Origin: Chondrosia reniformis
Lineage: Eukaryota > Porifera > Demospongiae > Chondrillida > Chondrillidae
Length of the DNA: 64,000 bases
Direction: 5' to 3'
NCBI GenBank assembly: GCA_947172415.1
Contig: OX359192.1
Span: forward strand, 5,768,501-5,832,500
In this document: piece after piece, positions 1-64,000 of the stretch
Layout of the letters: each line of letters starts with the position of its first letter
How positions within the stretch are numbered: position 1 is the stretch's first letter
Translations under genes and position numbers: made by a program
The notes under the pieces: generated by a model
Database searches by the model: none
Seen by the model: only the letters and a program-made list of their open reading frames with translations
Told to the model about the DNA's origin: nothing

Positions 1-209
1 CTTGTCCCTATTAAGACTCATCAGTACGGCATGCAATCAAACTATGAGTGGCTCATAAGTGAACTTTGCTTCCACCCATTAGCTCATTTGCTCCACGGGG
101 GACATGAATCATTGGGTACAGAGTCAAATGATGGCAGGCAAAGCCTTAAGATTGGTTTTAAATCTTAAAGTCCCCTAAATTTTAATTCTACGGTGTTTCA
201 TTGCTGCAG

Positions 210-3200
210 GGAACGTTACAGAGATCTAATAAGTGCTGCAGACTCGATAGTGGATATCGCACACATTTCAAAAGAGGTATGGATGCAGTAACTGTGTGAC
301 CTATGTAATTGAGTCTGAGTGTTTGATATTCACAATCACACACTGTCTAGCACATTTGTTATCTTTGTCGTTGTAAATGTTAAACTAATTTTAGATCTAT
401 TGCATAATGTTTGTAATTTTAAGTATTTTGCAGTGTTTGCAAGCATTTATATGACTTCATGTTACCCATTATCTGGAATACCCACTGTAAAGGTATGCCA
501 ACTTGTGAAACAACTGCAAGATAACTGCTCTGATTTAAGACAAGTGTATCAACTGAAGGGATTTGCTGGCAGCCATGTTCCCCTGGAGGGCTCTCAATTA
601 AAGGCCTTTTTACTGTCTGCCCAAATAAGGGTGCTAGTAGACCTGCCCAGTAAGGTAGGTAGCCCGAATGTATGTATGTACCCAACTATCAATGGAAGCA
701 ATTGTGTGTTGTCTTAGATATGGAGCTGTCTTGAGTCAAAGTCTTGTTTGAAAGCAGCTCAGTATCACCTCCTAGCTCAGTATATAGCTGGTCGACTGCA
801 GTTGGAAGAGCCGGACAGTGCTGTTCTTGTAAGGATGCTGTTGTCTCATTTAGCATGTGTCTTCATTGTGAGTACACTTGTGTAGACAGCTTTACCTGTT
901 TTGTCCAATCACTGGGCATCCCTTAGCAACATTCAGGGATCCATAATACAAGTCTGTAGGGATGCCCTAACTGATGGCAGTCTAGGTGAAAAGGTGGGTG
1001 TGTCAGTGGGTGTGTCATGTGGTACAGCACTTATCATGTCTGTGTATTTGTCACTCTATAGGGCTTAACTGACAATCTATGTGCCATTTTACTTTTGGAA
1101 GGAGGATCCATTAGACAAGTTTTTAATGAATTTTTAATTGCTCGAAAAGTAAGTATTGCTCTTTGTTCTAAGGTGTACCATATATTAAAATATGTCCCTT
1201 AGCCCCTTTGTAATAGAGTAGTAGTCATCTGAAATATGTAGAGATAAAGGAATAAGAGGGCACCCTTAGCTCAGTGTATAACTGGCCGATTGCAGTTGGA
1301 GGAATTACAGTAGATAGCCACTTGGCAATGTATAAATATTCAGCTTGTTTATCCAACTTAAGTTTCTACTTTTTTTGTACTCTGTAGTCTGCTATTCAAG
1401 ATATATTGCATTCTGCAACAGGTTGGCAATGAATGTATAATCAATAGAGCCTGTATATTTACTGCTTTGTGCACTTGCAGTTGCTAGCACCAGAGTTCAT
1501 ATGGTTCATCTGGCTACATGCATTAGAGCTTCTCTTCATCTCATAGCATCCATTTTTTCTCAACAAGATGGAGGTATATTATCATGAATATGTAGTACTT
1601 ACTGTAAATACATGCAAAGTGCATTTTAATGTTCCTCCTTTTCTAGAGCATTCTCTATTGTTCCAAACACTTGATAGGATCATTCAGTCACAGTCTCAGG
1701 GTAAGAGCATTTTAGTACACTTTTTATTATGTTGTCAGATTTTGGTAGATATAACCAGTGTTTTCCTCTAGTTGCCAAAATAGAGATAAGCACTGGTCTT
1801 GTAAGGTTTGAGTGTAAAGACATTTTGTTGAATATGAGTGAAATGAGAGATAAGAGTGGTGATAAATGAAAGTTAAATTGATACGTTGCATTTTTCAGAT
1901 ATATTAGGTTATTGTATGGTACATACATATCCTATCTCTGGCAACTAATGAACTTTGAATTGCCAGTACGTTGGATATATGTATTTGTTAATAAGTGATT
2001 GAATGAAGGATCACTGGGGTACATACATGTATAGCTGTAGCTAGTTACGTACCTGTTACTCATTTCAACATGTATGGGTGTAATTTTATGAAGATGAAAA
2101 TGTTGTGGCTTGATTAAACTACAGATATCTGGGTATGTTTATATATGTACAACTAGGTGAACCTCTTCTGAGTGAATTTACAGCAAGAAGCTACTTTAAG
2201 CACCTCCCCTCAGACATTAAAAGTGAGTACTTGTGAGAGAGGAAGAATGATCTGGTACTTTCATGTTATGTTTATTTTTTGAGTGTAGAGTTTGGACCCA
2301 ATTTGAGAATAACTCCCACTGAAATTCCCCAGGAAACTCTTCATAGTCTATGTAATGAGTGGATTAACAAGTAAGTTGTCAACTGTAGATACATACGTAC
2401 ACAGTACTAATTAAAACTCGTCATATTTACTCAATGACACTATCATACATACTATTGCTTGGACAATAACTAATTGAATGTACGTACTTTCTATGTGACT
2501 ATGGTAATGTGATATTTGTATGGTATAAAGGTGGCATTGTGGTATTCACAGTGTTGTTAAGGTATTACATGCTACATGGAGTACTGAGTCTATACAGATT
2601 ACCTACTAATGTCTTGAACAGTTTACTAGCTATGGCTTGTATTTGTGCTCAATAATGTGAAGCCATTCCCAGAGTCATAGATGCATGGTTCCACTTTACA
2701 AATTTGTTGTTTTCCTAGCATTACTGATGACGAACATCGGAGTGTCGCACAACTGCTACAGCATGTACCCACTGTGAAAGCTCTTTCAAGTATCCGGTTG
2801 TCAGTTTTTGATGTGTTAAAAGAGGTAGTTGCCATATAATGTAGGGGTATACCATAATATTGTGTAATGCAAAGGATGTTCCGTTTTCTAGCCATAACAA
2901 TAGCCAGATTGGCATTTTACAATGAAAACACTCCAATTTTGTTTATAATATGTACGTATGTATATATAGGTAACGACTATGTCTGGGAGTTATGTTGTTA
3001 CTGTATATATCCATGACATCATTCATTATGCAGCCATTGAAGGAAGGAAGTGTACCACAGGATGAGTGGGAGAACACATGTCAATTGGCTCTTGGCCACA
3101 AAATTTCAATTTGGACACAGTTCATTGAGCCAGCACTGTACCAGAGAGCAGAGGTATTGATAATTGCATGCCTTTGTAGGCTTTGAGATTAAGAAACTTT

Positions 3201-6200
3201 TCCCAATATGACTGGTCCTTTATGAGTTAACAACCAGTACTTGTATCAGGAATTCCTTTAACCAGCTAGTTTGAACTAGACAAAGTGCATCATGATCATT
3301 TAGTTACTGTGTTCAGTTCTCTGTAAGGGAAAATGGCTATTTCTAGGAATGCTATTGTTGCAGAGCAAAATTAGAGCTGTTTGTATACATATATGCCTTA
3401 CCAACATGTGTACTGGCCGGCTGTGATGGTTTTAGTAAGTATTCACTGATTGGGTTCAAACCTGTGCCAGAAGCCGGTATGGCTGTCCAGGTCTCAGATT
3501 TGGTGGAATTTAGGGAAATTGTTGCAGGTTTTGTATAAGTCCCTTGTGGGAAGTTGTAATAGTAGAATTTGATAAAGGGCTTCAGTTAGACAGGTTGAAA
3601 TTGGTTCTCACCTCCATATAAGATACGTATGTATTCGTTCAATAGAAACATAGCTTGGATGTTGGTATTTGAGTTTGTGTGTCAACAGCCGCCAATTACA
3701 CCCATGCAGTGCATAGGCATCAGTTTTACTAGGTGATTGTGTATTGTATGGAGGGTATGTATACACCCATTAAGTTGTATATGGGCATATGTGGTACCTC
3801 ATTCACATGCAATTAGGAAATTGTTGGAGGCAACATTGAGAACATTAGTAGTCATGCCACTGCAGCTATCACAGAGATTGCTGAAGATGGTGGGTTACTG
3901 AGTAGGTTTGACTGCAATATCATTAGTTACATGTGGAGTCCCGAGGCGTCCTCATCCTACCACGGTGAGAGCAAGACCATGACACCAGTCATTATGAGGT
4001 GAGCCACTCTAGCACTGCATTCCATTTAATAGGCTTTATGTACGGTTGATGCTAGAGGTATGCATGAATGTTGACTTGTAAGTCTTTAACAGTCAGATTA
4101 GACCACAGAGTAAGCTTATGCCCAGCTTATGCCTAAATGCTAATGCATTGCTTGTACAATAGCATGATTTAAGTGTTTTTGTGGTAAATAGGTCATTGAG
4201 CTTAGTCTTCACACCATTGCCCAGGGCCATGAACTAAAGCAAGTACATCAATAGCAATTATTACATATTGTAAAATTCTAAAATGCCTCATCACTTAATT
4301 TGTATCCCAATATTATATCTACATAATGTCTAGAGATGTACTGTAGGTGTTTGTTGTAAGCATAAAATGGTAATTGAATTTAATTCTTATCCACTAAGCT
4401 GCCCAGCTAATTGCAGTCAACTAGGTTTAAAGAACACACTATTTTATGTACCATTCCAACATTAATTGGGCAATTTATTAATGATTCACCAAAGATAATC
4501 TGGAATACAGTTGTATTACAAAAAGGAATTACTGTAAACATTCCAGTTGTAGATATCTTATTTCTTATTTGTGTACCTCCTACCTGTAGTTCAATATACA
4601 ATACATGTACACGTATATAAGTGATGGGTATATGATTTATTCAGATGAAGTGTACGTATATGTGGCTTGAAATTCCTTTGGTCACTAATAGGTTTCTGAG
4701 TAAATATAATTTTAACTATTTATTTAACTAATAGATTTTGTATTGACCTGAATGAGAAATTGCACACCATCTTGGAGGATATACAACATCTTTTACTTGA
4801 GAAGGATCACACAAAACTGGCTTCACACATTTCAAAGAAAAGAATGGTTTGTACTTTATATTAATTTAAACTATTGTATTATGGAGATGTAAACATGTAT
4901 GATTAAAATTAATCATTATCCTTCCTTTACAGAGAATCAAGAATTAAATAATTACGAGATATTTTAATAATAATATATACATATACATTACATATACATA
5001 ATATATTATATATAGCCTGGGCACTAAGGGATACAATGTAAATGCGTCTCAGAGATATTTTACTAGCCTACATAATGCTAAGGGACATTCAGGTGTAGAA
5101 AGGTGCTAAAGATTTGACTAGGAAATATGTTTTGGGCATCAGCTTGTGTGCAGTGATATTCATGGATGTTACATGTTATTGTTTTATACATACATGAACT
5201 AGAGAGTGGTATTGGGAGGTGTTCCTTTATTAACCACAGCATTGAAAATGTAAAGTGTAATTGTAAACTGCAGTTGTGTACACAGTAATGAATTCTACTC
5301 ATTTTGCCTCAACACTGAAATCGAAATAGAATTGTTCTTTTCATAAAAAACTGAATGTGAAAATGTTGGAGTCCCTGAATGCCATTCACCTTCATTACAT
5401 TATATGGCTTCATTGGGGGACTTGTGGATTGATCTTGTTTTATCTGAGGCCAAAAAGGCTTTCTATTAACATTAAGCTACCAAATATGGTAGCTTAATGT
5501 ATTTTCATGTACTCTTTAGAGAGGAGTACCTGTGTAGGCAGTGTCTCCCAGGGTCTCTGTCCTTCTCTAGGGTGCATACACAATAACAATGGTCACACTA
5601 CAAAATAGTAATTTTCTTGTTAATGAGAGAGTTTTTGTAGGAGTGGGTGAGTGTAAATTGCTTCTACACCAAAACCATTCAACAATACATATGTAGCAGA
5701 TTGTGGTACTTACAGGGACCAGGTGTAACAACTGCAAGTTAATGGTTTAATAACCTGCTAATGTGCCACATTTTCAAATTATTATTCTTTTTGTTTTGTA
5801 TGTAAGTCTTTTTTATGTTTATAATGTTTTTGTGGGCAGTCATAGCCAGTCATAAAAGGTATACCCCTTTTGGTTTGGCTTGGCTAATTATGTCAGACTT
5901 GTCAATTTGATAGATTGTGCTTTTATCAAAAGTTCTGACTGAATATTCAAACTTTTGAGAATTTTGCAGCCATAGAACTTTTTCCAGGAGAGGATGTAAC
6001 TGGTGTATTTGTGGCCTTATATCCCACAGGAATCACAGTACAAGTTCCCCTTTGATGCACATGCCAAGGACAATGATCTGAGGAGGAGGGTAGCCTCTTT
6101 AATGGAGGGATTTATTAACCAGTAAGTGTTTTCCCTGCTACCTATTAATGAATTACAAGCTGATACAATGGGCAGCCACACACATCCTATGGGAGAAGGC

Positions 6201-9183
6201 TGCTTACAAGTTATATTGTTTTTCTCTTTGAATGGCTGCCTGCTCAGTATGGTGGCAAAGGTGGATGTGTGCCTGACTAATATTAGGAGGAAGTTAGATT
6301 CCCTTGACCAGTCAAATGATGAAGGAAGCTGCTTGATAAACAGGTAATTTCTATGAATGACTGTTGAATAGGATAACAATGATGAGATTGTATTAATCGT
6401 GGTTTGGTTGTACATCACCACAATATAGACTTAACTCCCACCCAGCTGGGTTGTAAAACAGAGAAACTGGACAATAGTAATATACATCCTTTGTTGTTTA
6501 AAGTTAGTATATTTGTGTGCTAAATAACATCTTTATAGGATATTGGTGCTTGGCCGCTTGTGTAATGACATGATAAAACACACTCCATCTCTTCACACTC
6601 TTCTCCTTGGAATACCCATGGAAAACAGGTCTTTGCACAGACTGCAATCTTCTGTTGTCAAGAATAGGGATGTAAGTTTAGCGTATGTTCTTGGAAGTTG
6701 TGTGAACTCTTTGTAGTTATGTGTGTGCTTATAATAAACTATCAAAGCTTAAAGCTTACGTAAAATGATATATTATTTAGTGAAGTAGTTGTACTTTCAC
6801 ACAAAATGTCCAAAATTATGTACATTGCAATGAAGCCAATTTAATGAGAAACAGCCTTCATACATATTAACATGTAACATCAATGATTCATCCAACATTC
6901 TTGTTTTACTTTAATGTGTGCAAACTTGCTTCTTATCTTGTGAGGTAATTAGTTTCCCTAATACACACTAGACACATTCAATTTTCATAGTACCTCTTTG
7001 TTAAGATGTCACAATCATGTAGGCACTTCTTTTATCTTCCTCTTATGATGTTTGAACCATTTGTTTCCCTAAACCTGTTAGAGAATGCGTTATTGTTATT
7101 TTGTTTAGATCAACCTGAAAGAGGATCCCTTGCCTTATATAAACAAATCTTTGTGGGACCGTTTCTTGGAAGTACATAGGTCAGTTTTATTGGTTTTTCT
7201 GGCTCTGCCCATTCTAATTGTGAAAGACATAATAGCTCTCTCTGGTATTCATATGTGGACACAATATCTTTCTCCATATAGAATATGGATCGGCTGGACA
7301 AAGACCATTGTGATTAATCATTTAATACAATGTCTCAAAGGCACCTCTGATTCAGGCTACCTGTATTCATCTTCAGTGAGTATTTACAATGATATTCATA
7401 TCCAGTATAATCTATGTTGTGTGGTTATATGATGGTGGCTGGCTGGATACTGATGACATTTCTTTGGTTTTGAGGTCCTCTTGTAATCAGGTGATGAAAT
7501 TGACCATATTCATTGCTCTAATGAGGTTGAAGCTAATTTCTGGTTTACTGACTGCCTTTAAATTGTGATTAAACAGGTTTGGGAGTGTGTCTGTATCAAG
7601 GAGGAGACAGAGGATGGGAACTTGATGGAGTCCAACATCCAAGTTCCTTCTCAGGTACGTACATAAAGTTTTATGATTACCTCATTATGTATTTAGAAAA
7701 GCCAGTCCATATAATATTACTTTTTCCTAATTTGGGCTACAATAGCTTAATCCTAATACTTGAGGGTCAATGTTGGTAACAGCAATTTGCGATTTGTAAT
7801 AATGGACATTTTCCTGATGTTATTGTGGGGTAACCTCTAAACAATACTTGTATAGTCACTGGCAGTAGGAATTAGGATAAACTATTGTCATTGCTACTGT
7901 GCATATTTCAAGCATGGCATTGCTCATTCTCTTCATTCTAATATGTCACCTCTGTCTCCTAGGTGTCATCTTTCATTGCCTGGCTAATGTACACACTGTG
8001 CAGAGAGATTGGCCGAATTGGAGGACATTGGGTTCCAAGGTACGTATAAGTATGTCATCGCATATCCTTTCTAGATTTACTCAACCTTTTTAGAGTAAAC
8101 AATGTTTTAATTGTATTCATGACACCATCCGTTTAGATATATGTGCACATGTACGTATAGTACTTATTTTCTCTGTACATTTTTAGATTGATGGTAGAGA
8201 AATTGAGTTATGAAGTCCTGCAAGGGACATTACAAGTATACTCAGAATTGTTGGATGGGCCTAGAGACGGTGATAATCTCATGCAGAACTGTGCTGTTCA
8301 AATGTGGTTTGATATCAAGTATTTATCATCAGTGCTAGTGGTGCAGAAGAATGAGGTTGGTGAATTTATTGTAAACAGTGTCACTAGCATTCTATAGTGA
8401 CACATGAACAGACTGTGTGCGAGCTAGTACTGTATGCATCCTGTATTATGAAATGCGCCTTTGCCTGTTCTGGCTCTCTTGAGTCAGTACAAGCTGCTGT
8501 GTGTGTTAACAATATTCACAAGCTTTCCTATAGCTGCAACTTCAGTAAATTAAATCTTGTCCTAACTACATTCATAGAAATATTCTAGGAATCACACTTG
8601 ACTTCCTATGAGTCATGAATATTGTTATTGTTGTGAAATTGAAAATGCCTCAAGCTTTGTGGCTCTAATGTATGCCTATTCCTGTCTACAGTATATACAT
8701 GGACTATTTTGAGGTGCATATTATCCATTAGGTGGAGCACCTAAAGGATGGAATACAAGCCTTACAACGCAGGATTGAATCGTTTATCGATCCATTTGAC
8801 ATGAGTGTCTTTTATCCCTATCTCTTGTATTACTTGGAACTATACAAACAGAAAACACAAGTCAGTTTCAATTGCATTTTGATAGCAGTATATTACTGGA
8901 CTAAGTGTGGGGGTATATCTTGGTATGTGATTGAAAAATTGATCCTTTGACATTGATATGCAACCCAATTTAGATATTATATGGTGCTTTAACTAGTCTG
9001 ACTATGTCAGGCGGGTTGGCAGCGTCAAGAGGAGGGAAGCCAAGTGGTTTGCCTCAGGATAAGCACCAGATACTGCCTCTTGGCACAACTGTTGGTCGAT
9101 TCACTCTCCTACCCATTGGAGGTGGTGGAAGTGGCAAAAAGAAACATGATTTAGCAAACAACACAGGGGTAAGCAATTGGTAG
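210..9183 (+). CDS. COG1: COG1, conserved oligomeric Golgi complex subunit 1 (5' part outside window)
   Basis: COG1 is a lobe A subunit of the COG tether, which captures vesicles recycling within the Golgi. The first exon seen (210-276) carries the family signature RYRDLISAADSIVDI. Later exons include 493-654, 718-867, 886-993 and 1062-1148 (LCALLLLEGGSIRQVF), then many more up to the conserved C-terminus: RIESFIDPFDMSVFYPYL at about 8775-8830 and HQILPLGTTVGRFTLLPIG at about 9064-9120. The frame ends at TAG 9181-9183; a GTAAGC just before it could be a donor to a further short exon. The start codon and extreme N-terminus lie left of the window. Exons before 886 were placed by phase; some middle exons were not resolved base by base. 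Identity is confident from several collinear matches to the animal family. Confidence 0.9.
1266..1309 (+). repeat. Degraded copy of part of a COG1 exon inside an intron
   Basis: This intronic stretch repeats the middle of the COG1 exon at 718-867 (from about 773). It reads LAQCITGRLQLEE where the real exon reads LAQYIAGRLQLEE. Several differences are silent, and a stop follows soon after. It has no convincing flanking donor. It is best read as a short tandem duplication of exon sequence, or an abandoned alternative exon. Confidence 0.5.
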
Positions 9184-9543
9184 CATTTTGTTCACAGTAT
9201 CATCAATACTTCAGTACAAAGTCCAACAGGTATGCCATAGTAATATTTTCAAACTGTGAGCTCTATTATTATATAGGATGTATTCTTACCAGAAAAGGCA
9301 GCATTGAACCAAACTGTCAAACTTTATCATAATATGAATGTTTGATATTTCAAAAAAGTTTAGTCTTCATAAAATATTTAGATGTTTTCTATCTTTATCT
9401 CCATTGTGTATCAGCCAACCATTAATTTTCAAAGTTGTTGAAAGAGAATGTAGTCCCGCCCACAGACCATTGATTGTGTAATGTATAAAAGCAGTGGAGC
9501 CACCGGCAGCTGCTAAGCTCATTGGTTGACGAGAAATATAATT
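9184..9543 (+). promoter_or_regulatory. MEX3 promoter with TATA box
   Basis: The gap between the COG1 stop and the MEX3 start holds TATAAAA at 9484-9490, about 55 bp before the MEX3 ATG. That spacing suits transcription starting about 25-30 bp downstream of the box. Reverse CCAAT words (ATTGG) lie near 9521. A TATA box stands out here because the other start codons in this window mostly sit in ATGGC-type words. The rest of the interval is AT-rich and otherwise unremarkable. Confidence 0.6.
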
Positions 9544-10929
9544 ATGCAAGCTGCAACCGTCACCGAATCAACAGACTATGCGTTGCGTTCGGCCGTAGAA
9601 GCTGAAGAAAATAGATCCCTTCAGGCTGCGTTGGAACTGTCCATGATGAATCTGAGCCACCTAAGTACCACGACGTCCACCCTGTACACACTAGCAGGAG
9701 ATAGTTCGCTGGAGCAAGACTCTGCGACTGACGTGACACTGAAAAAAATTACCTACAAGTCGAATAACGTGACTGAGTGTGTTCCAGTGCCGAGTTCTGA
9801 ACACGTTGCAGAAATTGTCGGCCGGCAGGGTTGTAAAATTAAAGCCCTGAGAGCAAAGACTAACACGTACATCAAGACGCCGGTACGCGGTGAAGACCCA
9901 GTGTTTGTTATTACCGGTAGACCGGACGACGTAGGTGCAGCTAAACGGGAGATTCAAGCGGCAGCCGAGCACTTTACTCAGATACGGGCAGCTAGAAAGA
10001 ACGCTAGTTGTTCCCCTACTTCACCCGCCTTCGCTACGTTCGCTCCCAACGGGCAAGAGGAGCATGTCACTATACAAGTTCGGGTCCCCTACCGCGTTGT
10101 TGGTCTTGTGGTTGGGCCAAAGGGATCTACAATCAAGCGCATCCAGCAAAACACGAATACTTATATCGTTACGCCGTCGCGAGACAAAGAGCCTTGTTTT
10201 GAAGTCACAGGGACAAAGGAGAATGTCGAAAAAGCCAAAGAAGAAATAGAGAGCTACATTGCAATGAGAACAGGTGGGGTTATCAGTGAAGATGGAGTCT
10301 TGGACATTCCATCTGCAGCTAATGGAAATGAGGCACCAACTTCAAGGAATAATCCACCTAGTCCAAACCTAGGAGTTTCTGTCTTTGCAAGGAGCAAGTC
10401 ATTTCAGTACCCAAACCAATCGATGGTTGGCCAATTATACCTCTCACAAACTTTAAGTGATACACCTTTGCAGTCTTCATGGCCAGATTCCCAAAAGTTT
10501 TCCCCACCCATTATGAACTCAATGTTTCTGCCTTCATCTGGAGCTCCTGTCCAGCCCTCTGTTAACAACACACTCAGCTCCAGTTCGCCCATTCCAATAG
10601 TACGGTCTCTCTCCATGCCCGGGGAAAATGTATACAACTTTAGGACTATGAGGGATGCCCTTCCAGAAGCCATAGACAGTGATACAAGCAGTGGAAGTCC
10701 TGGTAGCAGTGGGTCAGATGGATTAGCATACGTATCACCCAAAACACAGCAGTCGAAATCCATGGCTAACTGTGCTGAATGCAAGGAGGAAAAGATCACA
10801 GCTGCTCTAATTCCCTGTGGTCACCATCTCTTTTGTTGCTCGTGTGCCCAACAACTAAGGGAAAGGAAGGGGAAGTGTCCCATCTGTCAATGTACAGTCA
10901 CCAACATGCTAAGAATCTTTCAGGATTAG
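9544..10929 (+). CDS. MEX3: MEX3 family RNA-binding RING protein
   Basis: Intronless frame of 461 residues. MEX3 proteins bind mRNA 3' UTRs through two KH domains and can act as RING E3 ligases in post-transcriptional control. KH1 (about residues 80-155) has the GRQG loop followed by CKIKALRAKTNTYIKTPVRG. KH2 (about 170-245) has the GPKG loop followed by STIKRIQQNTNTYIVTPSRD. A low-complexity Ser/Pro linker follows. A C3HC4 RING closes the protein: CAECKEE, IPCGHHLFC, CPICQCTV. The order and spacing are those of animal MEX3. The first ATG in frame is 9544, downstream of a TATA box. The first half is more GC-rich than the second. Mammalian MEX3 coding regions are split by an intron; this one is not. 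Confidence 0.95.
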   Translation: MQAATVTESTDYALRSAVEAEENRSLQAALELSMMNLSHLSTTTSTLYTLAGDSSLEQDSATDVTLKKITYKSNNVTECVPVPSSEHVAEIVGRQGCKIKALRAKTNTYIKTPVRGEDPVFVITGRPDDVGAAKREIQAAAEHFTQIRAARKNASCSPTSPAFATFAPNGQEEHVTIQVRVPYRVVGLVVGPKGSTIKRIQQNTNTYIVTPSRDKEPCFEVTGTKENVEKAKEEIESYIAMRTGGVISEDGVLDIPSAANGNEAPTSRNNPPSPNLGVSVFARSKSFQYPNQSMVGQLYLSQTLSDTPLQSSWPDSQKFSPPIMNSMFLPSSGAPVQPSVNNTLSSSSPIPIVRSLSMPGENVYNFRTMRDALPEAIDSDTSSGSPGSSGSDGLAYVSPKTQQSKSMANCAECKEEKITAALIPCGHHLFCCSCAQQLRERKGKCPICQCTVTNMLRIFQD

Positions 10930-11644
10930 TGACAACCCTTCCATCAGGTCTAATTATCGGTGGGAGTACTATTCAAATCTTCTATGATTGTGATCAGAAT
11001 CGCTTATGAAAAAGTATGGCACATATATAGTTTTAAACTTCTTTTCTGGATTGGTTTGTAGTCGTCCATTAGTTATATGCTTTTAGAAATATCAGGTTTT
11101 TGCTTCTTGTATTGGTAACTATTCTATATTTAAATTTAGAATAGAACCTTTTATCAAATTACTTTATTATTCCCCAAACAGATTTACAGAATTATATTCT
11201 CTCGTGGCATTTCTTTTGAATCTATTTTGTATAACACTAGAGTTTTTGTTTATCACATATTTCTGTCACTATACAATGTTACTTTTACCCTTCTATCAGC
11301 TATAGCATATATAACAATTTATTCAAATTGTATTATTCTTTGCCAATTTTCAAATTAATACAATAGAGGATTGCTCTATAATCCAGTAATATCAAATGTA
11401 GCGATGTAACTACATCTTGTAGTACCAAAAATGCTATGTAGTGCACACGTGCTCAGAGTTAGCAGGTGAATTACCTATAATTAGCATACAGGTGACCTGT
11501 TTGTCTCAGATCATGAATTTAATTAAGTCATGTGACTTTAGAGTAAAAATGGTAGATCTTGGAGGCTTCTCGGTTCTTTTGAATGGCTAGAGTTGAATGC
11601 CTGCGAATTGGCAGATTTCCTCGAGGAAGTAATTTGTTAGACAG
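10930..11644 (+). other. MEX3 3' UTR / intergenic, AT-rich
   Basis: This 700-bp AT-rich stretch is presumably the MEX3 3' UTR plus the 5' region of the next gene. I see no AATAAA and no reading frame with family resemblance. A short ATG frame at about 11552 ends within 14 codons. Confidence 0.4.
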
Positions 11645-14600
11645 ATGGATGAAGTAAAATCAAAGCCTATTCAAGGCAATCAAAATTATTTATTGGTGAA
11701 GAAGCAAGTGAGTACGACCCTAGATTATCTAGGAGATAGTCTATATATGTTACGGTATTGACTAGTAAACATATTTCCTGTGGGTCTACACTGAATCATC
11801 ATCATTAAGAGAGTATTGTAAGATATTAACTACTTTCGAGATAAATAATATAGTCGTATATCGTATGTCTTCTGTTGATTTACCATAAATCTTTATTACT
11901 ATATATTTTGGAGACCTGTACATTTTATTTTCTTTCCCAAGAGTCCTGGCGTTAGTCCAAGTCCTTTGGCCACTTCTATTACGCCTATCGAATCACCCGC
12001 TAATATTGCAATTTGGACATCCTTATCAGTCTTAGCTGGATTGGTGATTGTAGTACTAACCGTTTGTGTTGTCGTGTACTGCTTGATCAAGTGAGTGCAG
12101 CTGCCAGTTGTTAACCTGGTAATCGCTTCAGTAGTGCATGTGGGCAGTACACTGTTCCATGTAATGATGTTGTCACAGATGTGAAATTGCCCAGATGGCT
12201 GGTTTAAAGTACCAGTTGGACACACCTACGTGTACATGCTGTACACCTTAATATTGTTACTGTTGAGTCCTAGCAGGTAAAACCAAAGTAAAGTACATGT
12301 TTGTGGCTTAAAGACCAAGAGATTATCACCACTTATGGTCACTGTACATACACTATAACACAGCTACACAATAGCTATGGGTTATGTGGTTTGTTATGCC
12401 TGGGTATGTGCATGCTGTAATGTATGCTTTTGAATAGCTTGTAAAACGGGGAGAAATTAGATGGTTTTAGTTTACAAGTTTAATGACTAATTGAATGGCG
12501 CAATTCAGTTTAGCTCCCATTCAGGAAGCTTAGTTCTGTAGAAAGTGAAGGCCTATTACTGAATTAGCACTTACTTGTATGCTGTTATTGCCTTTAAGGT
12601 CACACTAAGTTGACTTATTGGCTGCTGACGCTGGTTACCCTTAACTGACTGTGGTAAGCCACATCTTTTGTAGGAGAAAGGAAAGCCTGGCTAGCTGCTA
12701 CAAGAAGACACCAACCATCCGTTATCAGAAAGTGGAAATGAAGGTCTTTCCCAACTTTCTGTAGTAACTTCCAGAAGTTATCACTCATTCCTCCTCTGAA
12801 TCCCCCTAGGATCCAGATGAAGAGGGAAAAGTCAAGTCTTCCAGCAGGGCACCGGAGAAAGTAGCTAGATATACCTCCAAATATACATCTTCAAGGTATT
12901 CAGTCAAAACCATACAAAAATACACATGACTTGTGAGATCCTCTCTCTTCTCCAGCCCTTCAATAGAACGTGGTTTGGAAGTCAGTGCAGGCCATCTCAT
13001 CCTGGTTAGCTCATACAGACATATTGGTTTCCATGACAACTGGTACAGACTTGTTATTGTGCTGATATATTATTGTCTATAATGAATTGAAGCTGCATTA
13101 TAATATAATTATTAAATAAATCTCTAACTTTTACTTTCATATTAATTGGTGAAGCTTATGTGTCTGTCTTGCTTGTACACTGAAAATGACCAACAGCTTA
13201 TGTAATGCCACTTTTCATAGTCCTACATTGAAGATCACTTGAGGAACAAGAACAAGCTAGAAGAGGAATGGAAAGTGTGTATGATCTGTTGAACTGATTA
13301 TTTGAGTCAGCTAATTAAGTCAGTATTTAATTAACTCTTTTAATAATTTGTTTCAGGGCCTAGAGGCTTATACTCCTGATGATGTTGAAATAACTGAGGC
13401 TGTTTTGCAAGAGAATTATCAAAAGAACAGATATCCTGATGCTCTTCCTTGTAAATATGAACTATATTGAACAGTACTGCATGTGCTAAATTGTGTTTCA
13501 CCTCTTTAGATGATCATTCTGCTGTAAAACTGGATAAGGAGGAGAATGAGACTAAAAGTGAATATATTAATGCTAGTTATATTGTGAGTCACAGAATATG
13601 AATCTATATTGAAATGGAGGACCAATAAATTGTGTCAACATGATTGGTACACCTTTGAGTAACTGTTCCGATCTCTTTCAATATTGCCCTTTACTTATTG
13701 CATTATGTATAGTAAATTAAGTTTCATTTTAGATATACAGTATGTTATTGTGGGTGGGTATGTAATAATAAACAGTTCACTCTCTCTCTTTGACCCGCTG
13801 AATTACCTTTCTCTCTCTTTGACCCACTGAAATACCTTTCTCTCTCTTTGACCCGCTGAATTACCTTTTTCTCTCTTTGACCCGCTGAATTACCTTTCTC
13901 TCTCTTTGACCCACTGAAATACCTTTCTCTCTCTTTGACCCGCTGAATTACCTTTTTCTTTCTTTGACCCGCTGAATTACCTTTTTCTCTCTTTGACCCA
14001 CTGAAATACCTTTCTCTCTCTTTGACCCGCTGAATTACCTTTATTGAAGCTTTACCTTCAAGCAAGCAATGTTTAACAAGTCTAGCTTGTTTTCTCCTTC
14101 AGTTTGATGTCAATCCCAAGAAACCAGACTACATTGTCACACAAGGTCCTCTTGTTAACACTGTCAGTGATTTCTGGCAAATGGTTTGGGAGCAGAATGT
14201 AGCAGTGATTGTCATGTTGACAGCACTAAGCGACAAGGGAATGGTAAGAGACCTTCTGGATACACTCATCATCATATTATAACCTTTCTTTTAAATTTCC
14301 TCTATGCAGCCTCAGTCATATCAGTACTGGCCATCAGTAGCAACAAAGACATATAGTTCATATAAAGTATACTCTCAATTTTAGTGAAATTTCCACCTTG
14401 TTTACTGTGCATTCACTCGTGTGTTGCTATAGGTACAGCTAGTATCTGAACACCTGTCCAATCCTGACTACACAATTAGGAGCTTCTACTTACAGAATAT
14501 TAAGGTAAGCAACCAGTATTGTGTGGACTGTCCCTGAGTACATCATTACATCCAATCGCCCTGTAGACAGGAAGTTCAAGGACTGTTACCCAGCTACACT

Positions 14601-15245
14601 ACCATAGCTGGACCAGCCATCAAGTGCCTGCCACCCCCAGGGTCCTTTTGGAATTTAGGAGGTCTGTAGATGTGTCTTTTTATGTCTGTATGGGTGATTA
14701 CATGTAGTTGATTGCCATACAGGAAGGCACGTAAAGCCATGACTGATGACTATCCTATGTTGATACATTGCTCTGACGGGATGGGCAGGTCAGGGACGTT
14801 CTGCTTAATAGATATGTCCATAAGAAGAATAGGAAGAGGTATGTATACATGTAACCTGACACTTGTGACTGCGTGAGCTGTATGTGAATTTGTATTTCAG
14901 TTGCCAAAGAGATAAATCTGGCTGCTACAGTGGAGTATTTAAGAGACCAAAGACCCAATATGGTCAAGACTAAGGTAATATTATTCTGATGACATGCTGT
15001 CCTTATGTGGTAAATAACAGAAATATGGCCCAGTGGAGCAGAAAATATAGAGAAAACTCTTGTATCCTCATCCAAAGCTCTCACTAGGTTTAGTTCCCTA
15101 TAAGCCCTTTACTGTAAAATACACAGTGTAGGAAAATGGCACTTTTGGTTACTCATATCCATTAATTTGTTCACAGGAGCAGTATGAATTTGCATTGACA
15201 GCCCTGGTTGAAGAAACACAATCACTTTTGAAGGGAACTAGTTGA
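11645..15245 (+). CDS. PTPRN-like: Receptor-type pseudophosphatase of the IA-2/PTPRN family
   Basis: Fifteen exons keep phase throughout and give 420 residues: 11645-11707, 11942-12090, 12674-12743, 12810-12895, 12956-13004, 13221-13274, 13357-13450, 13510-13583, 14103-14243, 14310-14366, 14433-14504, 14567-14661, 14723-14838, 14901-14974, 15177-15245. A short N-terminal segment leads to one membrane helix (exon 2), then a juxtamembrane region and one PTP domain. Family marks specific to IA-2/phogrin are [37 protein letters not shown]...[18 protein letters not shown] and [14 protein letters not shown]. The active-site loop has Asp where active PTPs have Ala (HCSAG), as in IA-2. The WPD loop reads WTSHQVP, so the general acid is absent. 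It is predicted catalytically dead. Mammalian members sit in dense-core secretory granules. The large luminal domain of vertebrate IA-2 is missing, or lies in unrecognised upstream exons; no signal peptide is seen. Confidence 0.88.
13780..14041. repeat. 29-bp minisatellite in PTPRN-like intron 8
   Basis: Nine units of about 29 bp (core TTTGACCCGCTGAATTACC, with CT-rich spacers). Two unit types alternate as one CACTGAAAT form to two CGCTGAATT forms, giving a higher-order period of about 88 bp. Reverse reading frames through it are repeat artefacts. Confidence 0.95.
15104..15147 (+). repeat. Dispersed ~55-bp repeat, copy A
   Basis: Matches the consensus CTTTTACTGT ... GTAGGAAAATGG ... TTTTAG found at four other loci. 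It lies in the last intron of the PTPRN-like gene. Confidence 0.5.
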
Positions 15246-15395
15246 TTATAGAAAGACTCGTGTCAGTTGTGTACATATATACAGTGGAAGTTAATATATA
15301 TATATATGCACTAAATTTAAGGATTTTCTGTGTATTTCAAGTGTTTGATTATTTTTTGGAACCTTCATTTCTTGGCAACGGTAGTAGACCTTAAA

Positions 15396-15413
15396 ATGGC
15401 TGCTGATTTATAA
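15396..15413 (+). promoter_or_regulatory. uORF MAADL* overlapping the UBE2U start (TAATG)
   Basis: A five-codon upstream frame starts in the word AAAATGGCTGC and stops with TAA at 15411-15413. The last A of that TAA is the first base of the main ATG. If transcripts start upstream of it, the main frame would need leaky scanning or reinitiation. The word also resembles a YY1-type initiator, so transcription may start within it. Confidence 0.4.
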
Positions 15414-16900
15414 TGCATTCGAGAGCATATTTATTACTTAACAAGGACTTAACACAGCTACAGAGACAGCCTATAAAGGGAATTTCAGCGGCGCCAATCT
15501 CAGAGGACAACTTATTTCAGTGGGAAGCCTCTGTTACGGGACTGGTTGGCACACAGTGGGAGGGCGGGATATTTAGACTGTCGTTAAACTTTAGCAGCGC
15601 GTACAACAGTTCTCCCCCAAATGTCTGGTTCACAACAGTTCCTTTTCATCCTAATGGTACGGAACGACTACATGAGAAGTGACATAACACATTAATGGGA
15701 GGTTTGAATACAGTACAATATAGGCCTACGTGTATGTTACATGTAGGCAACTTTGTCATATCGATTAGTTCATCCTGATACTGGGGTTCCATGTTGTGCG
15801 CTATTGAGAAGCAATTGGAGCGAACAGGCTACAGTATCGTCTTTACTGCTAACTCTTCAGTGTCTCCTTTCTGAGCCTGAACTAGATGATGGCTGCGTCC
15901 TAAATCTGGATGCAGCTCGAATCTGCCTAGAATCCTCTCATGCCTACAGGCAAATAGCACTGGAGTGTGTTGCGGCCAGTTTGAGAATCGATGGTAAGCA
16001 ATCCCTTTAGCTACAGCTTTGCCAACTCTAACCCGTATCGTGTTTTAGCTGGCCTGCCACCGTTCAGTGCTAGTGTAGAGGTACCCCAGGAGAAGGGGGT
16101 GGAGTTGGGCCTTGCTCCCACTTCAAGTGTGCAACAGAGGAGCATGCCCAAAATGGTATCATTTGATAACTACCACTTGCTTTGGAAAGGCATTGCAACA
16201 TCACATCCTTCAAAGTATAAACTGAAGCCTAGTTAGTACTGATCCATATGTACCTCCTATGTTCATATACGTATATACCATATGCAAGGTTTTGTTTAGA
16301 AAATATCGCTAGGGGAAACACAATATAGTTTAAGTTTGAGGGATAACCTACTCGGCTAGTATGTACTATGTAGATGCTCTGACTTTGAGGGTATGTTATG
16401 TTGTCTGCAGTGATGTCAACGTTAGCAAAGGATCCTGTATTTGCAAAGGTTCATTTGAGCAGGGGTCAAGATCAAAAGATTTTGGAAGAAAGATTGCAAC
16501 AGTCAGCAGCTTAGTTGTGTACCAGTGTTTGGTCAGGCAAGTGTCACTTTGTGATTTGTTATTTCCTACAGACACCAAACGTTAAAATATGGCAAATTTA
16601 CTTCCCCACCAAAATCACCTGAGAACAGTGACAGAGGTGCTGATTTTAAGGAGAGGAGAATGACTACTCTTAGGAACATGTACCAAAAGTCCCTCCTTCA
16701 ACCCCCTTCTGGTAAAGACCATACAAGAATTTGTAGGGACACATTTTATGTCTACTACTTTCTACCATATACCTCTAGCCCCGCCTCCCAACAGTTCCAG
16801 GGACTACCCCATTGGTGCCTCACCAACAGATAACGACTATGTAACTGATTTAGTCCAATGGACCCAAACCCTTAATCAGGATGAGCTAGATAGGGTATAA
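15413..16900 (+). CDS. UBE2U: Ubiquitin-conjugating enzyme E2, UBE2U-like
   Basis: Six exons keep phase (15413-15656, 15769-15993, 16049-16231, 16411-16501, 16572-16711, 16779-16900), giving 334 residues. The UBC fold opens with MHSRAYLLLNKDL, as in human UBE2U (MHGRAYLLL). It has the HPN motif (FHPN, split over the first intron), then VHPDTGVPCC with the catalytic Cys, and an L-x-L-helix LLSEPELDDGCVLNLDAARI. The long C-terminal tail matches the UBE2U tail at VSFDNYHLLWKGIATS and at the end, DLVQWTQTLNQ. E2 enzymes carry ubiquitin as a thioester and pass it on with an E3. The third intron appears to use a GTTAGT donor at 16232. Next door, IPK runs in the opposite direction. Confidence 0.88.
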
Positions 16901-16943
16901 AACCAATTTTACATTTTGATGATCATGCAGTGTACAAAATGGA

Positions 16944-16949
16944 AATAAA
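16944..16949 (+). terminator. Poly(A) signal AATAAA of UBE2U
   Basis: AATAAA lies 44 bp past the UBE2U stop and only 15 bp short of the IPK stop codon on the other strand. Cleavage 10-30 bp downstream would put the UBE2U 3' end inside the IPK coding sequence, so the convergent mRNAs probably overlap tail to tail. Confidence 0.6.
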
Positions 16950-16963
16950 TTATACAATCAATT

Positions 16964-18503
16964 TCATAATGTTATCTTTGTTCCAGTTCCTTCCAGTCTT
17001 TCTTCCAAACAGGCACACCCTGCATTCTCCTTATTTACAACATATACAGGTATATCTAGCTTAGCAATGTTTACAGCATGGACAAGCTTGCTTTTCATTC
17101 CTCCAGTGACATCACACAGCCCAGACTTGAATGCTATGTTCTGTTGATCATAATCTGAAACTTTAATATCTCTCAAAAGTGTGGCATCTAGTAACAATGT
17201 AATAATATATTACAGTGACACTTTTAAAATAAAAAGTGTGCATTTTGGTCAAGATTTAGAATTTGTTGGTATAATATCATTGCAAAAACACTAGTCATAA
17301 TATAGTAAATCAAAACAAATAAGTGAATAGAAGACTATTCCTATAGCATATTGGCTGACACCTGACTCCATCCTACCTGGATCGTTTGGGTCTCTATCAT
17401 ACACACCAGCAACATCTGACACAAACACTACTCTCTTTGGTTTATAACGCTCCGATAAAACCTATAATAATAAGGTCAAAATCATCTGTACTCGTGTGAA
17501 CCAACTTGTGGGAATCACTAAACCTCAACAATGAGGTCCCCACTTAGAATAGTGTATCCATTTTGCAGGTCCTTGACACAATCTCCGTGTAGAACTGGTA
17601 CAAAACCTTGGGCTAGCAGCTCTTCCACACCAGTTAGGTCACAACTGTGCAGTATTCCATCTTCCATTTTCCAAGTGCTTGGCTGGACACATCACAATTG
17701 CACATTGTAATTTGTATGAACACTGTAAATACATGGATAATCACACAGCTTGACAACTTACAGATATCCCAAATGCGTTGATCTGGTTTTCAATTAGCTT
17801 TGTTAATACCATCTGATGTAGCTGCACACGTATGCACATATGTCTTACAACACGTCAAGTACACACACACAAAATTGGATTTACATTCAGTACAGCCGCT
17901 CTTGTCTTGCAGAAACCTTTCAAAGTGTCCTCTGGAGATGTAGTTGCTGAGTTGAACCCTCTAACCAGATCATATTGCACAGCCTCAAAGTGACCAAAAG
18001 AGCTGCAGAAATGACATAAATGTACTGCATATGCCAAATCACATATGCACATAACTAGACATGCTAAAGTGTGCTGCATTATATAAATACAACCAATTGA
18101 TTAAGGCACTCATTAGCTAGTTCATTGGATTAGGGAAACTTCAGACTGTATCAGGAGACCAGGTAAAATATAAATTTTAAGGTCATCCCTAGACATGCAC
18201 ATGTGTCCATACCATATACGTATCTGAGATGTCACTCACTCAAAAATACACACGCGCACATACTCATACACACATACATACACACGAACGACACAGATGG
18301 CTGTTACAGTGAGATTAACCATTAATACTCTACATAGTAGACTATACACCATACCCCGCTCCGTGTACTATTATAACATTTTTAATTCCTCGAATTCCTT
18401 TGGCTACTTGATCTAAGGCTAATATATCTAGAGAGTGGTAGGTAGACTTTTTGGTGATGGATGCACCTCCAAGCTTGATAATGGCCGAGAGATCGATGTC
18501 CAT
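16964..18503 (-). CDS. IPK: Isopentenyl phosphate kinase
   Basis: Six exons on the minus strand (18503-18355, 18002-17885, 17812-17762, 17682-17524, 17461-17377, 17187-16964) keep phase and give 261 residues, the usual length. The amino-acid-kinase fold opens with IIKLGGASITKK. Then come VIIVHGAGSFGH, whose His is the residue that marks IPK, PVLHGDCV, ILSGDLI, VSDVAGVYDRDPND and DVTGGMKSKLV. IPK phosphorylates isopentenyl phosphate to isopentenyl diphosphate in the alternative mevalonate route. It is best known from archaea and plants and is patchy in animals. A bacterial glutamate 5-kinase-like enzyme is less likely because of the HGAGSFGH motif and the length. It shares a 179-bp divergent promoter with GPD1. 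One donor (exon 4, GTTTAG) is weak. Confidence 0.88.
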
Positions 18504-18682
18504 TTTAGTCAGTCTCTACTCCAGATATACCACAACCATTCACCATGTTCATTGGTTAATATGGCGTTTGGAACGGCTGGTCTGGGTACGAGACCACAGC
18601 CACCGTGGATCCCGCGGCCCGAGACTTATTAGATTGTCTGTCACGGCGATAACACGTGATTCGTTGTTAGAGCGCTCTCCTC
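18504..18682. promoter_or_regulatory. Bidirectional promoter IPK / GPD1
   Basis: Only 179 bp separate the two start codons. It holds an E-box palindrome CACGTG (18653-18658), a CATTGG (reverse CCAAT) near 18549, an AATATGGCG word, and a GC-rich patch at about 18600-18650 that stands out from the AT-rich surroundings. No TATA box is evident. Confidence 0.6.
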
Positions 18683-21050
18683 ATGGCTGGATTACTGAAA
18701 GACACAAGAGACCTTCGAGTAGCTATCATTGGCTCGGGAAACTGGTAAGTGTAGGTAGGTCCGGCCTTTGAAGTGTACAAGCTCCACTTTTATCGTTACC
18801 AACTTAAATAGTTAAAGTTATTAGCTGAGTATACTTATAGTAGTTTACGTGGCGTTTTGCGTGGAACTTGGTTTAGAAACTGTTATTGTGTATAATAAAT
18901 GGTCTCACCAAAATGTTTGCAAATTCTTACCTTAATGTTGTCTATAATATAAGCATATATTGTAAGAAAATGTAATAATATCATTTTTATAATGGTTCAT
19001 TCTAGTTTGTTTCTATGGGGTTTGATACCCAATCAAATTTAGTGTAATTAATTAGGTATTTTCAAGATGCAGTAGTACTTACTGATGCTTCAATAAGAGA
19101 AATCCTATATCTTGGAATTCCACAACCATGTACATTATATTTTGGAAGAGATTATATTCTTTATCTGACTGTATATAAACTATAAAACAGTCTTTGCAGA
19201 AAGGTGCAGGCCCACGGTCTGGGGTACCCATAACTGGGTTGACTGTATGAGGATGTAGTTGCTAACAAATTGTCCTCCAGTACACGCACCCTAGGAATAG
19301 TGTTCTTGATTTAATTGCCAACCTCACTATTCCAAGTATTTATGTTTGCTACGGTTTGCTACGGTATCACTTTATCAAAGTTGTATGTCATGAAAAAGGT
19401 CTTAGAAGATTGACTGTGTACGTAGTCATAACTAAAGTACCACTGTTCAATTTTGTATGTGATTGGTGCATTTCTCTCATTTTGTATGTGATTGATTCCA
19501 TTTCTCTCATTTTGCTATACCACACATTTTAGGGGTTCAGCTGTCTGTAAGATTATTGGTAACAATGTAGTTCAGTCAGAGTACTTCCAAGATGAGGTTC
19601 GAATGTGGGTTTATGAAGAGTTGATAGACGGTCGAAAATTGACAGATATCATCAACCAAGATCATGAGAATGTCAAGTACCTCCCAGGCATAGAGTTGCC
19701 AGCCAATGTTGTGAGTCCATTTGTATTTAGGTTCACAAATTGAATTGACTAGCTATATTGCAATGTAGGTGGCAGTACCAGATCTGCTAGAGACCACAGC
19801 TGGGGCAGACATTTTGGTGTTCGTGTTACCACATCAGGTCTGTATTGTGCTTCATTCATGTTGACAGTTCTTGTCACTTGTGAAACATTTGTAGTTTGTT
19901 ACAGGAATATGCCAAAAGCTCAAAGGTCATCTGAAGGAAGGAGCATGTGCCATCTCTCTGATTAAGGTAGGGACCCACGTAGCCTGCAAGATGGATGTTA
20001 TAAATGCTGCATCTTAACCTGTACTCACTGCTACTGTTGGATTTTAGTTTAAAGGGAATATTTCCAAATATTAAAGCTGTCTACCACTACATGTATTCAT
20101 TTGGATATTTTAGGGAGTTGATGCTAGTCATGGAGGGTTAAAGCTTGTATCGAGCATCATCCATGACTCACTGGATAACATTGATGTCTCGGTGTTAATG
20201 GGAGCCAATATTGCAAATGAGGTTGCCAGGGAGAATTTCTGCGAGGCAACTATAGGAGCTAGAAATGAGAAGAATGGGCAGCTCTACTTTGAACTCTTTC
20301 ATACAAAGTATTTTCGCATAACTGTCACTAAAGATGCTGCAACAGTGGAAATCTGCGGAGCCTTAAAGGTCAGAAAGGAAGAAAGTTAAAATGCACTAAT
20401 GTTCACTTTCGGACTAACCGATTGGCCTTCTCTTCCTGTGTAGAATATAATAGCAGTTGCAGCAGGGTTCTGTGATGGCTTAAAGTATGTAGCCTGATCT
20501 GTGACACTTGGCCTTTAGAGCGTAGCCTACGGTTTTGTGCATTGTTTAGTTATGGCAGCAACACAAAGGCAGCTGTGATTCGGATTGGCATGCGGGAGAT
20601 GCTCAACTTTGCCAAGCAGTTCTACAAGGGAGTTGAAATGGCCACCTTCTTGGAGAGCTGTGGAGTAGCTGATGTTATTACAACTTGTTTTGGTGGCAGG
20701 AACAAGAGAGTGTCTGAGGAATATGCAAAGAGGAATGGATCCAAGGTGAACAGTTCTTCCGTCCATCCAATTACTCTGTATGTATACTGTATATTGTGCT
20801 CATGTTAGTCTATTGAAGAACTTGAGAATGAAATGCTAAATGGACAGAAGCTGCAAGGACCATTGGCAGCCAAAGAAGTTCATGTTCTTCTGAAAGAAAA
20901 AGGAGAAGAGGCCAAGTATGTATATATCTATGTATGTCCATACATTAGTCACTTGTGGTGTTCTCTTTTTCTAGTTTTCCCTTGTTCACTGCTGTTTATC
21001 GTATCTGTTATGAAGGACTTCCTGTACAGCAGTTGCTTGCGGAAATATAG
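18683..21050 (+). CDS. GPD1: Glycerol-3-phosphate dehydrogenase (NAD+)
   Basis: Nine exons keep phase (18683-18744, 19533-19710, 19769-19837, 19895-19966, 20114-20368, 20444-20484, 20550-20745, 20809-20915, 20975-21050), giving 351 residues against 349 in human GPD1. The enzyme interconverts dihydroxyacetone phosphate and glycerol 3-phosphate with NADH in the cytosol. The Rossmann glycine loop IGSGNWGSAV spans the first intron. Other marks are [38 protein letters not shown] (substrate-binding helix) and CFGGRN. The C-terminus [16 protein letters not shown] is typical. No membrane or targeting segment is seen, which argues against the mitochondrial FAD enzyme. Confidence 0.95.
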
Positions 21051-21255
21051 ATGGCTTAATCATGCTTATATGTAGTTGGTTTAAAAGAAGATGTGTTTTA
21101 AATATATTGTATATAATAGTATCTTAGAGTAACTTGAATACAGTTAAAATTTATTAGTCATCTACCTTCAGTCTTTCATGTTTCCACTTTTAATTGATGC
21201 GAACTATACGTATATACTTTGGGAAAATCTACTGTAAAGTATTTATTATTCCAAA
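21051..21255 (+). promoter_or_regulatory. Short intergenic GPD1-LAS1L, presumed LAS1L promoter
   Basis: A 205-bp AT-rich gap between genes on the same strand. The LAS1L start lies in CCAAAATGGCTGAT, the same AAAATGGCTG-type word seen at other starts here. No TATA box is clear. Confidence 0.4.
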
Positions 21256-24177
21256 ATGGCTGATACGCTATCTCCTTGGATTGACCAACACGAGTGGCGG
21301 CGCGTTTACAAAGCGGCCTACAGCGGGGAGGAAAGAGACATTAAACAAGCCTGCTCTGTTATAAAAGCGTGGAATGCTCGCTCGTCCACTGCTCTCCCTT
21401 TTCCGATAGAGTCGACACTAGATTTGCTGGAGTGTTGGTTGCTAGAAAACAATTCTAACACGCAAAACTCGGACCATGTTCAGGGACTGGCTTATGCCAT
21501 GGCTCTTATAAGGTATGTGACCAGGCATTCAAAACTAGGTCGTGTCGTACCATCATGCCTTTGTGAATAACAGTACTTACTCTCCTATTTCGTATCACAC
21601 ATTTTGTCTTAAAATCTCTGCCATGATAACTTAAAATCTTTACTGCAAAGCTAATCAGACGACACGCATTATACGTATATGAAGTACAATATACTGTGAA
21701 TGAGTACATGTATAGAGAGAAACATGTAAGCATTGTATTTTGACAGGTTTGTGAATGGTGTGAATGAGTACGGTGCCTCAATGGGGATGACTGGATCAAT
21801 ATTGGACATCTGTGGAAGGGTAAGCACATGGTAGCAAGAAGGTGACAGATAATAAGTAAAATGAATTTTTTGCACTTCCAGCTGGGTGTGCCCTCATGGT
21901 TGATAGAGGCAAGACATGCTGCCTCTCACGGTCTCATGCCTCCGCTGTCTACAGTGAGAGTGTGTATGGAGTTTGCCATGACTTGGCTGAAGGAGAAATA
22001 TTGGAGTGTTGTATCCAAGGACTTGGAGAGAAAGGAGGAAGATAGTAAGTTTAACTTTAATATTACAGGTTGCTAAACTAAAGAATCCTAGCCTATTCAA
22101 CTTCTTTATTTGCACCTATGAATCCTTCCTTGTGATAGAGTCCCTCCTTTTGACCAGAATTACCTTTATAGTTACAGTTTAGGATCTGTTGTTATTGATT
22201 CTTCAGGCAATGTTGAAGACAGAGTTGTTGTCAAGTTAATTGAGGATCACTGGAGAAATATATCTGTGAGAGGCACTTAGATTACTGTAACATTACGAGC
22301 TCTGTTTTATGAATATCCCGTTACCTCGGTTGACCCTCCTTTCTTAGATTTATGTGATATCCATTTTATGTCTTCTGTATTATGCTTAGTCCAACAAAGC
22401 CACCACATTTTCAGGAGTACACAACATGTCCAATCATATATCAAAGTACTCTGTACAGTGAGTTTTATAGTAGTTTGTATGGGTTGTTCTATTATACCAG
22501 TAACCACAGCATCACATGCCAATAACCACAGCATCACATTGATGAAAAGCTACATCACAATGGTTAATTTATGTGAAGATTTAGCTATTTAAATTAATTA
22601 ATGAATGAATTATTGTATGTGACCACATCATAATTGTATTTATGTAGACAACTGATCCATCTTATAAAGACTTCACACTTCCTTGGCATACCACCTTCAG
22701 TGGAGAAAACTTCAAAATTTGATATTAGGACTTTCCTCTCTGTGCCCTTGGAGATAGGTGAGAGCTGCAATGTTTACATCTTAATGATACTCTTCCTGCC
22801 AACAATAGCTGTACAATATCATTCATTTTATTTTGGGGTAACACTTAACCTAGAGACTACTTTGCAGGCATTGGTACGTAATGTATATGTAGTTCAAAAT
22901 ATGTACATAACCTTTTACCATTGTTTACCGTATGTACTCTTGTATTTATTAATGATTTGCAGATGAAGCTCCTAATGTCTTTAGCTTTCCTTCACTTCCA
23001 AATGGAGTATGCAACAGGTGGAAGAAATTAATTTCAGCCTGCGTGATCGCACACTATAGCTTTTTAACAAATCTTGTTTCAGCACTAATCCAAGTGGCTC
23101 ACGGCCAACCTCTGAAGGAAGTGAACATATTTGTCTATGGCAGCTGGATTGGGGCCCTTCTCAACCCTTCGGCTGGAATCCTATTGGGGAAGGCAAAGAT
23201 AAACTGGAGTGAACTTTTCCAGACAGCCATCAGTAACCCAGGCCCTCTGTTGGGTTCCATAGCGTCTACTGTAACTGATCGCATGCTGGCAGATGGATCC
23301 ATTGATAAGAGTACTCACATGAAACTCAAAGAAGCAGCTAGATTGGTCACTCTGTCTGAACGTGTCGCCTTCACGGTGCAAACCTTAGTGCAAGAGGAAA
23401 CTGCTGGTCGTTCACATTACATTTTCAGCAATGAATCAGAGTCTTATATTCAGGATTTCAAGGCTTTATTGCTGAAAGTAAAGAGACAGCATCAAAATGG
23501 ACACAATGATGAAGAGACAAATAAGAATAAGAGAATGGCTTGGTGCATTAGTAGAGGTACATACATATTTTGTATTCATCTAATTTCTGCTGTTTCACCC
23601 GTTACCCAGAGGGTGTTATATATTGTATGTTTCTCTTGTTTAGAAAATATTGATTGGAAATCTCTACCCCTTGGCGAGGCCCCAAATGGTACTAGAAGTT
23701 TAGAGCTCCCCTCTGGTCTAGACAAGACAGTCATGAGAGCAGTAGTTAGGAGGGAAAGTTAGTTTACCACATGTATACTACACACTGCTATATACACTTT
23801 GATCGTCTTTCTTATTTTGATCCCATATTAGGCGTTCATCCAGAGTCATCTTCACAACGGAGGGAACTCCATTTAGCATCTGATCTTACACCTAGGTATA
23901 TTACATTGAACGTGCTCCAGTCTCCAGCTCCAACTGAGTACTCACTACAGCTTGGGTGGTGCAAAGAGACTGCATTATATATAATCAATTTCCACTTTGA
24001 GGACAAGTGTACATGATGTCATTTAATTGTGCCTTCTTGTTTCTTATTAGAAGAATGACCACTCTCTCAAAGTACCTTGATCTGGAGGCCATTCAGGGAG
24101 AAGATCCATCCAATAATTATGCTAACCTTAGTCCACAAACAGTTGAACAAGTGAAAATTAATATTCAGCTACTCTAA
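21256..24177 (+). CDS. LAS1L: LAS1-like pre-rRNA processing protein
   Basis: LAS1 is the HEPN-family endonuclease that, with the Grc3/NOL9 kinase, cleaves ITS2 during 60S ribosome maturation. Exons 21256-21512, 21747-21819, 21882-22044 and 22207-22265 give the N-terminal domain. It includes W..EWRRVY, ALIRFVNGVNE and VPSWLIEARHAASHGLMP, where RHAASH is the R-x4-H catalytic motif of HEPN nucleases. Later exons (about 22648-22756, about 22970-23520, about 23640-23760, about 23830-23895, about 24050-24177) encode a variable C-terminal part ending at TAA 24175-24177. The joint between the 22265 donor and the 22648 acceptor does not keep the best downstream frame, so an exon or splice site is missed there. 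The start is fixed by the ATG in AAAATGG. Identity is strong for the N-terminus; the C-terminal assignment rests on collinearity. Confidence 0.8.
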
Positions 24178-25882
24178 CAGAAGCTTTGCTCTAATTTCCA
24201 GAATATTGCATGTGGAATTTCTTTTTCATTTACTGGAATGTTTTAATTTATTTTTTTTTGCAAAAACATACAACAATATTTATTAATACTAAATAGATAT
24301 CTCACACCTCTGCGACAATAATGATATTTGTTGTAAGATAAATATAGTAAAGAATACAAGTAGCCGGGGGAGACAGTAGTTCAGGCTCATGAGCTTAAAT
24401 AGCTTTGTATATTTTATGTAGACCATTGAATGGAAATACTGTACACACAATACTAATATAAGTCTTATACATTCTAAAACTCATAAGATGGTTCATTTAC
24501 AGTACATATTTAGCTGTATACTTTTAAGTATATATAGACTCAAATCAACTAAGGTGTATCAAACTTGATCAAAAGTTATGAATAAACATGATGCCTTGTA
24601 AAGTGTACAGTATCTCTGATGTTTGGCTCAGGATGTAAATGGTGAAGAGTAAGGCAAGTCCAAATACACAGTCTGAATCTCTTTGAATATAACAGGGTGA
24701 CCATGAGGTGTGTTATAAAGTATTAATCTTCCTTTACAGAGTTATGGTATCCTTAATTTGACTTGTTGCCATGGAACTGGTTGCTATGGAAACTCTTTAT
24801 TAATTTTGTTGGAGAGGAAACTGGGCTGTGGAAAGAGAAAACAAAATGGACATTTTACAAATATATTACTACATAAGGCTTTGAAGACAAACATCAAAAG
24901 CAATTAATAATCAATAATTTAGCTATTTGCTAAAGACTTGGATAAATCATATAAAACAGGTCATTTCACAGAAAGGCCTATAGGCTTAATGTGCACATCA
25001 AATAAGAACATAAACAATTTCCGCATGCAGAGATGGCAAAGTGGTCAGGAGACAGTGTACAAGTATAAAAGGCAAATTGAACAATTGGCCACGGCTATAC
25101 CAGACACAAATCTATGTACTGATTGTCAGAATTGATAAATACTTAAATTTGTCATCCAACTTTAGATAATCCTTCAAACACTCTATAACTGGCTATATAC
25201 AGTACTATAAACTCTAGGATAAATATTGTAATTGCACAGGGGTAACATAAAAAATGCACTCTTTTACCAGCATGTCATAGGACAGTTACTGAGTTGCTTT
25301 GAACTAGACCTGCCATTGTTCTTTGTTATTCCCCATAACTGTTCATAACAATAATCTGGACTAGAACATTCTAACTAAGTTCTCTAAGTAATAGTCAATC
25401 ACAAATAATCTGAAATGATTATCACACAATGAATACAAACTGACATGCCCTACTTTAAACTAAAAGCTACCAGGCCCCAGGGCTTTATTTTAAACTAAAA
25501 TTGGAACAAATATCACTATGAACCCCAGGCAGCTAGTTACACTTCAACAGGAACAGCCAGATACCTCATATAGAGACACTTTAAACTAATTGCTGACCTA
25601 TTAAATGGCTTGTACATGGTCAAGGAGCTCTCCAGCTGAGCACTGCCACATTTCTGGTTTGGTTGGAGAACATCAACTGAGAGCTATGGACTAAAGCCAA
25701 ACTGTATGAAAAACAAGTTTGGGATTCCTTTGGTTAACCTAACACCTTCCTTCATCACTTTAAGACACAAAAACTTAAAAACTATAGCTAGAACTCAGAG
25801 TAGTATGAAATTGGGAATACATATGCTGCTATTATGATTGCCTGGACTGATATAGACAACTATAAGAACAATTCTTATCTTT
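24178..25882. other. Gene-poor AT-rich stretch
   Basis: I found no frame of recognisable family. On the minus strand, reverse AATAAA near 24290 could end a transcript coming from the right (see the candidate exons at 25883-26470). Short open frames are at the level expected by chance in DNA this AT-rich. Confidence 0.4.
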
Positions 25883-26470
25883 CTAGGCAGACTTGAGGAA
25901 AACATGCCTGACATTTAAGAACAAAAAGTTCATACAACCAACCAAGTACAAATTACCATGGCTACATCTAAATAACAAGATTGCCATAACAACAGCTGCA
26001 ATCCAGGCAATCAATTTAGGCTGCAACTGAACATTAACTTAGCTGGTAGTACTTACAATTTCCTAATTAAAGTACAAATGAACTTTATTAAGAGCATGTA
26101 TGATTCCAATGTAACTATGAAGTTGTCTACAGTGCATATTAAATAAGAACATGCATGATTCCTAACTAAGTACCAAAACCTCACAGAGCTGTGCATGTAG
26201 CATCTCCTATCATCTTGTCTATCAATTTTGTCACTTTCTTTGTCAAACTTGTCATCCGTGATAATGTCCACTACATTCTGATAAGTCCTATGAGTTCATA
26301 AAGGAGTAACAACAAAGTTATAAATAACTAGACAAGACAAACAAGTACATACAAAGCTGCTAGAATGTGGTACATACCTTAAAGTGAACAAGAATGGAAC
26401 CAAATAACTAAAAGAAAACGTTTTAATAAAGTTTCATCTTTGATAGCTAACAACTTTACTTAACTGCCAT
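25883..26470 (-). CDS. Candidate small membrane-protein gene (weak)
   Basis: Four possible minus-strand exons keep phase: 26470-26465 (MA, in AAAATGGCA, donor GTTAAG), 26407-26378 (LFGSILVHFK), 26277-26185 (acidic, including DKFDKESDKIDRQDDRR) and 26020-25883 (a hydrophobic helix LIAWIAAVVMAILLF). The product would be about 88 residues. Acceptors and donors are acceptable at most sites. I recognise no family. Random AT-rich DNA often yields hydrophobic frames, so this is only a lead. Confidence 0.25.
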
Positions 26471-28010
26471 TTTAAAAACCAGCCAACCAAATTACATATT
26501 TACATCCAATCCAGTAGTCCATTCATTTTATATTTCTCTTTTCTTTCTTCTCTTAGATTGTGGTGTCAATTTACACTAGATCATTCAAGCTTGCAATGCC
26601 CAATAAAGAATAATTAAGTTGTATAAGAATTGAAACTGCATGTGTGCTTTATGATTAATGTCAAACTAGATTTACATTTAATAGTTTGTACATGTAGATT
26701 TAGCTAAGATGTACATGTATGCTTCTGCCATGCAAGTGTTCTTTAAGCATATGGTCGTCAGATTTATATTGCTCAGTTATAAGTCTAATTGACTACTAAT
26801 CAGTAGTTTGGTTGAAAAGGATAACAGAGTCCTAAGATCATGCTTACGTACATACAATTGTACAGCTATACATGTACGTACTTTATACATATATACTGAG
26901 TTGATAAGTGATCTGAGCTTGAGACCTCAGGAGGCTAAGACAAGAGTGATATCAAACACAGACAAAATGTCAGTGTCACACTGAGGTCCAACTAACCCGC
27001 CAAATTTTTGTATAAAAGCTCAAGCAATAATAATCTTGCTTAAAGGGATTGTATAGTCATAGCCAAATAGCAAGGCAAACTGATCTATAAGATAAAGAGA
27101 ACCTGTTAAGCATGTACTACACACCTCCCCTAACTGAAGTACAGTAGCTGGGAGTTACTAGTTACTAGGGACTGGTAGACATGCTAAATCTGGTGATCCC
27201 ATTGAATAGATGTAACCCACAGTTGTTATACTCATTGTAAATTTCATGCAAATTTTCCCTTGATCCAACACTTTCTTTCACTATCTTTTCCCACCTGAAT
27301 GGATTAAGCCAATAACTTAATAATAATTGCACTCTGTCCTCCTTGTTTCTTAATTGGACATGTTGCTAGGTAACTGATATTTGACTTCCGTGACAAGTCT
27401 ATAGATGAATATACAGCAAATCAAGTATAGGCTGCACAATAAGACATATACTTGTCTAATTAAAATTTAATGTTAGTTTGTATAAACGTTAAGTACAAAT
27501 TACATTTTGAACAGTCTCACAAGTAAAATATGAGGTAAAGATCCATGCTGATTAATAGATGCTAATCATAATATTATAGACTTCATTTAAAGTAGCTATA
27601 TAGTTTGTATGATTCTCTAAACAAGATGATCTACCAATGAGTACGTATAGTTTAGGCATGGACAACGCCAAAGTTAGCTAGGCAATTTTGCAATTGAGCA
27701 ACGGCCATCTTGGATTCACAAATCGATTGAGCAATAGTATGACTACAAATAATCCTTGTGACGCGTGTTGTGCATGCCTATTGATATGTCGATTCATGTG
27801 CTTGCAAGAGAGCTTGTGAAATAAAATGCTAAAATAATCAGAGGTTTATTAAGATACTGATAGCTTGTTTATTAATTAAGCACTTCTATTCATGGGGTCA
27901 CTGTACATTTTATGATTTGCTTCGCTGGATAGCCATGATTGATTTCTAGTCGAAACTCAATAACAATAACAACTTGCTGAATAGGCCGGGTTATGTTCTG
28001 CATGTTGTCT
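26471..28010. other. Gene-poor stretch with a possible minus-strand initiator word
   Basis: No supported gene. Near 27707, reading left, the word AAGATGGCCG resembles the YY1-type initiator at several genes in the window. The frame that starts there stops after 18 codons. A plus-strand fragment near 26555 has a good acceptor, then 18 codons, a stop and AATAAA, but no upstream partner was found. Confidence 0.35.
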
Positions 28011-28925
28011 ATTGTTCTTGAACATGACCTCGAAAACAATAAGCAACATTTTGGTTTCTACGATTTTCCACCAAGTTCACGATGTTTCCCGCCGACAATT
28101 TCTTATAAATAGGCAAGGAAATTTTCAGTCTTTGGCCTCCGGGCTATCAACTCTGGAGGTCTACTTTGGTGTGGATCGATGCGAAAACCGTGGTAGGAGC
28201 ACGACCATGGTACCATGCAACAAAGGGTCATCGGTGTTCGTATAGTGGGGTGGTCTCTCTACCTATGGGTTAGTGCCTGGAGATGTATCTCACTATTAAT
28301 CCTGCTTGTGTGTTAAATTGGCACTTGCGGATTCTTGCTATACGACCCGTACCTGGAGGAGCGTGGGTCCAGTGCCACTACGTAGTCGGTCAGGAACCCC
28401 TGTTGTAGGCTGCAGCTTCAGGTTGGTTTGGAAGGCATTTGCATTTTAATTTGTATTCAGTTTTCGTATCCATGCATCAATGCAGTATTTCATTGTATAT
28501 CATGTATTCTCAATTCTTTTCTTATAGTTCATTGAACTGATGGGTCCCTACTCTAAAGCGCCTGGCCGATCCCAATGAGCTAAAGTCTGTGTACAGTGCT
28601 CTCAAGCTGCGTTGTGTGCACATGATGATTCTCATTGGTGGGAGTTTGTGGTCCGCCAGGGTCGGGCTTGTTCTGTCCGTAGCGTGAGGCAGTGCAGGAC
28701 TAGTAACTGGTCACAGGTCGGTCAGGTACGCCGGACCGTTCCCGAGCAGCTTCTCTTACGACGCAAGTAGTGGAAGTGTCAAACAGAGTTGAGAAACCGG
28801 AGGCCATTTGGGGCACGAAGTACTTCTACCTCCTCGTGGTGTGCCCTGGGATCGCCTTTACACTCAGTAAAGTGATGCGAAACGAAGTACTGCAGCACCG
28901 TTCCAGTAACACTCATGCAGAAGAA
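28011..28925. other. GC-rich island with broken reading frames
   Basis: Two blocks (about 28060-28440 and about 28550-28920) are clearly richer in G+C and CpG than the flanks. Between them, a pyrimidine-rich acceptor ends at TATAG near 28526, and a possible donor follows GCTTCAG near 28421. Frames such as SHWWEFVVRQGRACSV are open for 40-50 codons but hit stops, and I recognise no family. It could be a decayed gene copy, a spliced noncoding RNA or an inserted fragment. Confidence 0.35.
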
Positions 28926-29239
28926 ACATGTTTGAGAACTACATTTTTTGAACATTTTTTAATTTAAAACCATGTACATGTATATTTCAGAATTGTCAAA
29001 CAAAAATGATCATTGTGCAGTGGTTATATACAATCCCAATTGTCGATAATGATTAATTCATAAAGAATATATAAGATACATATTAAATTATAATCCGGGT
29101 CATTGCAAATGTATACATATTTAGTATACTCTTGTAAATTATTGCATAACAAGTCAAAGGCTTGGCCATGTACAGTATGTCCCTTAGATTGTGGCAACGT
29201 TGCAGGACACAGACATGTATCATAAAGGTCATCGTGTTG

Positions 29240-29361
29240 TAAGTAAAGAGGAATTAAGAAAGTAAAGCGAAAAAGAAAAAAAAGGGGAAATGGAGGAAAG
29301 TAGAAAAAGAAAAATTTAAAGCAAGTAAACTAAAAAGAAAAAAAGGAAAAAGGAATATATC
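29240..29361 (+). repeat. Purine (A/G) tract
   Basis: About 120 bp are almost entirely A and G (AAAGAAAAA-type runs). The tract leads straight into the hairpin at 29362-29397. Confidence 0.8.
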
Positions 29362-29397
29362 ATATCTGGGACACATCCCTTGCTGTGTCCCAGATAT
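29362..29397. repeat. Perfect 14-bp inverted repeat with 8-nt loop
   Basis: ATATCTGGGACACA (29362-29375) is followed by loop TCCCTTGC and its exact reverse complement (29384-29397). The stem is too short for a microRNA precursor. No gene is near. Confidence 0.9.
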
Positions 29398-29880
29398 ATG
29401 TGAGAGTTTCAGTATACATCATGATTTTTTTCAGCATAAAATATATGTTTAAAGATAGGGCAAACATCATTAAAATTCAAACATAGCCTTTATACTATTG
29501 GAGTGATATTACACCAAAGGTGACAATGGTTTAAATCTTATTGGCTGGGGACTGAAATTCAATTCTATTGAAAGTGTCAAACAGTGCAGTGATCACCTCC
29601 CAGACATCCAAGATGAAAACTTTATCAGAGAATCCCTTACCATCATAATATCACTGAGTGTGTGTCATAGCCTTTATATGGCATTTTGCAACTAACTCTC
29701 TAGCTTCCTCATTTTGATTTGTTTTTGTAATATATTTGTATAACCAGTAATATGTATGCATTAGTAAACATGAAAAAAGGGATATGTGAAAATCCAATAT
29801 ACCTTCATATAAACACCTATCATAGTACGTATAGTAGTTTCAACTGTAAATAAATAAGATCTATAGACTAATGAATCCTG
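29398..29880. other. Intergenic, nothing recognised
   Basis: AT-rich DNA between the hairpin and the 3' end of MRPS15. No frame, RNA gene or repeat recognised. Confidence 0.4.
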
Positions 29881-30966
29881 CTAAAGTAAGGATTTTAAAA
29901 TCTTCTTTCTTCTCTTTCTTTTCTTAACTTTTGGTTCTGGCCTGGGAGTATCCATTTTCTTTCTTGCTCTGAACCATGCTGGGTTCTTTTGGCTCTCCTT
30001 ACGGTTTGGAGGGTACCTGGATGGTACCTTTAATGGCTTTAATTTGAGCGTATGTAAAGTCTCAAAATATTTGGCAAAATCCTTCCGTCTAAGATATTTT
30101 AATAGCTTTATCCTTTTACACAATACAATCTGCAAACTCCTCAATGCATGCTTATCTTTTTTATTTCTTCTGAGATGATCAATCAGAGAGTTGATGGTTA
30201 CTGTCACAGAAGCAACTACATATAAAAGGGAAGGAGAGAGATGTGCAGTAAAAATGTACAATTAAAAAGTTGCATAAACTCACTTTGCATAGGCATGTAT
30301 CCTGTGTCTCCAGGGAAACGTTCAAACTGCTGCATAGTCTGTTCCCGCTCATATTTCCTTAGTTGTTGCTGAAATACATACATATATTGACCATGAATAA
30401 TCTAATGCACCATTTTCCTACATGCTATGCCTACTCTGTAATAAATAGGCCTAAACCTGGTGAGAGGATACAGGAGTATTCTCCTCCTTCTTTTGCTCCA
30501 TGGGGCCAGACAGCTGTTTCCACCCTTCATATTGGGAATCTAATGAATACATCACACAGTACAAAACTATTCACTGACAAACAAACCTTGTTTGCATACT
30601 TAATGTTGTAAATCTCCTTAAAGTCATCTTTAAATCTAAAGAGCGACAATATCAATCAAATATGGAATACAAGTTACTGGCACACATAAACCTCACTCTG
30701 AGTTTTGCAATAATCGACCGTATTCAGGCATGTATTTCGTTTCGGCATTCTCTGAATTAAGTCGAATGATTATGGCTACCACTCGATTAAGGGTTCTCCC
30801 TACAGTACAACAGACATCCAGTTAGGAATCTGTAAAGTACACTGGTAAAGAATAAAGATATAATCAAACCATTTCCTAATAATCCAGTCTTGATAAGGGA
30901 TGCAGGCTTAGCGATAGAAGGAATATTCCGGCTGAACAACCTAAACAGCTGACTAGCGGCGGCCAT
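29881..30966 (-). CDS. MRPS15: Mitochondrial ribosomal protein S15
   Basis: Five exons (30966-30870, 30799-30697, 30635-30600, 30357-30284, 30215-29881) keep phase and give 214 residues. The N-terminus MAAASQLFRLFSRNIPS is rich in Arg, Ser and Ala and free of acids, as in a mitochondrial presequence. The S15 domain lies in the last exon: INSLIDHLRRNKKDKHALRS, CKRIKLLKYLRRKDF, then a basic tail (KVKKRKRRKK), as in animal MRPS15. The protein belongs to the small mitoribosomal subunit near 12S rRNA. The acceptor of exon 4 (CTAAG) was chosen over a nearby CAG because only it keeps the frame open. Start codon context is GAAAATGGCCGCC. Confidence 0.88.
30401..30456 (-). repeat. Dispersed ~55-bp repeat, copy B
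   Basis: Inverse orientation: TGTAGGAAAATGGTGCATTAG in the reverse complement, in MRPS15 intron 3 between exons 3 and 4. It is more diverged than copies C-E. Confidence 0.45.
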
Positions 30967-31162
30967 TTTCAAATTTTGTTCTATATTACGCAATATCTGA
31001 GTTTTCGATCATTTCAGGTCGATTTTGCACTACCTCTAGCTGTACATCTACTCTTGTAAGGTTCACTTTAATATACCATATTTTAATTTTCCAAAGATAG
31101 CGTCAGTCACAATCGCACACATTTAGAAACAAATAATTCAAATGCTCTAATTCCTTTTAAAA
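30967..31162 (-). promoter_or_regulatory. MRPS15 upstream region
   Basis: 196 bp separate the MRPS15 start from the COG5 stop on the same strand. The region is AT-rich. The only clear signal is the ATGGCCGCC word at the start codon itself, of the YY1-like initiator type. Confidence 0.35.
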
Positions 31163-34100
31163 TCAACTGGTTAACTTTCTAAGGCAGAATTTGTTAAAAT
31201 TTAAATAAAGGGAATCTGATTTCGCCAATTGCTCAAGAGAGGGCCTACAGTTTTGAGAGTGAGATAGAATAGTAAAAGTATGAAATATGGGATGCTGTTT
31301 AATAAGGTGCATTTGCCTTACTTGAGGACCACTAGTCTCTCCTGTTCACTCTCATGTTTGTCCAACCAAGTAGAAAATTCCTCAATACTCCATTCATGAA
31401 TCTACACATACATACATATTGTAACACTGACAGACATATGGATATATAGGGGCTTGCTCAAGGAAACTCACTTGCAAAGGTGATTTGACCTTTTGAGGTG
31501 GGGTTCTGGATATAAACTGAAGAATTATGTAACTCAGGGGGAAATACCCCAAGAGCCCATTCTTTTCCTCCTTTGTGATGTCATTTGTAGACAGAAATAG
31601 TAGCTGCCTGTAGAACCCATTCATAAGCACTATATTAACCTTTCACTCATCCACTTTGCTCACACAAGCACAGAAACATGCATACAAATACACACACTAC
31701 CAAACTCACCTCATACCATGTAACAGTTCTGAAAACTTTCCCAAATTACTGATTCTGCTACACAATGGCGCCAGAGCAAATTCAAACTATATAGAATTAC
31801 AAAACTATCAAATACTTCAAAAGCTACAGAAGACCTAGTTCACTCACTTGTGCTATATCAGCTGTGACCCTGAGTCGACCTGATTCACTAAGTGGTCTGA
31901 TGAGGCAGACATGCCTGACAAACAGGTCTACCAACCTGCCGGCCACCTTTACTAAACTACACATGCAAAGGATCAGATCACTACCGAAGCCTACTGAATA
32001 AAATACTAACTAACTGGGGCTTAGCATCCGACATAAACTTGAATTTGCTCAGAAATTCTGTACTAATTCTGTTGATGAATGACTGTGTAACAGAAATACA
32101 TGCTAATTGCTTAAATTGCATTGAGACAAACAAAAACTACACTTTTATACTCCAACAACCTTAATTTCCCTGATATAGCTGGAACACTGAGCTTCAGGCA
32201 TTCCTACATCACTGAGATATACACAAAACAGATCCTTTACAGTTGGCAAAGAGATCCACAAAGGAATATGGCGTACCTTGCAAAGTCCTCTTCATGCATT
32301 CGTATAATCATGACTTCAAGAATCTTCCTAAATTCTACTAAAAGGTTACACAGAAATCGTTCTCTCTGTTCTACCACTCCCTTTAGCAAGACAACAGCAT
32401 TCACAATAATCACTTATAATACATGGAACTACTATTGGAGCTAACTTTAGCAGAGTCTGAAAGGATCTGGTGAACTGATTGGCTAAGTGAGAGCCTCTGG
32501 AGGACTTCCTGTGTACAGGAACTCACACGTAAATCACATGCACATATACAGGAAGTCACTATAAACCACTTGCACCTATGGTAACTCTTATACTCAGAAA
32601 TACAGGTACACACAAACTGCTACTTCTCTAAACATTGCAGATTTCAACATGTGTAACTATGGTAATTACAGCCTGTCCATTTATATGTGTGTACCTCATT
32701 CAATTGAGCCACTAAATAATGAAGAGAGTTTGATATATGAATATTCTTTATTTGTAGTTCATTAGGTTGAGCTGAGAGCTGTAGGGAGTTCTGGCCCAAC
32801 ATCATCTACATTAACCAAAGAGTGTCACATGACCTTCACATGACCTTCACGTGACCTTTCATGGGTCTGCAATTTTCTTAGCCTACCATTTGCTCTGTCT
32901 TGATAAGAAACATTTTGATGCTTTTCTCAACATTCTTACCAATCAGTAAAGATAACTGCTCGCTTGTTGCAGAAACAGCTAATTCACTAATGAAGTAAGA
33001 CGTGGATGAATACCATTAAGTACCAAACCAATTTTACTCACTATGCAATAGCCTTTACTAGAGATCCGACCTCTCCACTAGTGGGCGGACCACGTGATGA
33101 TGAGGAGAACATCTGATTAATTGTGTCAAACAACTTTGAAAGGGACTTGGAAAGATAAGCTTTTTCAAATTGTGAAAAAGCCTTCAACAGTACCAATTCC
33201 CTATAAATGGAAACTAGTAAAGCATAAAATGGAGGCACAATTAAGACTAACTTTTGAGTTCTTTGATCTTGGTGCATGGTATTCTGTCTGGAGGGGTCCT
33301 TCTTCTGTTGCTCAAGGCGATCTAGAAGCCGTACAAACAACACAACCAGCCGGGGGTAGTCACTTTCAAATGTTTGGCTCAGAAAAGGAGAAGCTGGAAA
33401 AAGAATTGATGTACATATACATGAATAGTCATAGTGATAATCAAACCACAAGTAATTAGTTAGTGGGAAAACTGGAAAGAGAATCAGTGGGAATCAATTG
33501 CAGGATAAGCTAAAATATAAAAATAAAGAAGTCACATCTTAATAATATTGCACCATTAAAATATAATTTCCAATACAACTTCAAAAGGTGAACCATTAGA
33601 GAAAAGTAACAGACATAAATAATACTATAATTAAGTCTTTAAGAATATCAACATATGATATATGTACAGTACCTCTTGCAGCCGTTGTGAATTCTAAAGC
33701 TAGATTGTCTGTTGTAACATTCCAAAATGACAGTAAGGACTTGTGTGCATCGCTCTACAGTAAAACAGGATTAGGTGACACACACAATATTCACACAGCA
33801 ACCACAATATATACTTACATCTCTTATCTTATCAAAAAGGGATTCCCCCGAAGTTGGGTCCTTCTTCCTTTCTAGTACAACTTGAAATTGTTGTACCTTC
33901 ACAAAAATGTGTTCAATGCTATCAGCCAGTTTCTCCAAGCGGGTCCAGAGAGTGGCTCTCCACGAGGAACTGCTCCCCATAACTGGCATGGTAGCAGCTC
34001 GACCAGGAATGGATGAACCTGGTGCGGAATGAACAAGGTTGACATCAAATGGCAACTTTACTGCTGCATATTAACTAACTATGCTGTTCTCTGGGTTCCA

Positions 34101-35869
34101 GTGTGGCAGGATCCAAGGCAACTTGAATTTCCTTCTGGACATCTGCTTTGCAGTCCTCTACAAAACTGATGAGTACAGACGTAAATTGTCCCAGTGACTG
34201 AAACACTTGTACTGCCACTCCCACTTGGGTGGGGTTCTAGAGAATCAATTAATAACTGGAAAGTGAAATTTTAAGTAGATGAAGATGGTTTACACGTACA
34301 TTTAGTTCTAATCCTTGTGATAGTATTTTCTTGGCTTGCATCTCCACCTCTCTGTGAGCCTTGGACAGCCAGACCCTCTCATCTTCTATGACCTAACATT
34401 GCACACACATTACTACAAAGGCACTTGTGATCTTAAGACAAAGGACTGAACAGCACAATAAGAACTCAGAAAGAACCATGCATCAAAGTTATACTTGTCA
34501 AGTATTTAGGATGGCGTTTCTTTTAGAAGAAACACAAGGGTGGACAAAACACAATACAGTAAAAATTTCAAGGTAGCAACCTTGTTTAATATGTTTGTTT
34601 GTTATTATAAATTGGCAAGTTGACTGTCTTCAAGGGAGGACAAATGTCCCCACCCTCTCCTAAAAGAACCATGGATCCAGGTATGTACACATAGAGCACA
34701 GAAGAGCTAACCTGTATTCCATTTAAATCGGAACCTTTCATTACTTGATCTGGGAATGGGAACGTACAGGGTACTGTTTGAAGCAGACAGATCCTATCTA
34801 CTATCTGTAGCTCACCTATTTCACTAATGGTCTGAGCTATCTTGGCAATCTCCTTGCTTCCTCCTCTCATCAGTGACTTGAGTCTCTTTATGAGGTAAAT
34901 CAAGCGAATTATCTTCCTCAGCAACTCACAAGCAGTCTGAAGTCTGGCCAACTGAGCTGTTCTTGTGGAAATCTTGTTATATGGTTCAGTTACCTGCGTA
35001 GTCACACGTTCAAGGGTCTGCCGTAGTGTGCTTATCCGAGATTCCATCATAGCTAATACACCTACAATACACGTACACACGGATGTGTATTTAAAGGAAC
35101 AGACTGTGGTATAGTATTTTCTGTTATTTTCATGATTTATTATTTATTTATATAGGTGATAACCCCATCGGCCAAAGGTATTAACTGGGCCTGGTTAAGT
35201 AACAATAAACTGTCAATTGTAGTTAGTATAAGAAATAATCTAGTCCATCTAGCTGGAAGTTTGATGGTTTGATCATATATATATTTCAGTTTGACATTAG
35301 ATTAATCTGTAGTATAGTTTTATTTTTATAGTGACTCATGGGCCCCAACTCATATTATTATAGAGAGAGTCTATGGCCTGATCATATATGTATAATGAGT
35401 CTATGGCCTGATCATATATGCATAATGAGTCTATGGCCTGATCTCTTGAATTCTTCCAAGAAGGTATCGCAAAGTGCATGACTGTACCTTCTAATGTTTC
35501 AATTCCAGTCGCCTGTGAAAGCAAGTCCTCGTGGTGAGACACGATCTGTGAGACAAGCACTCATTATTCCTCTAACATTATTAACATCACTATGTTAATA
35601 TCCTATATTACTAAAGAAGCTTACCTGTTTGTACAGCTCGTCATCTAACTTAGCAATCCCTTTCGATAACTTGCCGAGAGTTTCACCAACAGCTTGGTAG
35701 TGAATAATCTTTGTAGCAAATGCTTTGGACTCAAATTCGTGCGAAAATACTGCATTTAAGCTTTCTAATTGATAAATGTGACATTTACATAAACTAAAAG
35801 TGTATGATTACCTAGTATAATTTTACCATCGCTCTTCAGTTCATCTAAAACATCCAACTCGGCAGCCAT
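31163..35869 (-). CDS. COG5: COG5, conserved oligomeric Golgi complex subunit 5
   Basis: COG5 is a lobe B subunit of the Golgi tether that also contains COG1. The start is ATG 35869 (MAAELDVLDELKSDGK). Exons read well include 35869-35812, 35749-35625, 35545-35488 (HHEDLLSQATGIETLEG) and 35052-34816 (EPYNKISTRTAQLARLQ, LLRKIIRL), then further exons such as EKAYLSKSLSKLFDTIN at about 33160-33115, MIIRMHEEDFA at about 32290, VDLFVRHVCLIRPLSE near 31905 and PPQKVKSPLQ near 31485. All are collinear with animal COG5. The end is uncertain. The frame after LVVLK can stop at about 31316-31318, or splice through GTAAGG to a last exon stopping at 31163-31165; I gave the longer span. It is head-to-head with STUB1. 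Confidence 0.9.
35369..35443. repeat. 30-bp tandem repeat in COG5 intron
   Basis: Two and a half copies of a 30-bp unit (core CTATGGCCTGATCATATATG) next to the exon at 35488-35545. Confidence 0.85.
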
Positions 35870-35901
35870 TGTTGCATGGGGATTTTCCCGCGAGAACAAA
35901 C
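35870..35901. promoter_or_regulatory. 32-bp divergent spacer COG5 / STUB1 with E2F-like site
   Basis: This is the whole gap between the COG5 ATG (minus) and the STUB1 ATG (plus). It contains TTTTCCCGCG (35883-35892), a match to the E2F consensus TTTSSCGC. Both starts sit in ATGGC words. At least one transcript must begin within the other gene's leader or coding exon, or both leaders are extremely short. Confidence 0.6.
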
Positions 35902-37945
35902 ATGGCAGAAAAGTTGAGACAACGGGGAAATCGTCTATATGTTCTAGGCAAATATGAACAAGCTATAACCTCATATACCGAAGCTATAGTGAGAAAACTG
36001 TTATAAATATACAGTGCCGTGGTGTCAATGAATATTGCATTTTGTAGGCTAAAAATCCCAAGTGCAGTGTATACTATACAAACAGGGCTCTCTCTCGAGC
36101 GCAGTTAAACATGTGGGAGGAAGTAGCGGAGGACTGTCAAGTGTCAATTGGTTTGGACCCAAAATCTGTCAAGGCTCACTTTTTTCTGGGTAAAGCACAA
36201 AGTCAAATGAGATTGTACGAAGATGCAGTAGCTACCTTGACAACAGGTGAGTATTTTACTATCCAACTTCAGTTGATAAGTTTAAAATTTATGTTTAGAC
36301 AACCTTGTATAATGATAATTTAAATGAGCTTCAGCAACACAATTTTGTCAATTTAAACGTTTCGACCCGGAGGTCTTCATCAACAATGAAAGAGGAGAAT
36401 AAAACCAAATAGTAAGGTGATGAGATTTATTGTATATAAAAACATTACTTATTCGTTTCCCATCACCCTTTCTATTTGGTTGTATTCTCCTCATTCATTG
36501 CTAATAAAGACTTCTGGGTCGAAACTTATAAATTGACAAAATGTTGCTGAGGTTCATTTAGGTGGGTGATGTGCACCTATATAAGGTTGAAATGAGAAGG
36601 ATTGTTTGTTGCGATCACACTGATTATATGGAGATTTAACTATCAGTTATATTATTACTTCTATTAGCACACACACTGGCAAGGGAACAAGGACAGAACT
36701 ATGGTGATGATATAGCCAGTGCTTTAAGAACAGCCCGAAGAATGGTAATTGCTGTATATATACAGTGCAATATATCATAGTAATTTATAGTATGTAATGT
36801 AATTAAATAATTCACGAGAATCTTGTGAACCAAATTAAATTTCAGAGAATTTAAGAGTTTCAAATAAAATAGTCAATTATGTCTCAGTTTCTCTATTAAC
36901 AGAGGTCAATTAAGTGATTATTCAAACCACCTAATGCATATTGTATATCAATAAATTTTATAATTCTATGGAATTTTATACTTGAAGTTTGAAGCAAGAA
37001 GAGCTCATAGAGCACAAACCCTGTGCAACGGGTGTGAAAGCTTTAATCTGTAGCATTGACTCTTCTGTAGAGATGGCAGGTTGAAGAAGAGCAGCATTCA
37101 AGGAAACAAGGAGAACTTGAAAGTTATATTTTGGAGTTGATGGAAGAAGATAAATCTAGGTAACTCTATTACAGTCTTCTATTGACCAAATCAACACTTG
37201 TGGTTCTTATATCAGTCTTCTATTGACCAAATCAACACTTGTGGTTCTTATATCAATCTTCTATTGAACAAATCAACACTTGTGGTTCTTATATCAACCA
37301 CTACTTTTACAAAGAAAATGTTTACTTTTGTCCTTGTGTAGGCAACTCTCATTGCTAAAGAACGATGACAGCAATGAAAGAGAAAAGATTCAACAAAAAC
37401 ATGTAATGTACCCTTAATTGCTTTCTCATATATTAAAATGTGTGTTTTGACGTGTAGAGAGAAAGGTCTTTGGAACTCCAAAAACTCTTTAGAGAAAGTG
37501 ATAAAAGGAGAGAAGTAAATTTACTCTTAACTTGTGTATGACTGAATACCCAATATCTGTTAATCTCCATAGCAACGAGAGATCCCTGAGTATCTGATTG
37601 GCAAGATTGGCTATGAATTATTGAAAGATCCAGTTATAGTACCAAGTGGAATAACGTAAGTTTTTTTATAATTACGTACGTAGATACAGCGTGTACTATA
37701 ATTATTCATGACATACCATATACGTATAGGTATGATCGACAGGTCCTAGAAGAACATTTAGAGGTAAAATGTGTGTCAGAGATGTATACCAAGTAAGGTA
37801 ATGTGGCTTCTGGTCGATATAGAGAGTTGGACACTTTGATCCTCTGACAAGAGAACCACTGGTAAAAAAGGAATTGATTCCTAACCTTGCATTGAAGGAG
37901 GTTTTGGATGCATTTGTGGCCGAGAATGGTTGGATGGAAGACTAA
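35902..37945 (+). CDS. STUB1: CHIP / STUB1, co-chaperone E3 ubiquitin ligase
   Basis: Nine exons (35902-35988, 36048-36246, 36668-36744, 37071-37159, 37342-37402, 37458-37514, 37573-37655, 37730-37763, 37823-37945) keep phase and give 269 residues. Three TPR units come first ([59 protein letters not shown]), which dock the C-terminal EEVD of Hsp70 and Hsp90. A charged helical linker follows, then a U-box ([45 protein letters not shown]) that recruits E2 enzymes to ubiquitinate chaperone clients. AATAAA overlaps the stop (37944-37949). Intron 2 hosts an inverted-repeat element. The human protein has 303 residues. Confidence 0.93.
36321..36560. mobile_element. 240-bp inverted-repeat element with hammerhead-like core in each arm
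   Basis: The outer ends are TAAATGAGCTTCAGCAAC and, inverted, TAAATGAACCTCAGCAAC. The arms pair over roughly 85-100 bp with scattered mismatches. No coding capacity, so MITE-like. The left arm on the minus strand (36383-36359) reads TTGATGA, stem GACC-TCCG-GGTC, GAAAC. The right arm on the plus strand (36501-36525) reads CTAATAA, AGACTTCTGGGTC, GAAAC. The two arms suggest an ancestral CTGATGA core in both. Confidence 0.7.
37172..37294. repeat. Three 41-bp tandem repeats in STUB1 intron 4
   Basis: Three near-identical 41-bp units (core CTTCTATTGACCAAATCAAC, followed by ACTTGTGGTTCTTATATCA). Confidence 0.92.
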
Positions 37946-38091
37946 TAAAACATGGAAACATTGACTGAATACAATTAAAATATTTTGCTGGAGCCGGGAC
38001 AGTATGTATACTGTATATATTATGATAAATAAATTATTGTCACATTGACAGTTTCAGTTGAGTTGTTATGTCTGTGAAGTATTTCTTGAGT

Positions 38092-39115
38092 TCATTTTGC
38101 CTTAACTTTACAGTCAAACCTGTTTGGAATAAAATCAAACACTTGTAGTTCTATTGCGCCACATTCTGATAGGTCAAGGACATCTACAAACAGATATCAA
38201 AAGTAGTATTAGCAGAGTACAATTACTTTATATATGTACTTTCTTGTGAATTTGTTGTATAAATGTTGTATGCCATACTTAATTATCTTAATCTGTATTT
38301 ACATGCAATATGACTGTAATAACTAGGCACTTGACTGATGACGGATGGTTATTTGTGTTTTTGTTGACAAACAAACCTTGTTGACACTTTGATCCCCTGG
38401 TGTCCTCAGAGTTGAGATCAGAACTTGAATCTTCTGAGGAGCTCCTACAGCGTGTCCTCAACCTTGACACTTTCTTTCTCTTCCCAAACAGGTTATTCTC
38501 CATTGAATTCATTGTGGAGTTAGTTGGAGGTGTTGCTAGGTTGTTGGTTACCATGCTACCCTCAGGTATCACCCCCTGAAGATAGGGGGGAACTAGATAG
38601 TAGTCACTACAAGAGTGATCTTTTGGTTGGCACTTTAAAATGACTATTGTAAATATCCATTTTGGGTGGAAAACTGTCCAATCAGGATGCTCCTCATACA
38701 ACCTGTGTATGTCATACAGAAATAAGGAGAAACCTTTAAAAAGGACAATGCAAGAAAATGCAAGTACTATTTGGTAACACAAACGATGCAAGTATACAAG
38801 TACAGTTTATGAACTATTTCAGGACTAGTATTTACCTTTCGACGTCTTTACATGTTGCTTTTACGCTAAAGAGATACATGGCCGCTTCCATTTCGGCTAT
38901 TTGTCCTCCGTATTGCACTAAAACAATGCAGTAAACGTAAGAGAACGCAGTCTGCAAAGTGCTTGTTTTAAGTGCAAATTGCAATGCGGACATATTCTAA
39001 GCACATAGCATAATTATAAAACTCATTTGAGCATACACCAAGCGTCTTTGTATGACATATCACAACTTTCCGAGAACCAGCCGCTGAGACCTTCGAAATA
39101 CTTTGGATCGCTCAT
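38092..39115 (-). CDS. BRCT-like domain protein, unidentified
   Basis: Four exons (39115-39037, 38917-38836, 38702-38377, 38183-38092) keep phase and give 192 residues. The first 100 residues fit one BRCT fold: KYFEGLSGWF strand, then a helix, LQYGGQIAEME, AAMYLFSVKA, and a C-terminal helix around TVFHPKWIFTIV with the conserved Trp. A Ser/Arg-rich basic linker follows (GKRKKVSRLRTRCRSSSEDS), resembling a nuclear localisation signal and phosphosite cluster. The tail (DLSECGAIELQVFDFIP) is unrecognised. BRCT folds bind phosphopeptides or DNA ends in repair proteins, but I cannot name the family. The third donor is GTTTGT; if unused, the frame runs on to a stop at 38288. Confidence 0.6.
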
Positions 39116-39246
39116 CTTTGTTTACTTATTGTAATCAACCACAAGTGTTTTGTTTAAGAAAACCGGCCATTTAATGATTGTATACTATAGATTGGGCTCT
39201 TAATAGGAAAACTAAAGAAGTCTTCAAGTCTCTAGAATAACGAAAT
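39116..39246. promoter_or_regulatory. Divergent promoter BRCT-like / tetraspanin
   Basis: 131 bp between opposing start codons. AT-rich, with no TATA box or strong palindrome. Confidence 0.45.
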
Positions 39247-40854
39247 ATGTGCTCTCGAAGTTCCGATAAACTAGTACAAGTGTTTCTATTGTCCACTGTT
39301 CTAGTAAGTGTGACTCATTTTCTATGCATAATAGATCCCTCAAGATTCACTTTCTAATATATGACACACAATTAGGTGCATACACAGTCTCAAGCTCTCA
39401 CCAGGATAATAAGTGAGATTTACTGTAACGTCTTCTCTAGTTGGTAACTTTAGGCAGTACAGCAATAGGGATTTGGACCTTGGCAGCAGTTATCAGGGAT
39501 CGAGTGTTACTTCCCACCGAAAAAGTAGCTGCAGCCAGCGCTCTCTTCGTTGTAGCTCTCTTGGGATGCCTCGCTACAGTCATTGGAGGACTGAGTACTA
39601 GGGTAACAAAACTGCTTCTATTAGTAAGTCAATTTGTAAGTAATTTTGTACTATTCTTACTTAACTGTAACTTTTGACTCAGTTCATAGGAATGATCATT
39701 ATTGTAATGTGTTTGCAAATTGGGATTACAGTCATGTATGCAATAACTGCATATCTCCCTGATGAGGTAAAGGATATCAAAAGCTGTACATGCATTCTAA
39801 GGTATTTATTAATGCTAATGAGAACACTTGCTATATATTTCTCAGATTCCTACTACAACAAGGACCTTATTAAAAGGATACATTAAAGCTGATGTTCAAA
39901 AAATGGATATAATTCAGAGTTCTTTAACTTGTTGTGGAGTTGATAATTACAGTGATTGGAGAAACAGTCCTTGGTATAATCAAAGTGAACACGGTCTAGC
40001 ACCAGAAACATGCTGTAAAGAAGACTTTGAAGACTGTAATTATAATCGCAGCAATCTCTTTGAAGGAGTAGGTCAATAGTTTGAATTAATTTTTAAGTCA
40101 CCTATATAAATAAATAACTTTAATCTTTTATAATCTTAATAAAATAATCTTTTGTACATAACTATATTTATCTTTTGTACATGGTCCTTCAAGGGTTGCT
40201 TACAGCCAATATTGGATAGAATTCACACAAATTCACTTGCAGTGATTTTATCAAACAGTCTGTTTGTCCTATTGGAAGTAAGTCAATGAATTCATTGAAA
40301 ATCTCCACACATCACACATGTACAGTTTAACCTATATATGAAACTATATATATGTATGTACATATAACAATAATAACTGTCTTGAACATCAGTAACACTT
40401 GTTTAATAGATTTAGAACATTTGATACAGACTTTTTCCATCATTTTTGCTGTTGAGAGCCTCCTGGTCAAAAGGTCAAAGTTTTCTAAACAAGTGCTATT
40501 AATATTCAGGACTATTATCACTAGTACACTTATCAATGGCAAGTAATAATAAAATTCAGCTATATTCAGCTGATGAAGGTCCACGAGACCGAAACATTCT
40601 GTAATAATTCATTTTATTTTTACTTGCCATTGATAAGCTCTAGAACTTTGATACTATAATTCGACTTGGCAATGAACCTCTATGATATAACTATTATCAC
40701 TAGTATTACAATGATCTCAGCTAGTATATACCCCTTATCGTGTGTGTATCTAATGTACAGGGCCTACACTCTATTTCTGCAGCTGATTATTGTGGTTGTT
40801 GCCTGTCAGCTATATTACTCTCTATGGAAGCATAGCAAATATGATGTCCTCTGA
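39247..40854 (+). CDS. Tetraspanin
   Basis: Six exons (39247-39303, 39441-39602, 39683-39766, 39846-40067, 40194-40277, 40783-40854) give 226 residues. There are four membrane helices: about residues 12-35, 50-70, 75-98 and 190-215. A large extracellular loop lies between helices 3 and 4. It carries the family CCG motif (LTCCGVDNYSDW), an ETCCKED pair, a further Cys and the pre-TM4 EGGCL, giving the six cysteines of typical members. N-glycosylation sites NQS and NRS are present. Tetraspanins organise membrane microdomains with integrins, which bind laminins; the laminin gene lies tail-to-tail next door. AATAAA lies at 40857-40862. Paralog not assignable. Intron 5 hosts a ribozyme-like element. 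Confidence 0.9.
40511..40705 (+). mobile_element. Hairpin element with hammerhead-ribozyme-like core
   Basis: Direct 16-bp repeats ACTATTATCACTAGTA (40511-40526 and 40690-40705) bracket a hairpin. Its 25-bp arms (40531-40555 and 40611-40635) match at 24 of 25 positions. Inside is CTGATGA (40570-40576), stem II GGTC-CACGA-GACC (40578-40590), GAAA (40591-40594), C, a five-base loop, then GTA (40601-40603) in the cleavage position with a two-pair stem III. Pairing next to the core in stem I is imperfect. It lies in tetraspanin intron 5. Confidence 0.65.
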
Positions 40855-40856
40855 GG

Positions 40857-40862
40857 AATAAA
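40857..40862 (+). terminator. Poly(A) signal of tetraspanin gene
   Basis: AATAAA three bases after the tetraspanin stop codon. The 3' end would fall in the 266-bp convergent gap to the laminin stop at 41121. Confidence 0.6.
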
Positions 40863-41120
40863 TTGTAACTGTGCGCTTGTTATTGTGATTGCAAAATGCA
40901 GTTTATCATTTTTTAACCTGAAGTTTCTACCCTTCACTTTCTTTCTGTTGGCAAAATATTATTCTAGTTATTGTTTGAGAAGAATATTCAACCAGTAATT
41001 TTGTATTTGTATTTAAGTGTGCTTATTGTATTAATACTGCACATCTTCAAATAGTTAAAGATGTATTGCTACAAATTATTCAAGTTTTCACTAAGTCTTA
41101 AACTTGGGAAGAAAGGCATG

Positions 41121-44100
41121 CTATGGCTGCAATCCAACTGGGCCCAGGTTGATACCTCTGCTGACAGACCCCTCAGGGAAGGAGGAGAATACAAGACCAA
41201 CAAAATTAGGGGCCTGACCGTCTGAATCCACAGCTCTTAAAATGTACACTTTTTCAATAGATTGTGCATTTTCAAAGTCTGTAAAGGAGCGAATAAACAT
41301 GTAAAGACTACAATAAAAATAAAAGTACAATAACTAATCACATCTCACCAGACAAAGGCAATCCGCCAAAGTAGACTTTAAGATTGTCAGTCCTACTGAG
41401 CTGTGATAAAGTGTTGCTACATCCACCCGTTGTGCAAACCTCTGCAGTCAAGTTCTTTTTGTGCAGTGTAAGAGACAGGTTTTTGATTTCAGAGCAATCT
41501 TCAGAGAGCAAGTTACCATCTTGCTCACTAGTTAAAACCTGCATATACCAAGATTGGGGTCAAGTAAGCATTCAATTTAATAAAGTAGGTCTACCCACTC
41601 ATTGAATGTGTCTTAGCTTAAAATAAAACTGTATACCTTTCCAAGTTTGAGTCCAACCACAAACAGAATTTCTGGTTCCATCTCTTCAACTTCATGTATA
41701 ACAGCTGCTAGCAAACCATTCTTTCGGATGGCACGCAATGACCAAGTCAACTTGTTATCAAAACTGGTAACTGAAAGAAAAAGACAAACTGAAATAAACT
41801 CAAGCAATCACGCACAGAAGAGGAACCACACACCAACATGAGCAGTTCCATCAAAGTAGTATCCAGTGGATGTGGTATAGCAAGGGAGTCCGGTTCTCAA
41901 TCTGCTATATTATATATAAGCAGAAATAATTAGACATACGTATATGTACAGTTGTGTGCATGACTGTAGTCCAGTACCCAACCATTGCCCACTGACTTGA
42001 TAGCGCTCTCCCCTGAAACACTTAATCCATCCATGCAGCCAACAAAACTATACAAGTCGTCCTTAAGTTGTAACACAGAAACACACACATTATTAATAGC
42101 AGTAACAGCTTCCACAGTTAATGGTAAGCACACACCTCCAGTGCATTTTCCAGGGCTGTTGCTGATCCAAATATAACGGGCCACTCTGGGACAAACTGCT
42201 GTCTCCTAGCAACCATCAATGAAGTGTGATTATTTAGGGAACAACTAAATATGTTTTCCATTCCCTTACAAGACAATCTCTGATGCATATGAAGAACAAA
42301 TTAGATGCTTCAGTCACTGTCCATTCAGCTAGCTATAGAACTACCCTGCCACTTACCACATTCATGTTCCCATCTGGACAATAAGTTGCTGATAAAGTGG
42401 CAGAACTGTTATAGCTGTTCTTTACAGCCATAAAAATACATTTGTCATGAGTAGCAAGGAGTGTAATTATCTCTCCTAGTTTTGACTTCAAGGACAATAT
42501 ATGGGAGTGTGTAAAGAAAGATGCACTATGAGTAGAGGTAATCGAGCTATCCACCATTTCAAGATTCAGTAGAGATATTTTAAACTCCAAATGAAAACTA
42601 AAACAAGAATAGAAATATACATACAGTATATAAGTATCTACCATATTAGGAAAACCAATTATGGCAAGATGAAAACAACATACATAGTCCCAAGCAACAC
42701 TTGTTACAATCAACACATATCCCATCCTAATAACAGGGGCTTACTCTTCAAAGAAAGGTATTGTGTTGTAAAATTTAAGAGTGGTACCAACTGTAAATCC
42801 TCCAACAGATGCCTCCTGTTCAACCTGACTCAAGCATTCATCCTCCTTCAGCTGAATAGGGTATCTCAAAGTGATGTTGGGGAGTAGAGTGTGGTACTGT
42901 GAACTGGGACACTGGTAATAGGTTGCGTTACTTGAAGTGACAGCTTTTGAAAAGAAGTCTACCGGACTAAAGAACAGAAACCTCTCAGTCATGACAAGGT
43001 ACATATAGTATGTAAAACATGATCCAGATATTAATATAGCAGATACTCTGCAACCCAACTTCAAAATGGCACCTGTACCCTGGCACCTGTACCCTGGCAC
43101 CTGTACCCTGGCACCTGTACCCTGGAACCTGTACCCTGGCACCTGTACCCTGGCACCTGTACCCTGGAACCTGTACCCTGGCACCTGTACCCTGGCACCT
43201 GTAGCCTGGAACCTGTACCCTGGCACCTGTACCCTGGCACCTGTACCCTGGAACCTGTACCCTGGCACCTGTACCCTGGCACCTGTACCCTGGCACCTGT
43301 ACCCTGGAACCTGTACCCTGGCACCTGTACCCTGGCACCTGTACCCTGGCACCTGTACCCTGGCACCTGTACCCTGGCACCCCGAGGGTAAACTTACTTG
43401 TTAGTAACAACAAAGTCTCTAAGGCAACCACTGAAAGTAGGCATCCTTTGATCTGGTTCTGAACCCAGCCACATAACTGGTATAGTAATGTCTCCTTTAT
43501 TCTTAACAAAGACACTCCACCCTGCTGGGATGTTACGTTGGTCCATTAGTTGATTGTCAAAGTACAAACTAAACATTCCATTGGCATAGTTTAGGAGAAT
43601 AAAAACTTGATGCCAAGTGTCTTCTATTATAGGGTTAGCCCGTGTTTCAAGCTGAACTTTAGAAGACCCTTCACTGATCTCAACTTGAAGTGCACCATTA
43701 TTGATAAGAAGTTTAAGTTGGGAACTCTGTAAATTAAAAAGGCATAGTCTAATTATATGTACAATACCTAAAACACTGTATCCAGTCCCATTTGAAAAAA
43801 TGAAAATGGAAAACATACAGAAGTCTACCAACTCACCTGCATCGCATCAGCTATATAAAAGATGCAGCCACTTTGAACACTGTCAGCTCTGAATGACAGA
43901 GATAGTGAGTCATACTGTGTCATAGTAGGAGCATTAACTATATTCATTAGTTCAACAGTCTTGAGATCTTGATACTCCAAATACCCTTGACTGAGTCCAA
44001 CCTCTCGGGCATAGGCCTACCCCAAGAAATGGAGAGAAGAGCTGAAAGTGCACACTTTAAATTGACAATACACTCCAAAGTCAATACCAACGATTGTTGT

Positions 44101-47100
44101 ATAACACTATCAATCCCTATTTAAGTTAAATTCTTAATTTAACCCCAGAAGCCCTTTGCCAATGCCTCTGTCTAGCACTCACTGATGTATAATCTGTTCT
44201 AGCAACACCTTTTTGGTACTTTGAATTAATATAGTATTTCCTAAAAAAGCTGTAGTAGGCTGGATTAAATATCTTCATCTCATGATTGCTAGAAGCCGGT
44301 TTTAACGTCATCTTTACAGAACCACTGAAATGTTCAACAAAACTTGAGCAATTTAAGAGAAAACTGCAACTCCTGGAACTATAAATGATAGCAATCTTTA
44401 TGAAAGGAGAAGGTCCTATAAATGAGACGTAACGTACTTATCTAGTCTTAGCAGCTCCTGTCTAGCAATGGAGTCTACATAGCCTCCAAACCATGCTCGC
44501 GTTTGGCTCATGTCATCAAACCAGGAATTTAAGTAGAATATCTTTTCTACTCCAACAGAAAGTGAAACTCGAATAACAAACTTCTTCAGGCTTGGGTCAT
44601 AAATCTGAGCAATAGTTACTTCAAATGGACTGAAAGGGAGAAAGTAATTAATATCAGTGCATACACTAAATCTATATTATTATTAGTAGTAGTACTACCA
44701 TATACGCATAGTAGTAGTATATGTACGTATATATATCCTGCACAGTAAACCAACCTCCTGTTGTCAGTAATGCGCTCATAATAGAGTTCACCATGACTTT
44801 CCACGAAAATAACAAGCATGCTGTCTATGTACCTCAATGTCATGGATATCTATTAGTCAGAGAAGAGCAAAAATTAATTGGTGTTGTCAACATTGGAAAG
44901 AAAGATAACATGTCGGTGCTTACATGTTGGTCAGGCTCGTACATAAACAGCACCAGGCCTTCCAAACTTTGGGGATTAATTTGAAATTTAAATTCAGATC
45001 TAGCCCTTCTTCCAGACGTTGAGTCAGCCAGCATGGACTTTATGTTATCTCCTATTCTCTCCACAAATAAGTAGCCGTCACCCTTGAAGGCCAGAACGTC
45101 TCCTTCTATATCCTCTATTACATATTGGTTGCTATAGGACAGAGAAGTGACCACTTTAGCGTAAACCAATAAAAACTGTGTATTAAGGTACGTACTAGAA
45201 CTACTGAACGCTTTGTCACTAATACAAGCATAAGTAACTCACGTCACCAATCAACAACTGATACAAAAACTCTACCAAATAATTATAAACTACACAATCT
45301 CTACACAACCGGAAATTAATCTAAAAGTCACATGCATGCATACACATACTACAGACAAAAATGGAAATTCAGGAATAAATCACTCTTTAGTAGTCTACAA
45401 CTTGTAAAGATAATGTGCTGCAAATGACCCACCTGGAAAAAGATGTGGGAATGAACGAAGAAGAACTGCTATCTCTCACATTCCAGAGGGTCCATAGTTC
45501 CTTATTATACAGGACAAGGCTGAATGAGCCGGAGAAGCTTCCATAAGTATCAAATTCACTGGAAATCTGCAGAATGTGTTCAGAATGAGACAAACAATAT
45601 CATATACGTATGATATGGGGGACGTTTCAGTCATTACGATTATTTAATAAGCACCATCATGTGTGTTCTCAGAAGTTGATATTGATGTCATTTGGAGTGC
45701 AACTTACTCTGACATCTTTTGGACGACCTCCGATGTAAAAAACAGTGCGACTTGTTGGTATAAACAGTAGCTGATTGTGCAATGGATCCTGCTTCCAGAA
45801 TCGCACTTCACCAAAGTTAACATCATGTCTGTGCATCAGTCGAAAGTGGTTACCGACTCTACAGACAAACACCACAACTCATCAATACCTGTCAACAACA
45901 CTTAACAGTGTCAACAACAGCATTAATAGATACTTCACTTAGTAATCAAGAGGGCACACGTTACGTAAAGGGGAGCTTTGAACAATGAAGTAACATATTA
46001 TTGATACTCCATTAGGGCAATTAGTTTATCTACCAGATGTATTGCCATTGATTGCTGTGCATGTGTGTACCTTGATATTTGTAGGTGTGATGGCAGTTCC
46101 CGCAAGGCAAAGTCATCAAATGATTGCTTGAAGGTTACACCTTCACAAAGATCTGAAGAGTTGCACGTCTTCAGCTTATAATGTAGTTCCCAATGGTACG
46201 TTCTTGGCAGAGTTGATGTTGCCTTGATGGTCAGTGCAATAAATGTATCCTATATGAGAATACAATGGGAATAATAATATTAATAAGCAGTATCCTGTTG
46301 ATCCGCTAGCACTTTACCTCATGCTGATCCAAATAACTTTCATCATTATTCTTCTACAATACAATATGGCATAAAAGTGGAGTTTATACTGATATATTGG
46401 CTATTATTACTGTATCATTAGCACGTTGAGCATGTACAGTCTGGAAACAGAAGGTAGACCTACCCAAGCTGGTCCAGCATAGTATACTAACATACGTCCT
46501 TCGGTCAGGTGAGGACGCATGTAGAAGTCAAGGGTTTCAGACTGAACTGGAATGCCAGGAATAAACCTTGGAGGTGGCTGCAGTGAAATATACGGATTCT
46601 CCTCCTCTGCTGTATGCTCAAAACCAACCTGAGCGTTTATCTAGTGGAGAAGAAAACAATTTGAATAAACAAGAACAACATCTACATAGAATCATACCGA
46701 AATGCCATTATGAACAGGAGCCAGGCTGTTAATAAGGTCATCAATTTCAGTCATCAACTCATCAGCGCCATCAAGGAGAGAGTCTATTTCAGAGTCAATT
46801 CCTGAAAGAGATTCATTAATTTCTTTTGCTTGATCAGATATACAGCCCACTACAGAATAAAACAGCGTACATAGATATCTCTAACAGCGTACATAGATAT
46901 CTCTAACAGAGTACATAGATACCTCTAACAGAGTACATAGATACCTCTAACAGAGTACATAGATACCTCTAACAGAGTACATAGATACCTCTAACAGAGT
47001 ACATAGATACCTCTAACAGAGTACATAGATACCTCTAACAGAGTACATAGGTACATCATTTTCTGTCTATTAATACATTTTTAAGAGCCCAGGGCAAATA

Positions 47101-50100
47101 ATCTTGCCTCATCTCCTAAAATGGCCCAATTTCACAGAAATCTTACAGATAAATTCAACTTCTTTCATGATTGTCTTTATCTCCCCAGTGTTCTTTCTAC
47201 TGATGTGAATGTCCGATTGGACTTGTGGGATGGCTCCTGCCACACCCACAGATGTTCTATTTATTCCATTGAAAGTCCTTTCACTTTCTAGGGTGGTCTC
47301 ATTTATGGCAGTAAAATTCGGAGCAAAATCTATTGAAAAAATGTAATATAACCAGACACTTTGACTGAAAGCATAAGGCTGCCTCACCAGATTTAGCTTC
47401 CAGTTCTTCGATGCCTTTTAACACAAGGTCCAATCTACCATTCTGTTTGACACTATCAGCATTGAATGAGCTGTACCTCACAAACAAGGCTTCAGTAAGA
47501 TTAACAGCATCTAATAAACAAATTAAACTTGCACATGAAGGGCTAAGTTTGCAAAGAAAAATATTCGTTGATGTACAACCACAATCATTTTTTGACAATT
47601 GTGTGTGTAATGTCTGTTACTGTCAGAGTTCCTTACCACTGCTCTTCTGAAGTGCTGTCTCACTGTCTTCAAATATCACTGTTGCTGAGGTGTTCACTGT
47701 ATCCACAGTGAAACTCAAATCCGGCAAATCAGTTCTTCTTAACTACCAGAGAGCAGAGGAACAGAGAGAAGGTTTGTATCCTTGTAAAAAGTTTTATATG
47801 CTTAATAAGTACATAATAAGTCTAATTCTGTATGAATATTACATTAGCATACGTATGTATGTCAACAATGTCATGTGCAGGAATATGTTGTTCTAGAATA
47901 TTCATACACTAATGTACTCTTGCTTACAGTAGCATTGGCGCTGTCCGCCTGCTGCCGAGCAGAGTTTAGTAGGATATCCAATGAACTAAATCCAATGTTT
48001 GGAATAGCTGGTAACTCATCCAGAAACATTCTAGCTTTCCTTCTCAAAGCTAGAGAGTCGCTGAAGATAAAGTAGACCAAACCACCATTTACAGTGTCAG
48101 TCAAATGGGAGAAAAAATAAAAAGGTTGACAAAGAGGATGAGGAAAACTAGACAAAAAGTAGACATTACCTTACCTCTCAATACGTCTTGCATCTTTATC
48201 TAGCATTTCTGCATGCAATTCTCCTTCAAAGGATGCATTTATAGGAGAAGGAGCATTTTCATACAGACGAATACGGTAATCAAGTACTTTAGCAGAGTGC
48301 CTTTCAACTCTTAGCTCCCCTTGACTGTATATCTCCATAGACACCTATGGTATCCAAGGATACACCACTGGAGGTGTTATGTAGCCCATTCTATGTGCCA
48401 ACTTACATTAAACTGCTGGGATCCATTGTTTAGTTCCATCTCTGCAAGCTCAATCACACTTATTGTTTTAAACAACTCTTCTAAAGTCTCTTGAGATGTC
48501 TTGTTAACACCAGGAAAATCTCTCTGAAGGAGAAAGATGAATTTTGTTATATCTTTGGCTGAGACAGCAGACTTGTTAATTACCTCAATATCTAGATTGT
48601 GAGTGAAGGCCTGATTATACTCCATATCAGCATTTCTAGACCTTAATACTGTATCAGCAACCCAATTATTGGAGTTACGCAATGGTTGTATAACAGTATT
48701 GATATCTTCTACAGCCATCCTAGCAAGACCATGGTCACCATTGGCATTGGATTTCAGACGACTGCTCTCCTCAAACTTTAGTTTTGACACATCTAGGCTA
48801 CTAGTTACAGTTTTATCAATCCCAACAAAGTCCCTTTTAATAATAATGTTCAATTCTCTGTCTGTTGCTGTTCTCTTGTTACTAATTTTATTTGCATAAT
48901 CACGCAACGAGCCAAGTTGATCGGTCAAAAATGAGTTCACCTCTACAGCAAGCAACAAAATCAGGAGTGATATCTGCATCATTGGTTAGCTAACACTTGT
49001 GGTTACTATATCATATGACTATACACGATCAGTCAACTTTACCTGTTAATTCCTCATTAACAGACATAAAGCTATTTTCAAGATAGACTGAGAACTGGTA
49101 GGTTGAGTTAGTAAGAAGAGACACCAGTATTCCATATTTGTCTAGTCCCTTAAACTGGAGGAAGTGGTAAAGACAAGATACATGATCCTACAGCCACACT
49201 TAAGCTACTGTCTTGGATTGCAGAAAATCAATTACCATTGCTTGCAAGTTCACAGCACAAAAAATGAGAATTGAGTTAGTAGCATTACATAATAATGTTG
49301 TACACATGTATATATTTGAGTGACAGGAAAGGAGTTAGTAAAGAAACTTCTTGACATTTTGGTAACTAGGCCCTTCATCAGCTGCAACAAATAGCACTAT
49401 ATATTTAATGACCATCCTGCACCTTGTGATGCGTAGTAATGAAAAAACTAACATACTCTAGGTGATTGGCATTATTGTTATTTGATGACACTCACTTCAA
49501 AAGAATCATTTACCAAAGCATTTAACAACTCAAACTTCTCCTGCAAATTTGGCACTATGAATAGTACAAACGATCCATCATCCTAAAACATAAACATCAC
49601 CCATAACAATAGTTGTGCAATAATATGTGATATTGCACAATACCCACTGGAGGTGTGCCTGTCTTTATTCCAAGAGCTATTTCAGTGGTGATAACATCAG
49701 TGTCCCAAATGTCAAGGAAATCATCAATAGAAGATATGTTTCCTTTGATATAATTCAAGTCATTGGGACCGATTCTGATGGTCAGGTTAGGCAGCAATAG
49801 AATGGTCTCGTTCAAAAGGAAATTCAACGATAGAGCTGTGTTAATCAGTGGATCCACGCAATCACCACAAACTAATTACCAGAAGCAAAAAAAGAAGAAA
49901 ATGGACTCTTTCAAAGTACACATATATTCACAGAACACACACAGGGATATCGAGAATTGAATGCGTGTGTCAAAATAATGTGAGATTACAAATTTTGCCC
50001 ACATATGTAATTCCATATACTAGTCCTCAACCAAAACCCTATACAAAAGGTACTTCCTTTCCTGCCGTGACGTCACGAACGTCCAGCTATCGATTTTTTT

Positions 50101-53100
50101 TTTTCTTGCGGTTTGTCTTCGCCCACGCAAATTTGTTACATATTTTTGTTAATTTAACTAAAACTAAAGCGTTCTGACTTCTCCCATGTACGCCTTTAAA
50201 CTACCCACTATTATACATAACTTTTAGTGAAAATGAGCATTTCAGTGGCCCTTTAAGCTTCATCTCACTACAATGTTTTACGTGTACTTGATAAATCGCA
50301 ATCTATTACCCTCGCATTTGATTCCAGATATACAGTGATCTAAAACACCATTTTCCTACATACGTACTAAGTCTATTCTACAGTAAGAGGCCAGACATTT
50401 GTGTAGATGATGTACCATACATACAAATGACTAACTTTCACAGCCCTCTTTTGTCATTATATGAATTCTTGTTATGTTGCAGCTGTCACATGTTTCTCCT
50501 GTCACAGCAGCTGTACAGATACACTCTCCAGTATGCATGTCACATATACTGTTTGGATTGCTCCCATTCTCATTGCAGTAGCACACTAAGCCAAGAGAGA
50601 GGATTATAGCATATGATACCCACACTACCAACCACAGGACAATCATATCTTCTTGCACCACTAATATACATATCTAGAAGTGGTGAGAGTTAGGAGGAGG
50701 AGAAGATTTAGCTTTATCAATTTCTTTTAGCAGTTACTAAATTAACAACTGATTTGGCAATTTCATATTATGTACGTATGTTTAGTAAATTAAAGTGAAT
50801 TGCATTTTATGTAAATATACAGTATAAAATACACAATAGAAAAAAATGCATTGCCTGTGGTTCTGGTGATTAAATAATGGACTAAGAATTCCAGGGTCAA
50901 TAATGAGGGGTGGAATGTCCAGAAACTTGTCTGGATCAGTAAAAGAGAAAATAAAATTTGGTATAAAGATTCAACCATATCTACAGGAAATACAGTTATG
51001 TACGTAATTCATGTGGAGCTCTATATCTCTCTTGGAGCTCTATGAAGTCTCTCACTTTTGCATCCACTACTTGATAGATCCCAAAACCCAACTTTGCAGG
51101 AGTCACAGTACTGCCCAGTGACACCCACTTTGCAGGCACACTGGCCGCGTGCATCACATATAGTACTGTTGGCACCCAATGGAGAGCATTCACATTCTGC
51201 ACAGCCACCAAGATGGTTAGGAAGAGTACCATTCTAAAGGTGAAGCATTAGATGTAATAGATCAGAATGGCACTCTACAAGTGGAATTAGAGAGTAGCTA
51301 TCAGCAACACTTACATATATGTCAAACTCACCACACACATGTCACATTCTCCACACACACATTACACTCACCACACACATGTCACATTCTCTACAGACAC
51401 GTCACACTCACCACACACACACATCACACTCACCACACACATCACACTCTCCACACACACATCACACTCACCACACACATGTCACATTCTCCACACACAC
51501 CACACTCACCACACACATGTCACATTTGCTACCAATAGCTCCGGTTAGACAGGTACACTCTCCCGTTATCTTGTTACACGTGTTGTTAACACTTCCAAGC
51601 TTGTCACAGTTGCAAGGTATAGCCTCTGGGTATCCATAGTACTCATCTTTGTTCATTTCACAAGTCCTCCCATTATATCCTTCCTTACAGCTGAAGCAGG
51701 ATAGATAATTAAGTATTGGAGGAACACATTAAATGAAGCACCATGAAGTTACATGTCAATAGGAATGAACACTAACTTGCAATTGCCTGTCCGAACATTA
51801 CATTGTGCCACATTCAATGAGTTGTCACTGCATCCACAAGGTTGACACGGTAGGTTTCGCTCAGTCCCCCAAAATCCCTCTTGACACATCTCACACTTGG
51901 GACCAGTACGATGAGCCGGGCAATCTAGACAGTCGCCAGTTATTGCATCACAAGTTCCTAAGTTACTTCCATCAGGACTCGGACAACCACAAGCTAGAAA
52001 GATATCGCCAGGTTTGGAGTTTAGAGCATCAGAGTCGAAAGGCCATATAAGGCAACAAACCTATGCAGTTTGGATAATTGTAATATCCACTTTGACAAGA
52101 ATCACACAGTTCACCACTAAAGGAAGCTTTGCAGTCACAGGTCTCATTGATGCACAGTTCAGTCCCCTCTGGGTAACACCCACACTCTAGAGGTAGGCCA
52201 TCAACAAGAGTATTACGTTCAATCAATTACTTTAGGAATATACAACAGCACCTTCACATGTTTTGGTAAATCTGTTATATACTAATTCATCTTTGCATTC
52301 GTCACATTTGTCACCAGAAAATCCATCTAAACAGGAGCAGATGCCCTGAAATTCAAATTGAAAGAGAAAGTTTCTGTTTATAAGGAAATGAATGTTAGTA
52401 ATAGCCTTGAACACTTCTTATCTTTAATTATTAAATCGCTACTGTGTTCATAAGTTATATTCAAAAATTTTAACTGCACATACTCATACTCATATATAAT
52501 ACATATATGTACGTACGTGTACTATTTATATACTGGTGTAAATACAAAATTAATGGCTAATTACATTAATCACTACAGTATGCACAAAGGGACTCTACCT
52601 CTCTGTTACACTGCGGTCCTTTTGAATTAGCTCGGTTGCAGTTACAAGCTACAAAAATAATACAGGTGTCATAGGTTATAGGTCCATACGTACGTACAGT
52701 ACTATGATTCGCCTAAAAGACCATTTTCCTACATACTTCGAACATCTACTTCACAGTAAAAGACCTATATTTTTATACACATGGCTTGGATACTAATCTC
52801 TAGCACATACAACTGCATGGTTCTTTAAGATCAGATCCTTCTGGTCTGTAAAATTCATTTCTACAAATTTCACATTGATCTCCACGAGTTCCATCCTACA
52901 GTGAAAGTGACCATTGACAGTGACTGTACCATAGCTACATACCTATCCATTCACCCACCTCACAGTCCTCACAAACGCCAGAGTTGGAAACCAAATCATA
53001 ATAGCATTTAGAAGCGTGGTTATTACATTCACACACTGTAAGAAGAGAATATTAGTGACAAAGACCAAAAACAACACTATTTCTATTTTGGTTATACCTT

Positions 53101-54874
53101 CACAAGGGAGGGCAGATCCAGTAGTGTTTACTTCATAGGGAAAATTGTTGTAAAGTGGACAACAACGCTCACAGCTTTGACCACAAGTATTTCCCTGACA
53201 CTCACAACTGTACTGACCCGTAATTAGATCTTCAGGACAGCTGGTGGCAAAACCATTACAGTTACAAATTGCAAACAGCTGCAACTCACTAATTGCCACT
53301 CGATTCTAAAGAAAAAAGTATGTAATGTAGTCAAAATGGAGATGAAAACTCAAGAAAACAGCAAAACTTACTGGAGGCAAATCCAAGAGCTCTGATGGTA
53401 CCTTGTACTCAAAATAGAGTCTCACATAGCTTGCCTTTAAAAACGACTGCAGTAAAAGATATTTTATGTGTAACTGCTAGATAGTTTGTCACTAATCAGT
53501 GGAGAAGAAGTGTCAGCTATAAAATGACCACTGAATATCCTATCCATCCATCGCTGATGAAGACCCTCAGGGTCGAAACGTTCTACCAAAAGATTTATAA
53601 AGCCAAACTGCGTTTTTAGATGCTCAAAGAGTCGAAAGATGTACCATCTAAAAGATAAGTTCGACGCAATTAGGAGAAATCCTTATTCTAAAACCCATCA
53701 CAATGGCCAAACAAAAAGATTAGTATTAGGAATGTGTGTGTGTGTATGTGAACATAAATAAATAGATACATAAGAAATTTGATGCTTTTCCAATCTAAAC
53801 ATGAAGTATGCAAAAGGCAATATGATCAGTCTGCCGCTGTATAAACTACACAGTGTGGGTAGAATCCTTATGTAAACTGTGTCACAGTTGAATGGTAATA
53901 AGTGACCATGTGTTATCATCACACAGCCCCCATGCACTGCTCCCACCACCAGACCCACAGATTAGACATCCAATGGTACCTCCACACCAATCTCAGCTGT
54001 TTACATGTGTTTGGAGCTCACCATCAGTTCCACATTGGTTGCTAACTCAGTAGCTCCCACTCGATTGTCTAACAGAGGAATTGACAGACCACTCTGGAGT
54101 TGAGAAAGGAGAAGGCTACTAACATTAAGTGTGTGATAATGTCTTTCAACAGTTAATTCATTGAGATTACATTTCACTGTAACATTTTGACAAAATACAC
54201 TTAGACCATTGTTCTATTGCACGGACAGCAACAAATTACATGTAGCTATAGACGGACACTTTTCTCTTCACTATACCAATATTCACATACATTGGCTACA
54301 TTATCTAGCTCTATCGCAATAGACTAACAGTAAAATCCACTAAGTTATACGGATCATCGGAACAAAGGACTTGATCATCCATGATCAGATCCACAGAGGA
54401 GTGACTGATATTTCTAGAGAAGAAAGATCCTTCTGGACAATCCAAGTTACTTGTTACGAACACTACCAATGTTCTGTACGTGACTCCGTCAAGGGATGTC
54501 TGCAGCTCCCAGTTGAAGGGTATGCTGGGTGTGTCTCTAGTCTTTGGCTGAGGGATATACCGCAAGCTGGACAGGAAATACTCTTGCTCCAGTTTGATCG
54601 TATAGGTCAAACTGGCATTTGCAACACGAAATATTCCGGATACCCAGGCCGTTGACTCGTCTCCGTCAACAGCAAGATCTGGTGCAAAAGTCTGACCGGC
54701 GCATGATCTCCCGTTGAAGCTCTCTCCATTACCACAAGTGCTTGAAGCAGAAATGGGAAAATCTTCTGCATTAATTTTACGTCTATTGGAAAGTATACTC
54801 CTTCCTTTGGTATTGGGAAGGAAGGAGGTAAGCGTCGCTAGAACGACAATGAAGACGATTCTTTTCTGCAACAT
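41121..54874 (-). CDS. Laminin alpha-like chain
   Basis: A many-exon gene with a full laminin alpha layout. A signal peptide opens at ATG 54874 (MLQKRIVFIVVLATLTSFLP). A divergent LamNT module follows (about 54780-53270: ISASSTCGNG, AVDGDESTAWVSG, ending NRVAISELQLFAICNCNG). Then come about nine laminin EGF repeats (about 53270-50430, CxCxxxG...C patterns such as CDCKASFSGELCDSC), a long heptad-rich coiled-coil stretch (about 49900-46690, few Cys), and five LG-like modules (about 46640-41121). No laminin IV domain is seen. Alpha chains join beta and gamma chains through the coiled coil, and LG modules bind cell-surface receptors. Stop at 41121-41123. An upstream micro-frame MNWW* precedes the ATG. 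The exon list is incomplete, and individual LG borders are approximate. Introns are rich in minisatellites. Confidence 0.85.
43066..43381. repeat. 14-bp minisatellite in laminin intron
   Basis: About 22 copies of CCTGGCACCTGTAC with A/C variants (GGAACC versus GGCACC). Because 14 is not a multiple of 3, every frame repeats every 42 bp, and no frame of the unit meets a stop. The long frames seen here are therefore artefacts. It ends beside the acceptor-side flank of the exon near 43400. Confidence 0.95.
46863..47054. repeat. 22-bp tandem repeat in laminin intron
   Basis: Nine units of ACAGAGTACATAGATACCTC plus two bases. The first two units carry GCG...ATATC variants. Confidence 0.95.
49353..49381 (-). 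ncRNA. Degenerate hammerhead-like core (minus strand)
   Basis: Read on the minus strand: CTGATGA, AGGGCCTAGTTACC, AAAATGTC. The GAAA box has decayed to AAAA and stem II is weak. It lies in a laminin intron. Confidence 0.3.
50338..50392 (-). repeat. Dispersed ~55-bp repeat, copy C
   Basis: The reverse complement contains CTTACTGTAGAAT and TATGTAGGAAAATGGTG. It is the closest match to copy E. It lies in a laminin intron. Confidence 0.6.
51330..51535. repeat. CA-rich microsatellite in laminin intron
   Basis: Imperfect array of CACACTCACCACACACATGT and CACATTCTC blocks. It runs into the following EGF-repeat exon on its right. Confidence 0.9.
52711..52768 (-). repeat. Dispersed ~55-bp repeat, copy D
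   Basis: The reverse complement contains CTTTTACTGTGAAGTAG and GTATGTAGGAAAATGGTC. It lies in a laminin intron. Confidence 0.6.
53553..53578 (+). ncRNA. Hammerhead-like core in laminin intron
   Basis: CTGATGA (53553-53559), A, stem II GACCC-TCA-GGGTC (53561-53573), GAAA (53574-53577), C. Core and stem II are perfect. Stem I and a cleavage triplet are not clear. A second small hairpin (TTTTTAGATG with CATCTAAAAG) follows at about 53611-53653. Confidence 0.5.
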
Positions 54875-55273
54875 GATCTCTACCACCAGTTCATGCTTGC
54901 TTGCGATATTATCATCTTACCGTCCAACAGTAAAATGGCTAACTTGAATTTGCGAACTCGAGTATATGGTGTCATGTAGCATGCACGAGACTACTGAAGT
55001 GATATAAGGGTACAGTTAGAATTAAAATTAAGACTCCTGTAAAGGTACTATTGTTACATACATGTGATGGTCTATATGATGGTGGTGTGTTAGTGGCTGA
55101 CTGGCATGCTAAGTCCTCTGATTCCTGGTTACAGAAACAACTGCTGAAGTAGGGATGAGTATTAGGCCTACTATACACACAAGTGATGTGTTTAGTATGC
55201 CACTTCTGTATTATTTAATTTTAGCTACAGGTTTATACGCTATAGTGTGTCTTTTTCACTTAATCCCTGTTAG
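54875..55273. promoter_or_regulatory. Divergent region laminin / DUSP12
   Basis: 399 bp between opposing starts. At about 54940 is AGTAAAATGGCTAAC, the initiator-like word pointing toward DUSP12; its frame stops after 14 codons. The DUSP12 ATG follows CCCTGTTAG directly, like a splice acceptor, so a 5' UTR intron is possible. Confidence 0.45.
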
Positions 55274-57056
55274 ATGTATGCAGTTATTGAAGGACTGTAT
55301 TTAGGTACAGTAGCTGATGCATCGGCAGTGGACAGTCGTCAGCTGGACTACGCTGATATACACTTTGTGCTCAGTGTTGTAGATGAAGACCCACACTGGA
55401 AGGGAGCGTGCAAGAACAAGCTAAAGTGCTGGGTGGTGCAAGTGTGCGATTTAGCCAGTGAAGATCTCCTTACAAAGTTACCCTCCTGTGTTGAATTTAT
55501 CCATGAAGGAATCAGCCAAGGAAAGAATGTTCTAGTACATTGGTGAGTTGTAATTAAGTTTGATTTGTTTGCATTAATGACTCCTCAGGGCTATAGTACC
55601 AGCATATCCACTGAATACTGATGTTGACAAGCACCAACACACCAATGTATGTATCCTTGGCAATAAAAGTACTATATACTTGTACTGTCCCAATTAATTT
55701 GGCTAAACAAATGTATTATAATATGATGACTCCATGCATGTTTCCTTGGGGACCATTTAGTTGCCATGGTGTTTCAAGAGGTCCATCAGTGGTGGCTGCA
55801 TACCTTATATGGGCCAACAACGTCTTATTGAAAGATGCCTTGTCAAGACTACGAGAGATCAATCCTAGCATCGGGTATGTCAGAGTTGATAGCTTGAGTT
55901 ACAAAACATTTTGCTTCATTTTCTTGAGATATATACAGTATGTATATGTATTCTCTCTTGCATAATATTGTGGTTCAATTTCACAACATGATACATTGAT
56001 GCTTTGGGAAGGATAATCCATTACATGTACGTACTACCACTAGGTCTTCAGCTATTATTAGCCTCCTCAGGTTTCTTTTAGGAAATATCACATATCACAC
56101 TGAGGTGGGACAAAATACAATAACAATTTTAGAATGGGCAAACCTAGTTCAATGTGTTTGCTATTAAAAATGGGGAATTGATATTCGTCAATACCCTCCT
56201 CCCCCTAAAGAAACCCTTCACCTAAATTTGTGGACTAGAACCCTCCCTCTTCTGCACACATAGCACTGGATGGTGTTCTCCTCTTTAGGCCTAATGAAGG
56301 CTTCATGCATCAGCTAAAACTCTGGGAGGCTATGAGAGGGTGTCTAGATCACACATACAAACCCTATAAGAGTTACAAGCTCCAGTTATTGGCTAAAGAA
56401 ATGAAAGAAAATGGTTCCTCAGAAATAATGGGTCTGGCAAGTGATCCAGCTCTGAAGCAGTGTCCTGGAAGATTGTATCGCTGTAGAAAGTGTAGGTACG
56501 CCAGTCTGCTACAGTCACTACTCTGTCAGCATCAGATAAGTTTCCTCCATTTTGACATTTTACTGTTGCTATAGGAGGCCACTGTTCACTGATGATAGTG
56601 TTCTGGCACATGAGACTGGCAAAGGTCAAGAGGATTTCAAGTGGCACAAACGAGAAGCAGTCATTTCTACTTCTACTGAAGCCTCAAGTTTACTACCTAC
56701 TTTGTTTGGCTCCCAAAAAGAAGTTATGACAGGGTCTTCCTCTCAACTGTCCACCTGTTCGTCCTATTTCTTAGAACCAGTTGAATGGATGGGTCCACTG
56801 CTGATTGACAACATGGCAGGGCCGCTGGGATGTCCCAAGTGCTCGGCTAAGGTTGGATACTTTGACTGGGCTGGTAAGCTTTGGACTAGCTACACACCCT
56901 CCACCTGAAGAAATTGATACTACTATGGTTGTAATATGCTTTAGCTGTTGTCTTTGGTAATGTTTATACTTCTCTTCCAACTTATTAGGAACACAATGTT
57001 CCTGTGGACGCTGGATTACTCCTGCTTTCCAAATACACAAAGCTAAAGTTGATTAA
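55274..57056 (+). CDS. DUSP12: Dual-specificity phosphatase 12 (YVH1 family)
   Basis: Five exons (55274-55542, 55761-55874, 56289-56495, 56575-56873, 56989-57056) keep phase and give 318 residues. The phosphatase domain ends in the active loop VHCCHGVSRGPS, a C-x5-R loop split by the first intron. The general-acid region is around VCDLASEDLL. The C-terminal zinc module has YRCRKCRRPLF, CPKCSAKVG and CSCGRWITPAFQIHKAK, the YVH1 signature. In yeast and human cells this family helps release Mrt4 during 60S maturation, and the zinc domain is what matters there. Start: the ATG aligns with MLEVQPGLYFGG in human, so a few upstream residues may be missing. Confidence 0.92.
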
Positions 57057-57366
57057 TTCTATTTTTTTATTTAATGCTAAATGTTTGTTCTTTTTAAATA
57101 TTTTAGCAATAGCTTCCAGTGAATTGTATGTGTATGCTAAAGTACATAAAAAACTGCATTAATTTGGGCCTTGTACTCTAAAGTAGATGTAGCATGTTGA
57201 AATTGGTGTGTTAGATTTTTCATGCACTAGTTTCAGGGTAAAATTAACTTTCCAACCTCAGTGGATCAACAGTGTTCAAACAGATGTCAGTGCCTTACAG
57301 TATTTGATTTATATAATATTGCTTTTATATGTACCACGCATTTCAGTCAAGTATCAGATTAGATGG
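57057..57366. other. Convergent 3' gap DUSP12 / SOD
   Basis: 310 bp tail-to-tail interval, AT-rich, presumably both 3' UTRs. Nothing else recognised. Confidence 0.4.
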
Positions 57367-59387
57367 TTACTCTGTCATGTGACCATGATTGTGATCCTTG
57401 GGAGGTGAAGAATCTGGTGCTGATGCACCAATAGTGCAGCAGTTGAGCAAGCTGCCTGCTTCTCCGTGAACATCCTTCTCAGCATGTACCTTAGAGACAA
57501 GAAAAACCATTGTTAAGGCTATAGACCTTTTACTGTTGAATGAATGCAGTATGTAGAAAATGGTGTTTTAGATTATACTAACCACAAAGGTCTTTCCAAT
57601 GACAGAGATTGGACCATTCAATTTGATCAAGTGGTCATCATAAGACATTACAGCAGTACCATTCTCATTAGCAATTATATTCAGCAAATCTCCAGCAAAA
57701 CTGCAATGTATGATAGCCAAGTGACATTTACAAAGTACAGCCGACATGTTTCATGTAGATGCAAGCATAACAGAGAATTCAATGGGATCTATAGACTCAG
57801 ATTATGTTTCATAGCTTGGATAATTAGAGCTGCCTCCAGTTGCTTATATTATACATACATATAGTCAAGGGTCATTGGAAAGGCAGGTGCAGCAAGTACA
57901 TATTATGTAGTAGTTCAGATTGAGTTTGATAAATTAACAGCTATACATACACTCTTCTGTTTCCATTTTCCCTAACAATGTTGACTCCTCCAAAAGGTTG
58001 GTAATGTCTGCCTACTTTATCACAGTCTGTAGACAAGAATGTGTGTAACATATCTTACTAATATACATATATCTCCATATGCTACCAAATATGGAAAAAT
58101 ACGTAGTACATTGTATGCACGTATACCTTCTGAGATGTCACCATATTCGTGTATGTGGGTGCCATGGGGACCAGGGATCAATCCTTCCAGGTGAACACTA
58201 ATGGTCACATTAGATTCCAGATTCTGTAGTAAATACGTATTATTGACTCAGATAAGAAATAAAAGTCAAAACTTCTGTGTGTTATATTACATGAGACTTA
58301 TATAGTGGGTCCATTCTTATCACTCTAATGTATATATAAATAAAATGATGCATTGTGTTGTTAACGGATTTGATATCAAAGTAATGATATCTCAGTTTGT
58401 TATGTGGCCATGCAGTTACCGGTTGGGTAAATTCAATCTTTCCTCTGATTGCTCCTTTCATCACACAAGTAGCCTTGGTAGTAATGTCCAGTTCTATGTA
58501 ACAATACAATATATGTTTCATGCATATAGTTGGTCCACTAAGGGGCAACATGAAGCATACAGTACTAGTAGTGATATTTAAAAATAAATAAACCAACCAT
58601 CTATGTCTATAATATACAAAGATGGAGAGAGACTGTGCATGCAGCTTACTGATTGGACATCCTTCTGACTTTAAGAGTTTTCTAATGTTGGTAGATTTAT
58701 CCACTAAACCAGCATCATATGAGCTAGCGTATCCCTCACAACAGGTTGGTTTGTATGTATAGGTAGTCAGTTCGGAGATGCAAGGAGCTGGTTCTTCAAC
58801 TATGCAGTCCATGCTAATATATACAGTAGCATACAGAGTTAGTGCTGTGTGTACAAGTAAATACATTGATAATATAAAAAAGTATGGCTTGTAGGAGATG
58901 ATACCAAATTTCAAGCAACAAATTGAACAAAAAGTTAATCAATTAGTGGGACTACTGCATTTATTTGTCCTAGATACTGGTACATGCAGCATTTGCACAG
59001 CTATGGACATTTAAATACTGCATGTAACTTTAACGAACCGACAATTAATGTTGTCATCCACCAGTTCGCAGCGTTTCCTGAATACGCATTCCTTCCTAGA
59101 CTCTCGATATCTCGCTTTCCTCTCGCAAACATTATTTCTAATAAGTTTGAAAAGATTTTCAGTATGATGTACTAACATGTGATGTACTACTCTTCAAATT
59201 AGGATGAGTACGTATTAATAACAAACCCGTATCGGCTTAAAGGTAGAAAGTACTCTGCTATGAATTCCTTATATCTGCAGGGCACATAATCGGTAATGTT
59301 CTCATCCCTAATCTGATGTATATCTTCTAGCTGGCCAAATGAAAGCGTCGTCGTGGCCGCTACAAGCAGCACCACTACAATGGACAT
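57367..59387 (-). CDS. Secreted superoxide dismutase-like protein, predicted copper-only
   Basis: Seven exons (59387-59227, 58813-58650, 58493-58420, 58223-58127, 58026-57951, 57700-57583, 57489-57367) keep phase and give 270 residues. A signal peptide (MSIVVVLLVAATTTLSFG) is followed by a Cys-rich module with YKPTCCEGY,which resembles the end of an EMI domain, then a Cu/Zn-SOD fold. Copper ligands are kept: HIHEYGD (two His), GRHYQP and FVVHAEKD. Zinc ligands equivalent to human His71 and His80 are Phe (YQPFGGVN, VFAGDL); Asp83 is kept. The electrostatic loop is shortened, and the active-site Arg143 is replaced by Leu (GSLLNCC). The tail is His-rich (DHNHGHMTE). Copper-only SODs lacking zinc and this loop are known in fungi and animals. 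The exon 1 donor (GTTTGT) was chosen by phase. Confidence 0.85.
57523..57575 (+). repeat. Dispersed ~55-bp repeat, copy E
   Basis: Contains CCTTTTACTGTTGAATG and GTATGTAGAAAATGGTG. It lies in the last SOD intron and ends just before the reverse-strand donor of SOD exon 6. Confidence 0.6.
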
Positions 59388-59571
59388 GGTTATCTTCCTG
59401 CCCTTATTACTAACCGTGCAAGGCTATTGGGCGCATGCGCGATAAAAGGTCCCATATATATAATCGCTCTATTGTACTTATAGACATTAAAAGGACCTTT
59501 ACAAAGAAAAAGCCATGAAAAAATATATATAGATATAAATATTTAAAATCAAATTGAAAAGGTTCTAGTCT
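59388..59571 (-). promoter_or_regulatory. SOD promoter with NRF1-like palindrome
   Basis: GCGCATGCGC (59431-59440) matches the NRF1 consensus, flanked by ATTGG (a CCAAT box on the minus strand) and GATAAAAGG. The PIAS stop lies only about 190 bp away, so this also carries the PIAS 3' UTR. Confidence 0.6.
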
Positions 59572-62500
59572 TCAGCTACTGGTATAAGAAGGTATTCCAA
59601 TCAAAGGAACCATTCGATTGTTGCTGGTTCTGCAGTGAGAAATAAACATTTGCTGAAACAAATCCTAGCCTACATCAGAGCTGGAAAGTGATTAGTACGT
59701 ACATACTGCTATCAAATAAAATGAAAGCAAATAGTTACAAAGATAAGACTCCATATAGAAATATCTATTAAATGCAGCATATAAAATTTTATAGATTGAT
59801 AATGAGGTGACATCTATCATTGTATAACATCTCTATGGTTCTGGTAATGGATAGGTGGATAAACATACGTAATAGAGACTTTTAGCATTTAAAACTTTTT
59901 AAAAAAGGCAGCCAGTATCCATAGCAGCTGAGTACTAGATGTGCACATGGTTGAGCACACTTTTATAACTTACATACCAAATAAATACATATTATGCATA
60001 CGCACTAACGTATGTACGTACGTAAGCACTCACAAATTACTACAAATGCATACACTAACATGTGACAGAGAAGTTGGCAGTGAAAAGAAAGCATGGTTCT
60101 GGGGTTCCGACATTCTATTCTGAGGATCACTTTTGGTGATCATGGACATAAAGGGAAGGTCACCAGCACACACTGTTGGAGGTAAAGATGACAACGTCTG
60201 ACCAGCAGAAGAAATGCCAATTACTGCAGGAAAAGAGAGAGATATTATAATTGAGTAGTGAGTATTGGAGGCGGTGAAGAAGAGAAGGAGATAAAATAGT
60301 TAAAGGCAATAGTGAACAGGGGCTTTACTTGAAGGGGAGTTGGCTGGTAGAAGAGGGAGACCAAGGCTTAAGTGGATTGATAATTTTATAAAGACATTTC
60401 TTAGCATAGTTAAAAGTTAAAATTTTATAATGTACGTACTCCAGTATGTATAGAGAAATACCATTGTGACTGATTGATTGATTAGGCATCCTATTGGATT
60501 CCTAAAGGCTTTTAAGACAAACATATGTACGTACATATGCACTTACTTGGCTGATGTGTGATTGGCTGATTAATGTTGGGTTGTAGCGATGGCCAGCTGA
60601 TCACACTGCACCTATCATGTCTCTGGGTAGAAAATGAGTTAAATGGGTGAGAATTATGCAGACTTGAAGGCACGGCAGTGTTGAAAGGGAAGCCTGAGGG
60701 CACAGACTGAGTCACATCATTTGGCGTGGAGCCTCTGGAACTGTTATGGTCAATACCAGAGGTTAAGCTCCCAGGAGTGAGTGCATTCGCATCAATTGAT
60801 GAATTGGTGAAGGACACTGGGAGTGGACTGAAGAAATATTTGAAAGATGATTAAGACCTGACTAAATTAATGTTTTTTTTTCCATTTTTTAATGTAATTA
60901 TTTGCTGGACTGACCTGTTACAGCCTACATTTCCGGAATCTGGAGATTGTGTACCCAGAATGGAAGAAGTATGAGGGGAGGAGGTAGACACCTGAGAATA
61001 AAGATCTGGCAAGTTTGGTAGGCGAGGACTTCTGGCCTGCATTGGGTTTTCATCATAGAGAGGTTCATCGAGAAAATCAGTGTTTGGAATGTCAGAATAT
61101 CTGCAGAAGGAAGAGGCGAGTGAATGCAACTTACTTAAAGAAGAAAATACAAAATAATTACAGTGGCTTCAGAAAGTGCAGGAGGGCAAGAATTGTTGAT
61201 GCAAATATTAAATTGATGGGATGGATTGAGCAAGGAGACTGCATGATTTTTACTTTTTTTTCTTCCCAAATTCACTATTCACTTTACCCAACGATGTACA
61301 GAAAATTTGGGCTACTATCGCTTATCAAGCATTAAACTTTCATTTCTAATAATTTAAATTATTTCAATAAAAATCAACCAAGAGTTACTGCTAAACAAAC
61401 ACACCAAAGAAGAATGTCAGCAGCAGGGAGACTGATAAAACTGGAAAGAATTATTAAACAAATCAAAACTGCTCTTCCAAAATCCTTGGCCATCAAGCTA
61501 CCTCAATTGCTATGTTAAGTCCACAAACCTTATCCCTGGCCGGAGACTTTGAAGAATATCATGAAAACTGTCTAATTCATTATTTGGTAAATCTCTGTCA
61601 TTTGGAGTAGACTCGGCTTCAGTGGACATTGATTGAGAGTAGTAATATTGAGGCCTGGCTCTCTGTTCCATTTCCTCGTCATCTGTTTCTGTTAGGTCGA
61701 TTACCTCACGAGGAGGATCCAAGGTCCCATTACATAACCCTTGATCCATCTCTTCTTCATGAGCAGTAGGATGGTCTACGTACGTATATAGCATTATGAG
61801 ATATACAGGTGTAATTTCCATATGTACACAAATATATTCAATTTCCCTTACATTAACAGAATACATGTCCCTGATGACCAATATCATTGAGGGACTTAAA
61901 GGGGGCAGGGAGAGGGCATTGCCCCTTTAAAAATATTTTACCCCATTGAAGAAAGTCAAATTGCAAAAATTATAATGGTAAATAAACATTGAATTATATC
62001 GGTTCCCCTTTAAAATTTTACTATATTGTACGTATTTCATCCTCCCTTTGTGATATTTTCACTCTCAGTGTATCTTTCCAAACTAAACATACGTAGACAT
62101 ATCATTTGCATCGAAAGGGCATATCAATAGTTTACACTTACCATTCTCAACTGGTTTTCCAAAACCATCAAACTGCACTTCCGTCAAGTCCGTGTTCCTT
62201 ATAATATCCACCAGCAATCTGAACATGTAAAAAACCTTTAAATCAATAGCTCAGCACTCAAGTAGTCAAGACTCCACCCACTCCCTAATTGAAATAACCC
62301 TATACTTGTGGATCATAGCTAAACACACTTGTGACAGGCCTGGTACCTCTGTATGTACGTATGTACAGTACATGTACGTAGGTAAATATGCATGTATGTA
62401 TGTACGTGTACATGGCATCAGAGACTTTTAGGAGGAGACTTAAAATACACAAGGACATTAGAAACAACAACCACAACGTCATAACAGATACATACTCATC

Positions 62501-63200
62501 CACTACAAGTTCTTCAAAAGGAATCGGACCATCACAAACTGCACACGTCCATGTAGTTCGCCTGAATACAGAAGAATAAAAGCACTCATGAGATTAGCCA
62601 AAGCTAATGTAGGCTGCAAGCTTACATACATCTCATTCATCTGCAAGTACATAGAAGCATCAAAACACTGCAGGTGTTTGCACTTCAAACCTCTAGCTGG
62701 TAGTTGCATACGAAGTTTACTGAGCTACATTTCAACAAAAATAACCTTTATACGCAGATTGAGCAACACTGGATCTCTAACACTTACTGGACATATTAGG
62801 GAGATAGTGAGAGTTGAAGCACATATATCTTCATCCAATTTGACCTTTTCTATGACTACAGGAAATTGAAATACCAGCAAAATGATCTCATACTATGTAG
62901 GTAAATACTAGTCAGTGGGGCGAAGCCACAGACATCACAACCTTAACTTGTACCTGGCAATATGGTAAACAAGACTCACTCCTGGTTGAGTGTGGCTTAA
63001 CCTTCCAGGATGTGTGTAGTACACAAAACTTACTGATTTCTTTTGATTTAGAGGCGGGGATCATGTCCCTATCTTTCAGCTTCTCGAGGAGACTTGCAGC
63101 TGTGACACTCTTCACAATATGTAGCATGACATAGTGTGATGGTATCTAGAGAAACATACAAGTGTTAATTAAGTAGGAGCTTTTGTACACACACACATAC

Positions 63201-63235
<35 letters not shown>

Positions 63236-64000
63236 TGCAAAGGTTAACATCAAGCACTTCCACATACCTTGCTAAGATGATACTCATTCCACAGGACTGT
63301 AATTTTATCTGGTGGATTTCTTTGCAAATATGGTTTAATGTCAATTGCCTTAGATACACATTTATATCCAGCTTTTGTACTTAAGTGCGGATAATAGCCC
63401 TAAATTAGGAGATTCATGTTGGATCAACATTAGTCATTAATAATGTATATTTCAACTTATAATATGTGCTTTAATAAACATGTGTACGTACAGTGAAATT
63501 CTGATAATACGTACGCATCTCCATGGAGCTACGTACGTACGTACATACTTTCTTACCAAAAACTGATCATACGTATACAATTTTACATTGTAAATGGATG
63601 TAGGATGCACGTATGCCAAATTATTCAGTATGTAAATATGTATAGGCAGTTGTTTAAACAGAAACAATTAAATTTTCATGTACAACACAGTACCTCTTCA
63701 CAATCAAGCAAAAGTAACATACGAAGTACAAGCACATGATAGCTTATGTACAGTAAAATGCAACACAGAGGTTATACGTATATGTAAAACTAGAGGAGAA
63801 CAAACAAGGCTGTGTGTATATGCACACCTTGCGTTCTTAATTGTGTGTACACAATCCTAATTTATGTAGATTTAAAACTACAAGTACTGGTTTTTCCAAG
63901 GCTCCTGCAAATAAACAATCTACACTCAAACTACTCTACTCTAAATCCACTACACTCAAACTACTCTACAAAACTTTATTCCGTCCTGTATACAGTACTA
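59572..64000 (-). CDS. PIAS: PIAS-type SUMO E3 ligase (5' part outside window)
   Basis: PIAS proteins bring Ubc9-SUMO to substrates, mainly in the nucleus. The 5' end (SAP domain) lies right of the window. Seen in order: the end of the PINIT domain (63742-63694, YHVLVLRMLLLLDCEE; about 63409-63270, AIDIKPYLQRNPPDKITVLW) and VMLHIVKSVTAASLLEKLK (about 63127). The SP-RING follows: TLTISLICP (about 62790), then LSKLRMQLPARGLKCKHLQC and FDASMYLQMNE (about 62725-62635), then TWTCAVCDGPIPFEELVVDE (about 62555-62495). Next is a SUMO-interaction motif EVIDLTETDDEE (about 61710). Ser/Pro-rich exons (61102-60915, about 60832-60550, about 60224-60080) and a short last exon complete it. Two overlapping last-exon acceptors give different ends, at 59576 (TAG) or 59572 (TGA). 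Confidence 0.87.
63187..63236. repeat. CA microsatellite in PIAS intron
   Basis: About 50 bp of CA repeats with a few TA interruptions. Confidence 0.95.

Follow-up and report, generated by a model that had tools for sequence, protein, structure and literature searches.

The window, a stretch of 64,000 nucleotides on contig C4 of the Chondrosia reniformis genome, contains a tetraspanin gene, one exon of which (39822-40079, plus strand; PF00335, E 2.9e-11) encodes the large extracellular loop and lies upstream of a short insert on the same strand. The insert occupies 40527-40689 (163 bp) within an intron that extends from about 40279 to 40758. The initial annotation had placed it in a tetraspanin intron, and the same-strand exon upstream supports this, with the intron limits drawn by eye from splice-like signals. 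Exact 16-bp direct repeats flank the insert as target-site duplications, ACTATTATCACTAGTA at 40511-40526 on the left and its copy at 40690-40705 on the right, and none of 200 shuffles of the right flank equalled the repeat. Between them lie two inverted arms of 27 nt that are 96% complementary. If the element is numbered from the A of the ATG in its CTGATGA motif (+1), the right hairpin arm (40611-40637, plus strand) is element +39 to +65, the left inverted arm (40529-40555, minus strand) is the reverse complement of that segment, and the stretch 40573-40689 (plus strand), which includes the right arm, runs from +1 to +117, the commonest right end of the window family; we assign this part below to the 3' end of a Penelope-like element (PLE). 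Both the inverted arms and the direct repeats of the initial annotation are real. There are no tandem copies of the element in 40301-40950. Further along the window, at 43009-43404, a short tandem repeat leaves several frames open on both strands and adjoins minus-strand ORF pieces that by eye resemble a laminin G domain.

The insert carries a minimal type I hammerhead-like core of the PLE class at 40562-40606 (plus strand). The nucleotides of this and all other cores are numbered by the hammerhead convention. The CTGATGA motif (C3-A9, 40570-40576), a four-pair stem II (40578-40590; GGTC/GACC around the loop CACGA, with 40578-40581 pairing with 40587-40590), and GAAA (40591-40594) are present where the initial annotation had seen them, so that CUGANGA and GAAA stand around stem II as a minimal PLE-type hammerhead requires. 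What had been overlooked is the extra unpaired A at 40577, at the junction of A9 and stem II. The 3' side of the core reads GAAAC, then AT and T (40591-40598), which supplies the stem III letters ACAU, where most relatives have ACGU, and H17 (T40598), preceded by T40597 (U16.1). The cut is predicted between 40598 and 40599, after H17. When it is set there, after ACAT-T, the 5' strand of stem I (ATTCAG, 40564-40569) pairs with CTG(T)AAT (40599-40605) as CAG/CTG, one bulged T, and ATT/AAT, and the window copy fits both stems with a single bulge. The pairing beside the core, which had been judged poor, is not poor in this register. Other details of the first description do not survive: GTA, proposed for the cleavage position, stands there in 1 of 55 cores, and the predicted cut follows A-C-G-U-H17. 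The two-pair stem III with a five-base loop was wrong, stem III being mostly a palindromic ACGU that would fit a dimer.

The whole genome (117,379,552 bases in 15 contigs) was searched for similar cores. The pattern CTGANGA..CGAAACGT, with 7-22 letters between its halves, gave 1170 matches against 9 in a reversed control, and the same pattern without GT gave 1889 against 230, while CTGATGAAG..CGAAAC matched at 492 places against 1. Among 100 listed of the 1170 matches, the letter after A9 was A in 97, G in 2, and T in 1, and core position 7 was T in 46, A in 37, G in 14, and C in 3. The best stem II began one letter after A9 in 88 of these 100 cores, five letters after it in 8, two in 2, and directly in 2. 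The canonical register of stem II was tried for the class and rejected, as it gave four or more consecutive pairs in none of the 100 listed cores, compared with 82 when stem II began one letter later. One or more unpaired nucleotides following A9 are nearly universal in the PLE class.

For a closer comparison, 55 cores were fetched, which came from 46 loci (L107-L152; L146 was dropped because its stem was too short) and, for another 10 rows, from loci found with a pattern favouring GGTC/GACC; 40 of the 46 loci were hand-picked for variety from the 100 listed CTGANGA..CGAAACGT places and 6 were taken from CTGATGAAG pattern places. The first four pairs of stem I form in 54, 47, 44, and 36 of the 55 cores, each above all 2000 shuffles, and pairs five to seven are not above the shuffles. 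H17, which no search pattern fixed, is T in 38 cores and C in 17, that is, T or C in all 55. An alignment (A1) was made of 50 of these cores (49 distinct), with L084, L085, L093, L099, and L101 left out and the window-family copies L009-L046 absent. In it, 88.9% of the stem cells are paired, which falls to 52.8% or 39.7% when the partner is slid by one column, and the covariation is 0.623 compared with 0.256 after shuffling, a score that 0 of 500 shuffles reached. Two-sided changes occur in 8 of 9 pairs, a count that 27 of the 500 shuffles also reached. Stems I and II covary.

The letters ahead of H17 are GT in 47 of the 55 fetched cores, and this predominance of ACGT was partly imposed, because 39 of the rows were chosen with GT in the pattern. 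The 16 cores picked without it have GT in 8, AT in 6 (as in the window), CT in 1, and TT in 1, and GT comes next after CGAAAC at 39 of the 51 CTGATGAAG..CGAAAC places on contig C1. In the window family itself, the 21 cores readable by motif search have ACGT (9), ATGT (4), ACAT (3), or other letters (5), a spread that looks like CpG decay. These counts indicate that ACGU is common rather than fixed.

An alternative reading of such cores is a conserved plain hairpin without any ribozyme, since GAUG pairs with CGUU in the minimum-energy fold predicted for a single core, and ViennaRNA favoured a fold of this kind in the six cores tested. A hairpin of this kind needs a pair between position 7 and G16.2, but 51 of the 100 listed cores have A or G at position 7, the variation expected if this is the free position of CUGANGA, and both stems of the hammerhead covary. 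The constancy of the other core letters is no evidence on either side, because the search patterns fixed them. We regard the plain hairpin as very unlikely. In the hammerhead reading, an intact ribozyme of this class would have stems I and II, an additional nucleotide behind A9, and the palindromic ACGU. This palindrome would most likely supply stem III by pairing with its counterpart in another core, and the resulting double hammerhead may cut after H17. The calculated energy of the double hammerhead was -0.8 kcal/mol for the window core compared with -8.9 to -30.7 in five other cores, a gap that is overstated because the calculation disallowed the bulge and so used three stem I pairs for the window core. 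The double hammerhead was the lowest-energy fold in none of the six cores, and it did not beat the monomer folds. The predicted energies of these six cores speak against a simple dimer account and are consistent with the reported need of a protein for cleavage in the lizard element PAc, discussed below. For the window copy, ACAU in place of the common ACGU means that two of the four trans stem III pairs are lost, and judging from its letters this copy, a relic with a damaged trans stem III, is probably impaired in self-cleavage. The initial annotation had likewise supposed that the copy may be inactive, and we agree with this, although the reason is now the ACAU where most relatives have ACGU and not the pairing in stem I.

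A covariance model of 45 positions (R1) was built from the 50 cores of A1, with the window core held out, and it recovered the window core (40562-40606) with 49.2 bits and an E-value of 4.2e-11. Two further cores in the window, missed by the initial annotation, were found at 53546-53590 (plus strand, 44.9 bits) and 36391-36348 (minus strand, 40.0 bits), the next match having 15 bits. In the 38 sister loci of the window family, R1 gave 20 matches in 19 loci at E-values up to 0.05. The Rfam hammerhead models (RF00163, RF02275, and others) gave no match above the gathering threshold in the window, where the best score for the core was that of HH9 (13.1 bits at 40552-40621, cut-off 52), and in 11 sister loci Rfam reached 19 bits at best, with none above threshold. 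The Infernal check that had been proposed for this feature was therefore negative with Rfam (HH9 at 13.1 bits against 52) and positive with the genome-derived model. The Rfam release used misses the PLE-class cores in the window and in the 11 sister loci and a 45-position model derived from the genome finds the class, which points to a practical gap in its detection. As to the surroundings of the two further cores, 36321-36560 is a second PLE-like fold-back in the window. Its two cores face outwards, that on the minus strand (36391-36348) with 40.0 bits and that on the plus strand (36493-36536) with 13.5 bits (E 0.56), and they lie in 83-nt arms that are 84% complementary, with additional 19-nt outer arms. 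The core at 53546-53590, the third of the PLE class in the window, is solitary, and inverted arms were not found around it in 53400-53800.

The search of the genome for further copies, which had also been suggested at the outset, was successful. BLASTN with 221 bases against the sponge's own genome gave 58 matches, counting the window itself and reversed pieces, in addition to the 492 and 1170 core-pattern matches described above. In the 38 further stretches that were fetched, many copies of the window family (family 1) share a 3' end like ..GAACCTCTAYGATATAA and differ in their upstream start points, and some open with part of their own middle in reversed orientation. A loose core pattern led to a second family (family 2) with outward-facing pairs of cores. 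All six of the longer family-2 loci scanned have reverse transcriptase (RT) and/or endonuclease ORFs between or beside the cores, with a motif, identified by eye, of the form CxxCxxVYIGxT..EH, which we take to be typical of the Penelope-like GIY-YIG endonuclease. Pfam scored RVT_1 in family 2 at 23.6 and 24.4 bits, below its cut-off of 29.6, and did not call GIY-YIG on the family-2 ORFs, and no match to the PLE ORF was found in the PDB. When two PLE proteins were used as queries, they gave at least 88 and at least 90 genome matches, and among the matches listed on contigs C1 and C2, 7 of 10 RT places were followed by a core on the same strand, 95-242 nt further downstream. At the other 3 of these 10 places, a core of the pattern used was not found; on C2 the comparison took only cores of the CTGATGAAG pattern, and on C1 only cores no more than 30 kb from an RT place.

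For family 1, the connection to PLEs is through coding remnants. Three family-1 places have a sense-strand match to the C-terminal part of a PLE protein from a third family (L106), some 100-170 nt upstream of the core. They are L007/L014 (59% identity, E 3e-7 to 8e-7), L002/L049 (E 2e-6), and L008 (E 2.9e-6), and about 40-100 C-terminal residues of a PLE are recognisable there. Because such remnants stand upstream of family-1 cores, we read the window insert as the 5'-shortened 3' end of a PLE; the window copy itself ends before any coding part. No full-length autonomous family-1 copy was found, and among the matches listed a PLE RT was seen by eye near family-1 copies only at the related copy L046/L084 on C1. 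It is highly probable, in our judgement, that the feature goes back to an endonuclease-bearing PLE whose 3' end was inserted here, truncated on its 5' side, and has since decayed. The initial annotation had rightly drawn a link to the short-stem-III hammerheads of PLEs, which now has behind it the remnants upstream in longer copies, the RT genes beside sister cores, and the covarying stems. Its small mobile ribozyme cassette gives way to a truncated PLE end, in which the arms given as 25 bp are the inverted second end of the insertion and not stem I. Several other places deserve mention for their own sake. A Pfam RVT_1 place at C11:2431764-2432513 lies about 1.3 kb from family-1 copy L025 on the other strand. 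L090 (C4:4106901-4114100) is a head-to-head PLE pair with a direct core before and after each ORF and its outermost cores about 6 kb apart. A 5.4-kb array on contig C7 (L047 and L048, C7:666501-686500) was considered as a tandem of PLEs and rejected; the repeated unit is instead a different gene in which pieces of the element are embedded, with a period of about 5.4 kb, gene ORFs of more than 500 aa, and four window-element fragments at that spacing.

The ends of the insertions bear on how they may have arisen. In family 2, all eight fetched insertions have one end at +83 to +89 and the other at +118 to +125 from the ATG, and all eight have candidate target duplications of 12-18 nt with 0-2 mismatches, which possibly overlap the element ends. 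In family 1, the right ends of 39 copies lie at +108 to +117 in 28, at +77 to +88 in 8, and shorter in 3, with the reservation that the reference stops at +117, so that later ends are invisible, although the flanks do differ beyond that point. The left inverted arm occurs in 13 of these 39 copies, the window included. Its end lies at +79 to +87 or at +117 in 10 of the 13 and at +16, +52, and +65 in the other three, the last being the window copy, whose left end is at neither RT start site. Copy L034, with its ends at +84 and +88, is an exception to the rule of unlike ends. Of the 13 left-arm copies, 4 were found to have a target duplication, which is exact only in the window (16 of 16 bp). The window copy has the marks of a PLE insertion, namely an inverted pseudo-LTR (pLTR) partner with a tail and a target duplication of variable length, and this anatomy recurs in the genome. 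Outward-facing inverted pairs with variable interiors would also suit a MITE-like DNA transposon with terminal inverted repeats, but the longer inverted pairs enclose RT/endonuclease ORFs of PLEs, the two ends of an insertion terminate at distinct positions, and the copies share a 3' end while their 5' truncations fall at many points. We consider a MITE-like transposon extremely improbable.

A further candidate is a metazoan retrozyme, a small element, non-autonomous and equipped with a canonical type I hammerhead, that propagates by way of circular RNA, and retrozyme-like elements do occur in this genome. The pattern CTGANGAG..CGAAAC gave 342 matches compared with 48 reversed, most of which, among 100 listed, are without the extra nucleotide, some being PLE-class cores with an extra G. 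Rfam Hammerhead_1 (cut-off 34) scored 34.6-41.6 bits in four of five fetched canonical loci and 25.2 in the fifth, and one of these loci, L153, carries a tandem array of 359-bp units. The window core, by contrast, has the extra A, it has ACAU where four of the five canonical loci have a stem III of the form AC-AGCT-GT, its best score with an Rfam hammerhead is the 13.1 bits given above, and the copy is not tandem. Longer family-1 copies contain PLE coding sequence, and the family-1 copies seen so far fit PLE coding ends without tandem monomers. A retrozyme is quite unlikely on this evidence, and we retain the truncated PLE insertion. Within the canonical class, L153 1-1450 (C4:3837301-3838750) consists of four 359-bp units whose canonical type I hammerheads score 34.6 bits each with Rfam, and is retrozyme-like. 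L157 has a long inverted repeat (236-388) between two outward-facing canonical hammerheads, with sub-cut-off scores for several microRNA precursor models that probably reflect only the shape of a long hairpin.

Much of what is seen here has precedents in the available parts of the papers cited. Minimal hammerheads in the pseudo-LTRs of PLEs that cleave as dimers have been published (PMC7761336, PMC6466107, PMC6155905), and the published minimal type I hammerheads of PLEs (the same papers and PMC7229834) agree with the cores described here in the lack of a proper helix III, the dimer logic, the site in the pseudo-LTR, and the many dispersed copies. Inverted pLTRs, tails, and dimer-acting PLE hammerheads are already known, and the window is a further case. 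The review PMC7761336, in the part available, does not treat sponges and calls the role of PLE hammerheads unknown. In PAc, the Poseidon element of Anolis carolinensis, reverse transcription starts 111-118 bp into the ORF, both target strands are cut, an optional tail of 30-40 bp is the stretch between two RT start sites, and cleavage by the hammerhead needs protein, while insertion in vitro proceeds without a need for hammerhead activity (PMC11167929). Our elements resemble PAc in an ORF that begins at the hammerhead, in the region of the RT start, and in the tail and the proposed two-strand cleavage. They differ in their sponge host and in that all eight family-2 insertions have one end at each of the two sites, whereas in PAc the strands were not seen to differ in start site (PMC11167929). 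In Penelope elements of Adineta vaga (PMC3846280), an inverted pLTR likewise lies beside a direct one, and one inverted pLTR has a 31-bp tail, but the target duplications are 8-10 bp compared with 16 bp in the window; the word hammerhead is absent from the available text of that paper. An extra A between A9 and G10.1, as in the window, is found in the plus-strand hammerhead of the chrysanthemum chlorotic mottle viroid (PMC3705267), a viroid and therefore an unrelated context. The non-LTR retrozymes of metazoans (PMC7229834), with animal repeats of 150-450 bp that contain type I hammerheads, have this ribozyme type in common with the window, and similar elements occur in the genome (L153-L157). 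As L153 shows with its canonical core, which lacks the extra nucleotide, and its tandem 359-bp units, they are unlike the window class.

On the strength of the insertion ends and of the published lizard PLE, we propose the following route. The PLE transcript bears the minimal type I hammerhead in its pseudo-LTR, overlapping the start of the ORF. The RT/endonuclease of the element may nick both target strands, and reverse transcription would then begin at an internal position of the RNA, near +85 or near +117 counted from the ATG. Priming on both strands would give the insertion inverted ends that face outwards on either side, and the target would carry a short duplication. In the window, the right end would have begun at +117 and the left arm would reach +65, giving the hairpin between the 16-bp repeats. 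Two-strand priming is what we infer from the unlike inverted ends, and a part of the ribozyme itself in insertion is likewise suggested rather than seen.

Taken together, a tentative and somewhat doubtful joint reading would be that two hammerhead classes coexist in this genome and can be told apart at the stem II junction. The PLE class would have the unpaired nucleotide after A9 and a mostly self-complementary ACGU that closes stem III only with a partner RNA, the retrozyme-like class would be without the additional nucleotide, and the extra residue may be an adaptation to a protein-assisted dimer. In the same reading, each PLE insertion would use two internal RT start sites separated by about 34 nt, each serving one target strand, with the inverted ends recording the two-strand priming. 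In a compact genome of 117 Mb, this sponge combines several PLE families, both decayed and open, with sharply defined insertion ends and with canonical hammerheads as a second class, and it is a good place to ask what role the ribozyme of PLEs plays and why its dimer-like form has been kept.
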